From NCBI GenBank assembly GCA_016873395.1, contig VGXG01000011.1:1-58754 (forward strand): 58,754 nucleotides of DNA. The letters run 5' to 3'. The notes under the pieces are model-generated. The model was not told the origin of the DNA, searched no databases, and was given only the letters and a program-made list of their open reading frames with translations. Within the stretch, counting starts at the first letter, position 1. Every line of letters starts with the position of its first letter. Made by a program: the position numbers and the translations under genes. The DNA is from Nitrospira sp. GTDB lineage: Bacteria; Nitrospirota; Nitrospiria; Nitrospirales; Nitrospiraceae. Shown in pieces: positions 1 to 58,754 of this stretch.

Positions 1-347
1 TCGAGGCGATCTTCGTGCGCGACGGGCTGGTGACCGAGGGCGCGGTCAGCAACGTGATGGCGGTGCGAAATGGAATGCTCCTCACGGCGCCGGAGGGCCC
101 GCACATCCTGTCCGGGGTAACCCGCGCCGTCGTCCTCGCGCTGGCGCGGAAAGAAGGGCTGACGGTGGAGGAACGGTCCGTCAGTCTGGACGACATGCGG
201 ACCGCCGATGAAGTATTGCTCACGGGCACCACGGTGGAAGTGCTGCCGGTCGTCCGCGTGGACGGGAAGCCGATCGGCACAGGCCGGCCCGGTCCGGTAA
301 CGCAGCGGCTCTACGCCCGGTTCACGGAGGCAGTCGGCCTCGGCTGA
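1..347 (+). CDS. Class IV PLP aminotransferase, C-terminal part (D-amino-acid transaminase type)
   Basis: The frame is already open at base 3, so the gene begins upstream of the window; only about 114 C-terminal residues are present and the stop is at 345-347. The motif TEGAVSNV followed by a conserved hydrophobic stretch, then LSGVTR and a late LTGTT loop, is the fold-type IV signature shared by D-alanine aminotransferase, branched-chain aminotransferase and aminodeoxychorismate lyase. The opening EAIFVRDGLVTEG resembles the D-alanine aminotransferase branch most closely, but the substrate cannot be fixed without the N-terminal half and its catalytic lysine. Role by family: PLP-dependent transfer of an amino group in the cytoplasm. 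Confidence 0.8.
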   Translation, partial: EAIFVRDGLVTEGAVSNVMAVRNGMLLTAPEGPHILSGVTRAVVLALARKEGLTVEERSVSLDDMRTADEVLLTGTTVEVLPVVRVDGKPIGTGRPGPVTQRLYARFTEAVGLG

Positions 348-770
348 AAGGGGGGTGTGGAGAGGCTGGGCTGACGAAGGGCGGGATCGGGGTGGCGTGG
401 TGCTTCGCTTCCGCGCCTCCCGAAGCGACCCTTCCGGACTTTGCCAGGCGGAACCCTTCGGAAATTCCCTCGCGGACTCAGTCAGTTTCCGCTTTCCCTC
501 CTGGCAAAGTCTCGGTGGGTGCCCCGCTTCTCCAGCAAAGTTCGCTCACAACCACGCCACCCCTTAAAATGAAGGCTGTGCCCATCCATCCCAGCCGTAG
601 GGAGAGGAAGGACCGGCGGTCGCGTTGTCGCGCACCCCATTCAGCGGCGCACAACGCTTGACCTTTGGGGTTCCCTGCACTATCATCAGCCTCATTCATC
701 CTGCTACCAGCCTCACGTCTTAGTCCTCAGTCATGTCGCACCCTTCCAGCGCATAAGTTGGAGGTCTGCT
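348..770. other. Gene-free spacer with an inverted repeat
   Basis: No convincing gene is seen in these 423 bases; short open frames here lack ribosome-binding sites and family resemblance. The one structure is a perfect 12-base inverted repeat, GACTTTGCCAGG at 437-448 and CCTGGCAAAGTC at 500-511, enclosing 51 bases. It has no U-run and so is not an intrinsic terminator. The bases just before 771 carry TTGGAGG (about 758-764), the ribosome-binding site of the next gene. Confidence 0.6.
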
Positions 771-1799
771 ATGAGACGTCTCACCTTCGTCAGCCTGCTT
801 CTCTTTGGGTTTGTCTTCCTGGTCAGCGCCTCCGCCGTTTTGGCCGAGAAGCGAGGCGTCGCGGTCATGCCACAGGTGGCAGTGGACAGCCTGCCGATCA
901 CAGGCGACTACTGGGCGCTGCTCATCGGCATTGACCAGTACCAGCACGTGCCGAAGCTCCAAAGCGCGGTCAAGGATGCCCAGGCTGTGCGGGAAGTCCT
1001 CGTGCAGCGCTACGGGTTTGCCCGCGATCACGTCATCGAAATCATCAACAGGCAGGCGACCCGGAAGAACATCGAGGATGCGCTCTATCAACTCCGCAAG
1101 AAGGCGGGACCGCAAGACAGCGTGCTGATCTACTATGCCGGACACGGGCAGATCGACCAGGAGGACCAAATCGGCTACTGGGTGCCGGTGGAGGGGGAGG
1201 CGCAGTCGCCAGGCACCTTCATCAGCAACGCCCGCATCCGGGACGAGATTGCCAAGATGAAGGCGAAGCATGTCTATCTCGTCGCGGACTCCTGTTTCTC
1301 CGGGACACTCTTCGCGTCAGGTCGGGCGCTTCCCCCGTTGAACGATAAGTTCTTCCAGCGGCTCTACGCGAACAAGTCCCGCTGGGGCCTGACCTCCGGC
1401 ATGAACGAGCCGGTGACGGACCAGGGCAAGGACGGGCACAGCATGTTCGCCTACTTCTTCCTGAAGCTCCTCAAGGAGAACGAAGACCCCTACCTGGTGC
1501 CCAGCCACATCTACGATCAGATCGCGCCGTTGATCGGTCGCAACACGGACCAGCAGCCGCGCAGCGAGCCGCTCCAGAACGCGGGCGACGAAGGCGGACA
1601 GTTCGTCTTCCGGCTGGCCTCAGCCAGCGGCAGTCCCGTGCTGGTGAAGCCAATTTCCCCTGTGCTCAGTCCACCACCGAAGGACGTGGACGTAGACGCA
1701 TATAACAATCTGGACAGCTTAACGAAACTCGCGGAGAAGCGCGAGCAGGCTTGGGCCAAGGTGCAAACCTTCGCCGCTCAGAAGAGCGTTACACGATAA
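771..1799 (+). CDS. Secreted caspase-family (C14) peptidase, N-terminal portion
   Basis: A 342-residue product starting ATG 771 behind TTGGAGG. Residues 1-25 form a type I signal peptide ending SASAVLA, so export to the periplasm or beyond is expected. The caspase-like p20 fold follows: ALLIGIDQY near residue 50, a YYAGHG motif with catalytic His125 and VADSCFSG with catalytic Cys175, so the dyad is intact. By family this is a cysteine endopeptidase (metacaspase/paracaspase type); substrate unknown. The frame ends at TAA 1797-1799, and the next open segment continues in exactly the same frame, so this may be only the first part of a longer protein of about 537 codons. Confidence 0.85.
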   Translation: MRRLTFVSLLLFGFVFLVSASAVLAEKRGVAVMPQVAVDSLPITGDYWALLIGIDQYQHVPKLQSAVKDAQAVREVLVQRYGFARDHVIEIINRQATRKNIEDALYQLRKKAGPQDSVLIYYAGHGQIDQEDQIGYWVPVEGEAQSPGTFISNARIRDEIAKMKAKHVYLVADSCFSGTLFASGRALPPLNDKFFQRLYANKSRWGLTSGMNEPVTDQGKDGHSMFAYFFLKLLKENEDPYLVPSHIYDQIAPLIGRNTDQQPRSEPLQNAGDEGGQFVFRLASASGSPVLVKPISPVLSPPPKDVDVDAYNNLDSLTKLAEKREQAWAKVQTFAAQKSVTR

Positions 1800-1811
1800 A
1801 CTCGTCTGGCG

Positions 1812-2384
1812 GTGTTGGATAAGTTTCTCCAGGATTTTTCAGGCGATAACCCGCATCAAAGCGAGGCGGAGATGCTGAAGCAGAAAATTCAGCAGGACAT
1901 CCAAGTCGCCGGTACGGGGGCGTACGGACTACCATCGAGCATGTCTGATAGGTTGGAATGGCTCAGAGAGGCAATAACACCAGCCAATACACAGCATCGT
2001 GCAGGTCAAAGCGATTTCGTTCTTGAGGCAAGCGATTTCAGGGGTTGTGTGGTGAAATGGGAAAGACGCGGCAAACGATGGAAACAGAATGATCCGGACG
2101 TCCAACTTATTACCGTCAATCTGGCAGAAATAGATCCAGAATCTGTGAAGGTGGAGAAAGTGGAAGGAATTCAAGATGGAGGAAATGGTATAGAAGTCAA
2201 CAAGCCCTATTACTATGTGATGCTGGAAACGCTTCAAGAAAGGGAAATGATCATTAAGAGAGAGAAAGGCAGTGAAATGAGGCTAGCCGCCACGACGGTT
2301 TCGGGTTTCCGTGAGCAGACCCTTGCAGAAAAAACGGCGGATGCCTTCAAGCAAGTTGCAATTGCCTGTCAGGCAAAGGGATAG
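1812..2384 (+). CDS. C-terminal continuation of the caspase-like protein beyond an in-frame stop, or separate unknown protein
   Basis: 190 residues from GTG 1812, in the same frame as the upstream caspase gene and separated from it only by TAA and four sense codons. There is no recognisable ribosome-binding site before the GTG. The first residues (KFLQDFSGDNPHQSEAEMLK) look like the linker or helical tail that often follows the caspase domain rather than a new N-terminus, and there is no signal peptide. The rest is mixed alpha/beta with no family I recognise. Best reading: the downstream part of one gene split by a nonsense mutation, sequencing error or readthrough stop; less likely a small translationally coupled partner. 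Confidence 0.55.
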   Translation: MLDKFLQDFSGDNPHQSEAEMLKQKIQQDIQVAGTGAYGLPSSMSDRLEWLREAITPANTQHRAGQSDFVLEASDFRGCVVKWERRGKRWKQNDPDVQLITVNLAEIDPESVKVEKVEGIQDGGNGIEVNKPYYYVMLETLQEREMIIKREKGSEMRLAATTVSGFREQTLAEKTADAFKQVAIACQAKG

Positions 2385-2479
2385 TTGCCAGAAAAGAAAC
2401 TGATAGCTCATGAGACCTTTTCTTGACTCGAACAGCGCACCACCCTGATCCCGGACCTCACAAAACGATGAACGACTCT

Positions 2480-2591
2480 GAGTCAACAGTGCTCAGTTTA
2501 CAGTTATCAATTTCTGAATTTTCTAGAACTGAAAACTGGCAACTGATGACTGACGACCGTTAGCGTTCATCGCTCATCATTCCGCGTTCAT
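2480..2591 (-). repeat. CAGTT/AACTG interspersed element, copy 1
   Basis: An AT-richer, short-period element in the gap 2385-2740. Its reverse complement matches a second copy at 47255-47369 over about 112 bases: ATGAACGCGGAATGA is identical at one end, GTCGTCAGTCATCAGTTG in the middle, and AACTGAG-ACTGTT-ACTC at the other end. Nothing else is seen in the gap except a G+C-rich stretch just before 2741. Confidence 0.7.
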
Positions 2592-2740
2592 AGTTGAGTA
2601 GGCCGGCCCAGGGACCGGGGCGCTCGGGCTAGGTTTGCAGGCCGCCATGTGGTAGGATTGTTCTCCGCGAACACGACCAGTCCTCGCATGGGCGGAGTGG
2701 TTTCGATGGCCGTGCCCCCAGAGTTTGACCCTGAACGCGC

Positions 2741-2977
2741 GTGAGCACGAGGGAGCAGAATGAGCGGAAATTTCCCAACTGGGAAGTCTTGCAGGGAGGG
2801 GGACGGCGATATTGGCTCGATGTAGCGAGTCGATCCGGGTGGAAGGCACGCTATGTCAAGGAAGTGGACTCGAACGAAAAGACACTCCGATTTTATCAGG
2901 AAATTTATGACGACACCGGCCGGCTTGTTGAGGTCCATCACAAATATCCGGTAGACTTGGGCCATCGGGAGGTCTAG
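2741..2977 (+). CDS. Small conserved-looking protein of unknown function, first of a pair
   Basis: 78 residues from GTG 2741; a stop closes the frame shortly upstream, leaving little choice of start. The product has a W-rich, beta-strand-like pattern (GGGRRYWLDV, then YQEIYDDTGRLVEVHHKYP) with no signal peptide or membrane segment. It is followed after five bases by a second small gene, so the two are probably co-transcribed. The arrangement of two tiny cytoplasmic proteins recalls toxin-antitoxin or other two-component cassettes, but no catalytic motif identifies either; that is inference only. Confidence 0.6.
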   Translation: MSTREQNERKFPNWEVLQGGGRRYWLDVASRSGWKARYVKEVDSNEKTLRFYQEIYDDTGRLVEVHHKYPVDLGHREV

Positions 2978-2982
2978 CAACT

Positions 2983-3246
2983 ATGCAGTCGATCACTCGT
3001 CGAACCGTTGCGGAAAAGCTTGCGGCATACCTGCGCCACGACCTCTCACTGGCGGATCTGGTGGCCTGGGCTGAGGATGCCATGATGGAAGGGGACTTTG
3101 ACGAGAAGGAGGCCACCGCGCTTCGAGACGTCGTCGCTCGCCTTGGCGTCGCGGATGTACGTGCTTTCGGGCTGACATGGGAAGATTGCGAACAGCTCCT
3201 CGCGCGGATCGGATATTCTGCGCGGGTCAGCATCGTCGCCACGTAA
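2983..3246 (+). CDS. Small helical acidic protein of unknown function, second of a pair
   Basis: 87 residues from ATG 2983, five bases after the previous gene. The sequence is predicted helical and acidic in its centre (LADLVAWAEDAMMEGDFDEK, then ALRDVVARLG and LTWEDCEQLLARIGY). This pattern, a short protein with paired amphipathic helices and a conserved WEDCE segment, looks like an antitoxin-sized or regulatory partner of the upstream gene. No DNA-binding motif is evident. The next element downstream is the rimP leader hairpin. Confidence 0.6.
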   Translation: MQSITRRTVAEKLAAYLRHDLSLADLVAWAEDAMMEGDFDEKEATALRDVVARLGVADVRAFGLTWEDCEQLLARIGYSARVSIVAT

Positions 3247-3460
3247 GGCCTCCCCTTTCGACTGCGCGCATTCATCAAGTACAACTTTCTCCAGCCGCCT
3301 TCCCTTTCACGCGGGACGACGGGGGGATTCCAACTGCGGCCGTCCAGCGAGGGCCTTCTGAGGCCGCGCGCTGCGGGAGCAAAGGAATTCCCCCGTCGCT
3401 CACGCGACCCTTCCCTCTTGCTTTGATCCATCCGGAAATGGTAACGTACGGCGTCGGTGA

Positions 3461-3485
3461 AAGTGGGCTCTGGCCCACTTTTTTG
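3461..3485 (+). terminator. Hairpin plus U-run before rimP
   Basis: An 8-base perfect stem, AAGTGGGC (3461-3468) and GCCCACTT (3473-3480), with loop TCTG and a T-run to 3484. Similar GTGGGC/GCCCAC hairpins are common just before rimP in many bacteria. It could end transcripts from the small gene pair or act as an attenuator of the rimP-nusA operon. Confidence 0.75.
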
Positions 3486-3506
3486 TTTGGACCGGTGACG
3501 GACGCT

Positions 3507-4058
3507 ATGGAGCCGCTCTGGTCAGAGCAGTCGCGAAGCCCGGAGAGCCGGGGATCACGTCAAATTTCTGATCGGGTCCGAGCGGTCGCCGTTCCGATTG
3601 TCCGCGCGTTGGCCCTCGATCTGGTGGATGTGGAGTGTCTTGGCCAGGGGGGGCGGATGCTCCTCCGGGTCTACATCGACAAGCCGGGCGGAGTGACCGT
3701 AGAGGATTGCGAACAGGTGCACCTGTCGCTCGGCCACGCGCTCGACATAGAGGACCCGGTTCCGTATGCCTATACGTTGGAGGTATCCTCTCCGGGGCTG
3801 GACCGGCCCTTCAAGCAGCGGGAGGATTACCGTCGGTCGCTCGGCAAGCTGGTGAACGTCAAGCTGCGACAGCCTGTCGACGGACAGTGGCGGGTGGTCG
3901 GGCGGCTGGTGGACGTGAACGACCAGGGGGCGACCCTCTCCCTTCCTGCGTTAGAGCAGGGCCGGGCCGCCCAGCGGGCGAGCCGATCGGTTGGCCGGTC
4001 AACAGTCCAGATTGACTGGGAACGGATTGCGGAGGCGCGGCTCGAGGTGGAGTTTTAG
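3507..4058 (+). CDS. rimP: Ribosome maturation factor RimP
   Basis: 183 residues from ATG 3507; an in-frame GTG at 3495 is an alternative. The frame is open far upstream, but that part crosses the hairpin at 3461-3485 and does not resemble RimP. Family marks: GRMLLRVYIDKPGGVTVEDC, then LEVSSPGLDRPF (the RimP signature) and a C-terminal SH3-like beta domain. Known role: assists 30S subunit maturation in the cytoplasm. It lies 48 bases before nusA, the near-universal rimP-nusA-infB order. The C-terminal domain has a short Arg/Ala-rich insert before the last strand. Confidence 0.93.
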   Translation: MEPLWSEQSRSPESRGSRQISDRVRAVAVPIVRALALDLVDVECLGQGGRMLLRVYIDKPGGVTVEDCEQVHLSLGHALDIEDPVPYAYTLEVSSPGLDRPFKQREDYRRSLGKLVNVKLRQPVDGQWRVVGRLVDVNDQGATLSLPALEQGRAAQRASRSVGRSTVQIDWERIAEARLEVEF

Positions 4059-4106
4059 GCAAGCGTTCGAGCGGAAACGGACTGACTGAAACGGAGTGCA
4101 TGGCCT

Positions 4107-5288
4107 ATGAACCGAGAATTGATTACCGTGATCGACCAGATCGGGCGCGAGAAGGGCATCGACAAGGCCAAGGTCATCGGCGCGGTCGAGGCGGCGCTGC
4201 AGACAGCCGCCAAGAAGCGCTTTGGTCAGGGTGAGAATATTCAGGTGCAGATCGATCCGAAGACCGGCGAGATCTCGGTGGTCTCGCTCAAGACGATTGT
4301 GGACACCGTCACGAACCCCAAAGCGGAATTGTCGCTTCAGGAAGCCCGCCGCGTGGACAGCGAAGCCGAGGTCGGCGACGAGATGGGGACCATGATCGAA
4401 ATGGAGGAGCTGGGTCGGATCGCAGCCCAGACCGCCAAGCAAGTGATCTGCCAGAAGGTCCGGGAGGCCGAATGGGAAGCGGTCCAGCGTGAATACGCGA
4501 CGCGCCAAGGCGATCTGATCAACGGCATCATCCTGGGCCAGGAGCGGCGCAACTATCTGGTTGATTTGGGCAAGACCGAGGCGATCCTTCCCATCCAAGA
4601 GCAGATCCCGCGGGAATCCTACCGGCGTGGCGACCGTCTCAAGGCTATTCTGCTGGAGGTGCGCCGCACGCCCAAGGACGTGCAGGTGATTCTCTCGCGC
4701 ACCCATCCGCAGTTTGTGGCCAAGCTGTTTGAGCTGGAAGTGCCGGAGGTGAGCGAGAAGATCGTCGAGATCAAGGGAATCGTCCGGGAGCCGGGCGACC
4801 GCACGAAGATCGCCGTGTCGTCCCGCGACAAGGCCGTGGATCCGGTCGGCGCTTGCGTGGGCATCAAGGGCTCGCGGGTGCAGGCGGTGGTCCGAGAGCT
4901 GCGCGGCGAAAAGATCGACATCATCGCCTGGACCTCCGACCCGCGGGTCTTCATCGCCGAGGCCTTGAATCCTGCCAGCATCGAGAAGGTCGGCATCGAC
5001 GATGAAAAGAAGTCGGCGCTGGTGGTCGTGGCGGACTCGCAACTGTCCTTGGCCATCGGCAAGAACGGCCAGAACGTACGTCTGGCCGCCAAGCTGTCTG
5101 GCTGGAAGATCGACATCATCAGCGCGACCGAGTACGAGAAAGAAAAAGCCGAACGCGACAAGGAGATCAAAGCCGCGCTGGCGGAGGAGGCAGCCGCGCA
5201 GCGCGAGGAGGAAGAAGCGAGGGCACAGCGTGAGGCCAATGCCGGCTTGGTGGAAGCGGGGAGTCCGGGAAGCGAAGGGACGGCCTGA
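4107..5288 (+). CDS. nusA: Transcription termination/antitermination factor NusA
   Basis: 393 residues from ATG 4107. Domains in order: N-terminal RNA-polymerase-binding domain (about 1-125), S1 domain (about 130-200), then two KH domains with VGACVGIKGSRVQAV and LAIGKNGQNVRLAAKLSGW. The protein stops after a charged Glu/Ala-rich tail of about 45 residues and lacks the acidic repeats found in E. coli NusA, which is usual outside the gammaproteobacteria. Known role: binds RNA polymerase, modulates pausing, termination and antitermination. Second gene of the operon, 95 bases before infB. Confidence 0.96.
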   Translation: MNRELITVIDQIGREKGIDKAKVIGAVEAALQTAAKKRFGQGENIQVQIDPKTGEISVVSLKTIVDTVTNPKAELSLQEARRVDSEAEVGDEMGTMIEMEELGRIAAQTAKQVICQKVREAEWEAVQREYATRQGDLINGIILGQERRNYLVDLGKTEAILPIQEQIPRESYRRGDRLKAILLEVRRTPKDVQVILSRTHPQFVAKLFELEVPEVSEKIVEIKGIVREPGDRTKIAVSSRDKAVDPVGACVGIKGSRVQAVVRELRGEKIDIIAWTSDPRVFIAEALNPASIEKVGIDDEKKSALVVVADSQLSLAIGKNGQNVRLAAKLSGWKIDIISATEYEKEKAERDKEIKAALAEEAAAQREEEEARAQREANAGLVEAGSPGSEGTA

Positions 5289-5383
5289 TCGCGCCGAGCC
5301 ACCGGCGGGTGGTCGGAAGGGCCAGGATCACCGAAGAACTTCACGGGGTGCGGCAAGGACTGCGGTGACGTGGAAGCTGGTCT

Positions 5384-8032
5384 ATGAGAGTCTATGAATT
5401 GGCAAAACAGCTCGGCATGGAAAATCGGGACTTGATTCCCGAGTTGAAGCGCATGGGCATTGCCGTGGCTTCGCACAGCAGCGCGCTGGACGAAGAGGCG
5501 GTCCAGAAGACCTTGAGCAAGCTCACGCCCAAAGCCAAGCCTGCGTCCAAATCAGCCGCCAAGCCGGATGGGAGCAGGCCGGACGGGAAGAAAGAGCCGA
5601 CCGTCCGCAAGGGGCCGGCTCATCCCCACGAAGCCAAGACTGCGGTTGCGGACAAGGCCCGGGAAGCGGCGCGCGAGCCCGGCAAAGCCTCCGGCCAGAA
5701 ATCGGGGCCGACGGTGACTGAAGAGCTGCCTAAACTTGAGAAAAAGCGCATTCTCTTCAAGCGTAAGAAATCCGAAGAAGAGCTCGGGAGCGAGTCGGGG
5801 CCGAGCGGGGTGCTGACCGAGGCAATTCCCCACCCGATTGCGCACGTGCCGACTGCGCTGGAGACCTCAGCGGTTGGGCTGCTCCACGAAGAGCCGGTGC
5901 GGGAAGCAGCCGCTCCCGGGCCTGCCGTTGAGCGGGTCAGCCCCAGCGCCTCGCCGCTGGCGGCCCCTCCGCCCGTCTCGCCGGTTCCGCCTGCCGCCCT
6001 CCATCCCTCCGCCCCGGCTCCAGCGGGAGAAGAGCCTCGCGCGGACAAGAAAAAACTGTCGCTTCAGGATCTTGCCGCGGAGGCGGCCGGGCTTCGTGAC
6101 AAACTCAAGAAGGTCAAGAAGCCGGGCCGGCAGCGGGACGAAGAAGCGCTGAAATTCAGAGAAGATGCGGCGCGCTGGCAGGACTTGCGGGCGATCCCGG
6201 TGCACCGCCGCGAGGATCGGTCCCGTCATTTGCAACCTTCCGCCGTGACCGAGATCACCAAGCCCCGCAAGAAAGGCATCAGACTGTCCCCCGGCCTGAC
6301 CGTCAAGGAGTTTGCCGAACTGGTCGGGCAACGACCCGGCGACGTCATCCGGAAGCTGATGGAGATGGGCCAGATGCTCACCCTCAACCAGTCGATCAAT
6401 CTGGATGCGGCGACGTTGATCGCGGAAGGGCTCGGGCTCAAGGCCGAGGTCTTGGTGGAAAAAGCGGGGGAGGAGCTCTTGGAGGAAGCGGCGGCGCCGG
6501 TCGAGGAAGAAGTTCTTGAGCCGAGGCCGCCGGTGGTGACCATCATGGGTCACGTGGATCACGGAAAGACCTCGCTGCTGGATGCGATCCGGCAAACCAG
6601 AGTCACCGAGCAGGAAGCGGGCGGGATCACGCAGCACATCGGCGCCTACACCGTCACCGTCCGCGGCAAGCAGGTCACCTTCCTGGATACGCCGGGTCAC
6701 GAGGCCTTCACGGCCATGCGGGCGAGAGGGGCCAAGGTCACCGATCTGGTTGTCTTGGTGGTGGCGGCCGACGACGGCGTGATGCCGCAGACGATCGAAG
6801 CCATTCACCATGCGGCAGCGGCCAACGTCCCGATCGTCGTCGCCATCAACAAGATCGACAAGCCGGGGACAAACCCGGAGCGGATCAAGCATGCGCTGGC
6901 GGAATACAACCTCATCCCCGAATCCTGGGGCGGACAGACGATCTTCGTGGAGGTGTCGGCCAAGCAGAAGCTGGGGCTCGACTCGTTGCTGGAGATGATC
7001 CTGCTCCAGGCTGATGTGCTCGAGCTCAAGGCGAACCCCCACCGCCTGGCCAAGGGTGCGGTGGTGGAGGCGAAGCTGGATCGGGGCCGCGGTCCGGTTG
7101 CGACCGTGCTGGTCCAGAGCGGGACTCTGCGGGTGGGCGACGCCTTCGTGGTGGGGACGTTCAGCGGGCGCGTACGGGCGCTGATCACGGACCGGGGAGC
7201 CAAGATCGCCGAGGCCGGCCCGTCGATGCCGGTCGAGGTCATCGGGCTGCCCGGAGTCCCGTCCGCCGGCGATCCCTTCGTCGCGGTGCAGGATGAGCGC
7301 GTGGCACGCGAGATCGCCGAGGACCGGGCGCACAAGCAGCGGACGGCCGAGCTGGCCGCGGGATCGGTGCGGGTCACGCTGGACGACCTCTACGCGCGCA
7401 TCAAGGAAGGCGACGTCAAGGAACTCGCCCTGGTGATCAAGTCGGATGTGCAGGGGTCGGCCGAGGCCCTCTCCGAGGCGGTCGAAAAGCTGTCCACCGC
7501 GGCCGTGAAGCTGCGGGTCATCCACGCCGGGGTCGGAGGCATCACCGAAACCGACGTGCTCCTGGCCTCGGCCTCGCGGGCCATCATCATCGGCTTCAAC
7601 ATCCGCCCTGAGCCGAAGGCCGCCGCGTTGGCCGAGCGGGAAGGGGTGGATGTCCGGCTCTATACCATCATCTACGACGCGATCGGCGACATCAGGGCCG
7701 CCATGGAAGGTCTGCTGGAGCCGACGCTGAAAGAGCGCCAATTGGGTCGTGCGGAAGTGCGCCAGGTCTTCAATATTCCCAAGGCCGGTGTCATTGCCGG
7801 CTGCTACGTCGTCGATGGAACCATTTCCCGGGCGAGCGCGGGGGTGCGCGTGGTTCGCGATCACGTGACGGTGTATGAAGGCAAGCTGAGTTCGCTCCGC
7901 CGGTTCAAGGATGATGTGCGCGAGGTTCAGCAGGGGTACGAGTGCGGGATCGGTGTGGAGAACTTCGGGGACATCAAAGTCGGGGATGTCCTCGAAGTCT
8001 ACGTGATCGACAAGGTGGCGACCAAACTCTAG
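5384..8032 (+). CDS. infB: Translation initiation factor IF-2
   Basis: 882 residues from ATG 5384; [18 protein letters not shown] is the conserved IF2-N start. A long Lys/Pro/Ala-rich disordered segment (about residues 45-285) separates it from the second IF2-N module. The G domain has G1 GHVDHGKT, G3 DTPGHEAF and G4 NKID, followed by beta-barrel domains and the C-terminal fMet-tRNA-binding domain. Known role: GTP-dependent placing of initiator tRNA on the 30S subunit. The variable N-terminal region is low-complexity, as in most homologues. Confidence 0.97.
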
Positions 8033-8040
8033 CCAGAATC

Positions 8041-8141
8041 GACTCATTGAGTGATTGACGATTGGCCCATTGATGAGTGTTTTGTTGCGTGACCGGACGA
8101 ATCATTCAATGGTTCAATCATTCAATCGTCAATATTCTTAT
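8041..8141. repeat. ATTGA/TCAAT-type short-period palindrome
   Basis: Two arms rich in CATTGA and TCAAT units (about 8041-8077 and 8101-8137) face each other around a central TTTTGTTGCGTGACC stretch. The left arm includes GAGTGATTGACGATTGG, the right arm AATCATTCAATCGTCAAT. The same family recurs at 37300-37480. It fills the whole gap between infB and the next gene. Confidence 0.75.
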
Positions 8142-8146
8142 CCTTC

Positions 8147-8428
8147 ATGATCGTCGGACTCTGCACGGTCGAACTGTTCATTCCGGATGGCCACTCCTTG
8201 AAGGCAAAGCGGCAGGTGCTCTTGAGCCTCAAGGACCGCCTCCGCGACAAGTTCAACGTCTCGGTCGCCGAGGTCGGCGATCAGGACCTGTGGCAGAAGG
8301 CGGTGCTCGGCATCGCCTGTGTGGCCAACGAGGGAGCGTACGTCAACCAGGTATTGGACCAGGCGGTCAATCTGATCCGGTCCGTGCCGTCGATCGAGCT
8401 GGTGCAATCGCGCATCGAGCTGCTGTAG
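8147..8428 (+). CDS. DUF503 family protein (YlxP-like)
   Basis: 93 residues from ATG 8147. MIVGLCTVELFIPDGHSLKA with the later LRDKFNVSVAEV and IACVAN segments is the DUF503 signature. The family is small, cytoplasmic and typically encoded between infB and rbfA, exactly as here. Its biochemical role is not firmly established; the conserved position suggests a function in translation or ribosome assembly. It ends five bases before rbfA, so coupling is likely. Confidence 0.88.
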   Translation: MIVGLCTVELFIPDGHSLKAKRQVLLSLKDRLRDKFNVSVAEVGDQDLWQKAVLGIACVANEGAYVNQVLDQAVNLIRSVPSIELVQSRIELL

Positions 8429-8433
8429 CCTGC

Positions 8434-8874
8434 ATGACCAAGACGGCTTTTAAGCGCGCCGCCCGCGTCGCCGACCAGATCCGGATGGAGGTCGCCGACA
8501 TCCTGATGCGCAAGAGCAAGGATCCGCGGCTGGGTTCTGTGACGGTCACGGACGTGGAATTGACCGACGATCTCCGGCTGGCGCGAGTCTTCGTGACGAC
8601 GCGACAGGACGGCCAGAATGAAGCGGAGGCCTTCGCCGGACTTGCCAAGGCGGTTGGGTTCATCCGGGCCGAGCTCGGCAGACGCCTCCATCTCCGGTAT
8701 ACGCCCGAGTTGATCTTTCAAAAAGATATCAGCGGTCCTCGGGGAGACCGTATCCTGAGCCTGCTGGACAGCCTGGACTTGCAAGGGCCGGAACCGGGCT
8801 CCGCCCCAACACAAGGGCCCAACGACAGAACAGGCGATGGCGGAGTGGAGCCGGAAGAAGGAAGAAGGGCTTAA
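8434..8874 (+). CDS. rbfA: 30S ribosome-binding factor RbfA
   Basis: 146 residues from ATG 8434, chosen because the family N-terminus (FKRAARVADQIRMEVADIL) starts there although the frame is open further upstream across the DUF503 gene. The KH-like core contains DPRLGSVTVTDVELTDDLR and the later LRYTPELIFQKD. A Pro/Gly-rich tail of about 30 residues extends beyond the usual end. Known role: binds 16S rRNA helix 1 during 30S maturation and cold adaptation. truB follows after three bases. Confidence 0.94.
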   Translation: MTKTAFKRAARVADQIRMEVADILMRKSKDPRLGSVTVTDVELTDDLRLARVFVTTRQDGQNEAEAFAGLAKAVGFIRAELGRRLHLRYTPELIFQKDISGPRGDRILSLLDSLDLQGPEPGSAPTQGPNDRTGDGGVEPEEGRRA

Positions 8875-8877
8875 GCC

Positions 8878-9951
8878 GTGGCAGGAGATGGAACGACAGC
8901 CGTACACCCGGAGGTTTTGAACACACCGGTGATGGGTTTGGGCCAGGCCGGACTCGGGGCGATGGAAGGAGTCCTCAACGTCAATAAGGAGAGCGGTTGG
9001 ACCTCGCACGATGTGGTGGCCAAACTGAGGGGGCTCCTTCGTGGCCCGAAGGTCGGCCATGCCGGTACCCTCGATCCGGCGGCCACCGGGGTGCTGCCGG
9101 TCTTGGTGGGACGAGGGACCCGCATCGCCGAATATCTCCTGGAGTGGGACAAAGAATACCGTGCGGTCTTGCGGCTGGGTGAAACGACCGACACGCAGGA
9201 CGCAACCGGCACCGTCCTGACGGTCCGCCCGACGGACGGGCTTACGGAGGCGGTCATCCGGTCGACCATCGCGCGGTTCCAGGGCCGGGTCAAGCAGCTC
9301 CCGCCGATGTACTCGGCGGTGAAGGTCGGCGGGGTCCCGCTCTACAGGGCGGCCAGGGCCGGGCGCAGGGTGGAGCGCGACTTGCGCGAAGTGTCGGTGC
9401 ATGCAATCGAGGTGCTGAGCATCGCGGGCCGCGATATCTCGCTCCGCGTCTGCTGCGCAAAAGGCACGTACGTGAGGACCCTCTGTGCGGACATCGGCGA
9501 GGCGCTGGGGGTGGGAGGACATCTGCTGGCCTTGGAGCGGCGGCGCGTGGGGCCACTCGCAATCGAGCGGGCGCTTACGATTGAAGACATCAGAGCCAGG
9601 CTGCTCCTTGGCAAGTTGTCGGAGGACCTGATCCCGCTGGACCAGGCCTTGGCTTGGTTGCCGGCTCTGGAAGTGGATGAGGCGACCGCGGTCCGGGTTC
9701 TGCACGGTGTCCCGGTCCCGCTCCGGGCAATCCGGGCTACCGGCGGTGGTCTCGAGGGGCTTGCCGGCCGGCCGGTCAGACTCAAGGACCGGACGGGGCG
9801 CCTGCTGGCCCTGGGTCGGGTGCCGGCCGAGGGAGCGGACGCGAGCGCCTCGCCCTGGACTGCGGGGCAGTTGCGACAAGGGGCCTCGGACGGTCGTGCC
9901 AAAGAAGCGGACCAAGCCGTGGCCATCCTGAAGGTGTTGGTGGAGGTGTAG
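8878..9951 (+). CDS. truB: tRNA pseudouridine(55) synthase TruB
   Basis: 357 residues if the start is GTG 8878; the usual N-terminus (MEGVLNVNKESGWTSHDVV) begins at ATG 8962, the more likely start. Catalytic aspartate lies in GHAGTLDPAATGVL, and the motif YRAVLRLGETTDTQDATG is typical. A C-terminal PUA-like domain is present, interrupted by a Gly/Ala-rich segment near the end. Known role: converts U55 to pseudouridine in the T-loop of tRNAs. Part of the nusA-infB operon. Confidence 0.95.
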   Translation: MAGDGTTAVHPEVLNTPVMGLGQAGLGAMEGVLNVNKESGWTSHDVVAKLRGLLRGPKVGHAGTLDPAATGVLPVLVGRGTRIAEYLLEWDKEYRAVLRLGETTDTQDATGTVLTVRPTDGLTEAVIRSTIARFQGRVKQLPPMYSAVKVGGVPLYRAARAGRRVERDLREVSVHAIEVLSIAGRDISLRVCCAKGTYVRTLCADIGEALGVGGHLLALERRRVGPLAIERALTIEDIRARLLLGKLSEDLIPLDQALAWLPALEVDEATAVRVLHGVPVPLRAIRATGGGLEGLAGRPVRLKDRTGRLLALGRVPAEGADASASPWTAGQLRQGASDGRAKEADQAVAILKVLVEV

Positions 9952-9970
9952 CCCAGTCAGCAGAGGTCGC

Positions 9971-10040
9971 AAAGTCTGTCAAGTCGGAAAGTCATAAAGT
10001 CCGCAGACTCGATGACTTTATGGACTTTCCAACTTGTGAC
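9971..10040. repeat. AAGTC/GACTT-type short-period palindrome
   Basis: Facing arms at about 9978-10001 and 10014-10040, built of AAAGTC and GACTTT units, form a long imperfect hairpin in the truB-rpsO gap. No U-run follows, so it does not look like a simple terminator. The rpsO ribosome-binding site (AAAGGAGG) begins just after the right arm. Confidence 0.75.
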
Positions 10041-10066
10041 AACAGGAAAGGAGGAAGGCAAAGACG

Positions 10067-10336
10067 ATGGCATTGACAAAGGAGGCCAAGACAGAGGTTG
10101 TTCAACAGTACCGGAAGCATGATGGCGACACCGGTTCGCCCGAGGTACAGATTGCGGTTCTGACGAACCGCATCACCTACTTGACGGAGCATTTCAAGCT
10201 GCACAAGAAGGACCACCATAGCCGGCGGGGCCTGCTGCAATTGGTCGGCCGCCGCCGCCGGCTGCTGGATTACCTCCACAAGGTCGATGATGGCCGGTAC
10301 CGGGCCGTGTTGGATCGGCTGGGAATCAGGAAGTAA
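10067..10336 (+). CDS. rpsO: 30S ribosomal protein S15
   Basis: 89 residues, the standard length, from ATG 10067 behind AAAGGAGG. The conserved pattern [19 protein letters not shown] and [20 protein letters not shown] is diagnostic. Known role: primary 16S rRNA-binding protein of the central domain. It lies immediately upstream of pnp, the common order. I could not identify the translational operator pseudoknot known from E. coli rpsO. Confidence 0.98.
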
Positions 10337-10423
10337 CCCATAATCCGCGGAACATTCGAACGGCGTCATCGCGCGAACGTTTCCGCGGGCCTGTCGCCAC
10401 AGGTGAACACGGATATAGATTCA

Positions 10424-10537
10424 GTGATGAGCGCCGGGGACCCGTTGCTCCAGGAGTGCAACGGGTGCCCTGAGTGATGAATGGGGGACTCTGAAATGCC
10501 TTCCATTCATCACGCAGCACGCATCATTCATCATTGC
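10424..10537. repeat. GATGA/TCATC-type palindrome with a nested hairpin
   Basis: GAGTGATGAATGG-type and CCATTCATCAC-type arms (about 10471-10485 and 10503-10513, with outer arms further out) occupy the rpsO-pnp gap. Inside lies a perfect 9-base hairpin, ACCCGTTGC (10440-10448) and GCAACGGGT (10458-10466). The same 9-mers recur in the repeat inserted in the M1 peptidase gene at 42826-42952. Confidence 0.7.
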
Positions 10538-10589
10538 CCTGAGTCTATTTCTGTGGGCATCTGTGGGATAGGGAACAGAGGAGACGCAG

Positions 10590-12707
10590 ATGATGGTGCA
10601 CGTAATTGAAATCGATGTGGCCGGCCGGACATTGAGGTTGGAAACCGGCCGAGTGGCCAAACAGGCAAGCGGAGCGGTGTTGGCGTCCTATGGGGACACC
10701 GTCGTGCTGGCCACGGCAGTGGCCTCTCAGACGGTCAAACCAGGGATTGATTTTCTCCCCCTGACCGTTGACTATCAGGAAAAAGCCTATGCGGCCGGGA
10801 AGATCCCCGGCGGATACTTCAAGCGCGAGGGGCGGCCGTCGGAGAAAGAAGTCTTGACCAGCCGCCTGATTGACCGTCCCATGAGGCCCCTCTTTCCGGA
10901 AGGCTATTACTATGAGACGCAGGTCATCGCGTCGGTCCTTTCGGCCGACCAGACCGGCTCGTCCGATGTCGTCGGCATCACGGCCGCCTCGGCCGCCTTG
11001 ACCCTGTCCGACATCCCCTTTGACGGGCCCGTGGCGGGGGTCAAGATCGGACGGGTGAACGGGCAGTTCGTCATCAACCCCGACCTGGAGACTCTCGAGA
11101 AGAGCGATCTCAGCCTCGTGGTGGCCGGGACGGCTGATGCCGTGATGATGGTGGAAGGGGGGGCGAACGAGCTGCCCGAGTCGGTCATGATCGAGGCGAT
11201 CGAGGCGGCCCATGCTGCGATCAAGAAGATCGTAGCCAAGATTCTGGAGCTGAAGGCACTCGCGGGCAAACCGAAACGGACCGTCCAGACCGAACAGGTC
11301 GATCCGGCCTTGGCGGAGGAAGTCCGCCGGCTGGTGGCGCAGCCCATCAGGGACGCGATCCTTATCCCCAACAAGAGCGCCCGGCAGGAAAAGCTGGACC
11401 AGGTTCTCGATGAGACGGTGGAGAAGCTGAAGACGGAGGATCCCGACCGGAGCCGGCACGTCAAACTCGTGTTCCACTCGCTGGAATATACCGAAGTCCG
11501 GAACATGATCTTGGAGCGGGGCACCAGGGCGGACGGCCGCGGGCCGGCCGACATCCGACCGGTCACCTGCGAAGTCGGCATGTTACCCCGCACCCACGGG
11601 TCTGCCCTCTTTACGCGCGGTGAAACGCAGAGTCTAGCGGTCGTGACGCTGGGCACGACGGAGGATGAGCAGCGCATCGATGCCTTGGAGGGGGAATACT
11701 ATCGGGCCTTCATGCTCCACTATAATTTTCCGCCGTTCAGCGTCGGAGAGGCCCGGCCCCTCCGCTCCCCGGGGCGGCGGGAGGTCGGGCACGGGGCCCT
11801 GGCGGAACGGGCTTTGAAGCCGGTCATCCCTGCCAAAGACCAGTTTCCGTACACGCTGCGGCTGGTGTCGGACATCCTGGAGTCCAACGGCTCCTCCTCA
11901 ATGGCCACGGTCTGCGGCGGCACCCTGGCCCTGATGGATGCGGGAGTTCCGATCAAGCAGCCGGTGGCGGGGATCGCGATGGGGCTGATCAAGGAAGGCG
12001 CGCGCGTGATGGTGCTGTCCGACATTCTGGGATTGGAGGACCACCTGGGCGACATGGATTTCAAGGTCACGGGCACCAAGGACGGCGTGACTGCGCTGCA
12101 GATGGACATCAAGATCGCCGGCATCACACCGGCGCTGATGCGTCAAGCCTTGGACCAGGCCCGCACGGGCCGTCTGTACATCCTGGGACGGATGGCGGAG
12201 GCTCTGGCGGGACCGCGGTCGAACCTCTCGCCCTTCGCCCCGCGCATCTTCACGCTGAAGATCAAGCAGGATAAGATCCGCGACGTGATCGGGCCGGGCG
12301 GGAAAATGATCCGCAGCATCATTGCCGACTGCGGAGTGAAGATCAACGTGGAAGATACAGGCGATATCTGCATCGCTGCGGTGGACGAGGCCTCTGCGAA
12401 GAAGGCGATCGAGATGATCAACCGGCTGACTGAAGAGGTCGAAGTCGGCAAGATCTACCTGGGCACCGTCCGGAAGATCATGGATTTCGGCGCGTTCGTG
12501 GAGATTCTCCCGGGCACGGACGGGCTGGTGCACATCTCGCAACTCGCCCACCATCGGGTGAGAGCGGTGGCCGATGAAGTGTCCGAAGGCGATCAGATCA
12601 TGGTGAAGGTGCTGGAGATCGACAGGCAGGGGAAGATTCGACTCAGTCGAAAAGAAGCGATGGCGCCGCCATCGACTGCCGAGGCCAAGACGCCGGCGAC
12701 GGGCTAA
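10590..12707 (+). CDS. pnp: Polyribonucleotide nucleotidyltransferase (PNPase)
   Basis: 705 residues from ATG 10590 behind GAGGAGACGC. Domains: RNase PH 1 (about 15-150), alpha-helical linker, RNase PH 2 (about 330-540) with [15 protein letters not shown] and the active-site segment [14 protein letters not shown] domain with [10 protein letters not shown], and an S1 domain near the C-terminus ([19 protein letters not shown]). Known role: phosphorolytic 3'-5' mRNA decay, trimeric, cytoplasmic. A complete, ordinary copy. Confidence 0.97.
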
Positions 12708-12720
12708 AGGACCCCCACCG

Positions 12721-13974
12721 TTGTATCGCAAGTTGGTCTTGACCAACGGCCTGCGGGTCGTCGCCGAGCGGATCCCGACGTTAAAGTCGGTGACGGTCGG
12801 CTTGTGGGTGAACGTGGGGTCCCGTGACGAGCGAGCGGGAGAGGAAGGGCTCTCTCACTTCCTCGAGCACATGTTTTTCAAGGGGACCAAGACCCGCTCC
12901 GCCACCCGGATTTCGCGCGAGATCGACGCACTGGGCGGCGAGTTGAACGCCTTCACGACCCGCGAGACGACTACCTTCTACGTCAAGGTGCTGGATCAGC
13001 AGTTGAAGCCGGCCCTGGCCCTGCTGTCAGACCTCTTCCACCATTCCCGTTTCGATCCCAAGGAGGTGGAGAAGGAAAAACAGGTGGTCCTGGAGGAGAT
13101 CCGGATGGTGGAGGATGATCCGGAGGATCTCGTTCAGGAACTCCATCAAGCCCAGATGTTGAAGCGCCATCCCCTGGGGCGGCCCATTCTGGGAAAACCG
13201 ACGACGATCCAGGGGCTACGGCGGGATCACCTCCTTCGCTACGTCCAGGCCCATTACCATCCTCGACAGATCGTCATTGCCGTGGCGGGCAACTTCGACC
13301 TCACGGTCCTGGTTCCCTTGCTCGAGGCGTCCTTCGGGTCCTTTCAGCGCCCGGCGTCGCCCGGCATGGATCGCTGGCCGTCGCAAGTCAGCGGGGGACT
13401 GATGGTGCGCCGCAAGTTGCTCGAACAGGCGCATGTGTCCATGGGCCTCAAGGGGCTCGCGCTCGGCCACAAGGACCGGTATGCGGCTCATATGTTGAAC
13501 TCGGTGCTGGGGGGGAACGTGAGTTCGCGCCTGTTCCAGGAAGTCCGTGAAAAACGAGGGCTCGCCTACAGTATCTATTCTTACCTCTCAGCCTTCTCGG
13601 ACGGAGGGACGATCACGATCTATGCGGCCACACGTCCGCGTGAAGCAGGGCGGGTAGTCGGGTTAGTCTGCAAAGAGATCCGGCGGCTGCGCACCGCCGG
13701 AGTGGGCCGGATGGAATTGGAACGGGCGAAGAACCAGATGAAAGGCAGCCTGATGTTGAGTCTGGAAAGTTCCCACAGCCGGATGAGTAAGCTGGCGAAG
13801 GACGAACTGTACCTCGGGCGGCACCAGTCGCTGGAAGAGATTCTGGCCGAGATCGATCATGTGTCCGGAGAGCAAGTCCTTCGCCTCAGCCGCGAACTGT
13901 TTGACTTCAGTTGTCTGTCCGTGGTGGCCCTTGGGCCTGTGTCTGCCGCCTCGTTGCAGTCTTCCATAAACTAA
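12721..13974 (+). CDS. M16 family zinc metallopeptidase (processing-peptidase-like)
   Basis: 417 residues from TTG 12721, 13 bases after pnp; a TTG start is accepted because the family N-terminus YRKLVLTNGLRVVAERIPT begins right there. The inverted zinc motif HFLEHMFFKGT (HxxEH) is intact, with the distal glutamate expected about 75 residues later (VLEEIRMVEDDPED). The second domain has REKRGLAYSIYSY. Such genes follow pnp in many bacteria. Substrate unknown; a housekeeping protease of the mitochondrial-processing-peptidase clan. Confidence 0.92.
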   Translation: MYRKLVLTNGLRVVAERIPTLKSVTVGLWVNVGSRDERAGEEGLSHFLEHMFFKGTKTRSATRISREIDALGGELNAFTTRETTTFYVKVLDQQLKPALALLSDLFHHSRFDPKEVEKEKQVVLEEIRMVEDDPEDLVQELHQAQMLKRHPLGRPILGKPTTIQGLRRDHLLRYVQAHYHPRQIVIAVAGNFDLTVLVPLLEASFGSFQRPASPGMDRWPSQVSGGLMVRRKLLEQAHVSMGLKGLALGHKDRYAAHMLNSVLGGNVSSRLFQEVREKRGLAYSIYSYLSAFSDGGTITIYAATRPREAGRVVGLVCKEIRRLRTAGVGRMELERAKNQMKGSLMLSLESSHSRMSKLAKDELYLGRHQSLEEILAEIDHVSGEQVLRLSRELFDFSCLSVVALGPVSAASLQSSIN

Positions 13975-14059
13975 TCAGCCGACCAGGCATCCTCGCAAGC
14001 CATTGTTATTCAATTTGTTTTTTGGTATGTGGCCGGCCCGTTTTGCGCCAAATATTTCC

Positions 14060-14088
14060 TTGACATCAAATGGAGGTTTGAGTACGAT
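14060..14088 (+). promoter_or_regulatory. Sigma70-type promoter before the 14276 gene
   Basis: TTGACA at 14060-14065, a 17-base spacer, then TACGAT at 14083-14088 (4 of 6 consensus bases). It lies in a 301-base gap with no gene and would give a leader of about 180 bases. Confidence 0.6.
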
Positions 14089-14275
14089 TGGACCCTGCTC
14101 GCCCTGGACTTTGTAGAGACTGTGCTCGCTAAAAAGTAGGTGCAGTGAGAAGGAAAGGGGGTGGCAGAGGGGTTCTTTTTTGCAAAGAATTCTACCTCAC
14201 TCTTCTTAAATCTCTGAACACACGATGCTGGAGCGGTAATCCATAGGCCTGATTCTCATGAAGGAGGTGCGAGGG

Positions 14276-14788
14276 ATGAACAGAGGCGTTGTCATAGCCA
14301 TCATGTCGGTTTTTTTCGTCGCCGGGTTGTTCACGGCGGGATTTGTGGCGGCAGCCGATGCACCAGCCGGAGGGCCCACTCACTTCGGGCTCGGTAATGC
14401 TGTGATGAAGGGCGAAGCTCTCAAGACGTTGAAGGGGAGAGTTTGGGCCCAGTGGGCGGACAATCCTGATAAAGAAATCCTGTTCGGGATTCAGTATTGG
14501 AATACCGGTGAGCCGGCTTCAGGTACCCCGAGCGGCCGCTCGTCAACCGACCTGGATGTGCGGCCTCCGGACCCGCTGTTCGTCTGCTGTGCGTGGGGTT
14601 TCACCGGCGGTGCCGAGCGGAACAATCCCTACGCTGGCTGGTACCATGCCGCGCAGACCGTACGGCTTCAGGTGAAGGACAAGGCGCTCATGGATCAGAT
14701 CATCAAGGCGTCGCAGGATCTGGTCGCTCTTGAAGTGACGCTGGATGGTCGGATGGTCACCGGGTTTAAAGTTCTCAAGAAGGATTAA
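14276..14788 (+). CDS. Secreted protein of unknown function
   Basis: 170 residues from ATG 14276 behind a strong AAGGAGGT (14260-14267). A clear signal peptide (residues 1 to about 28, ending GFVAAA) predicts export. The mature part begins DAPAGGPTHFGLG and contains a CC pair in LFVCCAWGF and an aromatic segment GWYHAAQTVRLQV. I recognise no family. The next gene is another exported protein with the same strong ribosome-binding pattern, so the two probably act together in the periplasm. The C-terminal third (LDGRMVTGFKVLKKD) suggests a beta fold. Confidence 0.8.
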   Translation: MNRGVVIAIMSVFFVAGLFTAGFVAAADAPAGGPTHFGLGNAVMKGEALKTLKGRVWAQWADNPDKEILFGIQYWNTGEPASGTPSGRSSTDLDVRPPDPLFVCCAWGFTGGAERNNPYAGWYHAAQTVRLQVKDKALMDQIIKASQDLVALEVTLDGRMVTGFKVLKKD

Positions 14789-14865
14789 TCGGCGAGGATT
14801 CCGGTCCTCGTGCGGCGGGGTTTTGATCGAAATTCTTAACGGTCGTTGTGCGAAGGAGGGATGCA

Positions 14866-15543
14866 ATGATGAGACTTCATAAGAAAGGGTGGGCGTTCAT
14901 GGTCGCCGTGGCCCTGGTCGTGGGCGTGGCCTCGACCGCCATGGCCATCGAGGCGTTCCAGGAACGGTTCGAGTGGGGTGACTTGAGCAAGCCGACCACG
15001 CTGACCGGTCGGGTCATCATCCTCGATCCGTACGATGAAGCGGTCTGGCTCAACATCGCGGTCTTCGGCGGCAATGCCGAGAGCGGACTGTTCTGGCAGA
15101 AGATCCATCCGGGCAAGAATCTGAAGTTCTATGCCGCGAACAAGGAAGTGTGGGATCAGTTGAAGTCGATGGCTCGCGCCCATGCCGGCCCGGCGGCGGC
15201 CAAGGACGTGCCGCCCTCGTCGCCGACCACACTGGTCGAAATCGTGGCCCAGGAGACGGAGCAGAACCATCGGGTCATCTCTTCCGTCAAGAAGTTACCC
15301 GAGATTTCCGGCGAGATGGGCAAGCCGCGTGGTATCAGGGCTTTGAAGGAAGCTGCCTGTGCCAACGCGAAGGATGAGTACGAGAAGGCTTGCTATGAGG
15401 CCAAGAAGCGGCTTAACGTCGCCGGGAAGGGGAGAGCGGCGACGGTCATGCAGTATGATGTGATGATTCCGGGCGGGAAGGTGTTCGCGTCAGGGCTGAC
15501 GCCGTGGAGCGCGAACGAAGACACGATCGGCGGCGGACACTGA
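14866..15543 (+). CDS. Secreted protein of unknown function, partner of the 14276 gene
   Basis: 225 residues from ATG 14866 (ATG 14869 is an alternative) behind GAAGGAGG. A signal peptide covers about residues 1-26 (ending STAMA). A mature segment with GRVIILDPYDEAVWLNIAV follows, then a Lys/Glu-rich stretch with two cysteines around ACANAKDEYEKACYEAK, which could form a disulfide. No family recognised. It forms a unit with the preceding gene, from the promoter at 14060 to the terminator at 15567. The strong ribosome-binding sites suggest abundant products. Confidence 0.8.
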   Translation: MMRLHKKGWAFMVAVALVVGVASTAMAIEAFQERFEWGDLSKPTTLTGRVIILDPYDEAVWLNIAVFGGNAESGLFWQKIHPGKNLKFYAANKEVWDQLKSMARAHAGPAAAKDVPPSSPTTLVEIVAQETEQNHRVISSVKKLPEISGEMGKPRGIRALKEAACANAKDEYEKACYEAKKRLNVAGKGRAATVMQYDVMIPGGKVFASGLTPWSANEDTIGGGH

Positions 15544-15566
15544 TCACCGGATAGTCGAGTGTGGAA

Positions 15567-15604
15567 AAAAGGGCGGCGCGCCGTCGGGCACGTCGCCCTT
15601 TTTG
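15567..15604. terminator. Bidirectional terminator between the secreted-protein unit and mutS
   Basis: AAAAGGGCG (15567-15575) pairs with CGCCCTTTT (15594-15602), G+C-rich stem, with A-run before and T-run after. It serves the plus-strand unit and the convergent mutS transcript. Confidence 0.85.
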
Positions 15605-15616
15605 TTTCTGCGGCCG

Positions 15617-18289
15617 CTATTCCTGTGGTTTTTCGCCGAGCCGGCGCTGGAGGTCGGCGAGCTTGTTCAGGGCTTCCAGCGGTGTCATCGAGAAGAGGTC
15701 CATCTGCCTGACTTCCTCAACGATCGGATGGGGCGGAGGCAAGGAAGGGTCGAGGGAAGAAGTGATGGGTGATGAGTGGTGAGTGATGAGTGGGTCGGGC
15801 TGGGAAGGCTGAGTGGATGAACATTCTAGCTGAGCCAGCACCTCGCGCGCCCGGCTGATGACGGAAGGAGGCAGGCCGGCCAGTCGAGCTACGTGGATGC
15901 CGTAACTTCGATCCGCCCCTCCTTCGACGATCTTTCGCAGAAAGAGGACCTCTTCGTTCCGCTCCCTGACCGAGACCGAGTAGTTCTTGATCCCCTCGCG
16001 CCGCTTCGCCAGCTCAGTGAGTTCATGATAGTGGGTGGCAAAGAGTGTACGGGCCCCCAGGTGGCTGCGATCCTGGATATGCTCCGCCACGGCCCAGGCG
16101 ATGCTCAACCCGTCATAGGTGCTGGTGCCCCGTCCGATCTCATCCAGCAGGATCAGGCTGCGTGCGGTGGCGCAGTTGAGGATTTGGGCGGTCTCCGTCA
16201 TTTCCACCATGAACGTGCTCTGGCCCCCTGCGAGGTTGTCGGACGCGCCCACGCGCGTGAAGATGCGGTCCACGATCCCGATGGCGGCTGAGCGGGCCGG
16301 GACAAAGCTGCCCATCTGCGCCATCAGCACGATGAGCGCGACCTGCCGCAGATAGGTGCTTTTCCCCGCCATGTTGGGCCCAGTGATGATGAGGAGCCGG
16401 TTGTCATCCAGGTCCAGCAGGGCATCGTTTGGGATAAACCCCCCCGGAAGGTCCAGCCGTTCGACCACCGGATGTCGACCCTCGGTAATCCGGATAGTCC
16501 CTCCTTCGTTGATCTCGGGACGGACATAGCGGTGGACGGCGGCTGCTTCTGCCAGGGAAGCCAGAGCATCAAGCAGGGCGATCGCTGCACCCATAGTCTG
16601 GAAGCGTGCCGTCTCCTCCGCCAACTGTGAGCGGACCTGCTCGAAGAGCTCCTGCTCGAGCGCGTTAAGCTGGGTCTCGGCGCCGGTCACACGATTCTCC
16701 AATTCCTTCAACTCCGGAGTCGTAAACCGCTCGGCGTTGACGAGGGTCTGCTTGCGGTGATAGTGGTCCGGGATCCTGGCCAGGTTGGCCTTGGTCACCT
16801 CGATGTAGTAGCCGAAAACCTGGTTGTACCGGACCTTGAGCGAGTCGATGCCGGTGCGTTCCCGCTCCTGGGCTTCCAGCTTGGCGATCCACCCCTTTCC
16901 TTCCCGGCAGGTCTTCCGTAGCTCATCCAAACGTGGGTGATAGCTGTCTTTGATGATGCCTCCGTCTCGGGTCGACACGGGAGCGTCCGGCATGATGGCG
17001 CGCTCGATCGCTTCATGGACGTCGGTCAAGTCGTCCCAGGTTCGTGCAAGGTTCTGAATCAGGGTGGAGCGGAGAGGGGCCAGCAGGATCCTGATCGCAG
17101 GCAGGGCCGCGATCGACTGTTTGAGCGCCAGGAGATCCCGTGGATGAGCGGCACCCAACGAGATCCTGCTGCTCAGCCTGGCGATGTCCTGGACGGTCCT
17201 GAGTGCGGTTCTGACCCCGGAGCGGACCTGCAAGTGCTCCGTCAGTTCGGCGACGGAATCGAGACGGGCATGTATGGGAGCCATGTCGACCAGCGGCCGG
17301 ACGAGCCACTCCCGCAGGAGACGGCTTCCCATCACGGTGACGGTCCGGTCAAGGACGGAGAGCAGGGTGGTCGTTGCTCGCTCACCGGGCTCGCCGGTCC
17401 AGGGCCTGATCAGTTCCAGGTTTCGGATGGTCGCCTGGTCCAGATGCATGTCTTGTCCGGCCTGCCGAACCTGCAATCGCCGCAGATGGGTCAGGCTGGC
17501 CGTGGGCTGGGTTTCCCGGAGATAACGGAACGCGGCCCCGGCCGCTTGCAGGCCGAGCGAGTAGTCACGGCAGCCGAAGCCGTCCAAGGAGCTGACCCCA
17601 AAATGCTCTTGCAAGACCTGCCGGGCCGCTGCCAGATCATAGGCGGCGGGATCCTGACCGCGAAGGCTTACGCCCTTGATCCGGGTGAGTTGCTGACGGG
17701 TCGGCTCCGGCAGGTGCTTGGGGTACAGCAGCTCGCGAGGTTCCAGCCTGGCCAGTTCATCCTGAAGGTCGCTGGGAGCCCGCTCTCCCGGGAATTCCAT
17801 GATCCAGAAGTCCCCAGTGGACAGGTCCAGAGAGGCCAACCCCAGCGTCGGCGCGCTTCGTTGGTGTGCGTGGGCCGGGGGGGCAGCCGCAGCGACCGCC
17901 GCCAGAAAATTCGACTCGGTGGGCGGCAGGAGATCCGTATCGATCAACGTGCCGGGCGTGTACAACCGGACGACTTCCCGCCGGACCAACCCCTTGGCCA
18001 GCTTCGGATCCTCCACCTGGTCGCAGAGAGCCACGGTCCGGCCGGCCTTCAGCAGTTTGGCGATGTACCCGGTCGCCGCGTGGTAGGGGACTCCGCAGAG
18101 GGGCACGGGATCGGCGCGGGCCTTGTCCCGCGAGGTGAGGGCGATTGAGAGGAGCCGGGAGGCTTCCTCCGCGTCCTCGTAGAACATTTCATAGAAATCC
18201 CCCACCCGGAAAAACAGGATCGCCTCCCGGTAGGCCTGCTTGATCTCCCGGTATTGGCGCATCAAGGGGGTGGGGTCCACGTCATTCAT
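15617..18289 (-). CDS. mutS: DNA mismatch repair protein MutS
   Basis: 890 residues from ATG 18289, which overlaps the stop of the lapA-like gene; an in-frame start 15 bases further upstream is less likely. Mismatch-reading motif FFRVGDFYEMF lies near the N-terminus. The ATPase has Walker A GPNMAGKST, Walker B region LDEIGRGTSTYDG and FATHYHEL. Near residues 829-843, between the ATPase and the C-terminal helices, sits an extra segment, PLITHHSSPITSS, translated from a GATGAGTG-type repeat (15761-15794). Known role: recognises mismatches as a dimer and recruits MutL. Confidence 0.96.
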   Translation of the reverse strand: MNDVDPTPLMRQYREIKQAYREAILFFRVGDFYEMFYEDAEEASRLLSIALTSRDKARADPVPLCGVPYHAATGYIAKLLKAGRTVALCDQVEDPKLAKGLVRREVVRLYTPGTLIDTDLLPPTESNFLAAVAAAAPPAHAHQRSAPTLGLASLDLSTGDFWIMEFPGERAPSDLQDELARLEPRELLYPKHLPEPTRQQLTRIKGVSLRGQDPAAYDLAAARQVLQEHFGVSSLDGFGCRDYSLGLQAAGAAFRYLRETQPTASLTHLRRLQVRQAGQDMHLDQATIRNLELIRPWTGEPGERATTTLLSVLDRTVTVMGSRLLREWLVRPLVDMAPIHARLDSVAELTEHLQVRSGVRTALRTVQDIARLSSRISLGAAHPRDLLALKQSIAALPAIRILLAPLRSTLIQNLARTWDDLTDVHEAIERAIMPDAPVSTRDGGIIKDSYHPRLDELRKTCREGKGWIAKLEAQERERTGIDSLKVRYNQVFGYYIEVTKANLARIPDHYHRKQTLVNAERFTTPELKELENRVTGAETQLNALEQELFEQVRSQLAEETARFQTMGAAIALLDALASLAEAAAVHRYVRPEINEGGTIRITEGRHPVVERLDLPGGFIPNDALLDLDDNRLLIITGPNMAGKSTYLRQVALIVLMAQMGSFVPARSAAIGIVDRIFTRVGASDNLAGGQSTFMVEMTETAQILNCATARSLILLDEIGRGTSTYDGLSIAWAVAEHIQDRSHLGARTLFATHYHELTELAKRREGIKNYSVSVRERNEEVLFLRKIVEGGADRSYGIHVARLAGLPPSVISRAREVLAQLECSSTQPSQPDPLITHHSSPITSSLDPSLPPPHPIVEEVRQMDLFSMTPLEALNKLADLQRRLGEKPQE
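15761..15794. repeat. GATGAGTG-type repeat read in frame inside mutS
   Basis: Four near-repeats of a GTGATGAGT unit. On the minus strand they encode THHSS-type residues in the variable linker before the MutS C-terminal segment. The same unit occurs at 49251-49331. Confidence 0.7.
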
Positions 18290-18617
18290 CGGGCGGCTCC
18301 TCAAGACCCACGATACTGCCAGGAGAGCGGGACAAGGTTTCCATATTCTTGCGTAGCCGCTCCAGATCCGCTTCCGCCTCCTGCAGCGCCTTGGTTTTCC
18401 TTTTCAGCTCGATCCGACCCCGGACCCAGGCGGGAAAGAGCAGGATCGAGGAAACCAGCAGGCCGACGGCAAAGGCGCTGAGGACCGGTCTCCAGAGCTC
18501 CGTCGTCGCTTCGCGCAGCCCGAAGAAGTAGCGGAGAGTGACCTCCTGCTCCTGGTTTTGGAGAAAGAAGGTCAGCGACAGCAGCAGGAGAACGCCCACG
18601 AGGATCAGTCGGATCAT
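18282..18617 (-). CDS. LapA-domain (DUF1049) inner-membrane protein
   Basis: 111 residues from ATG 18617. Two hydrophobic segments (about 3-19 and 45-65) flank a short hydrophilic loop containing QNQEQEVTLRYFFG, the LapA/YciS signature. A Lys/Glu-rich helix, probably coiled coil, follows on the cytoplasmic side. In E. coli LapA works with LapB in regulating LpxC and lipopolysaccharide assembly; whether that applies here is inference. It overlaps mutS by eight bases and the HIT gene by four, indicating one transcript. Confidence 0.85.
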   Translation of the reverse strand: MIRLILVGVLLLLSLTFFLQNQEQEVTLRYFFGLREATTELWRPVLSAFAVGLLVSSILLFPAWVRGRIELKRKTKALQEAEADLERLRKNMETLSRSPGSIVGLEEPPDE

Positions 18618-19150
18618 AGGGGTCGCTTGGTGCTCCTCTTTCTGGACGACCGGCGGTTACCGGCCGTCACCGTATGGAATCGCGCGCGGAGCTTCCGGTA
18701 GGTCGTGCGGAGGTGCTCGGGGATCACGCGGGTTTCCGCAAACAAGGGCATGAAATTCGTGTCCCCATTCCAGCGCGGCACAATGTGCACGTGCAGGTGG
18801 GCTGCGATTCCGGCTCCGCTGACCCGCCCGAGGTTGACGCCGATGTTGAATCCTTCCGGTTTGATCTCCGCGCGGAGGACCCGCAGCGAGAGGGTGATCA
18901 ATTTCATGAGGTCGAGCGTATGTTCGTCGGATAGAGACTCCAGTCGGCCGACATGCGCATAGGGAGCTATCATAAGGTGGCCGCTGTTATAGGGGAAGAG
19001 GTTCATCATCACGAACCCGTGCCGGCCCCGGTGCAACAGGAGGTTGGCTGCGTCCCGGTGCCCGCGGGCTTTCGCGCAGAAGATACACACGGCCGGCTTG
19101 CGGGAATGGGTGATGTAGGCCATGCGCCAGGGAGCCCAGAGAACTTTCAT
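18614..19150 (-). CDS. HIT-family nucleotide hydrolase/transferase
   Basis: 178 residues from ATG 19150. A CxxC near residue 21 (ICFCAK-like, FCAKARG) hints at a zinc site. The core histidine triad is HLHVHIVPRW, with NLFPYNSGHLMIAP upstream, matching the Ap4A phosphorylase-like branch of HIT proteins. Known role of the branch: cleavage of dinucleoside polyphosphates or nucleoside phosphoramidates. The basic tail (SSRKRSTKRPL) is unusual. It lies between tsaE and the lapA-like gene with overlaps. Confidence 0.88.
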   Translation of the reverse strand: MKVLWAPWRMAYITHSRKPAVCIFCAKARGHRDAANLLLHRGRHGFVMMNLFPYNSGHLMIAPYAHVGRLESLSDEHTLDLMKLITLSLRVLRAEIKPEGFNIGVNLGRVSGAGIAAHLHVHIVPRWNGDTNFMPLFAETRVIPEHLRTTYRKLRARFHTVTAGNRRSSRKRSTKRPL

Positions 19151-19854
19151 CACTTCTGTGGCTTCCTGTCGCGAGCCGGCCATGAGCGTCTGCCGGCCTG
19201 ACCCTGCTTTCGCACGCGAGCCAGCAAACTTCGTGAGACCGTCCCTGTTGCCTTCATCGTGATGGTGCGGACTGTTTTGCTCTGATGACCGACCTGCACT
19301 TCCAGGCGATCCTCCGGCAAGTCAGGGCCGGCCTTGTCGGCCCACTCGATAGCCAGGACGTGATGCCCGTCAACATAGTCCGACAAGCCAAGCTGGTCAA
19401 GTTCTCTTGGCGACTCCAGTCTGTATAGGTCTGCGTGGATGAGCGGGAGCTTGCCTCGGTATTCGTGGACCAGAACGAAGGTCGGGCTGCTGACGCTGCA
19501 AGGCGGCGCCTCCAGCCCGGCAGCGATGCCTCGGACAAGCACTGTTTTCCCCGTTCCCAGCTCTCCAAACAGGGCCAGGACTTCGCCTCCCTGCAAGGCT
19601 TGCCCGATGAGCAGTCCGAGATGTTCGGTCGCCGCCGCCGACTGTGAGCGCTGGCTCCATTCGACTGGTCCGCTGCTTCCCTTGGCTGCGGGCTCTCCAA
19701 GGTCGTGGTCGTCGCGGTGGAGTGTGCCTGATGTTGGTGGCCGCTTGGGGCGTGGCCGGAGCCGGTCTAGACCCTCTTGGTGCTTCGATGGCAATGGGTA
19801 TAGCCTGGTTGCGTTACGACGCAACGGGTGGTGACATGGCTTGCCGGATGGCAT
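19150..19854 (-). CDS. tsaE: tRNA threonylcarbamoyladenosine biosynthesis ATPase TsaE
   Basis: Up to 234 residues; the ATG at 19854 overlaps the end of nnr, and the first about 70 residues are Arg/Pro-rich and unlike TsaE, so the true start is probably internal and non-ATG. The family core begins near SAAATEHLGLLIGQALQGGE, with P-loop FGELGTGKTVLVRG, then SPTFVLVHEYRG and a late IEWADKAG. Known role: ATPase that drives the TsaB-TsaD-TsaE cycle making t6A37 in tRNAs reading ANN codons. The basic C-terminal tail extends past the usual end. Confidence 0.88.
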   Translation of the reverse strand: MPSGKPCHHPLRRNATRLYPLPSKHQEGLDRLRPRPKRPPTSGTLHRDDHDLGEPAAKGSSGPVEWSQRSQSAAATEHLGLLIGQALQGGEVLALFGELGTGKTVLVRGIAAGLEAPPCSVSSPTFVLVHEYRGKLPLIHADLYRLESPRELDQLGLSDYVDGHHVLAIEWADKAGPDLPEDRLEVQVGHQSKTVRTITMKATGTVSRSLLARVRKQGQAGRRSWPARDRKPQK

Positions 19855-21379
19855 CAGGAATCCGCTCGATGACGTCTCCCGCAGTCATGCTGGCCTGGCC
19901 GAGCTCAGCCGCCGCCAAGTCGCCTGCTAGGCCGTGCAGATAGGTTCCAGCGCAGGCTGCGTCCCAGGCGGATAGTCCCTGAGCCAGCAACCCGACGAGC
20001 ATCCCAGTCAGGACATCGCCGGTTCCGGCTGTAGCCATGCCTGGATTACCGGTCGGGCAGATGGCGACGCTCCCATTAGGGTGAGCCACCACAGTCCTAG
20101 CCCCCTTGAGGACCAGCAAGACCCCTCGTCGCTGGGCGAAGCGGGTGGCGGTCCCGATCCGATCTTCGTTGACCGATTGGGGCGTGGCCTCTTCTTCCAA
20201 TCGCGCCATTTCTCCCGGATGGGGGGTCAGGATGGGCGGGACCTTACATTCTGTGAGCAGCGTCGTGCGCCCGGCCAGCGCGTTCAGCGCGTCGGCGTCC
20301 AGGACCGAGGGTTTCTCTAGTCGCGGGATCAGAGCCTGGATCAGGTCGACCGTCTCCGGATGGGTCGAAAGGCCTGGTCCGAGCGCCACCGCGCTCCGCG
20401 CATGGACGAAAGAGAGGAGGCGGTCCAGTCCGGACCGGGCCAGGGTTCGGGCCTTCGTTTCCGGCATGGGGACTGTCATGGCTTCCAGCAATTTTGCTTC
20501 GAGCGTGTCGTTCACGCTGGACGGGGTGGCTACCGTCACCAAGCCAGTTCCGATCCGGAGCGCCGCTCTGGCGGCCATGGCGGCTGCGCCTGTCTTCCCG
20601 ACCGATCCGGCAATGATGGCGGCATGGCCGTAGGTGCCCTTGTGTGACGAAGGGAGCCGCTGCGGGAACAGGCGGCGGGTCTCCTGGGGCGTGAGCAGCG
20701 AGATCCGGCTGTCGACCGATCCGGCGAAGGAAGGAGGAATGCCGATGTCGGCGATACGGACGGTCCCGGCGTGATCGATGCCGGCGCCGAGATAGAGACC
20801 GAGCTTGGGCTGGGCGAAGGTGACCGTGAGCGTGGCTCGTACCGCGGCGCCCAGGACAGCTCCCGTGTCGGCGTGGATGCCGGACGGGAGATCGACTGAG
20901 GTCACGGAAACTCCCGAATCATTGATCGCCTCGATTGCGGTTCGATAAGGGCCCGTGACCGGCGCGGAAAGGCCAGTCCCGAGGAGGGCATCGACGATCA
21001 ACTGGCTGTTCCCCAACAGCGTGCGGATACGCTCGGCCGAGGGAGACGTCCGGACCGTGGAAGCCCCTGCCAGTCGCACAAAGCGGCGGTACATGACTCT
21101 GGCGTCACCGACGAGGCTCTCAGGCTTGGCGAGGAGCAGCACCTGGACCCGTACCCGCTGCCGTTTCAAAAGTCGGGCGACGACGAAGCCGTCCCCTCCG
21201 TTGTTCCCCTTGCCGCAGCAGACCGTCACTGTCTTGCCCTGGAGTGGTCCGAAAGCCTGCGTCAGGGCCGTGGCCACGCCGGCTCCGGCCCGTTCCATCA
21301 AGGTGAGGCTCGGAATGCAGGCCTCCGTAATGGCCCGGCGGTCGAGGGCCTGCATCTGTGCGGCAGTGACGATTTTCAT
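19814..21379 (-). CDS. nnr: Bifunctional NAD(P)H-hydrate epimerase / ADP-dependent dehydratase
   Basis: 521 residues from ATG 21379, preferred over an earlier start that lies in a repeat. The N-terminal epimerase domain (about 1-215) has GKGNNGGDGFVVARLL. The C-terminal ribokinase-like dehydratase domain (about 230-515) has GHAAIIAGSVGKTGAAAMAA, LTPHPGEMARL and GTGDVLTGML. Known role: repairs hydrated NADH and NADPH. It shares a transcript with tsaE, which overlaps its end, an arrangement seen in many bacteria. Confidence 0.95.
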   Translation of the reverse strand: MKIVTAAQMQALDRRAITEACIPSLTLMERAGAGVATALTQAFGPLQGKTVTVCCGKGNNGGDGFVVARLLKRQRVRVQVLLLAKPESLVGDARVMYRRFVRLAGASTVRTSPSAERIRTLLGNSQLIVDALLGTGLSAPVTGPYRTAIEAINDSGVSVTSVDLPSGIHADTGAVLGAAVRATLTVTFAQPKLGLYLGAGIDHAGTVRIADIGIPPSFAGSVDSRISLLTPQETRRLFPQRLPSSHKGTYGHAAIIAGSVGKTGAAAMAARAALRIGTGLVTVATPSSVNDTLEAKLLEAMTVPMPETKARTLARSGLDRLLSFVHARSAVALGPGLSTHPETVDLIQALIPRLEKPSVLDADALNALAGRTTLLTECKVPPILTPHPGEMARLEEEATPQSVNEDRIGTATRFAQRRGVLLVLKGARTVVAHPNGSVAICPTGNPGMATAGTGDVLTGMLVGLLAQGLSAWDAACAGTYLHGLAGDLAAAELGQASMTAGDVIERIPDAIRQAMSPPVAS

Positions 21380-21383
21380 AAGA

Positions 21384-21479
21384 CCCTTGGCTAGGGGCAA
21401 GTGGCAAGAGACGAGCGGCACGAAACACAACAGGTTTTTGTGTTTCCCCCTGGCCTCTCGCCGCTAGCCTCTCGCCATT
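21384..21479. repeat. GAGAGGCGA/TCGCCTCTC-type repeat between nnr and acpS
   Basis: An imperfect palindrome: left arm CTAGGGGCAAGTGGCAAGAG, right arm GGCCTCTCGCCGCTAGCC and neighbours, around a central AACAGGTTTTTGTGTTT. It belongs to the family at 29283-29466, 46078-46172, 52135-52220 and 56819-56888. Confidence 0.7.
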
Positions 21480-21484
21480 CAAGG

Positions 21485-21871
21485 TTAGCTGTCTTTGGTC
21501 AGGACTGCCTCGGCGACGGCGTAGTCGGCATCATGGGACAGGCTGATGTGGACGTCGGTCACCCCGGCTTCACGGAGCAGGGTCTTCAATCGGCCGGAGA
21601 TGTGGGCGGTCGGCTTGCCCCGTGCATCATTGAGCACCTGAATATCCACCCACCGGATGCCGGCCGACCAGCCGGTCCCGAAAGCCTTGAGCACCGCCTC
21701 CTTCACGGCAAAGCGCCCGGCAAGCGAGGCGTAAGGGGAGGCGCGGGTGAAACAATACCGACGCTCTTCGTCGGTATAGAGCCGTTGCAGAAAACGCTCT
21801 TGCCACCGTTCCGTGAGGGCACGGATACGGGCGATTTTGACAAGATCCAAACCGATGCCGACGATGGCCAT
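21485..21871 (-). CDS. acpS: Holo-[acyl-carrier-protein] synthase
   Basis: 128 residues, standard length, from ATG 21871. The metal-binding motif GIGLDLVKIARI is at the N-terminus and the second signature, FAVKEAVLKAFGTG, near residue 55. The C-terminal SLSHDADYAVAEAV is typical. Known role: transfers 4'-phosphopantetheine from CoA to ACP. The gene lies between two repeats of the same family and downstream of pdxJ, the usual pdxJ-acpS-nnr order. Confidence 0.96.
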   Translation of the reverse strand: MAIVGIGLDLVKIARIRALTERWQERFLQRLYTDEERRYCFTRASPYASLAGRFAVKEAVLKAFGTGWSAGIRWVDIQVLNDARGKPTAHISGRLKTLLREAGVTDVHISLSHDADYAVAEAVLTKDS

Positions 21872-21884
21872 GGTTCACGTTGCT

Positions 21885-21963
21885 CCGCAAAGGCCCGAGA
21901 CAAGAGGCAAGGAGCATTGCGACAAACCTTTACCCTCGCGTCTCGTGCCCCGTGCCTGCTGAT
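21885..21963. repeat. GAGAGGCAA-type repeat between acpS and pdxJ
   Basis: Left part GAGACAAGAGGCAAGGAGC, right part CTCGCGTCTCGTGCCCCGTG. The right arm runs into the last codons of pdxJ (C-terminal GTGHETRG), so the repeat supplies the end of that protein. Confidence 0.6.
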
Positions 21964-22676
21964 CCACTGACCAGCTGCTTCATCTCCCGGACCGCCCGCT
22001 CAAGGCCGACGAGAACGGCCCGAGCGATGATGCTGTGGCCGATGTTGTACTCGACGATCTCGGGGATCTGCGTCAGGCGCTTCACGTTCCGGTAGTTAAG
22101 TCCGTGTCCCGCATTGACCCCCATCCCCAGCTTGTAGGCCAGCTTGGCTGCTTGGGCGATGGCTTCGAATTCCGCCTGTTCTTCCTTGAGCCGGCGGGCG
22201 TTGGCATAGCGGCCTGTATGCAGTTCGACATAGTCCGCGGCCACCTTGTGGGCCGCCTTGATCTGGTTGAGGTCCGGCTCGATGAAGAGGCTCACGGGAA
22301 TCCCCCCGTCGTGGAGGAGGTCCACCACGGCCTTGATGCGATCCCGCTGACCCGCTACTTCCAGACCTCCCTCGGTTGTCAGCTCCTGGCGACGTTCCGG
22401 CACCAGCGTCACCAGATGGGGCTTGATGTTCAGCGCGATCTTGGTCATGGACTCTTCGGCCGCCATCTCTAAATCCAGCTTGGTCTGGATGACTTCTTTC
22501 AAGAGGCTGAGATCCCGGTCCTGGATGTGACGCCGGTCCTCGCGCAAGTGCACGACCAACCCGTCGGCGCCGGCCAGCTCGACCAGCAAGGCGGCGGCGA
22601 TCGGGTCCGGCTCGCTCCCACCCCTGGCTTGGCGGAGCGTGGCGATGTGATCAACGTTGACGCCGAGTCTGGCCAA
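21930..22676 (-). CDS. pdxJ: Pyridoxine 5'-phosphate synthase PdxJ
   Basis: 248 residues from TTG 22676, which sits seven bases after GAAGGAG on the minus strand and gives the exact family N-terminus ([17 protein letters not shown]). An ATG at 22727 would add 17 unlike residues. Other motifs: [30 protein letters not shown], and HAGHGLNY-like [13 protein letters not shown]. Known role: condenses 3-amino-2-oxopropyl phosphate with deoxyxylulose 5-phosphate to make pyridoxine 5'-phosphate. The last residues derive from a repeat. Confidence 0.95.
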
Positions 22677-22873
22677 AACCGTTCTCCTTCCTGTTTCCTG
22701 GTCGGCGGATTCTTCCTGAGTTTGCAAAAGGTTCGGCTATTATTGCAAAAAGAAGAGGGGGGAGCAAGGGGCATAGGACTTAGCGATGGCAGTATCGGCA
22801 TTCACCAAGGGAGAGCTGTCGGCTGATGTCCACGGTTTGTCGAGTGAAGCGTCCCCCCAAGTCCGGAATAAAA

Positions 22874-22902
22874 TTGACTGTTTTGGGGCGCTGCATTAGA
22901 AT
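22874..22902 (+). promoter_or_regulatory. Strong sigma70-type promoter of the amino-acid operon
   Basis: TTGACT at 22874-22879, a 17-base spacer, TAGAAT at 22897-22902 (5 of 6). It leaves a leader of about 65 bases with a small CCTC/GAGG hairpin before the GTG at 22977. No leader peptide rich in Thr or Ile codons was seen. Confidence 0.75.
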
Positions 22903-22976
22903 AAGCTTATTTTTCAGCGTCCTCGGAGCGGAGGCTCTGCGCAAGAGGCTGTCGGCCCTGAAAAATTGAGGGGATA

Positions 22977-24161
22977 GTGGAAGGGTTCTACCGGATAAAG
23001 CGGCTCCCTCCTTACGTATTTGCTCAGGTCCAGACGTTGAAGCTGGATGCGAGGCACAGGGGAGAGGATATCATTGACTTCGGCATGGGGAATCCCGATC
23101 AGCCGACGCCGGACCATATCGTTGACAAGCTGGTCGAGGCCGCCAGGAACGGGAAAAACCACCGGTACTCGGCCTCGAAAGGGATCACGAAGCTCCGTCA
23201 CGCAATCACCGGCTGGTACAAGCGGAACTACGATGTGAACCTGGACCCGGAAACGGAGGCCATCGTCACCATCGGGTCAAAAGAAGGGATCGCGCACTTG
23301 GCGCTGGCGCTGGTGGGGCCGGGCGATGTGGTTCTGACCCCGACGCCCACCTATCCCATCCACATGTACAGCATGATCATCGCCGGCGGGGAGGTGCGCG
23401 GCATCGAACTGCGCCAGGACAGCGACTTCTTCGACGACCTGATGCGGGGCTACCGCCAGACGCAGCCAAGGCCGCGCATCCTGGTCATCAATTTTCCCCA
23501 TAATCCCACCACCGCTGTGGTGGACTTGGAGTTCTTCAAGAAAGTGGTGGCCTTCGCCAAGGAACATAATGTCATCGTGATTCATGATCTGGCCTATGCC
23601 GACCTCGTCTTTGACGGCTATCGGGCGCCGAGTCTTTTGCAGGTGCCGGAGGCCAAGGACATCGGCGTGGAGTTCTACACGCTGTCCAAGAGCTACAACA
23701 TGCCGGGCTGGCGTGTGGGCTTCTGCGTCGGGAATCGAGAGGTCATCGGGGCTCTGGCGAAGATCAAGAGCTACCTGGACTACGGTATCTTCCAGCCGGT
23801 CCAGATTGCCAGCATCATTGCCCTCAACGGGCCGCAGGACTGTGTCAAGGAGACCGTGGCCCGGTACGAGCATCGGAGGAACGAACTGGTGGACGGCCTC
23901 AATCGCATCGGCTGGCACGTCGAAAAGCCCAGGGCGACCATGTTCGTGTGGGCCCGCATTCCGGCGCCCTACCGAGGGATGGGGTCGCTGGAGTTCTCAA
24001 AGCTACTGTTGCGGGATGCGAAGGTGGCGGTCTCACCCGGCATTGGGTTCGGGGAAGGGGGCGACGAGCACGTGCGGTTCGCGCTTGTGGAAAACGAGCA
24101 GCGGATCCGGCAGGCCGTACGGGGCATCAAGAAAGTCTTGAAGTTCGACGGCGCGTCGTAG
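22977..24161 (+). CDS. Alanine/aspartate-type class I/II aminotransferase (AlaC-like)
   Basis: 394 residues from GTG 22977 behind GAGGGG. Fold-type I PLP enzyme: [11 protein letters not shown] near residue 35, [10 protein letters not shown], the PLP lysine in [16 protein letters not shown], and the final arginine in [10 protein letters not shown]. The sequence pattern matches the AlaC/YfdZ branch that makes alanine from pyruvate and glutamate; an aspartate or LL-diaminopimelate role cannot be excluded. It heads the run with hom, thrC, apgM, lysC and cimA, 33 bases before hom. Confidence 0.9.
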
Positions 24162-24194
24162 GTGGCGGATCGGCCGATGAGGTAAGGATCGGCG

Positions 24195-25523
24195 ATGATG
24201 AAAGAAAAGGTCGGCGTCGGTTTGATCGGGTTCGGAACGGTCGGGGCCGGCGCCGCAAAAATCCTGCTGCAAAACACTGCGCTGATCCGGCGCCGCGTGG
24301 GCGTGCCGGTCGAGTTGGTGCGGATAGCCGATTTGGATGTGGCGACCGACCGCGGTCTCCGACTCCCGCCGGGCATGCTGACCACCGATGTGCGCCAGGT
24401 TCTCGATGACCCGTCGATCGACATTGTCCTGGAGTTGATCGGCGGCTATGAGACGGCCAAGCGCCTCATCCTGGAGGCCATGGCCAGGGGGAAGCAGGTC
24501 GTGACCGCCAACAAGGCCTTGCTGGCGGTCCATGGGGAGGAGATCTTCGAGGCGGCGGCCCGGCACGGCGTGGACCTGGGGTTTGAGGCCAGCGTCGGGG
24601 GCGGCATTCCGGTGATCCGCGCCCTGACCGAGGGGCTGGCTGCCAATACGATCCTGTCCATCTATGGGATTATCAACGGCACCTCCAACTACATCCTCAG
24701 CCGGATGACGCGGGAAGGGCAGGGCTTCCGGGAGATCTTGGCGGAAGCGCAGCGGGCCGGCTATGCGGAAGCGGATCCGACCTTCGACGTGGCCGGGATC
24801 GACTCGGCTCACAAACTGTCGATCATGGTGAACCTGGCCTATGGCACGCCGGTCAACGTGAAAGAGATCTATACGGAGGGGATCACCAAGATCACTCCGC
24901 TCGACATCGCCTATGCCAAGGAATTCGGCTATACGATCAAGCTGTTGGGCATCGCCAAGTTTCTGGGCGGGGAGGGCGACGGTGAAATTGAGGCGCGGGT
25001 CCACCCGACGATGCTGCCCGCTGCTTCTCCGGTGGCGCAGGTAGAAGGGGTGTACAATGCGATCCAGCTCGTGGGGGATGCGGTGCAGGATATCGTGCTC
25101 TACGGCCAGGGCGCAGGGGCTATGCCGACCGGGAGCGCCGTGATCAGCGATGTCATTGACATCGCGCGGAACCTGTTGAAGGGGGCGGCAGGACGGGTGC
25201 CGCCTGCTTCATTCCAGCGGGAACAGCGGCGGCCGCTCCGGCTCCGCCCGATCGAAGACATCATGACCCTGTACTACCTACGCTTCATGGTGCTGGACCG
25301 GCCGGGAGTCCTGTCTCAGATCTCCGGCGTTCTGGGGCATCACGGCATCAGCATTTCTTCCGTGTTGCAAAAGGGACGCAAGGAGGGCCAGACTGTGCCG
25401 GTGGTGATCATGACCCATACCGCTACCGAACGTGCCGTGCAGGCCTCACTCCGCGAGATCGATCGGATGGCCTTCATTTCGGAGCCCACCACGTTGATTC
25501 GCGTCGAGGGGCAAGACGAGTAA
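24195..25523 (+). CDS. hom: Homoserine dehydrogenase with C-terminal ACT domain
   Basis: 442 residues from ATG 24195. NAD(P)-binding [16 protein letters not shown] at the N-terminus; [11 protein letters not shown] and [12 protein letters not shown] are catalytic-core motifs; substrate-binding [17 protein letters not shown] follows. The ACT domain (about 350-440) begins [20 protein letters not shown] and implies feedback control, probably by threonine, as in other long homoserine dehydrogenases. Known role: aspartate semialdehyde to homoserine. Confidence 0.96.
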
Positions 25524-25582
25524 CGCATGCGCCCCGCCGTAGCCGAATCCCTCCGTTGCCGTTGGATCCTGGTGTATCGCCC

Positions 25583-26641
25583 ATGATTCCGTGGCGTGGT
25601 GTGATCGAAGAATACCGGAAGTTTCTGCCGGTCACGGACCGGACCCCCGTGGTCGCGCTGGGCGAGGGCAACACGCCTCTCATCCACGCCAAGCGGCTGG
25701 CCCGGAAGATCGATCCCCGGATCGATCTCTATCTGAAGTTTGAGGGTGCGAACCCGACCGGTTCTTTCAAAGACCGGGGAATGACCCTGGCTATTTCCAA
25801 GGCGCTCGAGGCGGGGGCCAAGGCCGTTATCTGCGCCTCCACCGGCAACACCTCGGCTTCAGCCGCTGCCTATGGAGCCAGGGCCGGGTTGGCCGTTTAC
25901 GTGCTGATTCCGGCCGGCAAGATCGCGCTCGGCAAGCTGTCCCAAGCCATGATGCACCGGGCCACCGTGATCCAGATCGAGGGGAACTTCGATCAGGCCC
26001 TGGCGATCGTCAAAGATCTCGCGGCGGCCCATCCGATCGAGTTGGTCAACTCGATCAATCCTTTCCGGATCGAAGGGCAAAAGACGGCGGCGATGGAGGT
26101 CTGCGATCAGCTCGGCGGCGCTCCGTCCGTCCACGTGCTGCCGGTCGGCAATGCGGGCAACATCACGGCCTACTGGCGCGGATACAAAGAGTACCGGGAC
26201 TCCGGTCAGGCTTCTCGCGCGCCGCGGATGATGGGGTTTCAGGCGGCGGGGGCGGCGCCGATTGTGCTGGGGCACATCGTGGAGGATCCTCAGACCGTTG
26301 CCACGGCCATCCGGATCGGCAATCCGGCCAGTTGGAAGGCCGCCCTGCAGGCGGTGGAAGAATCCTCCGGCCGGATCGACATGGTGACGGATGAAGAGAT
26401 CCTGCAAGCCTACGGGCTGGTGGCGGCGGAGGAAGGAGTCTTCTGCGAGCCTGCGTCAGCCGCCTCGGTGGCCGGGGTGATCAAGCTGAGCGGGACCGGC
26501 GCGCTGAAGGAAGGAGACAAGGTCGTTTGCACCTTGACGGGGCATGGCCTGAAAGATGCGGACACGGCCATCGGCGTGTCCCGGCAACCTCGGACCGTCA
26601 AAGCCAGCCGGGAGGATGTGGCTCGTCTGCTGAGGCTGTGA
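25583..26641 (+). CDS. thrC: Threonine synthase
   Basis: 352 residues from ATG 25583; an in-frame TTG at 25556 would add nine residues. PLP lysine in [18 protein letters not shown], with [11 protein letters not shown] before it and [18 protein letters not shown] after it. The C-terminal [17 protein letters not shown] is typical of the short threonine synthase class. Known role: O-phosphohomoserine to threonine plus phosphate. It sits between hom and an apgM homologue; no thrB-type (GHMP) homoserine kinase is present in the window. Confidence 0.95.
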
Positions 26642-26676
26642 AGCGGGAAGCGGGCCAATGACAAATGGAGCAAGCT

Positions 26677-26785
26677 GACAAGTTGCAAGTAGCCAAGTAA
26701 CAAGTTTCGGGCTCTTGCCACGTGGTCACTTGTGCAGTGCTACTTGTGCCTTGTCACTTGCCACTTGAGACTTGCAACTTGTTAC
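26677..26785. repeat. CAAGT/ACTTG-type short-period palindrome
   Basis: Left arm 26677-26705 made of CAAGTTGCAAGTAG-like units, right arm 26742-26785 made of CACTTGCCACTTGAG-like units. It fills the thrC-apgM gap. The apgM start lies about 20 bases beyond. Confidence 0.75.
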
Positions 26786-26807
26786 TGACGACGAGGGACG
26801 AATTGGA

Positions 26808-28043
26808 ATGAAGTACATCATTCTGCACGGTGAAGGGCTTGTGGAGGGACCCCATCAGGATCTCGGCGGCAAGACGCTGTTGGAAGCGGCGGCGACGCCC
26901 AACATGGACAGCCTCGCGCAGAACGGGGAGCTGGGACTGATCGCAACCCCCGCCGATGGGCAGTTCCACGGCAGCGACGTGATACAACTGGCAATCCTCG
27001 GTTACGATCCGCGCAAGCTCTATCCGGGTCCCGCCCCTTTGGAAGCGGCCAGCCTGGGCGTGGTGGTTGAGGAACATGACGTTGTCTATCGCTGCACGAT
27101 GGTGACGTTGCGGGCGTCTGCTCCGCAGGGCAAGGGTGCGGCCGAGATCAAGAAGCTGGGCCCTCACGTCATGATGGAGGATGAGACGGCGGGCGGCATC
27201 GAGACCGAGGAGGCGCGCGAGCTGATCGAGGCCGTCAACGAGCAGCTCGGGTCGGAGACCATCCAGTTTTATCCCGGGACCGGACACCGGCACCTCATGG
27301 TCTGGGTGGGGGGAAAGGCGCGGGCTGTCTGCGTGGACCCTCACGAGCTGCTCGGGAAGCCGATTGGTGAAGCCTTGCCGAGCGGCGATGGAAGCGATAT
27401 CTTGCGGAAGCTCATGGATGCGTCGTTGATCATTCTGCGGGACCATCCCATCAACGATCAGCGGCGGGAGGCAGGGTTGAAGCCGGCCAACTGTCTGTGG
27501 CTCTGGGGGCCGGGCCGGGCGCCGAAGTTACTGAAGCTCACGGAGCAGCACCAAGTGACCGGAACGATCATCTCGACAAGCGATCTGCACCGAGGGGTTG
27601 GGATCTGCGCCGGGTTGGAAGCTATGGATCAGACCCTGTTGACGGAGTCGGGCGGTACGGACTTTCTCAGCCGGGGGGAAGCGGCGCTCCGCGAGCTCGG
27701 CAAGAGGGATCTGGTCTACGTCCATGCGCAGATGCCGGGCCAAGTGGCCCAGGGGACGGACCCCAAGGCCAAGCTCAAGGTCGTGGAGGAATTCGACAAG
27801 AACATCGTGGGCACGATCCTGGATGGCCTGCCGAAACTGGGCCCGTACCGTATCCTCCTCTGGTGCGAATCCGCGTCCGGCGCCAGAGGTCGATCCGGCG
27901 AGGCTTCGCCGCCTCTCTATGCCTTCTGCGAAGGGCCGAAGCAGAAGGGGACAGGACGAAGGATGTACAACGAACGGGCTGCGGCAGAGGTCGGGGCCAG
28001 GGATGCCACGAAGCTCATGACCAAGCTTTTCCCCCGGCGTTGA
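26808..28043 (+). CDS. ApgM-family protein, proposed homoserine kinase analogue, with altered metal sites
   Basis: 411 residues from ATG 26808. The fold is that of archaeal-type, cofactor-independent phosphoglycerate mutase: [15 protein letters not shown] near residue 20, nucleophile serine in [15 protein letters not shown], and [12 protein letters not shown] subfamily found next to thrC has been proposed to be a homoserine kinase analogue; the position between thrC and lysC agrees. By eye several metal ligands differ: the N-terminal PDG-type motif reads HGEG, the late PDEAGH-type motif reads QMPGQV, and the final DH pair is not visible. It may be a changed or non-catalytic member. Confidence 0.75.
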
Positions 28044-28062
28044 CGGTGCCGAAGGCTTTGCA

Positions 28063-29280
28063 ATGGCGTTGATCGTTCAGAAATACGGCGGGACCTCCGT
28101 CGGGAGCGTCGAGCGCATTCACCGGGTGGCGGAGCAGGTGGCTGAGGCGAAGCGGGCCGGGCATGACCTGGTCGTGGTGCTCTCCGCCATGAGCGGAGAG
28201 ACCGATCGCCTCCTGCGCTTGGCCCACGACATAACCCCGAACCCCGATGAGCGCGAGATGGACATGCTCCTGTCCACGGGCGAGCGGGTGACGATCGCGC
28301 TCCTGGCCATGGATCTGCGGGGCCGCGGCATCAACGCGCAGTCCTTCACTGGCCGCCAGGTGGGGATCATCACCGACAGCACCCATACGAAGGCGCGGAT
28401 CGCGAGGGTGACGGCGGAGCGGATCAAAGAGGCGCTGGCCGAAGGGATCATTCCCATCGTGGCCGGGTTCCAGGGGATCAACGAGCGGTCGGATGTCACC
28501 ACGCTGGGACGGGGAGGATCGGACCTGACGGCGGTGGCCTTGGCGGCGGCGTTGAAGGCGGATCGCTGCATTATCTACACGGATGTGGACGGAGTCTATA
28601 CGGCGGACCCGAACATCGTCCCGACCGCCAGACGCCTGGACCGAGTCTCCTATGAAGAGATGCTGGAGCTGGCCAGCCTCGGGGCCAAGGTGCTGCAGAG
28701 CCGTTCGGTGCAGTTCGCCGCCAAACATGGGGTACCTGTAGAAGTCAAATCCAGCTTCAAGGAGGGGCAGGGAACGCTCGTGACTACAGAAGATGCGGAT
28801 ATGGAACAGGTGACGGTCTCCGGAGTGAGCGGCGATCGGAACCAGGCCAAGATCACGATCATCGGCGTGCCGGACCGGCCGGGCATTGCGGCGCGCATTT
28901 TTGGGCCGGTGGCTGAGGCCGGCATCGTCGTGGACATGATCATTCAGAACGTGAGCCAGGCCTCGCTCACCGACATTTCCTTCACCGTGCCGCGGGCGGA
29001 CCTGGGCAAGGCCGTCGGGCTGGTGCAGCGCATTGCGAAGGACATCGATGCCAAGTCGGTGGCGGTGACGGAGGCGATCGCCAAGGTGTCGCTGGTCGGC
29101 GTCGGGATGCGCACGCATTCCGGCGTGGCGGCCCGGATGTTCGAGGTCCTCTCCCGCGAGGGCATCAACATCATGATGATCAGCACCTCCGAGATCAAGA
29201 TTTCCTGCGTGATCGATGAAAAATATCTCGAGCTGGCCATGCGCGCCCTGCACGGCGCGTTCGGGCTGGACCAGGCTTAA
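28063..29280 (+). CDS. lysC: Aspartate kinase
   Basis: 405 residues from ATG 28063, 19 bases after apgM. Amino-acid kinase domain: [14 protein letters not shown] at the start, [18 protein letters not shown], and [12 protein letters not shown]. Two ACT domains at about 265-400 ([17 protein letters not shown] and [17 protein letters not shown]) imply feedback control by lysine and/or threonine. Known role: first step of the aspartate family, making aspartyl phosphate. Complete, single-function length. Confidence 0.96.
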
Positions 29281-29282
29281 TG

Positions 29283-29466
29283 CTGGCGAGAGGCTAGAGG
29301 CAAGGGGCTAGGGGGAAGAGGGAAAGAAGGCGCAGGGCACGGGGTAATCGGCGAGGGGAAAAGTGAAGACAAGGGGGAGAACAGAAAAAAGTACGGCGAG
29401 CGGAGCACCAGGCACGGGGCGAACCAATCATTCTCATCCTGCGCCTCTCGCCCCTAGCCACTTGCC
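29283..29466. repeat. GAGAGGC-type repeat spanning the lysC-cimA gap and the cimA start
   Basis: Left part GGCGAGAGGCTAGAGGCAAG, right part GCGCCTCTCGCCCCTAGCCA, about 130 bases apart. The right arm ends within the first codons of cimA and encodes its odd N-terminal residues. Confidence 0.7.
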
Positions 29467-31030
29467 TCCTCTTGAGATATACGACACCACCCTGCGCGAC
29501 GGGGCCCAGGCCGAGGACGTTAGTTTCTCGGTCGATGACAAGGTCCGCGTCGCCCAGAAACTGGATGAGCTGGGGGTCCAGTACATCGAAGGGGGCTGGC
29601 CCGGCGCGAACCCCAAGGACATCGAGTTCTTCCGCATCATCAAGACGATCCCCTTCAAGCACGCGACCGTGGTGGCCTTTGGGTCGACGCGCAAGGCCAG
29701 CAATCCTGTGCAGAAGGACCCCAATATCCGGGCCCTCCTGGCGGCCGAGACCGGCACGATCACGTTGTTCGGCAAAAGCTGGAACCTCCACGTCACGGAG
29801 GCCTTGGGTATCACTCCGCACAAGAACCTTGAAATCATCGGCGATTCCATCGCGTACCTGCTGGGCAAGGGTCGGCGCGTCTTTTACGACGCGGAGCATT
29901 TTTTCGACGGCTACAAGGCCGATCCCGACTATGCGCTGGAGACCATCCGCCGCGCGGTGGAGGCTGGGGCCGAGCGCGTGGTCCTCTGCGACACGAACGG
30001 GGGGACGATGCCCTGGGAGATCCGGGACATCTGCGCGGCGGTCAAGCGGGAATGTTCGGTCCCGCTGGGCATCCATGCGCACAATGACACAGAGATGGCG
30101 GTGGCCAACTCGCTGGTGGCGATCGAGACCGGGATCATTCAGGTGCAGGGGACCATCAACGGCATCGGGGAGCGGTGCGGGAACGCCAACCTCTGTTCGA
30201 TCGTGCCGAACCTGGAATTAAAGATGCGCCGACCCTTGCTGGGGGATCGCCGCCTGGCCCGCTTGCGCGAGGTGTCTAATTTCGTGGCGGAGATCGCCAA
30301 CCTCATGCCCAACAAACACCAGCCCTACGTGGGGGATGCAGCCTTTGCCCACAAGGGCGGGGTGCACATCCATGCGGTCCAGAAGAATCCGGCGACCTAT
30401 GAGCACATCATCCCTGAGCGGGTCGGCAACCGCCAGCGGATGCTGGTGTCGGACTATACGGGCCGGAGCGGGTTGCTGGGCAAAGTGGAGACTTATGGGA
30501 TCAAGCTCTCCAAGGACAGCCCGAAGCTCCAGGAGGTCCTGGCCAAGCTCAAGGAGCTCGAAAATCAAGGCTACCAGTTTGAAGGGGCGGAAGGATCCTT
30601 CGAGCTGCTGCTGCGAAAGGCGGTCGGCAGACATAAGCCGTCGTTCCAGTTGCTGGGGTTCCGAGTCATCGTCGAGAAACGCCGGGCCGATGAGGCGCCC
30701 ATCTCTGAAGCCACGGTGATGGTAAAGGTTGGAGAGGCGGTGGAGCATACGGCCGCGGTGGGGGCGGGGCCGGTCAATGCGCTGGACCACGCGCTGCGCA
30801 AGGCGCTCGAGAAATTCTACCCGCAGTTGACGGAGGTCAAGCTGCTGGACTACAAGGTGCGGGTACTGGCTGCCAGCCAGGGGACGGCCGCGAAGGTGCG
30901 CGTGCTGCTCGAGTCGGGCGACCACAAAGAGATCTGGGGGACGGTTGGCGTCTCGGAAAATATCATGGAGGCCAGTTGGCAAGCGCTGGCGGACAGCATC
31001 GAATATAAGCTCCTCCCGCGTGCCCACTAA
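29363..31030 (+). CDS. cimA: (R)-citramalate synthase
   Basis: 555 residues from GTG 29363 behind GAGGGG; about 33 N-terminal residues (rich in Thr, Ser, Pro, Arg) come from a repeat, and a TTG near 29461 just before [13 protein letters not shown] could be the ancestral start. HMGL-like barrel: [28 protein letters not shown] metal motif, [12 protein letters not shown]. The C-terminal LeuA-type regulatory domain covers about 430-550. Known role: pyruvate plus acetyl-CoA to citramalate, the threonine-independent start of isoleucine synthesis. Last gene of the amino-acid block. Confidence 0.93.
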
Positions 31031-31060
31031 CGACTCTCTCCCCTTCCGGCTGAAATTCTC

Positions 31061-31089
31061 TTGACACAAATGGTAACCTCACGTAATTT
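31061..31089 (+). promoter_or_regulatory. Candidate promoter of the ihfA-like gene
   Basis: TTGACA at 31061-31066, 17-base spacer, TAATTT at 31084-31089. The -35 is perfect, the -10 is weak (3 of 6), in a locally A+T-rich stretch after cimA. Confidence 0.45.
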
Positions 31090-31170
31090 ATGGGGAAAAT
31101 TATGGGATGTCCTGGTCGGCCCAACCAGGTTCCTACGTGGACATCCTGAGCATGAGCCCAGGGGGGAGGC

Positions 31171-31449
31171 ATGAGAAAGGCAGATATCGCCAACGAGATC
31201 TACGAGAAGGTGGGGGTGTCCAAGAAGGAAGCCTCGGACATTGTAGAGTTCATCTTGGATCTGCTGAAGTCGGTCCTCCAGAAGGGAGAATCGGTCAAGA
31301 TCGCCGGGTTCGGGAATTTCGTGGTCCGCAGCAAGGGAGCCAGAAAGGGCAGGAACCCCCGCACGGGCGAGGAAATCGGGATCACGCCCCGCCGGGTTGT
31401 CACCTTCCGTCCAAGCCAGGTCTTCAAAAAATACGTCAATCAGCCCTGA
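31171..31449 (+). CDS. ihfA: Integration host factor / HU family DNA-bending protein (IHF-alpha type)
   Basis: 92 residues from ATG 31171 behind GGGGGAGG. The HU/IHF signature GFGNFVVRSKGARKGRNP-RTGEE is complete, including the conserved proline of the intercalating arm. ADIANEIYEKVGVSKKEASD at the start is typical. A merR gene follows, the order seen for ihfA in proteobacteria, supporting IHF-alpha, though an HU homodimer cannot be excluded. Known role: bends DNA, shapes nucleoid and promoters. Confidence 0.9.
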   Translation: MRKADIANEIYEKVGVSKKEASDIVEFILDLLKSVLQKGESVKIAGFGNFVVRSKGARKGRNPRTGEEIGITPRRVVTFRPSQVFKKYVNQP

Positions 31450-31505
31450 CATTCTGCCCATGCTGAGAACATCTCACCGGGCGAGCGCGCGCACGAGGGT
31501 CGGTG

Positions 31506-31856
31506 ATGGCGGGTGAGCCCAGGCTGGGCAGCAAGCTGTTTTATAAGATCGGAGAGGTCAGTGAGATCACGAAACTCCCCGCCTACGTGCTGCGATTCTG
31601 GGAATCCGAGTTCAGCTTTCTAAAGCCGAAGAAAAGCCGCGGCAACCAGCGCCTGTACGTCCAACGAGACATTGAGGCCGTCCTGGAGATCAAGCGCATG
31701 CTGTATGAGGAAGGGCACACCATCGCCGGCGTCAATCGTTTCTGGGCCAAGCGGAGCCGGCATGCGAACAAGCCGGTGCGCCCCCGCGAGCTGGCCAAGC
31801 GTCTGAGGGGAAACTTGCAGGCGATCCTCAAAATTCTCGAATCCTACGATCGGTAA
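31506..31856 (+). CDS. MerR-family transcriptional regulator
   Basis: 116 residues from ATG 31506 (a GTG directly before it could also serve). The winged helix begins LFYKIGEVSEITKLPAYVLR, with the usual FWESEF and QRLYVQRDIEAVLEIK segments, followed by a helix. No ligand-binding domain remains beyond a basic tail (AKRSRHANKPVRPREL). This short form regularly accompanies ihfA. Its target is unknown. Confidence 0.9.
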   Translation: MAGEPRLGSKLFYKIGEVSEITKLPAYVLRFWESEFSFLKPKKSRGNQRLYVQRDIEAVLEIKRMLYEEGHTIAGVNRFWAKRSRHANKPVRPRELAKRLRGNLQAILKILESYDR

Positions 31857-31864
31857 AAGAATTA

Positions 31865-31950
31865 CCCGTCACTCGTCATCCGTTATTCGCAAGAAAAGAC
31901 ACATGACGGATGATGAGTGGCGAATAACGGATAACGAATGACGAAACGGG
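31865..31950. repeat. Long near-perfect hairpin directly before tRNA-Pro
   Basis: Left arm 31865-31890, right arm 31920-31950; the reverse complement of the left arm, starting GCGAATAACGGATGACG, matches the right arm except for two substitutions and a small insertion. The hairpin ends two bases before the tRNA. Confidence 0.8.
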
Positions 31951-31951
31951 T

Positions 31952-32028
31952 CGGGGCGTAGCGCAGCCTGGTAGCGCACTCGCTTGGGGTGCGAGAGGTC
32001 GGCCGTTCAAATCGGCTCGCCCCGACCA
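31952..32028 (+). tRNA. tRNA-Pro, anticodon GGG
   Basis: 77 bases with encoded CCA (32026-32028). Acceptor CGGGGCG (31952-31958) pairs with CGCCCCG near the 3' end; D-arm with AGCCTGGTAGC; anticodon stem CTCGC/GCGAG around TTGGGGT, giving anticodon GGG; T-loop GTTCAAATC. All standard features are present. Confidence 0.95.
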
Positions 32029-32033
32029 AAGCC

Positions 32034-32124
32034 GTGAGGAGTGAGGCGTAAGGGGTAAGGAGTGTAATAAGGTAAGGGAGAAAACGAAGCTTCTCCCCAC
32101 GTCTCACACCGTACCCCTTACGGT
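32034..32124. repeat. GTAAGG-type palindrome after tRNA-Pro
   Basis: GAGGCGTAAGGGGTAAGG units (about 32043-32060) face CCGTACCCCTTACGG (about 32109-32123). With the hairpin upstream, tRNA-Pro is bracketed by repeats on both sides. Confidence 0.65.
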
Positions 32125-32129
32125 TAGAG

Positions 32130-32153
32130 AAGCTGCCCTGCGCAGCTTTTTTT
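32130..32153 (+). terminator. Intrinsic terminator of tRNA-Pro
   Basis: AAGCTGC (32130-32136) pairs with GCAGCTT (32142-32148), loop CCTGC, followed by a T-run to 32153. Confidence 0.9.
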
Positions 32154-32168
32154 GTTCCTGGTAACGGT

Positions 32169-33038
32169 GTGAAGCGGATTACCATTCTGATCACCAATGA
32201 CGATGGGGTCACCTCGCCCGGCCTCCATGCGCTGGCCGCCGCGATGCGCGTACTGGGGGATGTCTGGGTCGTGGCTCCCGACCGGGAACGGACCGCGGTC
32301 GGTCATGCCTTGACCCTTCACAAACCGCTTCGGATCAACCGCCTGGAGAAACAAGTCTTTTCGGTCAACGGGACGCCGACTGATTGCGTCAACCTGGCCG
32401 TGAAAAAAATTCTGAGGAGGGCTCCGGCGCTGTTGGTGTCCGGCATCAACCGGGGGGTGAACCTCGGGGACGATGTGACCTATTCAGGCACGGTGTCTGC
32501 CGCGCTGGAAGGAACGATCCTGGGCATACCCTCGATTGCCGTCTCGCAGGAGGCCGGCCGCCGTCGCCTGACATTCCGCTTTGGGACCGCCGCCGTCTAC
32601 GCCCTCCGCGTGGCCAAGGCGGTTCTTCGCTATGGCTTGCCGGCGGAAACCTTGCTGAACGTGAACGTACCGGACCGCTCCAGAGACGCCATTAAAGGCG
32701 TCAGGGTCACGTCCCTGAGCCGGCGCCGCTTCGAAGCCCCGATCGTCGAGAAGGTGGATCCTCACGGAAGGAAGTATTATTGGATCGCCGGCACTCGCAT
32801 CTCGTGGGATCGGGGGAAACATTCCGATCACGAAGCCGTACGGCTTGGCATGGTATCCGTCACGCCGCTGCACCTCGACATCACCCACTACGCGGCGCTG
32901 GAACGGTTGCGGGCCTGGGAGGCTCTCCTCGACGGCCGGAGCAAGCCTGGCCGCGCCCGCCGAGCCCGTCCTCTTGAGCAATCAGACCAGGGGCGCAAGG
33001 CCGGCATGGCCACCTCGCGAGCCGGGCGCACCGGATAA
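32169..33038 (+). CDS. surE: 5'/3'-nucleotidase SurE
   Basis: 289 residues from GTG 32169, 15 bases after the terminator. ITILITNDDGVTSPGL is the metal-binding N-terminus; VNGTPTDCVNLAV, SGINRGVNLGDDVTYSGTV and SDHEAV-type late motifs complete the fold. The C-terminal about 35 residues are Arg/Gly-rich and extend past the usual end. Known role: survival protein, metal-dependent phosphatase on nucleoside monophosphates. Seven bases separate it from cysS. Confidence 0.95.
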   Translation: MKRITILITNDDGVTSPGLHALAAAMRVLGDVWVVAPDRERTAVGHALTLHKPLRINRLEKQVFSVNGTPTDCVNLAVKKILRRAPALLVSGINRGVNLGDDVTYSGTVSAALEGTILGIPSIAVSQEAGRRRLTFRFGTAAVYALRVAKAVLRYGLPAETLLNVNVPDRSRDAIKGVRVTSLSRRRFEAPIVEKVDPHGRKYYWIAGTRISWDRGKHSDHEAVRLGMVSVTPLHLDITHYAALERLRAWEALLDGRSKPGRARRARPLEQSDQGRKAGMATSRAGRTG

Positions 33039-33044
33039 GTCACG

Positions 33045-34484
33045 ATGCTCACGATCCACAATACCTTGACCGGTCAGAAAGACCCCTTCGAACCTCTCGT
33101 GCCCGGCACCGTCCGCATGTATGTCTGCGGCGTCACGGTCTATGACGAATGCCACATCGGCCATGCCAGGAGTGCGCTGGTCTTTGACGTCATCCGGAAT
33201 TATTTTGGATACATCGGGTACGCCGTGACCTTCGTGAAAAACTTTACGGACGTGGACGACAAAATCATCAATCGGGCCTCACAAGAGGGGCGTTCGTGGC
33301 TTGCGGTCGTGGACCAGTACCTCCGGGCCTACGAGCGGGACATGGGACGCCTGGGTATCCGCCCGGCTGACATCGAGCCCAAGGCCACGGAGCATATTCC
33401 GGACATTATCAAGCTCATCGAGAGGCTGCTCACCAAGGGACATGCCTACCGGCTGAACGGAGATGTCTACTACCAAGTCGCCACCTACCCAGCCTACGGA
33501 CGGTTATCCAAGCGGAAAGCCGAGGACCTCTTGGCCGGCGCGCGGGTGGAGGTCGATGAGCGCAAGCGGAACCCCATGGACTTCGCCCTCTGGAAATCGT
33601 CCAAACCGGGTGAACCGGCCTGGGACAGTCCCTGGGGACCCGGCCGGCCCGGGTGGCACATCGAATGCTCAGCCATGTCGATGCATCATCTGGGCGAGAC
33701 CTTCGATATTCATGGCGGGGGCATGGACCTGATCTTTCCCCATCACGAAAACGAAATCGCCCAGTCCTGCGCGGCGACCGACAAGGAGTTCGCCCGGTAC
33801 TGGGTCCACAACGGGTTTGTGCAGATCAATCAAGAGAAGATGTCCAAGTCGCTGGGGAATTTCTTCACGATTCGAGAAATCTTCGAGAAGTCGGAGTGGC
33901 CTGAGGAGATTACCGGCGAGGCCCTTCGCTATTTTCTGCTGACGACTCATTATCGCAGTCCGTTGGATTTTTCCGATCAAGGTTTGAGGGAAGCCAAGTA
34001 CGCGTTGGACGGGTTTTATGGTCTGTTCAATCGTCTAAAGGAAACGGCCAAGACGGAAGGCCCGGTCAACGAGAAACTTACAACCGTCATCGAACGAACC
34101 CGTTTTGCTTTTGGGCAGGCGATGGACGATGACTTCAATACTCCGGCGGCAGTTGCGGAGTTGCAGGGACTTCGCAGTGAAGTGAATAAGTTGTTAGAAG
34201 CCGGTCTCTCGACCAAAGCCAGAGAGCAGGCTCGTCAGTCGTTTCGTAAGCTTGGTTCCGTGATGGGGCTGTTTCAATTGGAGAAATGGCGATTCAATGT
34301 TGAACTCTCTGATATCGGTGTGAGTGGTCTGACAGACGTGGAGATTGAGTCGAAAGTAAAAGAGCGCAACGAGGCGAGACAACGAAAGAATTTTGCCAGG
34401 GCGGATGCCATCAGGACGGAGCTGGCTGAAAAGGGCATCACCATAGAGGATCGGCCGGATGGAACCACCCGCTGGAAACGGTAA
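33045..34484 (+). CDS. cysS: Cysteinyl-tRNA synthetase
   Basis: 479 residues from ATG 33045. Zinc-binding Cys in MYVCGVTVYDE, HIGH motif CHIGHARSALVFDV, second zinc ligands around ECSAMSMHHLGETFDIHGGG, and KMSKS in EKMSKSLGNFFTIRE. A helical anticodon-binding domain follows. The last third (about 34000 onward) is visibly richer in A+T than the first two thirds, but the protein is complete. Its last 26 bases overlap rlmB. Confidence 0.97.
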   Translation: MLTIHNTLTGQKDPFEPLVPGTVRMYVCGVTVYDECHIGHARSALVFDVIRNYFGYIGYAVTFVKNFTDVDDKIINRASQEGRSWLAVVDQYLRAYERDMGRLGIRPADIEPKATEHIPDIIKLIERLLTKGHAYRLNGDVYYQVATYPAYGRLSKRKAEDLLAGARVEVDERKRNPMDFALWKSSKPGEPAWDSPWGPGRPGWHIECSAMSMHHLGETFDIHGGGMDLIFPHHENEIAQSCAATDKEFARYWVHNGFVQINQEKMSKSLGNFFTIREIFEKSEWPEEITGEALRYFLLTTHYRSPLDFSDQGLREAKYALDGFYGLFNRLKETAKTEGPVNEKLTTVIERTRFAFGQAMDDDFNTPAAVAELQGLRSEVNKLLEAGLSTKAREQARQSFRKLGSVMGLFQLEKWRFNVELSDIGVSGLTDVEIESKVKERNEARQRKNFARADAIRTELAEKGITIEDRPDGTTRWKR

Positions 34485-35238
34485 GGCTCCCGAACTGCTG
34501 TTCGGCCTCCACGCGGTGCGGGAAGCGCTGCGGGCCGGCGCTCGGCCGCTCTTGAAGCTGTTGGTGCTGCGCAGGGACAAACAATTCGCCCAGCTCGTCG
34601 GACTGGCTCGAACTGCGGGGGTGCCCATCCAGGTGGAGCCGAGACCCGGACTCGACCGGTTGGTGCCGGAGGGCCGGCACCAAGGGGTCATCGCTCTGGT
34701 GGCCGCCAAGTCCTATGCGGAGCAGGAGGAGATCCTGGCTCACGCCCGGCAACGGGCTGAGCCCGCGTTCTTGCTGATTCTCGACGGCGTCGAGGACCCG
34801 CACAATCTGGGTGCGATCCTGCGCACGGCTGAGGCAGCCGGCGTCCACGGGGTTTTTATCCCTGAACGTCGGTCGGTGGGCCTGACGGCGACGGTGGCCA
34901 AGGTGTCGGCCGGCGCCGTGGATCACCTGCTGGTGGGGCGGGCGCTGAACGTCAGCCGGCTGATCGAGAGCCTGAAATCCCAGGGCCTGTGGGTCTATGC
35001 GCTGGACCCGGGGGCGTCAAAGCCCTTCACGGCGTTGGACCTGCGCGGTCCGGTGGCGCTGGTCTTGGGCGGAGAGGGGAAAGGGGTCCGGCCCGGCGTG
35101 CTGGATGCGTGCGACGACCGGGCGGCGATTCCCATGCGCGGGCGGGTAGCCTCGCTGAACGTGTCGGCGGCAGCGGCGATCGTCTTGTTTGAAGCGGTTC
35201 GGCAGCGGGGGGAGGCCGCGCGGTCGAAGCAGGCCTAA
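34459..35238 (+). CDS. rlmB: 23S rRNA 2'-O-methyltransferase of the SpoU family (RlmB-like)
   Basis: 259 residues from ATG 34459, inside the end of cysS. N-terminal L30e-like substrate domain (LLFGLHAVREALRAG), then the SPOUT domain with LDGVEDPHNLGAILRTAEAAG, LVLGGEGKGVR and the knot motif SLNVSAAAAIVLFEAVRQR. Known role: methylates G2251 in E. coli 23S rRNA; the exact nucleotide here is assumed by homology. cysS-rlmB is a common neighbour pair. Confidence 0.93.
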   Translation: MEPPAGNGKAPELLFGLHAVREALRAGARPLLKLLVLRRDKQFAQLVGLARTAGVPIQVEPRPGLDRLVPEGRHQGVIALVAAKSYAEQEEILAHARQRAEPAFLLILDGVEDPHNLGAILRTAEAAGVHGVFIPERRSVGLTATVAKVSAGAVDHLLVGRALNVSRLIESLKSQGLWVYALDPGASKPFTALDLRGPVALVLGGEGKGVRPGVLDACDDRAAIPMRGRVASLNVSAAAAIVLFEAVRQRGEAARSKQA

Positions 35239-35436
35239 CAGGTTGAAAAACTATTGTGGACTCCCGAATACACAGGACGGCATAAGATCGCAGATGGAAT
35301 CGGAATCGCCCACAGGATGGTCAAAAAGGCCGTCCAGCAAGGCCGCAGCGAGCGAAGAGGCGAGGCGTACTCTTTGCGGTACATTGAGCCTCTGAGCAAT
35401 GCGAGAACGCCGCTGGCAGGCTTTTTCAACATCCTG
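35239..35436. mobile_element. MITE-like 198-bp element with TTGAAAAA termini
   Basis: Starts CAGGTTGAAAAA (35239-35250) and ends TTTTTCAACATCCTG (35422-35436), inverted termini differing by a three-base gap. Inside are nested palindromes (GAGGCGTAC ... GTACATTGAGCCTC) and AAGGCCGCAGCGAGCGAAG. No open reading frame of interest. From memory, similar sequences are scattered through Nitrospira genomes; that needs a search. Confidence 0.6.
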
Positions 35437-35721
35437 CTAACGGACCTTGATCATGCCTCCCTGGATGGCGGCCTTCAGCAACTGGGCTGTGTTGGAGACC
35501 CGGACCTTCTTCATCATATTGGCTCGGTGCGCTTCGACGGTCTTCACGCTGATCGTGAGTCGGGGCGCGATCTCCTTGTTCTTGAGACCGGTCCAGATGA
35601 ACTGAAGAATCTCATGCTCCCGGCTGGTCAAGGCCTCGGGCCGCTTGCGCACTGGAAGGGCAACAGTCTGATGTTTTTTCTTGCCGGTCCGTTTCATCGT
35701 CCGTGATGTCCTCGTTCCCAT
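35437..35721 (-). CDS. Orphan LuxR/GerE-type HTH regulator
   Basis: 94 residues from ATG 35721. The helix-turn-helix is RPEALTSREHEILQFIWTGL then NKEIAPRLTISVKTVEAHR, a full LuxR/FixJ-type output domain. There is no receiver or ligand domain; the N-terminal 25 residues are basic (RTMKRTGKKKHQ). It may be a solo regulator or a broken response regulator. Its 3' end touches the MITE-like element, so truncation is possible but at the other end from where a receiver would be. Confidence 0.85.
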   Translation of the reverse strand: MGTRTSRTMKRTGKKKHQTVALPVRKRPEALTSREHEILQFIWTGLKNKEIAPRLTISVKTVEAHRANMMKKVRVSNTAQLLKAAIQGGMIKVR

Positions 35722-35794
35722 CGGCGGCTGCGCCTCCTTCTGCTTCGAGCGGGAGTAGATGGTCGGTGAATGACGACTCGCACAAATAACATAA

Positions 35795-35825
35795 GGGATT
35801 GTAACAGGATAGAGCGGGATTGTAA
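35795..35825. promoter_or_regulatory. Direct repeat, possible operator between the LuxR-type gene and pilD
   Basis: GGGATTGTAA occurs at 35795-35804 and again at 35816-35825, exactly 21 bases apart (two helical turns), in the divergent gap. Spacing on one DNA face fits a dimeric or tandem regulator site; the neighbouring LuxR-type protein is an obvious candidate, by inference. Confidence 0.4.
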
Positions 35826-35927
35826 ATGAAACGATGCGCCGGAATGACCGGCATCCCCCGGAGAATGCGGCGAAGAACGGAACGATCGGGCCGATGGCTG
35901 TATCGAATCGTTCCGACGTGAGATAGC

Positions 35928-36710
35928 ATGGTCTCCCTGTTGATCTCGATGAGCGCGGTGATAGTCGGGGCCCTCATCGGGAGTTTTCTGAATGTCTGCA
36001 TCCACCGCCTCCCTAGGCATGAATCCCTCCTGTGGCCGGCCTCGCGTTGTTCCTCCTGTGCGGTCTCGCTCGCCTGGTACGACAACGTTCCGATCCTGAG
36101 CTATCTGTTGCTGAAGGGCCGGTGCCGGGCCTGCGGGGCGGCGATCTCGATCAGGTATCCGGCCATCGAGGCGGCGAACGCCGTGGGCTACGGCGCGCTC
36201 GTCTGGTGGTTCGGGGTCGGCTGGTCCGCCGCTGCCTACGCGCTCCTGCTGTCCTCCCTCCTCGTCGTGACCTGCATTGACCTCTTGCATCGGATCATTC
36301 CCGACGCGATCACTCTGCCCGGTATCGCGGTAGGGCTGCTCTGTGCGGCCACCATCTTACCGGTCGGCCTGGTCAACTCACTGTTGGGTGTCGCGTTGGG
36401 CGGAGGTCTCCTGTGGGGTCTGGCCTGGGCCAGCCCCTACTTGTTCGGCAAAGAAGGGATGGGGGGCGGCGATATCAAGCTCCTGGCCATGATCGGCTCG
36501 TTCCTGGGATGGCAGCCGACGCTGCTCACGATCATGATCGGAGCCATAGCCGGTTCTCTGGTCGGTCTCAGCCTGATCTCGTTGAAGCGGATGCGGAGAG
36601 ACCAGTACCTTCCCTTCGGTCCCTTCCTGGCCCTCGGCGCGCTGGTGGCCATGTTTTTTCACCAGCCCCTGCTGGCTTGGTATGGAGGGCTCCTCGCCGG
36701 GGCCTGGTGA
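35928..36710 (+). CDS. pilD: Type IV prepilin peptidase/N-methyltransferase
   Basis: 260 residues from ATG 35928. IGSFLNVCIHRLP at the start, two CxxC pairs (RCSSC, RCRAC), then about seven membrane segments. The catalytic aspartates are in TCIDLLHRIIPD and GMGGGDIKLLAMIG, the aspartyl-protease pair of family A24. Known role: cleaves and N-methylates type IV pilin or pseudopilin leaders in the inner membrane. No pilin gene is nearby. Confidence 0.95.
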   Translation: MVSLLISMSAVIVGALIGSFLNVCIHRLPRHESLLWPASRCSSCAVSLAWYDNVPILSYLLLKGRCRACGAAISIRYPAIEAANAVGYGALVWWFGVGWSAAAYALLLSSLLVVTCIDLLHRIIPDAITLPGIAVGLLCAATILPVGLVNSLLGVALGGGLLWGLAWASPYLFGKEGMGGGDIKLLAMIGSFLGWQPTLLTIMIGAIAGSLVGLSLISLKRMRRDQYLPFGPFLALGALVAMFFHQPLLAWYGGLLAGAW

Positions 36711-37049
36711 ATGGGCCGTGGATTGATACATCATGCACAGCGCTGCCTTGTATCCGAATCCATGCGACTTTGTATCTGATCAGTCACGCACCCTGTGCCC
36801 AGTTTTGAACAGTAGCCCCGACCTTCGACTTCTCCCAGGTTCTCCCATCGCGTAATCCCCTATAACCACGGCCTGATCCGACCGACCTAGAGTCTCGGGC
36901 CGATCCGTTCTCCTTTTGACCCCTCTTCGGCACGGATTTTGGATTCGGCTGACTCGTTCGTGTAAGCGCCGGCAAGGATCACGAAGAGCAAGAGAAGAAA
37001 GGGCGGAGGCTGCTGAATGGCAGCCACAGGAGAAAGGAGGGGAACATGA
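36711..37049. other. Gene-free stretch with a leader hairpin
   Basis: No gene is seen. A perfect 6-base hairpin, GGCTGC (37008-37013) and GCAGCC (37020-37025), without a U-run, precedes a strong AAAGGAGGGG and an ATG at 37046 that opens a frame of only 11 codons. This looks like the intact start region of a gene that is otherwise lost. Confidence 0.5.
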
Positions 37050-37289
37050 ACGCCGGCGGAAGGGAGCCGCTACGTCTATGATGTGAAGGCCACGGACCCG
37101 GAAGGAGACCCGCTCAGCTATTCGCTGGAGGCGGCCCCGCCCGGCATGACGATCGAGAAGACCACGGGCCGCATCGAATGGCAGGTTCCGGTCGGGACAA
37201 GGGGGACCCATCGCGTGCGCGTCTCCGTGCGCGACAATCAGGACGGCTCCGCCTATCAGGAGTTTGACCTGAGCCTGACCGCCCCCTGA
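37050..37289 (+). pseudogene. Remnant of an Ig-like/cadherin-type domain protein
   Basis: The frame from 37050 encodes about 79 residues with RYVYDVKATDPEGDPLSYSL and GRIEWQVPVG, then VRVSVRDNQDGSAYQEF, the pattern of repeated 'putative Ig' or cadherin-like domains of surface proteins. A stop lies at 37047-37049 just upstream in this frame, while the good ribosome-binding site and ATG (37046) are in another frame, so a +1 shift would be needed to join them. Only one domain of a protein that usually has many is left. Confidence 0.65.
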
Positions 37290-37299
37290 AGAATTCCTG

Positions 37300-37480
37300 A
37301 AGAATTGACGAGTGTGTGATTGAGTCATTGCCGGATTGAAAATCAATCGTCAATGAAACACTGAATCAATGCGTCGATTTCTTTGCCCTTGCTGGCCTCT
37401 TCGGCGGTCTGGTAGAATGGCCTTTGTTTATTGACGATTGCTTTGTTCAATGAGTCAATCGTCAATGAGTCCATGATTCA
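37300..37480. repeat. ATTGA/TCAAT-type repeats before phoH
   Basis: Two clusters, about 37303-37366 and 37428-37480, of GTGATTGAGTCATTG, AATCAATCGTCAATG and GACGATTGCTTTG units, related to the repeat at 8041-8141. A GGAGGG ribosome-binding site for phoH follows at about 37490. Confidence 0.7.
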
Positions 37481-37510
37481 ATTCTTCCGGAGGGCTTTCA
37501 CAGACCGGGC

Positions 37511-39874
37511 GTGCGGAAGATCAAACTTCGAGAGGGCACCAACCACGCGAGCCTGTTCGGGTCCCGCGACCTGCACCTCAAGATGATCGAAGACGATCTG
37601 GGGGTGCGGATCTCGGCGCGGGGCGACGAACTCGCGCTGGCCGGGTCGCCGAATGACACTCGCAAAGCCGAGCGTCTTCTGACCGAGCTCGCTGCCCTGA
37701 CCGCGGAAGGCTACGAGCTGCGGGCCGAGGATGTGGCGGTCGCGCTCAAGGCGTTCCGCAGCCGGGCCGATGTCCCTCTGAAAGAACTCCTCCTCAACAC
37801 CGTTCCCATCGCAACGACCAAGCGGTTCGTGGCTCCCAAGTCCGCCACCCAGAAAAAGTATCTGGAGGCGATTCAGAAATACGATATTGTTATTGGAATT
37901 GGCCCAGCCGGGACCGGAAAGTGTATTGCTTCGGGGAGCTTGGTTTTCACAGAGCAGGGCCTTTGTCCAATCGAAAGCCTCGCAACCGACACGGAACCAG
38001 GGAGCTATGTCCCGATCGAGATAGGGGTGGCCGGTACGGATGGGCTCGAACGGGCCAGCCACTTCTATAATGGGGGGATATCACCAACCAAGCACATTCG
38101 GACTCGCTTTGGCTACGAGATTGAAGTGACGCCGGAACATCCGCTGCTACGACTCAACTCGGAGGGTGAGGTTTTATGGGAGCGGGCGGACCGATTGCAG
38201 GTCGGCGATTTTGTGGCCATCCAGCGTGGACAGAATCTATTTGGGCCGGAAGTTAAGGTCGGCTTTGACTACGAACGAAACACCAGGCACGATCACGCCA
38301 AGTCGATTCATTTGGACAGGCTGGACGAGGATTTTGCCTATTTCATGGGCGTTCTGACGGGCGATGGGTGCCTGACATTTAGGAACCGCATCATCCTAAG
38401 CAGTGCCGATGAGCCGATATTGAACTGCTTCTATCGAACGGCAGCCCGAATGGGGCTGCACGTCTTTGCCAATGGCGGCGGCAGGCCGTACGACCGCATC
38501 ATAGCCAGCTCTCAGCTCTATCAGTTACTGCTCCATCTCGGCATGTCGTCCGGGCCTGCGGCGGAAAAACGTGTTCCCCGTACGATCTTGCAGGCTCCGC
38601 GGCACATTGTAGCAGCGTACGTGCGGGGATTGTTTGATGCCGACGGCACGGTCAGCCGCCGAGATGGCTACCCCACTCTGTATTCCGTCTCCAAGCGGCT
38701 CATTGATGAAGTCCAGGTCCTGCTGCTGAACTTCGGCATCCTTGCGCGAAAGCGTCCAAAGTGGACCCTCTATCGAGGTGAGAGAAGGCTCTCGTATCAA
38801 TTGGAAATATGCGGAGCCGATGCAGACCTGTTCATGCGGGAGATCGGCACCGCATTGCCTCGCAAGCAAGCGCTGTTTCAGGAGCGAGAACGGAATACCA
38901 ATGTGGATGTCGTGCCTTTCCTCAGCAAGCTGGTCCGTGAAGGATCTGCAGCGAGCAGGCTGCCTCGAGCGGTCCACAAGCGTCTGGAGGACTACAAGAC
39001 CGGTCGGCGGGCTCCAAGCTATGAAAAACTTGGTGAAATCCTTGGTTTGTTACGCGAACGAGCGCCCACGGCCTGTGCCGTGGCGGTGCTTGAAGAACAT
39101 CACGAGCGGCATTTCTTTTGGGCCGAGATCACCCACATCGAGGACGGGGAAGCGCAAGTCTATGATTTAACCGTTCCCGGCACCCACTCGTTTTGCGCCA
39201 ACGGATTTGTCAATCACAACACCTACCTGGCGATGGCCATGGCGGTGGCGGCGCTGACCAGGAAGGAGGTCAGCCGCATCATCCTGGCCCGGCCGGCGGT
39301 GGAGGCCGGCGAAAAACTCGGGTTCCTGCCCGGGGACATGTATGCCAAGGTCAATCCCTACCTCCGCCCCCTCTATGACGCCCTCTATGACATGATGGAT
39401 GTGGAGCGGGCGAATCGCCTGGTGGAGCGCGGCGAGATCGAGATCGCGCCCCTGGCGTTCATGCGCGGCCGCACGCTCAACGATTCATTCGTGATCCTGG
39501 ACGAGGCGCAGAACGCGACCGCCGAGCAGATGAAAATGTTCCTGACGAGGCTGGGGTTCAATTCCAAGGCGGTCGTCACGGGGGATATCACGCAGGTGGA
39601 CCTGCCGTCGGACCGGCGGTCCGGGCTCATCGAAGCGCGAGACATCCTCAGAGAGATCCCCGGCATCGAGTTCGTCTATTTCGACGAGCGCGACGTGGTC
39701 CGCCACCGGCTGGTCCAGGAGATCATCAAGGCCTATGACCGCCATGCCCCGGAGCGGCGCGCGAGGCCCGGAGCCGAGGTCCGGTCACAGCGGCATCTCG
39801 GCCGAGGAGTCCGCCGGATGCCCAGGCTTCGTCGCGTCGACGGCGGCGAGGACCAAGGAAGCCAACCGCACTGA
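37511..39874 (+). CDS. phoH: PhoH-family ATPase interrupted by an intein
   Basis: 787 residues from GTG 37511. Host protein: residues 1-137 and 571-787 (354 residues). The N-terminal KH-like part is followed by [12 protein letters not shown], where the P-loop is cut after the lysine; the C-terminal extein resumes [12 protein letters not shown], with [19 protein letters not shown] (Walker B) and [10 protein letters not shown]. The C-terminal 45 residues are Arg-rich and unlike PhoH, possibly from a repeat. Known role: PhoH proteins are NTPases linked to RNA metabolism; phoH-ybeY adjacency is conserved. Without splicing the P-loop is not formed. Confidence 0.95.
37922..39220 (+). mobile_element. 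Intein with LAGLIDADG homing endonuclease in PhoH
   Basis: 433 residues (138-570 of the precursor). Splicing residues: Cys1 ([10 protein letters not shown]), block B TPEH near residue 206, C-terminal VNHN followed by Thr+1. Two dodecapeptide motifs, [10 protein letters not shown] and [10 protein letters not shown], mark a homing endonuclease with both acidic residues kept. The base composition is visibly lower in G+C than the flanking extein, a sign of transfer. Insertion between K and T of the Walker A motif is a typical intein site. Confidence 0.93.
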
Positions 39875-39881
39875 TGCAGGC

Positions 39882-39952
39882 GGTTCGATCGGGCTCACCG
39901 CAGGCGGTTCGACCGGGCCTGTCCTGAGCGATGTCGAAGGACTCACCGCAGG
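39882..39952. repeat. GGTTCG/GCTCACC repeat with a CTGAGC-GTCGAAGG unit between phoH and ybeY
   Basis: Two units of GGCGGTTCGA-CGGGCTCACCGCA-like sequence followed by CCTGAGCGATGTCGAAGGAC. The ATG at 39931 used for ybeY lies inside the last unit. The same family is found inside the ArnT-like gene (48721-48818) and the methyltransferase-like gene (52556-52613). Confidence 0.7.
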
Positions 39953-40530
39953 TGTTGGTGCGAAGCCTGCTCCGGCGCGCTCGGCCCGTCCGGACGGTGT
40001 GGGAGAGGCTGGGTCGGCGCGTGGTTGCGGCGGCCGGGGAGCCGGGAGCCCAACTCAGCCTGCTGCTGGTCGGTGATCGCCGGATGCGGCGATTGAATTG
40101 CCTCTACCGAGGCCGAGACTCTCCCACCGATGTGCTGGCCTTTCCGATGCGGGACGCCCGTATACCCGTCACCCGTCACTCGTCACTCGTCACGTCCGGA
40201 ATGCTCGGCGACGTGGTGATTTCCTTGCGGCAGGCGGCCCGCCAAGCCAAGGACGCCGGCCGTTCCCTGGACCATGAGCTGGCCACGCTGTTGATCCATG
40301 GGACGCTCCATCTGCTGGGGTACGATCATGAACGGGGAGGTCGTGAAGCCATGCGGATGCGACGGAAGGAACGGGCTATTTTGCGAACGGTGGTGCCGGT
40401 GCCGAGACTCATAAGATGGGTGACAAGCACGACACGGAGACGCGGAGACGCGGAGACGCGGAGATCGCCCTTTCACCGTGTCGCCCCTTCACCGCGTCGG
40501 CGGTCACCCTTGTCCCTCACGGTTCTATGA
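39931..40530 (+). CDS. ybeY: Endoribonuclease YbeY
   Basis: 199 residues from ATG 39931 (a GTG at 39952 is an alternative lying at the usual family start). The zinc motif HGTLHLLGYDHE (HxxxHxxxxxH) is intact, with YRGRDSPTDVLAFPM upstream. Residues about 77-88 (PVTRHSSLVTS) are a repeat-derived insert between two conserved strands, and the last about 35 residues (Arg/Thr-rich) come from another repeat. Known role: single-strand endoribonuclease in 16S rRNA 3' maturation and ribosome quality control. ATGA overlap with ftsY. Confidence 0.93.
   Translation: MSKDSPQVLVRSLLRRARPVRTVWERLGRRVVAAAGEPGAQLSLLLVGDRRMRRLNCLYRGRDSPTDVLAFPMRDARIPVTRHSSLVTSGMLGDVVISLRQAARQAKDAGRSLDHELATLLIHGTLHLLGYDHERGGREAMRMRRKERAILRTVVPVPRLIRWVTSTTRRRGDAETRRSPFHRVAPSPRRRSPLSLTVL
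40163..40195. repeat. CGTCAC repeat read in frame inside ybeY
   Basis: Four near-repeats of the unit CGTCACC/TCGTCACT. Same family as 31865-31950 and 44834-45022. It is translated as TRHSSLVT. Confidence 0.75.
40430..40519. repeat. GGAGACGC/CACCGCGTC palindrome at the ybeY-ftsY junction
   Basis: Three GGAGACGCGGAGA units face CACCGTGTCGCCCCTTCACC and CACCGCGTCGG. It provides the C-terminal tail of YbeY and ends about ten bases before the ftsY ATG. Related to the repeats at 51003-51104 and 51735-51838. Confidence 0.75.
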
Positions 40531-41459
40531 ATTGGTTGCAACGGCTTCATGAAGGGTTGGCCAAGACGCGCCTGGCCCTGCGCGGCTCGCTGGATCGCCT
40601 CATCGGCGGCGGACCGGATCCGGCCGTGCTGGAGGAATTCGAGGCCTCGCTGATCGCGGCGGACCTGGGCGTACGCACGGTGCGCCGACTCATGGATCGA
40701 GTCCAGGCGGAAACGAAAACCCCGGTCCCGGTCCAGTCGGCCCCGGGGCAACCTCTCCTGCACGTCTTGAAGGAAACCATCCTGGGCCAGCTTCGCGCCT
40801 GCGAGGGGGAACCGATCGAGCGGCTCGTGGACCAAGGGCCGAAGCCCTACGTCATCTTAACGGTCGGGGTGAACGGCGTCGGCAAGACGACGACGGTGGC
40901 CAAACTGGCGCAACGGCTGCAGCAAGCCGGAAACAAGCCGTTGCTGGTGGCGGCGGATACGTTTCGGGCCGCCGCGATCGAGCAGTTGGAGGTCTGGGGC
41001 GGGCGGATCGGGCTGGATGTCATCCGGCATCAACAGGGGGCGGACCCCTCCGCCGTCGTGTTCGACGGCCTGGCCGCAGCCAAGGCTCGCGGCGCCGACG
41101 TGGTCCTGATCGACACGGCGGGTCGCCTCCACACGAAGGCCAATTTGATGGACGAGTTAAAAAAGATCAAGCGGGTCCTGGCCAGGGAGCTGCCGGGGGC
41201 GCCGCACGAGGTGCTGCTCGTGGTGGATGCCACCGTGGGCCAGAACGCTCTTTCACAGGCCAAGCAGTTTCACGAGGCGGTCGGAGTGACTGGCATCGTC
41301 CTGACGAAGCTGGACGGCACCGCCCGTGGCGGGATCGTGGTGGCGATCGCCGAGGCATTGAAGATTCCGGTCCGCCTCATCGGAGTGGGCGAAAAGGTGG
41401 AAGACCTGCAGGACTTTCACGCCCGGGAGTTTGTGGAGGCCCTCTTTGAGAAAACCTGA
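40527..41459 (+). CDS. ftsY: Signal recognition particle receptor FtsY
   Basis: 310 residues from ATG 40527 overlapping the ybeY stop as ATGA; a longer open frame upstream is repeat sequence and is rejected. N domain about 1-90, then the G domain with TVGVNGVGKTTTVAKLA, DTFRAAAIEQL, DTAGRLHTK and TKLDGTARGG. The acidic A domain of E. coli FtsY is absent, which is common. Known role: GTPase that docks SRP-ribosome complexes at the membrane. Confidence 0.96.
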   Translation: MNWLQRLHEGLAKTRLALRGSLDRLIGGGPDPAVLEEFEASLIAADLGVRTVRRLMDRVQAETKTPVPVQSAPGQPLLHVLKETILGQLRACEGEPIERLVDQGPKPYVILTVGVNGVGKTTTVAKLAQRLQQAGNKPLLVAADTFRAAAIEQLEVWGGRIGLDVIRHQQGADPSAVVFDGLAAAKARGADVVLIDTAGRLHTKANLMDELKKIKRVLARELPGAPHEVLLVVDATVGQNALSQAKQFHEAVGVTGIVLTKLDGTARGGIVVAIAEALKIPVRLIGVGEKVEDLQDFHAREFVEALFEKT

Positions 41460-41646
41460 CAATCTTGGTGCTATAATTACCCTCACGCCGTTTCCTGCGG
41501 GCTCTTTGCCCGTCGTCACTGACCGGCTGCCTCTCTGCTTTTCGGGAGTGCCGAGCGGTTTTTCAACAGCCGGCCGGTCATGATGCGGCTCGCGACGCGG
41601 CTGAGATCTGTCCCGATGTTATTCTGTGGTGACACGGAGATGCCGG

Positions 41647-42441
41647 ATGGCCAAGATCCTGGTCGTGGATGATGACCGGATGATTTGCGATCTCCTGCAG
41701 GCGGTGCTCAGCCGTCATGGGCACGAGGTCCTCACGGCGACCGATGGGGAACGGGGCCTGGAACTGTACCAGCAGCACCGTCCGGGCATCACGCTGTTGG
41801 ACTTCCGCATGCCGAAGATGGACGGGATTACAGTGTTGAGGCGGATCAGGGCCCTGAATCCGGAGGCTTCCGTCGTCATGCTGGCAGGTGGAGGGACGGA
41901 GGCGTTGGAGGCACGGGCCAGGGAGTTGGGTGTGACCGACTTTCTCAGGAAAGCCGCGTCGCTGGAGGCGTTGGTTGGGGCGATGGAACGGGGACTCCAG
42001 GCGCCGGCTCCATCCGCTGCGGCACCGCAAGCCGGGCGCGCGGCCCAGAGGATGCCTGCGGAGAGCGAGGCCGCTGAATCCATCCTCATCGTGGATGACG
42101 AAGAGATGATCCGAGGACTGCTCACAAAATTCTTGACCCGCAAAGGGTATCGGGTCAGGGCAGCTCGAAACGGCGAAGAAGCGCTGGCCATGGTCAAGCA
42201 GGAGGCCCCTCGGATGGTCATTCTGGATATGTATATGCCGGGCATGAACGGCGTGGAAGTCCTGCGTCGGTTGCGGGCCGGGCACTATACGGGCGGGGTG
42301 GTCGCCTTGACCGCCAGTCAGGACGAGCAGTTGTTGCAACAGACCCTGGATCTCGGGTCGGTGGATGTCATGGGCAAACCAGTCGATCTGGAGCGACTGG
42401 AGCTGGTGATACAGGTGTGCCTCGTCCTGACGGGGTCGTGA
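41647..42441 (+). CDS. Double receiver-domain response regulator without output domain
   Basis: 264 residues from ATG 41647. Receiver 1 (about 1-118): ILVVDDDRMICDLL, phospho-acceptor Asp in TLLDFRMPKMDG, late Lys in FLRKAAS, with an unusual LAGGGTEAL stretch. A Pro/Ala linker (about 120-145) follows. Receiver 2 (about 148-262): ILIVDDEEMIRGLL, Asp in VILDMYMPGMNG, Lys in DVMGKPVD. No DNA-binding or enzymatic output is present, so it probably works in a phosphorelay or by protein contacts. No histidine kinase is adjacent. Confidence 0.9.
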   Translation: MAKILVVDDDRMICDLLQAVLSRHGHEVLTATDGERGLELYQQHRPGITLLDFRMPKMDGITVLRRIRALNPEASVVMLAGGGTEALEARARELGVTDFLRKAASLEALVGAMERGLQAPAPSAAAPQAGRAAQRMPAESEAAESILIVDDEEMIRGLLTKFLTRKGYRVRAARNGEEALAMVKQEAPRMVILDMYMPGMNGVEVLRRLRAGHYTGGVVALTASQDEQLLQQTLDLGSVDVMGKPVDLERLELVIQVCLVLTGS

Positions 42442-42445
42442 GCCG

Positions 42446-44839
42446 GTGCTCCGTTTTAGGTCTTGCTATTCCCGCAGTGGCTGCGTCGCCCTGCTCGCTG
42501 TGTGCTTGTTCACCGTCCTGCCGGTCCTGGCGGCGGACCGGCGGTCTTCCTCCTCCGGTTCCGAATCCATCGGTCATTCCAGTGCGGCTCCGCAGGCCCA
42601 TGACAGAGAGGTCGAGGTGCTGGCCCACGACCTTTCCGTCGAGCTGGCCCCGGATCGGCATGAGCTGAAGGCCAGGGATCGCATCGCGCTCAAGGTCCCG
42701 GCCAATCGCCAGCACGTCTCATTCTTGCTCAACTCTGCGCTGCGCGTGGCCAGCGTGCAGAGTCGGACGGAAGCCGGCCCACGACCTCTTGCATACGTTA
42801 CGGAGCCGGCGCGAGGGGCACCCGTTGCCCCCTCACCCTCCCCTCTCCCATCACCCGTTGCAACGGACGGAGCAACGGGTCCCGGGGAGAGGGCTGGGGT
42901 GAGGGGAAAAGCCACGGGTCCCCGGCGCGAGGCAACGGGTGAAGGAGAGCGGCTTGTCACGGTCGATCTGAACGGCGAAGTCACCTCCGGTCAGATCGTC
43001 ACGCTGGAGTGGAGCTATGAAGGGACGATCAACGATCCCCCGCGCGAGCCCCGCCACCTCCGGTTTGTGACGCCCAGTGAGACAGCGGGGTACATCGGCG
43101 GCGAAGGAGTCTATTTGAGCGGGGAGACCCATTGGTACCCGGAGGTTCCGGGATCGCTTCCGACCTTCCGCCTGACGGTTACGACCCCCGAGGATTGGCA
43201 GGCCGTGACCCACGGGAAGCAGATCGCGCGGGAGGCGAGATCGACGGCTGCGAGGGGGACGGTCACGGCGCAATGGGACGTCGCCGCCAAGACGGAAGCG
43301 CTCACGCTGGTGGCCAACCGCTTCGTGGTTCAGCATCGGGATTGGCGCGATCCCTCGGGCCGCACGATCGAGGTGGCCGCCTACCTGTTTCCCGAAGATG
43401 CCTCGTTGGCTCAGGAGTACCTGGATGCCTCGGTCCGGTATCTGGAGACCTACAGCAAACTCCTGGGCTCCTACCCATTCCCCAAGTTCGCCGTCGTGGA
43501 AAACTTTTTCGCCAGCGGGCTCGGCATGCCGTCGTTCACTTTGCTGGGGAGCGGGGTCATCAAGCGGCATTACGTCCAGCCCTATGCCCTGGGCCACGAG
43601 ATCGTCCATTCCTGGTTCGGCAACTGGCTGTTCAACGACGCTGCGGAGGGAAACTGGGTGGAGGGGCTGACCACGTACCTGGCCAACTACTACTATGACG
43701 AGTTCAGCGGGAGCGAAGCGCAGGCTCGCGAACAGCGTCGCATGATGGTGCTGGGCTACGCCGTCTACGTCAGACCTGAGGAGGACTACCCGGTGGCGCA
43801 TTTCCGGCAGAAGGTGGATCAGAAGGACAACGCCATCGGCTATCAAAAGGCGGCCATGATTTTCCACATGCTCAGGCGGGACATCGGCGACGGGGCGTTC
43901 TGGAGCGGCCTCCGGAGGCTGGTGGCCGAGCGCGGCGGGGCCTATTCGACGTGGCGGGATGTGGAGGAGATCTTTGCCGCGGCAGCGGGCAGGAATCTAC
44001 GGTGGTTCTTCGCCCAGTGGGTGGAACGTCCCGGCGCTCCCATCCTGGGCATTATGGAAGCCTTGGACCAGGATGGAGGACCGCGGGTAAGGCAGGGGTC
44101 CGATGGTTTTGTGTTGCAGTTTCGGGTCGTTCAAGCTGGCCTTGCGGGCGAGCCGTACCGACTGAATCTTCCCGTCTCGGTGAACATGGCCGATGGCCGG
44201 ACCCATCGTGTCCTAGCCAAGGTGGAATCCCGTGACCAGGCGCTGACCCTCCACCTGCCGAGCCGGCCGCTCAGCGTGACGATCGATCCGGACTTTGACT
44301 CGTTCCGAAGGCTGGCGCGGGAACAACTTCCCCCCATGCTGAACCTGTTCGTCACGGATCAGCACAGGACTCTGGTGCTCCCTGGAATGGGGACCGAGGC
44401 GGACCAGGAGCCGTACCGAGGGCTGGCCGGGCAGATTCTGTCGCGCGAGCCGGCCGTCGTCCAGGTTTCCGATCAGGAGTTCGCCTCCCTGGATGGCTCG
44501 GTCCTGGTGCTGGGCGGACCCGGTGTGAATCGAGCGGCAGACCGGGTGGCCCAGGCCTGCGGCGGCCGCGTCAGCCTTGGGAGGGATCGGTTTGCCGTCG
44601 AAGGGAAGACCTACGAGGGGACGGACAAGGCATTGCTGATCACCTGCCGCCGTCCGGATCGTCCAGGGACCGTGGTCACGCTGTTCTACGGGCTGGCTCC
44701 CCCGGCGGCCGCCAAGGTCGCGCGCCTGCTGTTCTTCTACGGGTGGCAGAGCTATATCGTCTTTCACGACGGAACGGTCGTGGCAAGGGGAGACTTTGCA
44801 TCGCCCAAGGAAGAAGTGGAGGTACGACTTGCTGAGTGA
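42446..44839 (+). CDS. Exported M1-family zinc metallopeptidase
   Basis: 797 residues from GTG 42446, four bases after the receiver gene. A signal peptide (residues 1 to about 30, ending PVLAADR) predicts export. The M1 core has GHEIVHSWFGNWLFND with HExxH and the downstream GNWVEGLTTYLANYYYDE glutamate; ahead of it FASGLGMPSFTLLG stands in for the usual GAMEN exopeptidase motif, so aminopeptidase activity is uncertain. Residues about 127-169 (PSPSPLPSPVATDGATGPGE...) are a repeat-derived insert. A long C-terminal domain ends in a Rossmann-like part. Substrate unknown. Confidence 0.85.
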   Translation: MLRFRSCYSRSGCVALLAVCLFTVLPVLAADRRSSSSGSESIGHSSAAPQAHDREVEVLAHDLSVELAPDRHELKARDRIALKVPANRQHVSFLLNSALRVASVQSRTEAGPRPLAYVTEPARGAPVAPSPSPLPSPVATDGATGPGERAGVRGKATGPRREATGEGERLVTVDLNGEVTSGQIVTLEWSYEGTINDPPREPRHLRFVTPSETAGYIGGEGVYLSGETHWYPEVPGSLPTFRLTVTTPEDWQAVTHGKQIAREARSTAARGTVTAQWDVAAKTEALTLVANRFVVQHRDWRDPSGRTIEVAAYLFPEDASLAQEYLDASVRYLETYSKLLGSYPFPKFAVVENFFASGLGMPSFTLLGSGVIKRHYVQPYALGHEIVHSWFGNWLFNDAAEGNWVEGLTTYLANYYYDEFSGSEAQAREQRRMMVLGYAVYVRPEEDYPVAHFRQKVDQKDNAIGYQKAAMIFHMLRRDIGDGAFWSGLRRLVAERGGAYSTWRDVEEIFAAAAGRNLRWFFAQWVERPGAPILGIMEALDQDGGPRVRQGSDGFVLQFRVVQAGLAGEPYRLNLPVSVNMADGRTHRVLAKVESRDQALTLHLPSRPLSVTIDPDFDSFRRLAREQLPPMLNLFVTDQHRTLVLPGMGTEADQEPYRGLAGQILSREPAVVQVSDQEFASLDGSVLVLGGPGVNRAADRVAQACGGRVSLGRDRFAVEGKTYEGTDKALLITCRRPDRPGTVVTLFYGLAPPAAAKVARLLFFYGWQSYIVFHDGTVVARGDFASPKEEVEVRLAE
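42826..42952. repeat. CCCTCACCCTCCCCTC/GGGGAGAGGG repeat inside the M1 gene
   Basis: An imperfect palindrome of about 127 bases with nested ACCCGTTGC and GCAACGGGT 9-mers, read through in frame. Its CCCTCTCCC arms match the repeat between the two Tat genes (53948-53996). Confidence 0.75.
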
Positions 44840-45022
44840 CAGGTGACGCGTGACGGGTGACGGGTGACGAGAGAGAAACGTGAGAGGAGAAGAGACAAGA
44901 TGAAACGCGTTTTGATTGTTGGAGTGGTTGGTCTGCTTACGATACTGTTCTGGCCGGTGCTGAACGATTCTGGCTTTGGCCTCCTGCTTGACACGTCACG
45001 CGTCACGCGTCACGCGTCACTG
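44834..45022. repeat. GTGACGGGTGAC/GTCACGCGTCAC inverted pair around the TolB-like start
   Basis: Left arm 44834-44871 (GTGAC-CGTGAC units) and right arm 44990-45022 (three CGTCACG units), 118 bases apart. The start codon and signal segment of the TolB-like gene lie in the loop; the right arm is translated as TSRVTRHAS. Confidence 0.75.
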
Positions 45023-46069
45023 TCTGCAGAGCCGACTGAACGTCATCTGGCCAACATCCGGCAGTTGACGTTCGGCAACAAGAATGCCGAGGCCTATTTC
45101 TCCTTCAGCGGCAACAGGCTGGTGTTCCAGTCCACGAACGACTGGAGGGAACAGATCCAGGCGACGAGCAAGACCGGCGGCAAGAGCCTGGGCTGCTACC
45201 AGATGTACGTGATGGACCTGGAGAGCGAAGCGATCAGGCTCGTGAGCACCGGTGTCGGCGCCACGACCTGCGGCTACTTCTTCCCCGGCGACCGGCGCGT
45301 CCTCTACTCCTCCACGCATCTCGTCGGTCCCAACTGCCCGCCGAAGCCGAAGGTGGCAGGCAAGTACCGGTGGGCGCTGGACGACTACGACATCTTTTCG
45401 GTCAGGCTGGACGGGCAGCAGATCCAGCGGCTGACGACGACGCCGGGCTACGACGCGGAAGCGACGGTCTCGCCGGACGGCAAGACGATTGTTTTTACCT
45501 CGGTCCGTGACGGAGACCTCGACCTCTACGCAATGAACCTGGACGGGACTCACTTCCGGCGTCTGACCCAGGAGATCGGCTACGACGGCGGGGCGTTCTT
45601 TTCGCCGGACAGCCGGCGGATCGTCTACCGGGCATTCCACCCACGCGAGCCGGCGGAGGTGGACGAGTACCAGGCCCTGCTGGCGCAGAAGCTGGTCGAG
45701 CCGAGCCGCCTGGAGCTTTTCGTGATGCAGGCGGACGGAAGCGACAAGCGGCAGGTGACCGCCAACGGGGCGTCCAACTTTGCGCCCTTCTTTCATCCGG
45801 ACGGCCGCCGGATCATCTTTTCTTCCAATTTCCCCCACCCCTCCCTCCCCCTTGCAGGGGGAGGGGAGGGAGGGGGCGGCGGTCCGCCCACGTTTCATCT
45901 CTACCTGATCGGGGATGACGGCGCTGGCCTGGAGCAGATAACCTTCGAGGGCGGGTTCAACAGCTTTCCCATGTTCTCCCCCGATGGAACCAAGCTGGTG
46001 TGGATCTCCGATCGCCACGCGGCCTCGCGCGGCGAGTTCAACATTTTTCTGGCTGATTGGGTGCCGTGA
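44900..46069 (+). CDS. TolB-like beta-propeller protein, probably exported
   Basis: 389 residues from ATG 44900; an in-frame start at 44864 is in a repeat. The N-terminal hydrophobic segment (RVLIVGVVGLLTILFW) acts as signal or anchor. PD40/WD40-like blades repeat the pattern D-[AG]-x-F-S-P-D-G: AEATVSPDGKTIVFTS, GGAFFSPDSRRIVY, FAPFFHPDGRRIIFSS and NSFPMFSPDGTKLVWIS, with DLYAMNLDGTHFRRLT between. Residues about 310-329 (HPSLPLAGGGEGGGGG) are a repeat insert in a loop. By family, a periplasmic binding scaffold; no pal or tolA is near. Confidence 0.85.
   Translation: MKRVLIVGVVGLLTILFWPVLNDSGFGLLLDTSRVTRHASLSAEPTERHLANIRQLTFGNKNAEAYFSFSGNRLVFQSTNDWREQIQATSKTGGKSLGCYQMYVMDLESEAIRLVSTGVGATTCGYFFPGDRRVLYSSTHLVGPNCPPKPKVAGKYRWALDDYDIFSVRLDGQQIQRLTTTPGYDAEATVSPDGKTIVFTSVRDGDLDLYAMNLDGTHFRRLTQEIGYDGGAFFSPDSRRIVYRAFHPREPAEVDEYQALLAQKLVEPSRLELFVMQADGSDKRQVTANGASNFAPFFHPDGRRIIFSSNFPHPSLPLAGGGEGGGGGPPTFHLYLIGDDGAGLEQITFEGGFNSFPMFSPDGTKLVWISDRHAASRGEFNIFLADWVP
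45830..45886. repeat. CCCCTCCCTCCCCC/GGGGGAGGGGAGGG palindrome inside the TolB-like gene
   Basis: A hairpin with loop TTGCA, read as HPSLPLAGGGEGGGGG. The same palindrome type flanks the DUF559 gene at 56955-56996 and 57339-57384. Confidence 0.75.
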
Positions 46070-47229
46070 CTTCATCTGGCGAGAGGCGAGAGGCGAGAGG
46101 CGAGAGGCGGGATACGTGGCCTCCGCGCTCCTTACCTCTCACCGCTCGCCACTTGCCCCTTGCCCTTTCCTGCATCGCGCTGGCCCTCGTCTTCTGGGGG
46201 CTGCTTCAACTCGACCTGCCGCTGACGCGGTTCCTACGGTCCGTTCATGTGGCGTGGCTGGAGCAGGCGGGGAATGTCGGCAACCGTTTGGGAAGCGGCG
46301 CGGTCCTCGTCGTGATCAGTGCGGTGATGGTTGCGGCCGGCTGGCTGCTGAAGCGGGCGGTCTTGTCCCGTGCCGGCTTCGAGAGCTTGCTCGCCCACGG
46401 GGCGGCCGCCCTGATCATCCAGGTCCTCAAGCACCTGATCGGCCGGCCACGCCCCCGCATGATGCACAACGGAGGATTCCAATTCGGGCCCTCCTTGGAG
46501 ACGGGACTGGACTCCTTCCCCTCCGGCCACACCGCCGCTTCGTTTGCGATGGCCACGGTCGTCGCCAGACATTTTCCCGGACTAGCCTGGCCTCTGTACG
46601 GGGCTGCCACGGCGGTCGCCATGAGCCGGGTCGTGCGCGGCTCCCATTTTCCCACCGATGTCGCCGCGGGCCTGGTCCTGGGCGTCCTGGTCGGAGCGGT
46701 GGTCGCACACCCCCTGCCTCATTGGCGCAGGTCGTTGATCCAGGCCCTGTCTTCTCTCGTCCCCTTTCTGATCGTTGCGTTTGCCCTTCTCTGGACCATG
46801 GTGCACGTTCCCCCGGAGGAAGGGATGAACCGCCTGCTGTTGGGGAGCGGTCTCGTGGCGATCGGGATCGGCCTGGCCGGCCGCCTGGCCGGGAGACTCG
46901 GAGCACAGCCGAAATGGCTTGACCTTCAGGCAGCCAACGGCTTGCTCTGCCTGGGACTGGCTCTGACCACCGGCTCGCTGTTCGTGATCTTTTTAGCGTT
47001 CCTGGGGACCATCGCCTGGTGGATGACCCCTCCTGATGAGACCTGGAGGTCTGATCCAGATCCGGGAACGGCGCCGGGCACAGAGCCGGGGACGGCTCAG
47101 TCAGTCTACGATAGACCGAGCGCTCGCGAGCGGACGCAACGGTTCATGGCCGAAGTGGCGATCGCGGCTTTGGTAGCGATCGCGATCGTCGCGATCCAGG
47201 CCCTCAAAGGCCTGCTCCCCCTCCTCTAA
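46066..47229 (+). CDS. PAP2-superfamily membrane phosphatase
   Basis: 387 residues if started at GTG 46066, which overlaps the previous stop as GTGA; a TTG at 46057 is also possible. About 30 N-terminal residues (GERREARGERRD...) come from a repeat. The catalytic signature is complete: KHLIGRPRP, SFPSGHTAAS, and SRVVRGSHFPTDV. At least eight hydrophobic segments are present, more than the usual six, with an extra C-terminal membrane part. By family it dephosphorylates a lipid such as undecaprenyl pyrophosphate or phosphatidic acid. Confidence 0.9.
   Translation: MTSSGERREARGERRDTWPPRSLPLTARHLPLALSCIALALVFWGLLQLDLPLTRFLRSVHVAWLEQAGNVGNRLGSGAVLVVISAVMVAAGWLLKRAVLSRAGFESLLAHGAAALIIQVLKHLIGRPRPRMMHNGGFQFGPSLETGLDSFPSGHTAASFAMATVVARHFPGLAWPLYGAATAVAMSRVVRGSHFPTDVAAGLVLGVLVGAVVAHPLPHWRRSLIQALSSLVPFLIVAFALLWTMVHVPPEEGMNRLLLGSGLVAIGIGLAGRLAGRLGAQPKWLDLQAANGLLCLGLALTTGSLFVIFLAFLGTIAWWMTPPDETWRSDPDPGTAPGTEPGTAQSVYDRPSARERTQRFMAEVAIAALVAIAIVAIQALKGLLPLL
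46078..46172. repeat. GAGAGGC tandem/palindrome at the start of the PAP2 gene
   Basis: Four perfect tandem copies of the 7-mer GAGAGGC on the left, and CTCTCACCGCTCGCCACTTG on the right. Read in frame as Arg/Glu then Ser/Leu/Pro residues. Confidence 0.8.
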
Positions 47230-47254
47230 GTCCCGTTCTCAGCACAAAGCAAGA

Positions 47255-47369
47255 ATGAACGCGGAATGACTTTGAGTGAACCGCTTGCGAGTCGTCAGTC
47301 ATCAGTTGTCAGTCTTCAGTTCTTGAAAATTCTGAAACTGAGAACTGCCAACTGAGAACTGTTAACTCA
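47255..47369 (+). repeat. CAGTT/AACTG interspersed element, copy 2
   Basis: Inverted counterpart of the element at 2480-2591, 45 kb away. It occupies the gap between the convergent PAP2 and ArnT-like genes and could also form a stem-loop (TTGTCAGTCTTCAG versus CTGAGAACTG). Confidence 0.75.
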
Positions 47370-47413
47370 CGCTGCCGATAACTGAGGACACTCAGTGTTG
47401 TCCTCCAGCGGGA

Positions 47414-49312
47414 TCAACCGTGGGGGCCGAAGCTCGGGACCGGTGGGTTGGCCGGCAGTCCTCGGACCATCGGTTCATTGGCGAGGAGGCTGTAGCCGTA
47501 GCGTTCGAGAATCACCGGATAGCCGGCCGCCTCAGTCGGCAACTGCGCCTTCAGGCGGGTTGGCAACAGGATCATCGTCCGCCCTTGCCGGCCCGGCTCG
47601 GCCAGGTGACGGCGCAGATTGGCCTCTTCCCCTGGCTGAATGACGATGGCCTTGTGTCTGGCGTAGAAGATGAGCGAGGGTTTGGGAGAACCGTAGAGGA
47701 TCAGACGATCGGTGGGCGCAAGGTTCAGGCCGGCGGCGTAGGCCAGTTCCTGGGGAGCCGAGACGAAGTACTTATTGAATCGCGGCACCGTGATCTGGAT
47801 GGCCATCAAGAGGACGAGCGCAATCGTGGCTCCGGCCGCCCAGAAGGCCCCGGCGCGCCGTTCCTCCGAGAGGCCGAAACGGCAGACCAGCGTCATGCCG
47901 ATCAGCAACGTCACCCCGGCTGCCGGCGGGCCGATCCCCGGGTCGATCTGGGCGGCGATGGGGAATTCCTTGGCGATCGTCTCCACGAAGGTCGCATAGA
48001 GGGTATGGGAGGCCACCAGGGTCGCACCCAGCAGGTAGCCCAGCCCCGCCAGGAGGTACAAGGCTGCGCGGAGGCCCGGGGTGCCGGGGTCGGTCAGGCA
48101 GCGGCGCCAATAGAGAGCAGTCAGGATTGCGGCGGCCGGATAGAGGGGGCCGATGTAATGAGGCAGTCGCGTGGCGGAAAGGCTGAAAAAGAGAAACACG
48201 CCGGCGACCCACAAGGCGGCGAACAACTCCAGCTCCTCAGGAACTGGGGGGCGAGCGGCGAGAGGCGAGGGGCGAGAGGGAAGAGCGTCTCCGTCCGCTT
48301 GCCGCTTGCCGCTTGCCGCTCGCCAGTTTTTGATCGCGTGATACAGCGCGAAGGGAAGGAATCCGCTCCACGGGAAAAACCCGAACAGCAACACCGGGAT
48401 GTAAAAAAACAGCGTGCCTCCATGCCCTTGCATGGCCTTCAGGAACCGGCCGACGGTGTCGGCCTGGGCCGAGGCGCCGTAGCTGGCGCCATGGATCGCA
48501 AGCATAGCGAGGTACCACGGCAACGCCAGCAGCACAAGCAATAAAAACCCGGCGAGCGGGAACCCGCGGTGCCAGAACTGGCCCCACCGTCGCGTCAGGG
48601 TCAAGTAGGGGATGACCGCCAGCAAGGGGACTGCAATCCCCACCGGGCCCTTGGTCAGCGTCCCGATCGCCATCCCCGCATAGAAGAGCCAAAAGTAATG
48701 GCGGCTCCAGCCCTCTTTGCCTGTGGTGAGCCCCGCCTGCGGTGAGCCTTGCCGAACCGCCTGCGGTGAGCCCCGTCGAACCGCCGAACCGCCCGTGGTG
48801 AGCTCCGCCGAACCGTGCAGGCCCAGCCAGAACCCGAACAGCGAGAGGGTGGTGAGGAAGATCAGCACGCTGTCGGTGAGGGCCAGGCGCCCGATCACGA
48901 CGATCTCCACGTTCAGCAGCAGCATCAACCCGCCCAGCAGGCCCGGCAGGGGGCCGTGCAGGCTGGTGAGAAAGGCATACTGGAGCAGAATGAGGGCGAC
49001 GCCGCAGAGGGCGGACGGAAGGCGGGCGGTGAACTCGCTGATGCCGAACAGCCGGTAGGCTCCGCTCATGAGCCAATAGACGAAGACCGGCTTCGCGAAG
49101 CGGGGCTCGTAATTGAACGTGGGACTGACCCAATCGCCCGTTTCGACCATCTCCCGGGCTGCTTCGGCGTTCCGGCCTTCGTCCCGGTCGGTCAGGCCGA
49201 GCGTCCCCAGGCCGAGGAAAAACAAGAGACCGGCCAGCAGGAGAAGAAGGATGAATGATGAGTGATGAGTGGTGAGTGACGGGAAGGGTATGAGCGAAGG
49301 CCGACCACTCAT
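47414..49312 (-). CDS. ArnT/PMT-type membrane glycosyltransferase
   Basis: 632 residues from ATG 49312. GT-C fold: first loop acidic pair in LTDRDEGRNAEAAREM, then about ten to twelve membrane segments and a soluble C-terminal region. The pattern resembles ArnT (lipid A aminoarabinose transferase) and related transferases using polyprenyl-phosphate sugars. Three repeat-derived inserts are seen: residues about 10-22 (SLTTHHSSF), about 165-197 (GGSAVRRGSPQA...) and about 328-355 (SGKRQADGDALPSRP), all in loops or at the edge. Together with the LAB_N and GT2 genes upstream it forms an envelope glycosylation set. Confidence 0.88.
   Translation of the reverse strand: MSGRPSLIPFPSLTTHHSSFILLLLLAGLLFFLGLGTLGLTDRDEGRNAEAAREMVETGDWVSPTFNYEPRFAKPVFVYWLMSGAYRLFGISEFTARLPSALCGVALILLQYAFLTSLHGPLPGLLGGLMLLLNVEIVVIGRLALTDSVLIFLTTLSLFGFWLGLHGSAELTTGGSAVRRGSPQAVRQGSPQAGLTTGKEGWSRHYFWLFYAGMAIGTLTKGPVGIAVPLLAVIPYLTLTRRWGQFWHRGFPLAGFLLLVLLALPWYLAMLAIHGASYGASAQADTVGRFLKAMQGHGGTLFFYIPVLLFGFFPWSGFLPFALYHAIKNWRAASGKRQADGDALPSRPSPLAARPPVPEELELFAALWVAGVFLFFSLSATRLPHYIGPLYPAAAILTALYWRRCLTDPGTPGLRAALYLLAGLGYLLGATLVASHTLYATFVETIAKEFPIAAQIDPGIGPPAAGVTLLIGMTLVCRFGLSEERRAGAFWAAGATIALVLLMAIQITVPRFNKYFVSAPQELAYAAGLNLAPTDRLILYGSPKPSLIFYARHKAIVIQPGEEANLRRHLAEPGRQGRTMILLPTRLKAQLPTEAAGYPVILERYGYSLLANEPMVRGLPANPPVPSFGPHG
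48247..48327. repeat. GAGAGGCGA/CTTGCCGCTTGCC repeat inside the ArnT-like gene
   Basis: GCGAGCGGCGAGAGGCGAGG faces CTTGCCGCTTGCCGCTTGCC; read in frame on the minus strand in a periplasmic or cytoplasmic loop. Confidence 0.7.
48721..48818. repeat. GGTGAGC-CGAACC tandem repeat inside the ArnT-like gene
   Basis: Four diverged copies of a unit of about 24 bases reading GCGGTGAGCCCCGTCGAACC. Translated on the minus strand as Gly/Ser/Pro/Gln-rich residues (GSPQAVRQGSPQAG). Confidence 0.8.
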
Positions 49313-49331
49313 CCCCGATTACTCGTCACCG
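49251..49331. repeat. GATGAGTG/CACTCATC repeat at the LAB_N/ArnT-like junction
   Basis: ATGATGAGTGATGAGTGGTG on the left, CCACTCATCCCCGATTACTC on the right. It encodes the N-terminus of the ArnT-like protein and abuts the stop of the LAB_N gene at 49319. Confidence 0.7.
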
Positions 49332-49618
49332 GATTGGCTGTTTACTGTGCGCTGTTTGCTATTCGTGTGGATCAGCATCAGATTCCGGAGGTAGACGAAG
49401 GTGCCCACGCTCTGACCGGCGATGAAGACCGGGTCCTTGCGGTAGATCGCGTAGGCCAGGGTGATCAAGCCTCCGGTCAGGCTCATGTACCAGAAGGCCA
49501 TCGGCACGCGGCTTTCGGCGTGACGCTCGGAGGCGACCCACTGGACCACCCAGCGCATGAAGAAGACGCCCTGGCCGAGAAAGCCGATGCCGAGCCAGAT
49601 CATTTCAGTATTACTCAT
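49319..49618 (-). CDS. Lipid A biosynthesis N-terminal domain (LAB_N) membrane protein
   Basis: 99 residues from ATG 49618. Three membrane segments with LGIGFLGQGVFFMRWVVQWV, ESRVPMAFWYMSLTGGLITL and VGTFVYLRNLMLI, the LAB_N/small multidrug-like signature that accompanies DPM-type glycosyltransferases. The C-terminal tail (NSKQRTVNSQSGDE) is derived from a CTGTTTACTG-type repeat. Probable role: accessory in polyprenyl-sugar handling or lipid A modification. It lies between the GT2 and ArnT-like genes. Confidence 0.88.
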   Translation of the reverse strand: MSNTEMIWLGIGFLGQGVFFMRWVVQWVASERHAESRVPMAFWYMSLTGGLITLAYAIYRKDPVFIAGQSVGTFVYLRNLMLIHTNSKQRTVNSQSGDE

Positions 49619-49619
49619 A

Positions 49620-49652
49620 GGCGCGGGGCGAGCGGCGCGGGGCTAGGGGCGA
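49620..49652. repeat. Left inverted flank of the four-helix gene
   Basis: Contains GGGGCTAGGGGCG (49639-49651), an exact inverted match of 50057-50069. It belongs to the GAGAGGCGA family and overlaps the end of the four-helix gene (its last codons, RRSLRP). Confidence 0.75.
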
Positions 49653-50014
49653 AGAGATCGTCGCCTGGCTTGAATAAGGCTCCCGATCTTTTTTCCCAGT
49701 ATGTCATACTCGGACTCAAAATGCTCATAGATGTTCTTATCCAGATGTTTTGCTTCATACGCAATCTGAAGTTGAGTGCGCAACTCGGCCACTGAGCCTT
49801 TCGCGATATAGAAGTAGCGGATAGCTTCTTTGTCTGTACCCCGTTCGTCTCCCTCGGCCAGGTTGCTTGCGATGCTCACGGCACTTCGCCGTACTTGATC
49901 GCGAAGACCGAAGTCCATGCCCTGAGATCGGTCATCAGATACCTTGTAAACCAAAACGGCAAGGTTCTTGGCTATTTGCCAGACAGCCAGGTCTTTGAAC
50001 CCTTTCTTACCCAT
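49643..50014 (-). CDS. Four-helix-bundle protein of the 23S rRNA intervening-sequence (S23) family
   Basis: 123 residues from ATG 50014 with GAAGGG before it. The family pattern is clear: GFKDLAVWQIAKNLAVLVY, then LRDQVRRSAVSIASNLAEG and a late KGSVAELRTQLQIAYE. Such proteins form pentameric four-helix bundles and are encoded inside 23S rRNA intervening sequences or scattered in genomes; their function is not established. Here the gene is not in an rRNA gene but is bracketed by inverted repeats and sits within a glycosyltransferase operon, so it looks inserted. Confidence 0.92.
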   Translation of the reverse strand: MGKKGFKDLAVWQIAKNLAVLVYKVSDDRSQGMDFGLRDQVRRSAVSIASNLAEGDERGTDKEAIRYFYIAKGSVAELRTQLQIAYEAKHLDKNIYEHFESEYDILGKKIGSLIQARRRSLRP

Positions 50015-50040
50015 CCCTTCACGCCTCTTACCCTTCTGGT

Positions 50041-50119
50041 CTTGCTACTTGCCTCGCGCCCCTAGCCCCTTGCCCGATCTTCCCCCTTGCCGCGCGCCTC
50101 GTGCCTCTCGCCTTGCTTC
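50041..50119. repeat. Right inverted flank of the four-helix gene
   Basis: Contains CGCCCCTAGCCCC (50057-50069), inverted match of the left flank, plus CTCGTGCCTCTCGCCTTGC. The distal end supplies the C-terminal residues of the GT2 gene (GERHEARGKGEDRARG). Confidence 0.75.
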
Positions 50120-50841
50120 AAGCGATAGCGTAGCGCTCGGCGCTGCATCCACCGCACCGCCAGGAGATCGTACAGGCTTTTGAACAGCCGGTTCCCGATT
50201 CCGTATTTAGAGCGGCCGTGAGCGCGGGGGAGATGCCGCACCGGGACCTCGGTGACCGTGAAGCCCTGCATCTGCGCCAGCGCGGGGAAGAAGCGATGCA
50301 TGCCTTCGAACAGGGGCATGCGCTCGAGGACCGCGCGCCGAAAGACTTTCAACGAGCAGCCTGTGTCATGGATGCGGTCGCCCGTGACCAGGCCGCGGGC
50401 CAGGAAGGCGACGCGCGACGAGATTTTCCGCACCAGATTGTCGTGACGATCTTTCCGCCAGCCGCAGACCAGATCGTAGCGCGCGGCCAGCGCGAGCAGG
50501 TTGGGAATATCCGCCGGATCAAACTGCAGGTCTCCGTCCATCGTCACCACCAGATCGCCGGCCGCCCGGCGGAAGCCGGCGTCGAAGGCCGAGGTCTGCC
50601 CGTAGTTCCGGTCAAAATGCAGCACCTTGACTTCGGCATGCTGCCTCGCCAGGTCATCTAAAAGCGGGCTGCTCCCATCGGTGCTGCCGTCATCGACGTA
50701 GAGGATCTCGAACGGGGCGCCGCGGGATTCTTCCCGCGTTCCCAGGACTTTCAGCAACTGTTCGGTGAGCGGCGGCAGGTTGTCCCGTTCGTCCTTGATG
50801 GGGATAACGACGGACACCCAGGGGCGGGTTAATTCTACCAT
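50062..50841 (-). CDS. Family 2 glycosyltransferase, polyprenyl-phosphate sugar synthase type
   Basis: 259 residues from ATG 50841. GT-A fold with SVVIPIKDERDNLPPL, YVDDGSTDGS and the DxD-like TMDGDLQFDP, then HDTGCSLKVFRR and PVRHLPRAHGRSKYG, as in dolichol-phosphate mannose synthase and ArnC/GtrB enzymes. No C-terminal membrane segments are seen; the last about 18 residues are repeat-derived. Likely role: moves a sugar from a nucleotide donor to undecaprenyl phosphate for the ArnT-like transferase. Confidence 0.9.
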   Translation of the reverse strand: MVELTRPWVSVVIPIKDERDNLPPLTEQLLKVLGTREESRGAPFEILYVDDGSTDGSSPLLDDLARQHAEVKVLHFDRNYGQTSAFDAGFRRAAGDLVVTMDGDLQFDPADIPNLLALAARYDLVCGWRKDRHDNLVRKISSRVAFLARGLVTGDRIHDTGCSLKVFRRAVLERMPLFEGMHRFFPALAQMQGFTVTEVPVRHLPRAHGRSKYGIGNRLFKSLYDLLAVRWMQRRALRYRLKQGERHEARGKGEDRARG

Positions 50842-50866
50842 GCGGGGCGGGAGCTCCCTTAGATTT

Positions 50867-50938
50867 AGTAGCTAGTAGCGGGTAGCTGGCAGCGAGTAGT
50901 TCAGAGCTACTCACTATTCGCCATTCGCTACTCGCTGA
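50867..50938. repeat. GTAGC/GCTAC palindrome upstream of the GT2 gene
   Basis: AGTAGCTAGTAGCGGGTAGC faces AGCTACTCACTATTCGCCAT and GCTACTCGCT. The same family is at 54281-54401. Confidence 0.75.
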
Positions 50939-51002
50939 ACGTTCGCGGCATTCTACCGGATACCTGGAAGGGGGTCAAACCAGTTCCGTGATGGGTGATA
51001 TG

Positions 51003-51104
51003 TGATGAGTCACGAGAGCGACGGGGAGACAGGGGGACGCGGAGACAGGGGGAAAGAGCACTCGCCGTGTCACCCCCTCACCGCGTCGCGTCTGATCCCC
51101 ACCT
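51003..51104. repeat. Left inverted flank of the secreted-protein cassette
   Basis: 51067-51104 is the 38-base core arm whose reverse complement matches 51769-51806 with one mismatch. Outward of it are GGAGACAGGGGGACGCGGAG units that also have a counterpart on the right side. Confidence 0.88.
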
Positions 51105-51119
51105 GGCACTTGCCTCTCT

Positions 51120-51680
51120 TCACGGTTTCTGGGCGACGGTGAAGCGCATCGTGCCGATGAGATTGGCTTGGTTGACCTGCCAGCCGATATGGATCGCCAC
51201 CTTGTACTTTCCGGGCCTCCAGCCGCCGGGAGGGGAGAAGAGCTTGAGGTAGCCGCTCTCATCCTCCAGCGCCAGGTACATGCCATCTTGAGCGACTGGT
51301 TTCATGGGATCGAGTCCCTCGACTTGCTCTGGATAGCAGACTCCCTGAACCTGGTAGGACTCGTAATGGGGATACACGCTGAACACGATGAAGATGGACG
51401 GGGAGTCAGGGCGGAAGACCTCAGTCGGGCTGGTAGGAACGATCTCGTGGGTGCGGCGAAACCCCATCTCCTCCTCGAAGCTCTCGCTGAATTGGATGGA
51501 CCGAAACAGCCCTTGAGGCGGCGCATCGAAGTCGTACGGGGGAACGTCGGCTTTGTTTTGAAACTCTTGGATCGGCATATCGCGCGTGAGCGGGGGCTGC
51601 TCAGCGCGACTCTGCCCGCCCAGACAGAGGGAGGCCAGAAGGATAGCCGCCGTCAGGGGGTGCACACCGGTTTTGTGCAT
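51120..51680 (-). CDS. Secreted protein of unknown function in an inverted-repeat cassette
   Basis: 186 residues from ATG 51680. A signal peptide ends near GGQSRAEQ (about residue 26). The mature part has SIQFSESFEEEMGFRRTHE, a central cysteine in QGVCYPEQVEGLDP, and a beta-rich end (YLKLFSPPGGWRPGKYKVAIHIGWQVNQANLIG). I recognise no family; the tail resembles small ligand-binding beta domains. The gene lies alone between 38-base inverted repeats. Part of QVEGLDP may derive from a GAGCAAGTCGAGGGAC unit related to other repeats. Confidence 0.8.
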   Translation of the reverse strand: MHKTGVHPLTAAILLASLCLGGQSRAEQPPLTRDMPIQEFQNKADVPPYDFDAPPQGLFRSIQFSESFEEEMGFRRTHEIVPTSPTEVFRPDSPSIFIVFSVYPHYESYQVQGVCYPEQVEGLDPMKPVAQDGMYLALEDESGYLKLFSPPGGWRPGKYKVAIHIGWQVNQANLIGTMRFTVAQKP

Positions 51681-51734
51681 GCTTCATTGATACACAGGCG
51701 CACTGGTGACTGTCAATCAAGCGAGCAAGGGGCG

Positions 51735-51838
51735 TGAGGCGTGAGAACCGTGACGGGTGACGCGTGACAGGTGGGGATCAGACGCGACGCGGTGAGGGGG
51801 TGGCACGGCGATGTCGCCGCGTCCCCGTGTCTCCCACT
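51735..51838. repeat. Right inverted flank of the secreted-protein cassette
   Basis: 51769-51806 is the 38-base core; GTGACGGGTGACGCGTGACA precedes it and GTCGCCGCGTCCCCGTGTCT follows it. It ends about 80 bases before the methyltransferase-like gene. Confidence 0.88.
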
Positions 51839-51917
51839 CGTCCATTGCCCTAGCCTACTCCATCGGATGGGAGCGGTTGCCGCAGGCCGGACGTTTTGTT
51901 ATGATCGCGCCGCACCT

Positions 51918-53492
51918 ATGGCAACGACGGTGTCGAAAAATCCAGACGCGCTGCCGCAGCTCATCGGCGAGTTCAAGCCGGTGGATGAATGGCAGGCCCA
52001 CATCTCCCGGATCTTCTACGGGCTCCGCGCCGGCCGGGTCCGGGACTATTACCAGACGTTTGCCGCGGCGGATTACCGGCTCGCGCATGCGCTGGCGGCT
52101 GATTATTACGATCGCGTCGTTCGACGCGATCGGGCGAGGGGCGAGGGGCAAGTGGCGAGGGGTGACAGACCGGAAGGCGAAGCAACCTCTCGCCTCTCGC
52201 CTCTAGCCCCGTGCCCCTTGATCATTCACGAGTGGGGCTGTGGAAACGGAAACCTCGCGGCCTGTTTCCTGAGCCACCTGCAGAAGCTCGACAAAAACGG
52301 GCTGGTCTATCCACGTGTCCGGTACGTGCTGGTGGACAACCAGGAAGAAGTTCTGAAAGCGGCCAGGGCCTGCCCGGACCTTGCCCCCCACGAAGCTCAT
52401 GTGGAGATCCTCTGCGCCGGCGCGGAGGACCTGGGGACGGTCGAAGACGGGACGGTGGATCGGATCTTCGCTAACGAGCTCTGGAGCGACATGCCGACCA
52501 AGCTCATGCTCCGGAAAGGGAGCGACATCGAAGAAGAGTATCTCAGGCCGAACCTGAACCCTTCGACGTTGCTCAGGGCAGGCGAATCGAAGCCCGCGGT
52601 GAGCTTCGCCGAACCGCATGACGCGATCGCAGACTGGTCCGGGTTCGTGCGAGCCTTTGAAGCGACGGACACCCAGGCTCTTAAAGGCTTCCCCTCGTTC
52701 CTGGAAGACATCGTCTGGGAAAAGGAATATCGCAAGACGGACTGGAAAGCAGTCTCTTACCGGAAGACGATCTCGGAGTTCCTGAAGCACATCGACGAAG
52801 AAGTCCTGATTCCGGTGAACCTGGGGGCCGTTGCGACGATCAAGGAAGCCAGGCGGGTGCTGGCCTCCGACGCCATCGGATTCAGCAGCTTGGACGCAGG
52901 CACCGCCGACCTCACGGTCCTGAACGACCCGGCGAAGCCCTGCTATGGCCAGTTTGGGGGACAGTACAGCTTCATGGTGAACTTTGCCTTGGTCGAGGCG
53001 GTGGTCACGCACCTCGGCGTTTCCTCCGTCGTGATCGAGCCCCAGCGGGAATATCTCGGGCGAAGTTTGGGTGTGAACCTGCTCAGTCTGATGGACCTAC
53101 TGGCTTCCTATCCCACTGCCGGCACCCTGCAGCCCTGGGAACAGGACCGCTTGATTATCAAGACAATCCGCGTGCTCAACGAAGCGTATCAGAGCCCCTA
53201 TGAGCGGCGGATCGAGTTTCCGGTCCGCCAGGACATGCCCCCGGAGGAGCGAGACGCGCTGCAGGAGACCCTGTTGTCCCTGAAGCGGGACGGGGTGCCG
53301 GATACCATCGCCTATCTCAGCGAAGAGGAAATCTTCATGGTCATTCACGAGTTGGAAGGCCTTGGCTATGACCAGGACCTCCTCAAGGCTGCGCTGAGAG
53401 CCCGCCCCCAGTCGGTGGACTATTACCACCTCTTCTTCCGTCCTAAGCCCCCTCAAAATGCCCCTCTGGGAAGAAATAAAGAGAATGCTTGA
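51918..53492 (+). CDS. SAM-dependent methyltransferase-like protein (MidA/COG1565-like, tentative)
   Basis: 524 residues from ATG 51918; the open frame upstream is repeat sequence. IFYGLRAGRVRDYYQTF at the start, then the SAM-binding loop HEWGCGNGNLAACF (about residue 103), followed by YVLVDNQEEVL and IFANELWSDMPTKLM. These fit a class I methyltransferase and recall the MidA family, but the fit is incomplete. Repeat inserts occupy about residues 72-101 (RARGEGQVARGDRPEGE...) and about 213-232 (NPSTLLRAGESK). The C-terminal half (about 350-524) has no match I know. Confidence 0.6.
   Translation: MATTVSKNPDALPQLIGEFKPVDEWQAHISRIFYGLRAGRVRDYYQTFAAADYRLAHALAADYYDRVVRRDRARGEGQVARGDRPEGEATSRLSPLAPCPLIIHEWGCGNGNLAACFLSHLQKLDKNGLVYPRVRYVLVDNQEEVLKAARACPDLAPHEAHVEILCAGAEDLGTVEDGTVDRIFANELWSDMPTKLMLRKGSDIEEEYLRPNLNPSTLLRAGESKPAVSFAEPHDAIADWSGFVRAFEATDTQALKGFPSFLEDIVWEKEYRKTDWKAVSYRKTISEFLKHIDEEVLIPVNLGAVATIKEARRVLASDAIGFSSLDAGTADLTVLNDPAKPCYGQFGGQYSFMVNFALVEAVVTHLGVSSVVIEPQREYLGRSLGVNLLSLMDLLASYPTAGTLQPWEQDRLIIKTIRVLNEAYQSPYERRIEFPVRQDMPPEERDALQETLLSLKRDGVPDTIAYLSEEEIFMVIHELEGLGYDQDLLKAALRARPQSVDYYHLFFRPKPPQNAPLGRNKENA
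52135..52220. repeat. GAGGGGCGA/CTCTCGCC repeat inside the methyltransferase-like gene
   Basis: Arms 52135-52160 and 52186-52220, in frame, directly before the SAM-binding motif. A perfect palindrome, GATCGCGTC-GTT-CGACGCGATC, lies just upstream (about 52110-52131). Confidence 0.75.
52556..52613. repeat. CTTCGAC-GCTCAGGGCAGG and GCGGTGAGC-CGAACCGC units inside the methyltransferase-like gene
   Basis: CCCTTCGACGTTGCTCAGGG followed by GCGGTGAGCTTCGCCGAACC, read in frame. Same family as 39882-39952 and 48721-48818. Confidence 0.7.
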
Positions 53493-53517
53493 CATTTTAT
53501 TGAGAAATTTTGTAGCC
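53489..53517 (+). promoter_or_regulatory. Candidate promoter before tatA
   Basis: TTGACA at 53489-53494 overlaps the preceding stop codon; 17 bases on, the -10 (GTAGCC) is poor. The region is A+T-rich. Confidence 0.35.
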
Positions 53518-53644
53518 TTGCGGCGGTTCTCATATTAGACGGCCCGTTCCCAGCGATTGGTGGCCGTTAGCATCCGCCGGGTATCCCTCGTTCCGTCGGA
53601 AGAGGGGCGGCGTGAAGCCGGGATAAAACGCACGAGGTCAAAGG

Positions 53645-53947
53645 ATGTTCGGTTCGTTCGGTTGGATGGAGCTCTTGCTGATCCTGTTTATCGTGCTCAT
53701 TATTTTTGGAGCGGGTAAGATTCCGCAGCTTGGCGAGGGGTTGGGCAAGGCGATCAAGGGATTTAAGAAGTCGGTCCATGAGCCGGACCCGGTCGATGTC
53801 ACGGCGGCGCCGGCTCAGGACCAGCCGTCCCAGACGGCGCCCATCGCTCAAGTAGCTCAAGGGGGAGCCGCGCCGCCGGTCGTACCATTGCAGGCTGCCC
53901 CGGCACAGCCGGTTCCAGTGAGCGTGCAGCAGCCGAAACAGGGATAA
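53645..53947 (+). CDS. tatA: Twin-arginine translocase protein TatA
   Basis: 100 residues from ATG 53645 behind [25 protein letters not shown] is the single membrane helix, followed by [23 protein letters not shown], the hinge and amphipathic helix. A Pro/Ala/Gln-rich tail ends the protein. Known role: forms the pore element for folded proteins with TatB and TatC. A second, related gene follows; tatC is not in the window. Confidence 0.93.
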
Positions 53948-53996
53948 GGCTCTCACCCTCCCCTCTCCCTGAGGGAGAGGGCTAGGGAGAGGGGGA
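53948..53996. repeat. CTCCCCTCTCCC/GGGAGAGGG palindrome between the Tat genes
   Basis: CCCTCTCCCTGAGGGAGAGGG hairpin core, with CTCACCCTCCCC before and CTAGGGAGAGGGGGA after. It starts right after the tatA stop. Confidence 0.8.
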
Positions 53997-54011
53997 CGAA
54001 GGATATGAACC

Positions 54012-54293
54012 ATGTTCGGCCTGGGCGCGGGAGAAGTTCTCATTATCCTGATTATCGCGTTCTTGCTGTTCGGACCCAAGCAGCTTCCGGAAATCGGGCG
54101 TCAGGTCGGCAAGGCGGTCAAGGGGTTTAAGGAAACGGCGGATGACCTCCGGAAGTCCGTGGAGCCGGAAGTCAACTTGATTCAGCAGGAGGTCAAGCTG
54201 GTCGAGCAGGACTTTCAGGCCTCCATGAAAGAAGCGGAAGAAGAAATCGACAAGGTCACAGCCAAGCCTGAAGAACCAAAAGCTACTAGCTAA
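54012..54293 (+). CDS. Second TatA/TatB-family protein
   Basis: 93 residues from ATG 54012. GLGAGEVLIILIIAFLLFG is the membrane helix, then GPKQLPEIGRQVGKAVKGFK, the hinge and amphipathic helix, and a long charged coiled-coil-like part (VNLIQQEVKLVEQDF). The FGP hinge and acidic tail could suit TatA or TatB; a TatA/TatB division of labour with the preceding gene is plausible. The last residues (KATS and stop) lie in a GCTACTAGC-type repeat. Confidence 0.88.
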   Translation: MFGLGAGEVLIILIIAFLLFGPKQLPEIGRQVGKAVKGFKETADDLRKSVEPEVNLIQQEVKLVEQDFQASMKEAEEEIDKVTAKPEEPKATS

Positions 54294-54401
54294 CAGCTAC
54301 CAGCTTGAAGAAGAAGGGGGGTGACGCCCAAAAATAGCAGATAGCTAATAGCTAATAGCGAACGGCCAAAGGCTCTGTGCTGCTGGCTACTCGCTACGAG
54401 A
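54281..54401. repeat. GCTAC/GTAGC-type repeat after the second Tat gene
   Basis: AGCTACTAGCTAACAGCTAC, then TAGCTAATAGCTAATAGCGA, then GGCTACTCGCTACGAG. It provides the stop codon of the preceding gene and fills most of the gap to 54574. Confidence 0.75.
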
Positions 54402-54573
54402 GAGGGAAGTCTGTGGCACAACAGGTTTCCAACAGAACACCAAGCGTTGTTATACAGCCGCTTCATAGTGTGAGCGGGTAGATTCCCAGATGGTCATAAC
54501 TGGCACAGGGGGAGCAGAAAACGGCGGCAGGGACAGGCCGCTGCTGCGAGCCCAAACTCACAGGAGGAACGCT

Positions 54574-56349
54574 ATGAGCCGCATCAGAGGATGGAAAGGG
54601 TGCAAAGACCGATTGCACCGCCCGATTGCCCCACTCTCCTTGCTGGTGGCCGTCCTGGCCGCCGGTCTGCAAGTGCTCGTGTCGTCGGTGCTCACGCCGG
54701 CCCTGGCCGGCTACGAGCTGCCCCCGGGCGAGCGCATCACCAACCTGCCCCACATTCCCCGGGCCATGCCCCAGAAGGAGGCCTACGAGATCTACGATCC
54801 GGTCATCGGCCGGAACTTCGACATCAAGAACTTCTGGCTGCGCGCCGACCTGCGCGTCAGGCCGGAATGGCGGAACGGCGTCTGCTTCGGCGGCGGCGCG
54901 CCGTCCGGCGGGGCCTGCAACAGCCGGCCATCCGGTAAAACTCAATCCGGTCGGGCGAACGCCGGTCCGAACGCGAGCGACTTCTACGTCCAGCAGTGGA
55001 CCCGTTTGGGCATCGGCTATGACCTCTCGCCGGACGTCAACTTCTACTTCGAGTTGATCGACGCCGCGACCTGGGGCGGCAACGGCAACCCCAACAACGC
55101 GGGCAACGCCGGGGACCCCCTGAACCATAACTGCGGACCCAACGCGGCGAACACCCAGGCGCAGTGCCGGTTGGGCGTCCGGGCCGCCTATGTGCTGGTC
55201 CGGAACCTGGCCGACATCCAGGGGCTGAGCATGAAGGCGGGCCGGCAGTATGTGATCTTCGGGAACCACTCCCTGTTCGGCCACTTCGACTGGGCGAACA
55301 CGGGCTATTCGCACGACGGGATCATGTTCAGCTACTCGACCAAGACCTTCGACTCCTACCTGGGCTGGTTCCGGAACTCGGAGACGGACCTGCTCCAGGG
55401 GGCACCGGTGGGCAGCTTGAATGCCAACATTGCCGGATGCGCCGGCGGCACGGCAGCCACAGCCTGTACAGCGGCCCAGCGGACTAACTCCGGTGTGGAT
55501 GGTAGCGCCGACGCGGACATGTTCATCTTCTACAACCAGATCAAGTCGGTGCCGGGCTTCCTGATCGAGCCCTACTACGTGTTGTATATCAACAACATGC
55601 CGGCCGGGGTGAACTCGGACAGTCTCGGCGCGGCGAAGCACGCCGACCAGATCCGGCACATGTGGGGCGGCCGGATCGAAATGCGGAAGGGGAACTGGGA
55701 CCTCATCACGGAGAATGCCTGGCAGACCGGGCGGATGGCGTCCGGCATTACGGCAGCCAATAACTCTCGGGACCTCACGATCAATGCCTGGGCCAGCAGA
55801 AACTGGCTGGGCTACACGGCGTATAACCTGAAGTGGAAACCGCGGTTGGCTTTCGGTCTCGACTATGCCTCCGGTGATGGGCAGGCCAACTGCGCCACCA
55901 ACTCGGGCACGACCAATGCGACCGCGACGACCGGGATGACCTGCAAGACCGCGAACACTTTCGAGAACTTCTTCCCGACGAACCACATCCACATGGGCTA
56001 TGCGGACATCATGGCCTGGAAGAACATGTTCTCCCCGCAGGCCAACCTCCAGTTCCGGCCGACCGAGCGGGACCACTTCGAGATCTGGTACAGCAGCTTC
56101 AACCTGGCCAGCGCCAGGGACAACTGGTACCGGGCGGCGCAGGGGCCCTATGTCTGGTCCAAGACCAACAACACGAAGACCCACATCGCCGACGAGTATG
56201 ACTTCACCTGGACCCGCATGTTCGCGGATGGCAAAGTGGCGCTCCAGGCCACCTACAGCTACATTGCGGCCGGCGACTACATCGCGGAGAACCTGGGCAC
56301 CTCGTCCAGCCAGCAGTGGGGCTTCATCCAGCTCTGGATGAACTTCTAG
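54574..56349 (+). CDS. Outer-membrane beta-barrel porin of the alginate-export type
   Basis: 591 residues from ATG 54574 behind AGGAGG (54562-54567). A signal peptide with a long basic n-region ends at about PALAG. The mature part starts GYELPPGERITNLPHIPRAM and shows the alternating strand pattern of a large barrel, with RPEWRNGVCF, QQWTRLGIGYDLSPDVNFYF and AGRQYVIFGNHSLFGHFDW, as in the alginate export family, and the C-terminus ends with an aromatic residue (WMNF). The family transports or binds diverse ligands; the substrate is unknown. A second identical copy begins at 57499. Confidence 0.87.
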   Translation: MSRIRGWKGCKDRLHRPIAPLSLLVAVLAAGLQVLVSSVLTPALAGYELPPGERITNLPHIPRAMPQKEAYEIYDPVIGRNFDIKNFWLRADLRVRPEWRNGVCFGGGAPSGGACNSRPSGKTQSGRANAGPNASDFYVQQWTRLGIGYDLSPDVNFYFELIDAATWGGNGNPNNAGNAGDPLNHNCGPNAANTQAQCRLGVRAAYVLVRNLADIQGLSMKAGRQYVIFGNHSLFGHFDWANTGYSHDGIMFSYSTKTFDSYLGWFRNSETDLLQGAPVGSLNANIAGCAGGTAATACTAAQRTNSGVDGSADADMFIFYNQIKSVPGFLIEPYYVLYINNMPAGVNSDSLGAAKHADQIRHMWGGRIEMRKGNWDLITENAWQTGRMASGITAANNSRDLTINAWASRNWLGYTAYNLKWKPRLAFGLDYASGDGQANCATNSGTTNATATTGMTCKTANTFENFFPTNHIHMGYADIMAWKNMFSPQANLQFRPTERDHFEIWYSSFNLASARDNWYRAAQGPYVWSKTNNTKTHIADEYDFTWTRMFADGKVALQATYSYIAAGDYIAENLGTSSSQQWGFIQLWMNF

Positions 56350-56385
56350 GCGGCCATGACACTTAGGGAAGAAAGGAGAAAGACC

Positions 56386-56814
56386 ATGCATAAGAAGCTG
56401 ATGCTTCTGGCTGTGACGGCCGCCGTGGCGGTGCTGAGCTCGCCGCCCCAGGTCCAGGCCCAAGCCAGTGAAGCCTTGTCTCTGACCGCCCAAGCGGTCA
56501 AGGAGCTGACCGATTTTCCTGCCCTGGGGAAGCGGTACACCGTTGACCTGACCGCGCTCGGCGGGGCCGATGTGCGTCAGATCAAGAAGGCGGCCGGCCT
56601 GCTGCAGGATGCGCTGGGCAAGGCCCGGTCCGGTGGGGACGCCAATGCGGTCCACCAACTGGAGATGGCCACCAACTATGCCAAGGCCACCATGCATAAG
56701 GAGGCCCGGTTGTCGGCTGAGGGGGCGCTCTACTACCTCTGCAACCAGGCGGGCGGCCAGCCGTCGGATGTCTGCGACAAGGTGCCCAAGTACGGCAGCT
56801 ACGTCGCGCCGTAA
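56386..56814 (+). CDS. Small secreted protein downstream of the porin
   Basis: 142 residues from ATG 56386 behind GAAAGGAG, 36 bases after the porin stop. A signal peptide ends at about VQAQA. The mature part is helical with an ALSLTAQAVKELTDFPALG start and KEARLSAEGALYYLCNQAGG, with two cysteines near the end (LCNQ and VCDK) that could pair. I recognise no family. Its place directly after the porin and before a strong terminator suggests joint expression. Confidence 0.8.
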   Translation: MHKKLMLLAVTAAVAVLSSPPQVQAQASEALSLTAQAVKELTDFPALGKRYTVDLTALGGADVRQIKKAAGLLQDALGKARSGGDANAVHQLEMATNYAKATMHKEARLSAEGALYYLCNQAGGQPSDVCDKVPKYGSYVAP

Positions 56815-56818
56815 AAAT

Positions 56819-56888
56819 AGGCAAGTGGCGAGAGGCTAGAGGCGAGGGGTGGAGTATCTGACCGCTTGCCTCTAGTCTATGCGAGAAG
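56819..56888. repeat. GAGAGGC-type palindrome before the terminator at 56894
   Basis: AAGTGGCGAGAGGCTAGAGG faces CTTGCCTCTAGTCTATGCGAG. Same family as 21384-21479. Confidence 0.7.
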
Positions 56889-56893
56889 CGAAG

Positions 56894-56935
56894 TCCCCGC
56901 TGGGGATGTGACGAACATTCCCAGCGGGGATTTTT
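56894..56935 (+). terminator. Strong intrinsic terminator of the porin operon
   Basis: TCCCCGCTGGG (56894-56904) pairs perfectly with CCCAGCGGGGA (56920-56930), then TTTTT (56931-56935). Confidence 0.93.
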
Positions 56936-56954
56936 ATGTAAATGAGCCGAGCTT

Positions 56955-56996
56955 CTTCCTCCCCCCCTTGTGGGGGAGGAGACAGGTGGGGGGGGG
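56955..56996. repeat. Left flank of the DUF559 gene
   Basis: A CCTCCCCCCC-TTGT-GGGGGAGGAG palindrome followed by CAGGTGGGGGGGGG, which directly precedes the ATG at 56997 and probably doubles as its ribosome-binding region. Confidence 0.8.
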
Positions 56997-57338
56997 ATGC
57001 GCCGATCAATCACCCTTCATGCTCGACGACTGAGAAGAAGCCTGACTGATGCGGAACAAGCGCTCTGGCGGCATCTACGGCTTCGACAAGTTGGCGGCCA
57101 TAAGTTTCGGCGACAACAACCTATTGGCTCCTACATCGTGGATTTTGTTTGCTTTGAGAAGAAGCTTATCGTTGAGGTTGATGGCGGCCAGCATGCTGAA
57201 AAGGCTGTTGCCGATACAAAGCGGTCGGATTGGCTGGCTGCGCATGGATTCCGAATTGTTCGCTTCTGGAACCACGAGGTGTTAGCAGATATTGAGTCAG
57301 TTGTGGTGGCAGTCAGACAAGCGTTAGAACTTGCCTAG
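56997..57338 (+). CDS. DUF559 / very-short-patch-repair-like nuclease domain protein
   Basis: 113 residues from ATG 56997, immediately after the repeat; an earlier start would lie in the repeat. The family pattern is clear: RRLRRSLTDAEQALWRHLR, GGHKFRRQQPIGSYIVDFVC, and EKKLIVEVDGGQHAEKAVAD, with the acidic residues of a PD-(D/E)XK-type nuclease fold, then WLAAHGFRIVRFWNHEVL. DUF559 proteins are thought to be related to Vsr/restriction-type nucleases; no activity is firmly established. Bracketed by inverted repeats, so it may mobilise with or act on them. Confidence 0.9.
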   Translation: MRRSITLHARRLRRSLTDAEQALWRHLRLRQVGGHKFRRQQPIGSYIVDFVCFEKKLIVEVDGGQHAEKAVADTKRSDWLAAHGFRIVRFWNHEVLADIESVVVAVRQALELA

Positions 57339-57384
57339 CCCCCACCCTAGCCCTCCCCCGCTGGTGGGGAGGGGCCGCTCACAC
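57339..57384. repeat. Right flank of the DUF559 gene
   Basis: CCCCCACCCTAGCCCTCCCC followed by a CCCTCCCCC-GCTGGT-GGGGAGGGG palindrome, the mirror image of the left flank. Confidence 0.8.
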
Positions 57385-57397
57385 AAAAGAGACAATC

Positions 57398-58754
57398 GTG
57401 AAAGATTTTGGATTGTTCAGGAGGTTTGTCCTCTTCTTGCCACTGATCGGGCTGGTACTCCCTCTCCTAGAGACCGCTGCGTTGGCCGGCTATGAACTCC
57501 CCCGGGCGAGCGCATCACCAACCTGCCCCACATTCCCCGGGCCATGCCCCAGAAGGAGGCCTACGAGATCTACGATCCGGTCATCGGCCGGAACTTCGAC
57601 ATCAAGAACTTCTGGCTGCGCGCCGACCTGCGCGTCAGGCCGGAATGGCGGAACGGCGTCTGCTTCGGCGGCGGCGCGCCGTCCGGCGGGGCCTGCAACA
57701 GCCGGCCATCCGGTAAAACTCAATCCGGTCGGGCGAACGCCGGTCCGAACGCGAGCGACTTCTACGTCCAGCAGTGGACCCGTTTGGGCATCGGCTATGA
57801 CCTCTCGCCGGACGTCAACTTCTACTTCGAGTTGATCGACGCCGCGACCTGGGGCGGCAACGGCAACCCCAACAACGCGGGCAACGCCGGGGACCCCCTG
57901 AACCATAACTGCGGACCCAACGCGGCGAACACCCAGGCGCAGTGCCGGTTGGGCGTCCGGGCCGCCTATGTGCTGGTCCGGAACCTGGCCGACATCCAGG
58001 GGCTGAGCATGAAGGCGGGCCGGCAGTATGTGATCTTCGGGAACCACTCCCTGTTCGGCCACTTCGACTGGGCGAACACGGGCTATTCGCACGACGGGAT
58101 CATGTTCAGCTACTCGACCAAGACCTTCGACTCCTACCTGGGCTGGTTCCGGAACTCGGAGACGGACCTGCTCCAGGGGGCACCGGTGGGCAGCTTGAAT
58201 GCCAACATTGCCGGATGCGCCGGCGGCACGGCAGCCACAGCCTGTACAGCGGCCCAGCGGACTAACTCCGGTGTGGATGGTAGCGCCGACGCGGACATGT
58301 TCATCTTCTACAACCAGATCAAGTCGGTGCCGGGCTTCCTGATCGAGCCCTACTACGTGTTGTATATCAACAACATGCCGGCCGGGGTGAACTCGGACAG
58401 TCTCGGCGCGGCGAAGCACGCCGACCAGATCCGGCACATGTGGGGCGGCCGGATCGAAATGCGGAAGGGGAACTGGGACCTCATCACGGAGAATGCCTGG
58501 CAGACCGGGCGGATGGCGTCCGGCATTACGGCAGCCAATAACTCTCGGGACCTCACGATCAATGCCTGGGCCAGCAGAAACTGGCTGGGCTACACGGCGT
58601 ATAACCTGAAGTGGAAACCGCGGTTGGCTTTCGGTCTCGACTATGCCTCCGGTGATGGGCAGGCCAACTGCGCCACCAACTCGGGCACGACCAATGCGAC
58701 CGCGACGACCGGGATGACCTGCAAGACCGCGAACACTTTCGAGAACTTCTTCCC
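57398..58754 (+). pseudogene. Second copy of the alginate-export-type porin, frameshifted near the start and cut by the window edge
   Basis: From GTG 57398 a new signal peptide (FRRFVLFLPLIGLVLPLLET) is followed by GYELP. One base is missing within CTCCCCCGGG (about 57497-57503) compared with the first copy, so the normal frame is lost after five mature residues. From 57499 on, the sequence appears identical to 54721-55976 (offset 2,778) in every line compared. Before it, the GYEL codons differ by three synonymous changes. It ends at the window edge, so the 3' part is unseen. Either a silent or converted gene copy, or an assembly junction. Confidence 0.8.

Follow-up and report, generated by a model that had tools for sequence, protein, structure and literature searches.

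A DUF559 gene between inward-facing intrastrand triplex motifs in Nitrospira: a REPtron-like arrangement with an unrelated enzyme

Introduction

In Escherichia coli, BoxC or triplex-forming repeats were recognised as early as the 1990s. Under the names BoxC, PIT or "intrastrand triplex motif" (TM), such repeats have been reported from E. coli and from more than 260 bacterial genomes (PMC4666352). The E. coli TM forms a triplex in vitro while none was detected in vivo; TMs cause polymerase to stall in vitro and are markers of unstable loci, and the survey describing them found no mobility genes close by and regarded their means of spread as unknown (PMC4666352). A REPtron, in turn, consists of REP palindromes together with TnpA-REP (RAYT) (PMC8266576, PMC3733652). 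As regards proteins of the DUF559 family, YcjD of E. coli was predicted in 2005 to be a PD-(D/E)XK nuclease (PMC1189080), and Caulobacter VsrA is SOS-induced and provokes DNA damage and an SOS response when the methylase ScmA is missing (PMC12907096). Within the open-licence literature we found no paper linking DUF559 or ycjD to BoxC or triplex repeats, earlier notice elsewhere being possible, and none on the repeat's translated names (PHPNPLP and similar). Here, we describe a DUF559 gene of Nitrospira sp. which is bracketed by two such repeats.

Results

A compact DUF559 unit in the window

The window, i.e. the whole stretch of 58,754 nucleotides analysed, harbours on its plus strand a compact unit (56955-57376) in which a hairpin and a G block are followed by the DUF559 ORF, an inverse G block and a second hairpin. 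The left hairpin, CCTCCCCCCCTTGTGGGGGAGG, occupies positions 56958-56979 (plus strand) and is succeeded by the third block GGTGGGGGGGGG (56985-56996, plus strand), the mirror of the purine arm of the stem, which abuts the ATG start codon at 56997. From this ATG the ORF (56997-57338, plus strand) encodes 113 residues with a predicted Vsr-like, EDxHD-type nuclease fold and ends with a TAG stop codon at 57336-57338, a GTG at 56970 being open as an alternative upstream start. Immediately 3' of the stop codon the right third block CCCCCACCC (57339-57347, minus strand) is located, followed by the right hairpin CCCTCCCCCGCTGGTGGGGAGGG (57351-57373, minus strand). Each flanking motif is composed of a C/G hairpin and a mirror-image G-rich block turned towards the gene, and there is almost no spacer between the ORF and its two inverted three-block motifs. 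These coordinates confirm what a preceding sequence-only reading had claimed, namely a palindrome plus a tract on both sides of the gene in inverted order and a left flank running straight into the start codon. The GGGTGGGGG tract, considered a separate element in that reading, is indeed present but belongs to the motif, as it is the mentioned mirror image of the purine arm.

The unit lies just 3' of a terminator-like hairpin with T run (56894-56936, plus strand) of the upstream gene. Its neighbours are alginate-export-type genes and a gene for a 152-residue protein without Pfam match; no cytosine methyltransferase gene adjoins DUF559 among the window neighbours examined. DUF559 is present here as a free-standing intergenic ORF between motifs identified below as TMs, and not within an intron or intein. 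The tandem alginate-export-type genes (54490-56349 and 57398-58754, the second truncated by the contig end) are 99.8% identical over 1273 bp. Since the tandem pair is also found in the genomes G143 and G127 and, hence, predates the present genome, its near-identity points to a recent conversion event or an effect of assembly. The window further contains heptamer-phased intergenic repeats (at 21389, 29285, 46078, 48250, 52133, 56820 and at 15762, 44836, 49241, 51750) with the units (GGCGAGA)n and (GTGACGG/GTGATGA)n, similar repeats being present in relatives such as G143 (L250).

The flanking repeat is a triplex motif which also occurs without the gene

The repeat flanking the gene is the BoxC/PIT/TM repeat with the three-block layout of the purine motif. 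In 253 flanking hairpins the gene-side third block agrees with the stem of its own hairpin (mean 0.885), compared to 0.666 (sd 0.009; maximum of 0.691 over 200 shuffles) for stems dealt from other loci and to just 0.16 on the outer side of the hairpins. Stems and third blocks are paired as GGGGGAAGG with GGATGGGGG and GGGAGAGGG with GGGTGAGGG, and further as GGGAGGGG with GGGGAGGG and AGGAGGGG with GGGGTGGT. Left and right flanks of one gene frequently differ in stem type (L066-L071), e.g. CCTTCCCC on the left and CCTCCCCC on the right, which recalls the type A / type B pairs of E. coli BoxC.

Within the window a gene-less TM with G blocks on both sides is inserted in frame into the TolB-like gene (45830-45877; palindrome proper at 45843-45865), making its product about ten or more residues longer than those of most of 11 homologues used for comparison. 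The palindrome at this site had been recognised from sequence alone, yet it is not bare, as was assumed there, but accompanied by both G blocks. A second gene-less motif, with CCTCTCCCTGAGGGAGAGG as its core, lies between two TatA-like ORFs (53957-53980) and constitutes a fourth palindrome copy which had been overlooked before. The search pattern CCTCYCCN{3,12}GGRGAGG yields five matches at four sites of the window compared to 0.11 expected, five being reached in none of 100 shuffles. In the 2.34 Mb genome, which contains a single DUF559 gene, it yields 30 matches, compared to five for the reversed pattern used as control. All 15 dispersed copies of this genome that were tested have at least one third block, and many have one on each side.

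The DUF559 protein

The ORF matches Pfam PF04480 (DUF559) with E=1.6e-42 and 144 bits (curated cut-off 20.6) over positions 3-108 of 109. The one other profile match, to the MTES_1575 nuclease model, stays below its cut-off, and the profile search reveals no match of the ORF to an HUH Y1 tyrosine transposase. Comparison of an AlphaFold2 model (pLDDT 89.6) with the PDB by means of Foldseek retrieved 3hrl (3.9e-10), I-Bth0305I (3r3p; 1.8e-4, TM-score 0.65-0.75) and, weakly, E. coli Vsr (1vsr; E=0.02), with which the profile search agrees (1e-39 for 3hrl and 3.2e-4 for I-Bth0305I). The nuclease-like fold proposed earlier for DUF559 is borne out by this comparison. Across 37 DUF559 sequences, D49, E60, D62, H66 and D73 are conserved without exception, E60, D62, H66 and D73 being putative residues of catalytic type. 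A role in anti-phage defence was considered and dismissed, as just a weak match to a DpdF fragment (E=1e-4) was obtained.

DUF559 units in other bacteria

We gathered 30 DUF559 loci from the phylum, 20 mainly from palindrome-poor genomes and 80 from a public genome collection, the latter being a non-random sample of DUF559 since they were chosen as best matches to this subfamily. The named loci represent 13 NCBI phyla, and sufficient flank was available for 126 loci. The hairpin score within 220 bp of the gene has a median of 16, compared to 9 in control windows of the same locus (p=2e-79), and the score of the upstream flank against the reverse-complemented downstream flank has a median of 21, compared to 8.5 in controls (p=1e-44). 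An inverted-repeat score of at least 18 is reached by 60% of the DUF559 loci and by 0% of the controls. The gene-bearing form, conjectured before to be the parent of the bare palindrome, is real and recurs in many phyla (126 loci); empty, solo, paired and gene-bearing states are encountered at orthologous sites.

The DUF559 family includes E. coli ycjD, with BoxC copies located 3' of the gene, as well as NGO0050 of Neisseria gonorrhoeae, whose structure has been solved (PDB 3hrl). At one gonococcal DUF559 locus, TM-like repeats lie to either side of the gene as direct repeats, and in Deinococcus psychrotolerans a DUF559 unit is inserted inside the paa operon. In E. coli the sapF-fabI site is occupied alternatively by ycjD or by the efflux operon eefRABCD (PMC12817139); strains carrying ycjD have BoxC copies at this site (L146, L152, L153). 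A DUF559 subtype in genus g14 (L022, L028, L032, L040) has the flanks ACTCCCCC...GGGGGAGT in direct instead of inverted order, with a longer stretch separating hairpin and G block. In Legionella anisa (L113) the gene is enclosed by long inverted repeats which reach an alignment score of 125 but lack the C/G hairpin, perhaps a different type of end for the same enzyme.

TM copy number follows DUF559 and not Y1/RAYT

With canonical DUF559 defined by E<1e-15, the phylum set of 296 genomes comprises 104 genomes with canonical DUF559, 165 with none and 27 with weak hits alone. The median TM counts, copied over from tables for genomes that are non-independent and obtained with a pattern blind to stem variants, amount to 14.5, 2 and 2, respectively. 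TM density differs between the canonical group and that without DUF559 (Mann-Whitney p=2.8e-14), whereas the reversed control pattern is indifferent to DUF559 status (p=0.92), and permutation within taxonomic families matches the association in 0 of 5000 cases. At least 100 TMs are present in 13/104 canonical genomes, 0/165 genomes without DUF559 and 1/27 with weak hits. Part of this association may arise from shared ancestry or incomplete assemblies. The explanation that the palindromes merely reflect chance or the base composition of G+C-rich genomes might invoke family f20 and some Xanthobacteraceae, in which counts of the reversed control pattern are high as well. Nevertheless, its probability is negligible: the excess in the window (5 compared to 0.11), the control pattern's indifference to DUF559 and flank scores surpassing those of same-locus controls exclude it.

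Among 249 Xanthobacteraceae genomes the contrast is weaker although it has the same direction, with TM medians of 87 (canonical), 23.5 (weak) and 42 (none); canonical and DUF559-less genomes differ with p=3e-4, or p=3e-10 once counts are divided by those of the control pattern. As the DUF559-less median is as high as 42, TMs in this family are maintained or emerge in genomes that have no DUF559 gene at present. Genomes lacking DUF559 but carrying TMs include G202 (37 TMs) and G084 (91 TMs). The genome-wide count suggested by the sequence-only reading has, for this phylum, not led to the equality that would speak against it (14.5 compared to 2), the outcome for Xanthobacteraceae being less pronounced. 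In one genome (G026, L026), 3 Mb contain 831 palindromes along with 13 copies of DUF559; on its contig C1, palindrome pairs recur about every 745 bp, possibly as a tandem array of units.

We also considered that RAYT or IS transposases move the TMs, DUF559 being a mere passenger. Some TMs do adjoin IS-like repeats, and a multicopy IS-like stretch of about 1.3 kb is present in the left flank of the DUF559 unit of G081. However, in the same genomes the presence of Y1/RAYT has no effect on TM count (p=0.45 and 0.98), while the effect of DUF559 persists both with and without Y1/RAYT (p=3e-12 and 2e-4). Moreover, the TM-rich genomes G065, G081, G173 and G187 are outside the set with a Y1_Tnp match and no transposase recurs between TMs, which renders this explanation highly improbable.

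Stem type and protein tree

Where a DUF559 copy has variant palindromes at its flanks, these variants are scattered over its own genome and absent from genomes of the other type. In G065, CCCCTCCTTTGTAAGGAGGGG flanks one DUF559 copy, and its stem pattern is matched 109 times across the genome; this type is absent from G247, G127 and G179, in which the main type is represented 33, 102 and 153 times, respectively. Along a tree built from 150 DUF559 proteins, 32 changes of the downstream stem type are counted, compared to 62.6 when shuffled (minimum 57). The comparison of DUF559 phylogeny and flanks which the sequence-only reading had called for is, accordingly, favourable in so far as stem type follows the tree; across phyla it is not, since a protein and its nearest counterpart in a different phylum agree in stem type no more often than by chance (18/62). 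The phylum label itself changes 28 times among 79, compared to 34.9 times when shuffled, which indicates that the genes mix widely between phyla.

A further possibility is that DUF559 is a resident repair nuclease which processes hairpins or triplexes, the flanking TMs being regulatory or insulating and the host simply tolerating more of them. It accords with the SOS induction of Caulobacter VsrA and the DNA damage it inflicts upon loss of ScmA methylation (PMC12907096) as well as with the polymerase stalling and locus instability ascribed to TMs (PMC4666352). Yet genomes contain several DUF559 copies that each have a TM variant of their own, the distribution of the gene is patchy with a protein tree that mixes phyla (28 phylum changes in 79), and the unit is present or absent at orthologous sites; we thus consider a repair role improbable as an explanation.

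Presence and absence at orthologous sites

The site of the unit in the window, situated between the ancestral tandem alginate-export-type genes directly after the terminator of the upstream gene, carries no motif in G143, several TMs without DUF559 in G127 and the full unit here; an equivalent terminator-like hairpin is found at the same place in G143 and G127. In genus g14 an intergenic site is empty in G298, G173, G202 and G245 (linkers of 11-27 bp), while G187, G229 and G296 carry a solo TM there, G199 and G279 a TM pair that faces outward, and G299 and G081 a DUF559 unit. A gain at this site is favoured because the diverged G245 is empty. The filled sites, however, have common extra sequence ahead of the downstream start codon, so that a single gain with later losses and repeated gains are equally possible. 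The gene-less pairs in g14 face outward whereas the flanks of the gene face inward, which simple gene deletion does not explain. Further TM sites vary between G187, G065 and G173. Neither a target-site duplication nor a clean target motif was found at the g14 site or at the G187, G065 and G173 sites, whose junctions are too diverged, and no empty site was found among Azospirillum plasmids, the locus being fully covered in all seven close plasmids. In the plasmid collection, NZ_CP141089.1, NZ_CP119142.1 and NZ_CP119140.1 are chromosome-sized (4.9 and 2.2 Mb) and probably misfiled.

The main rival to a mobile unit is reverse causation: a free-standing homing-type DUF559 would invade pre-existing TM sites, the TMs would spread by other means and TM-rich genomes would acquire the gene. 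Indeed, the homing endonuclease I-Bth0305I has the nearest fold after the DUF559 family itself, some genomes are rich in TMs yet have no DUF559, one g14 site is seen in solo, paired and gene-bearing form, and all data on the association are symmetric in direction. On the other hand, the gene has on either side a complete TM which faces inward and leaves almost no spacer, while insertion into one TM would split it, the gene-less pairs in g14 face outward, and Y1/RAYT shows no association. We know of no other enzyme for TMs, which likewise counts against homing. Because of the complete inward-facing TMs on both sides and the near-absence of spacer, we favour a mobile unit and regard homing as unlikely, albeit the most serious of the alternatives.

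Discussion

With a probability of roughly 0.6, DUF559 and its two inward-facing TMs represent a minimal autonomous mobile unit, the dispersed TMs being its non-autonomous copies or remnants. The best and most economical reading is that of a selfish unit resembling a REPtron but equipped with an unrelated nuclease of non-HUH type, i.e. a minimal selfish element with gene-less derivatives. Most likely, the single-domain DUF559 nuclease with its Vsr/EDxHD-related fold would recognise the TM and nick or cut there. The form recognised would be the hairpin plus third strand, folded in single-stranded or supercoiled DNA, and host repair or replication would then copy the TM, with or without the gene, to new, mostly intergenic sites. 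We infer that the DUF559 enzyme moves the TMs, in which case it would presumably bind and cleave them, cause would run from gene to repeat and strand transfer would take a route of the kind outlined. That a nuclease of 113 residues alone has no obvious strand-transfer activity counts against the mobile unit. The far-reaching version, a new class of mobile element in which an autonomous unit of about 420 bp, with a 113-residue Vsr/EDxHD-type nuclease recognising triplex-forming ends as its sole protein, spreads itself and many gene-less BoxC-type repeats across bacteria without transposase or recombinase, we put forward tentatively, its chances being somewhat below even.

DUF559 is the first good candidate for what spreads BoxC/TM repeats and, due to the presence of ycjD in E. 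coli K-12, the spread of BoxC becomes testable in a laboratory strain. If the proposal holds true, a second, unrelated enzyme joins the REP/RAYT way of life, DUF559 gains a likely role and the DNA triplex becomes a plausible signal for protein recognition.

The repeat described here shares with BoxC/PIT/TM (PMC4666352) the hairpin with its third block, linkers of TTA- or CCG-like sequence, dispersal between genes and inverted pairs of the two types, but differs in that a DUF559 gene resides between two TMs, in many phyla, whereas in E. coli such a gene (ycjD) lies beside TMs. YcjD and NGO0050 of N. gonorrhoeae are likewise DUF559 family members with TM-like repeats near the gene, although their flanks are partly decayed or rearranged. 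With the EDxHD homing endonucleases (I-Bth0305I, PDB 3r3p) DUF559 has in common the fold of the catalytic domain and a nuclease gene that possibly mobilises itself; in contrast to them, it lacks intron or intein and a DNA-binding tail and is bracketed by repeats which also occur alone. Vsr has a related fold (1vsr, E=0.02) and Caulobacter VsrA is itself a DUF559 protein, but the gene studied here has no adjoining cytosine methyltransferase. Flanking TMs are, to our knowledge, no feature of Vsr.

As in REPtrons, short palindromes are dispersed, the gene is situated between inverted copies, copy number follows the gene and variants are paired with gene copies (PMC8266576, PMC3733652). Unlike in REPtrons, the enzyme belongs to the PD-(D/E)XK/Vsr-like nucleases and not to the HUH tyrosine transposases, the ends are three-block triplex motifs and the gene is often multicopy; no recurrent GTAG at the palindrome foot was seen beside the hairpins of the DUF559 flanks inspected by eye. 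The analogy to RAYT and REP drawn by the sequence-only reading is accordingly valid for the layout, a gene between inverted dispersed palindromes, but does not extend to the protein, which is no relative of RAYT and has a Vsr/EDxHD-like fold. The DUF559 unit is REPtron-like in layout and statistics, yet it is no REPtron, its enzyme being unrelated and its ends being triplex motifs.
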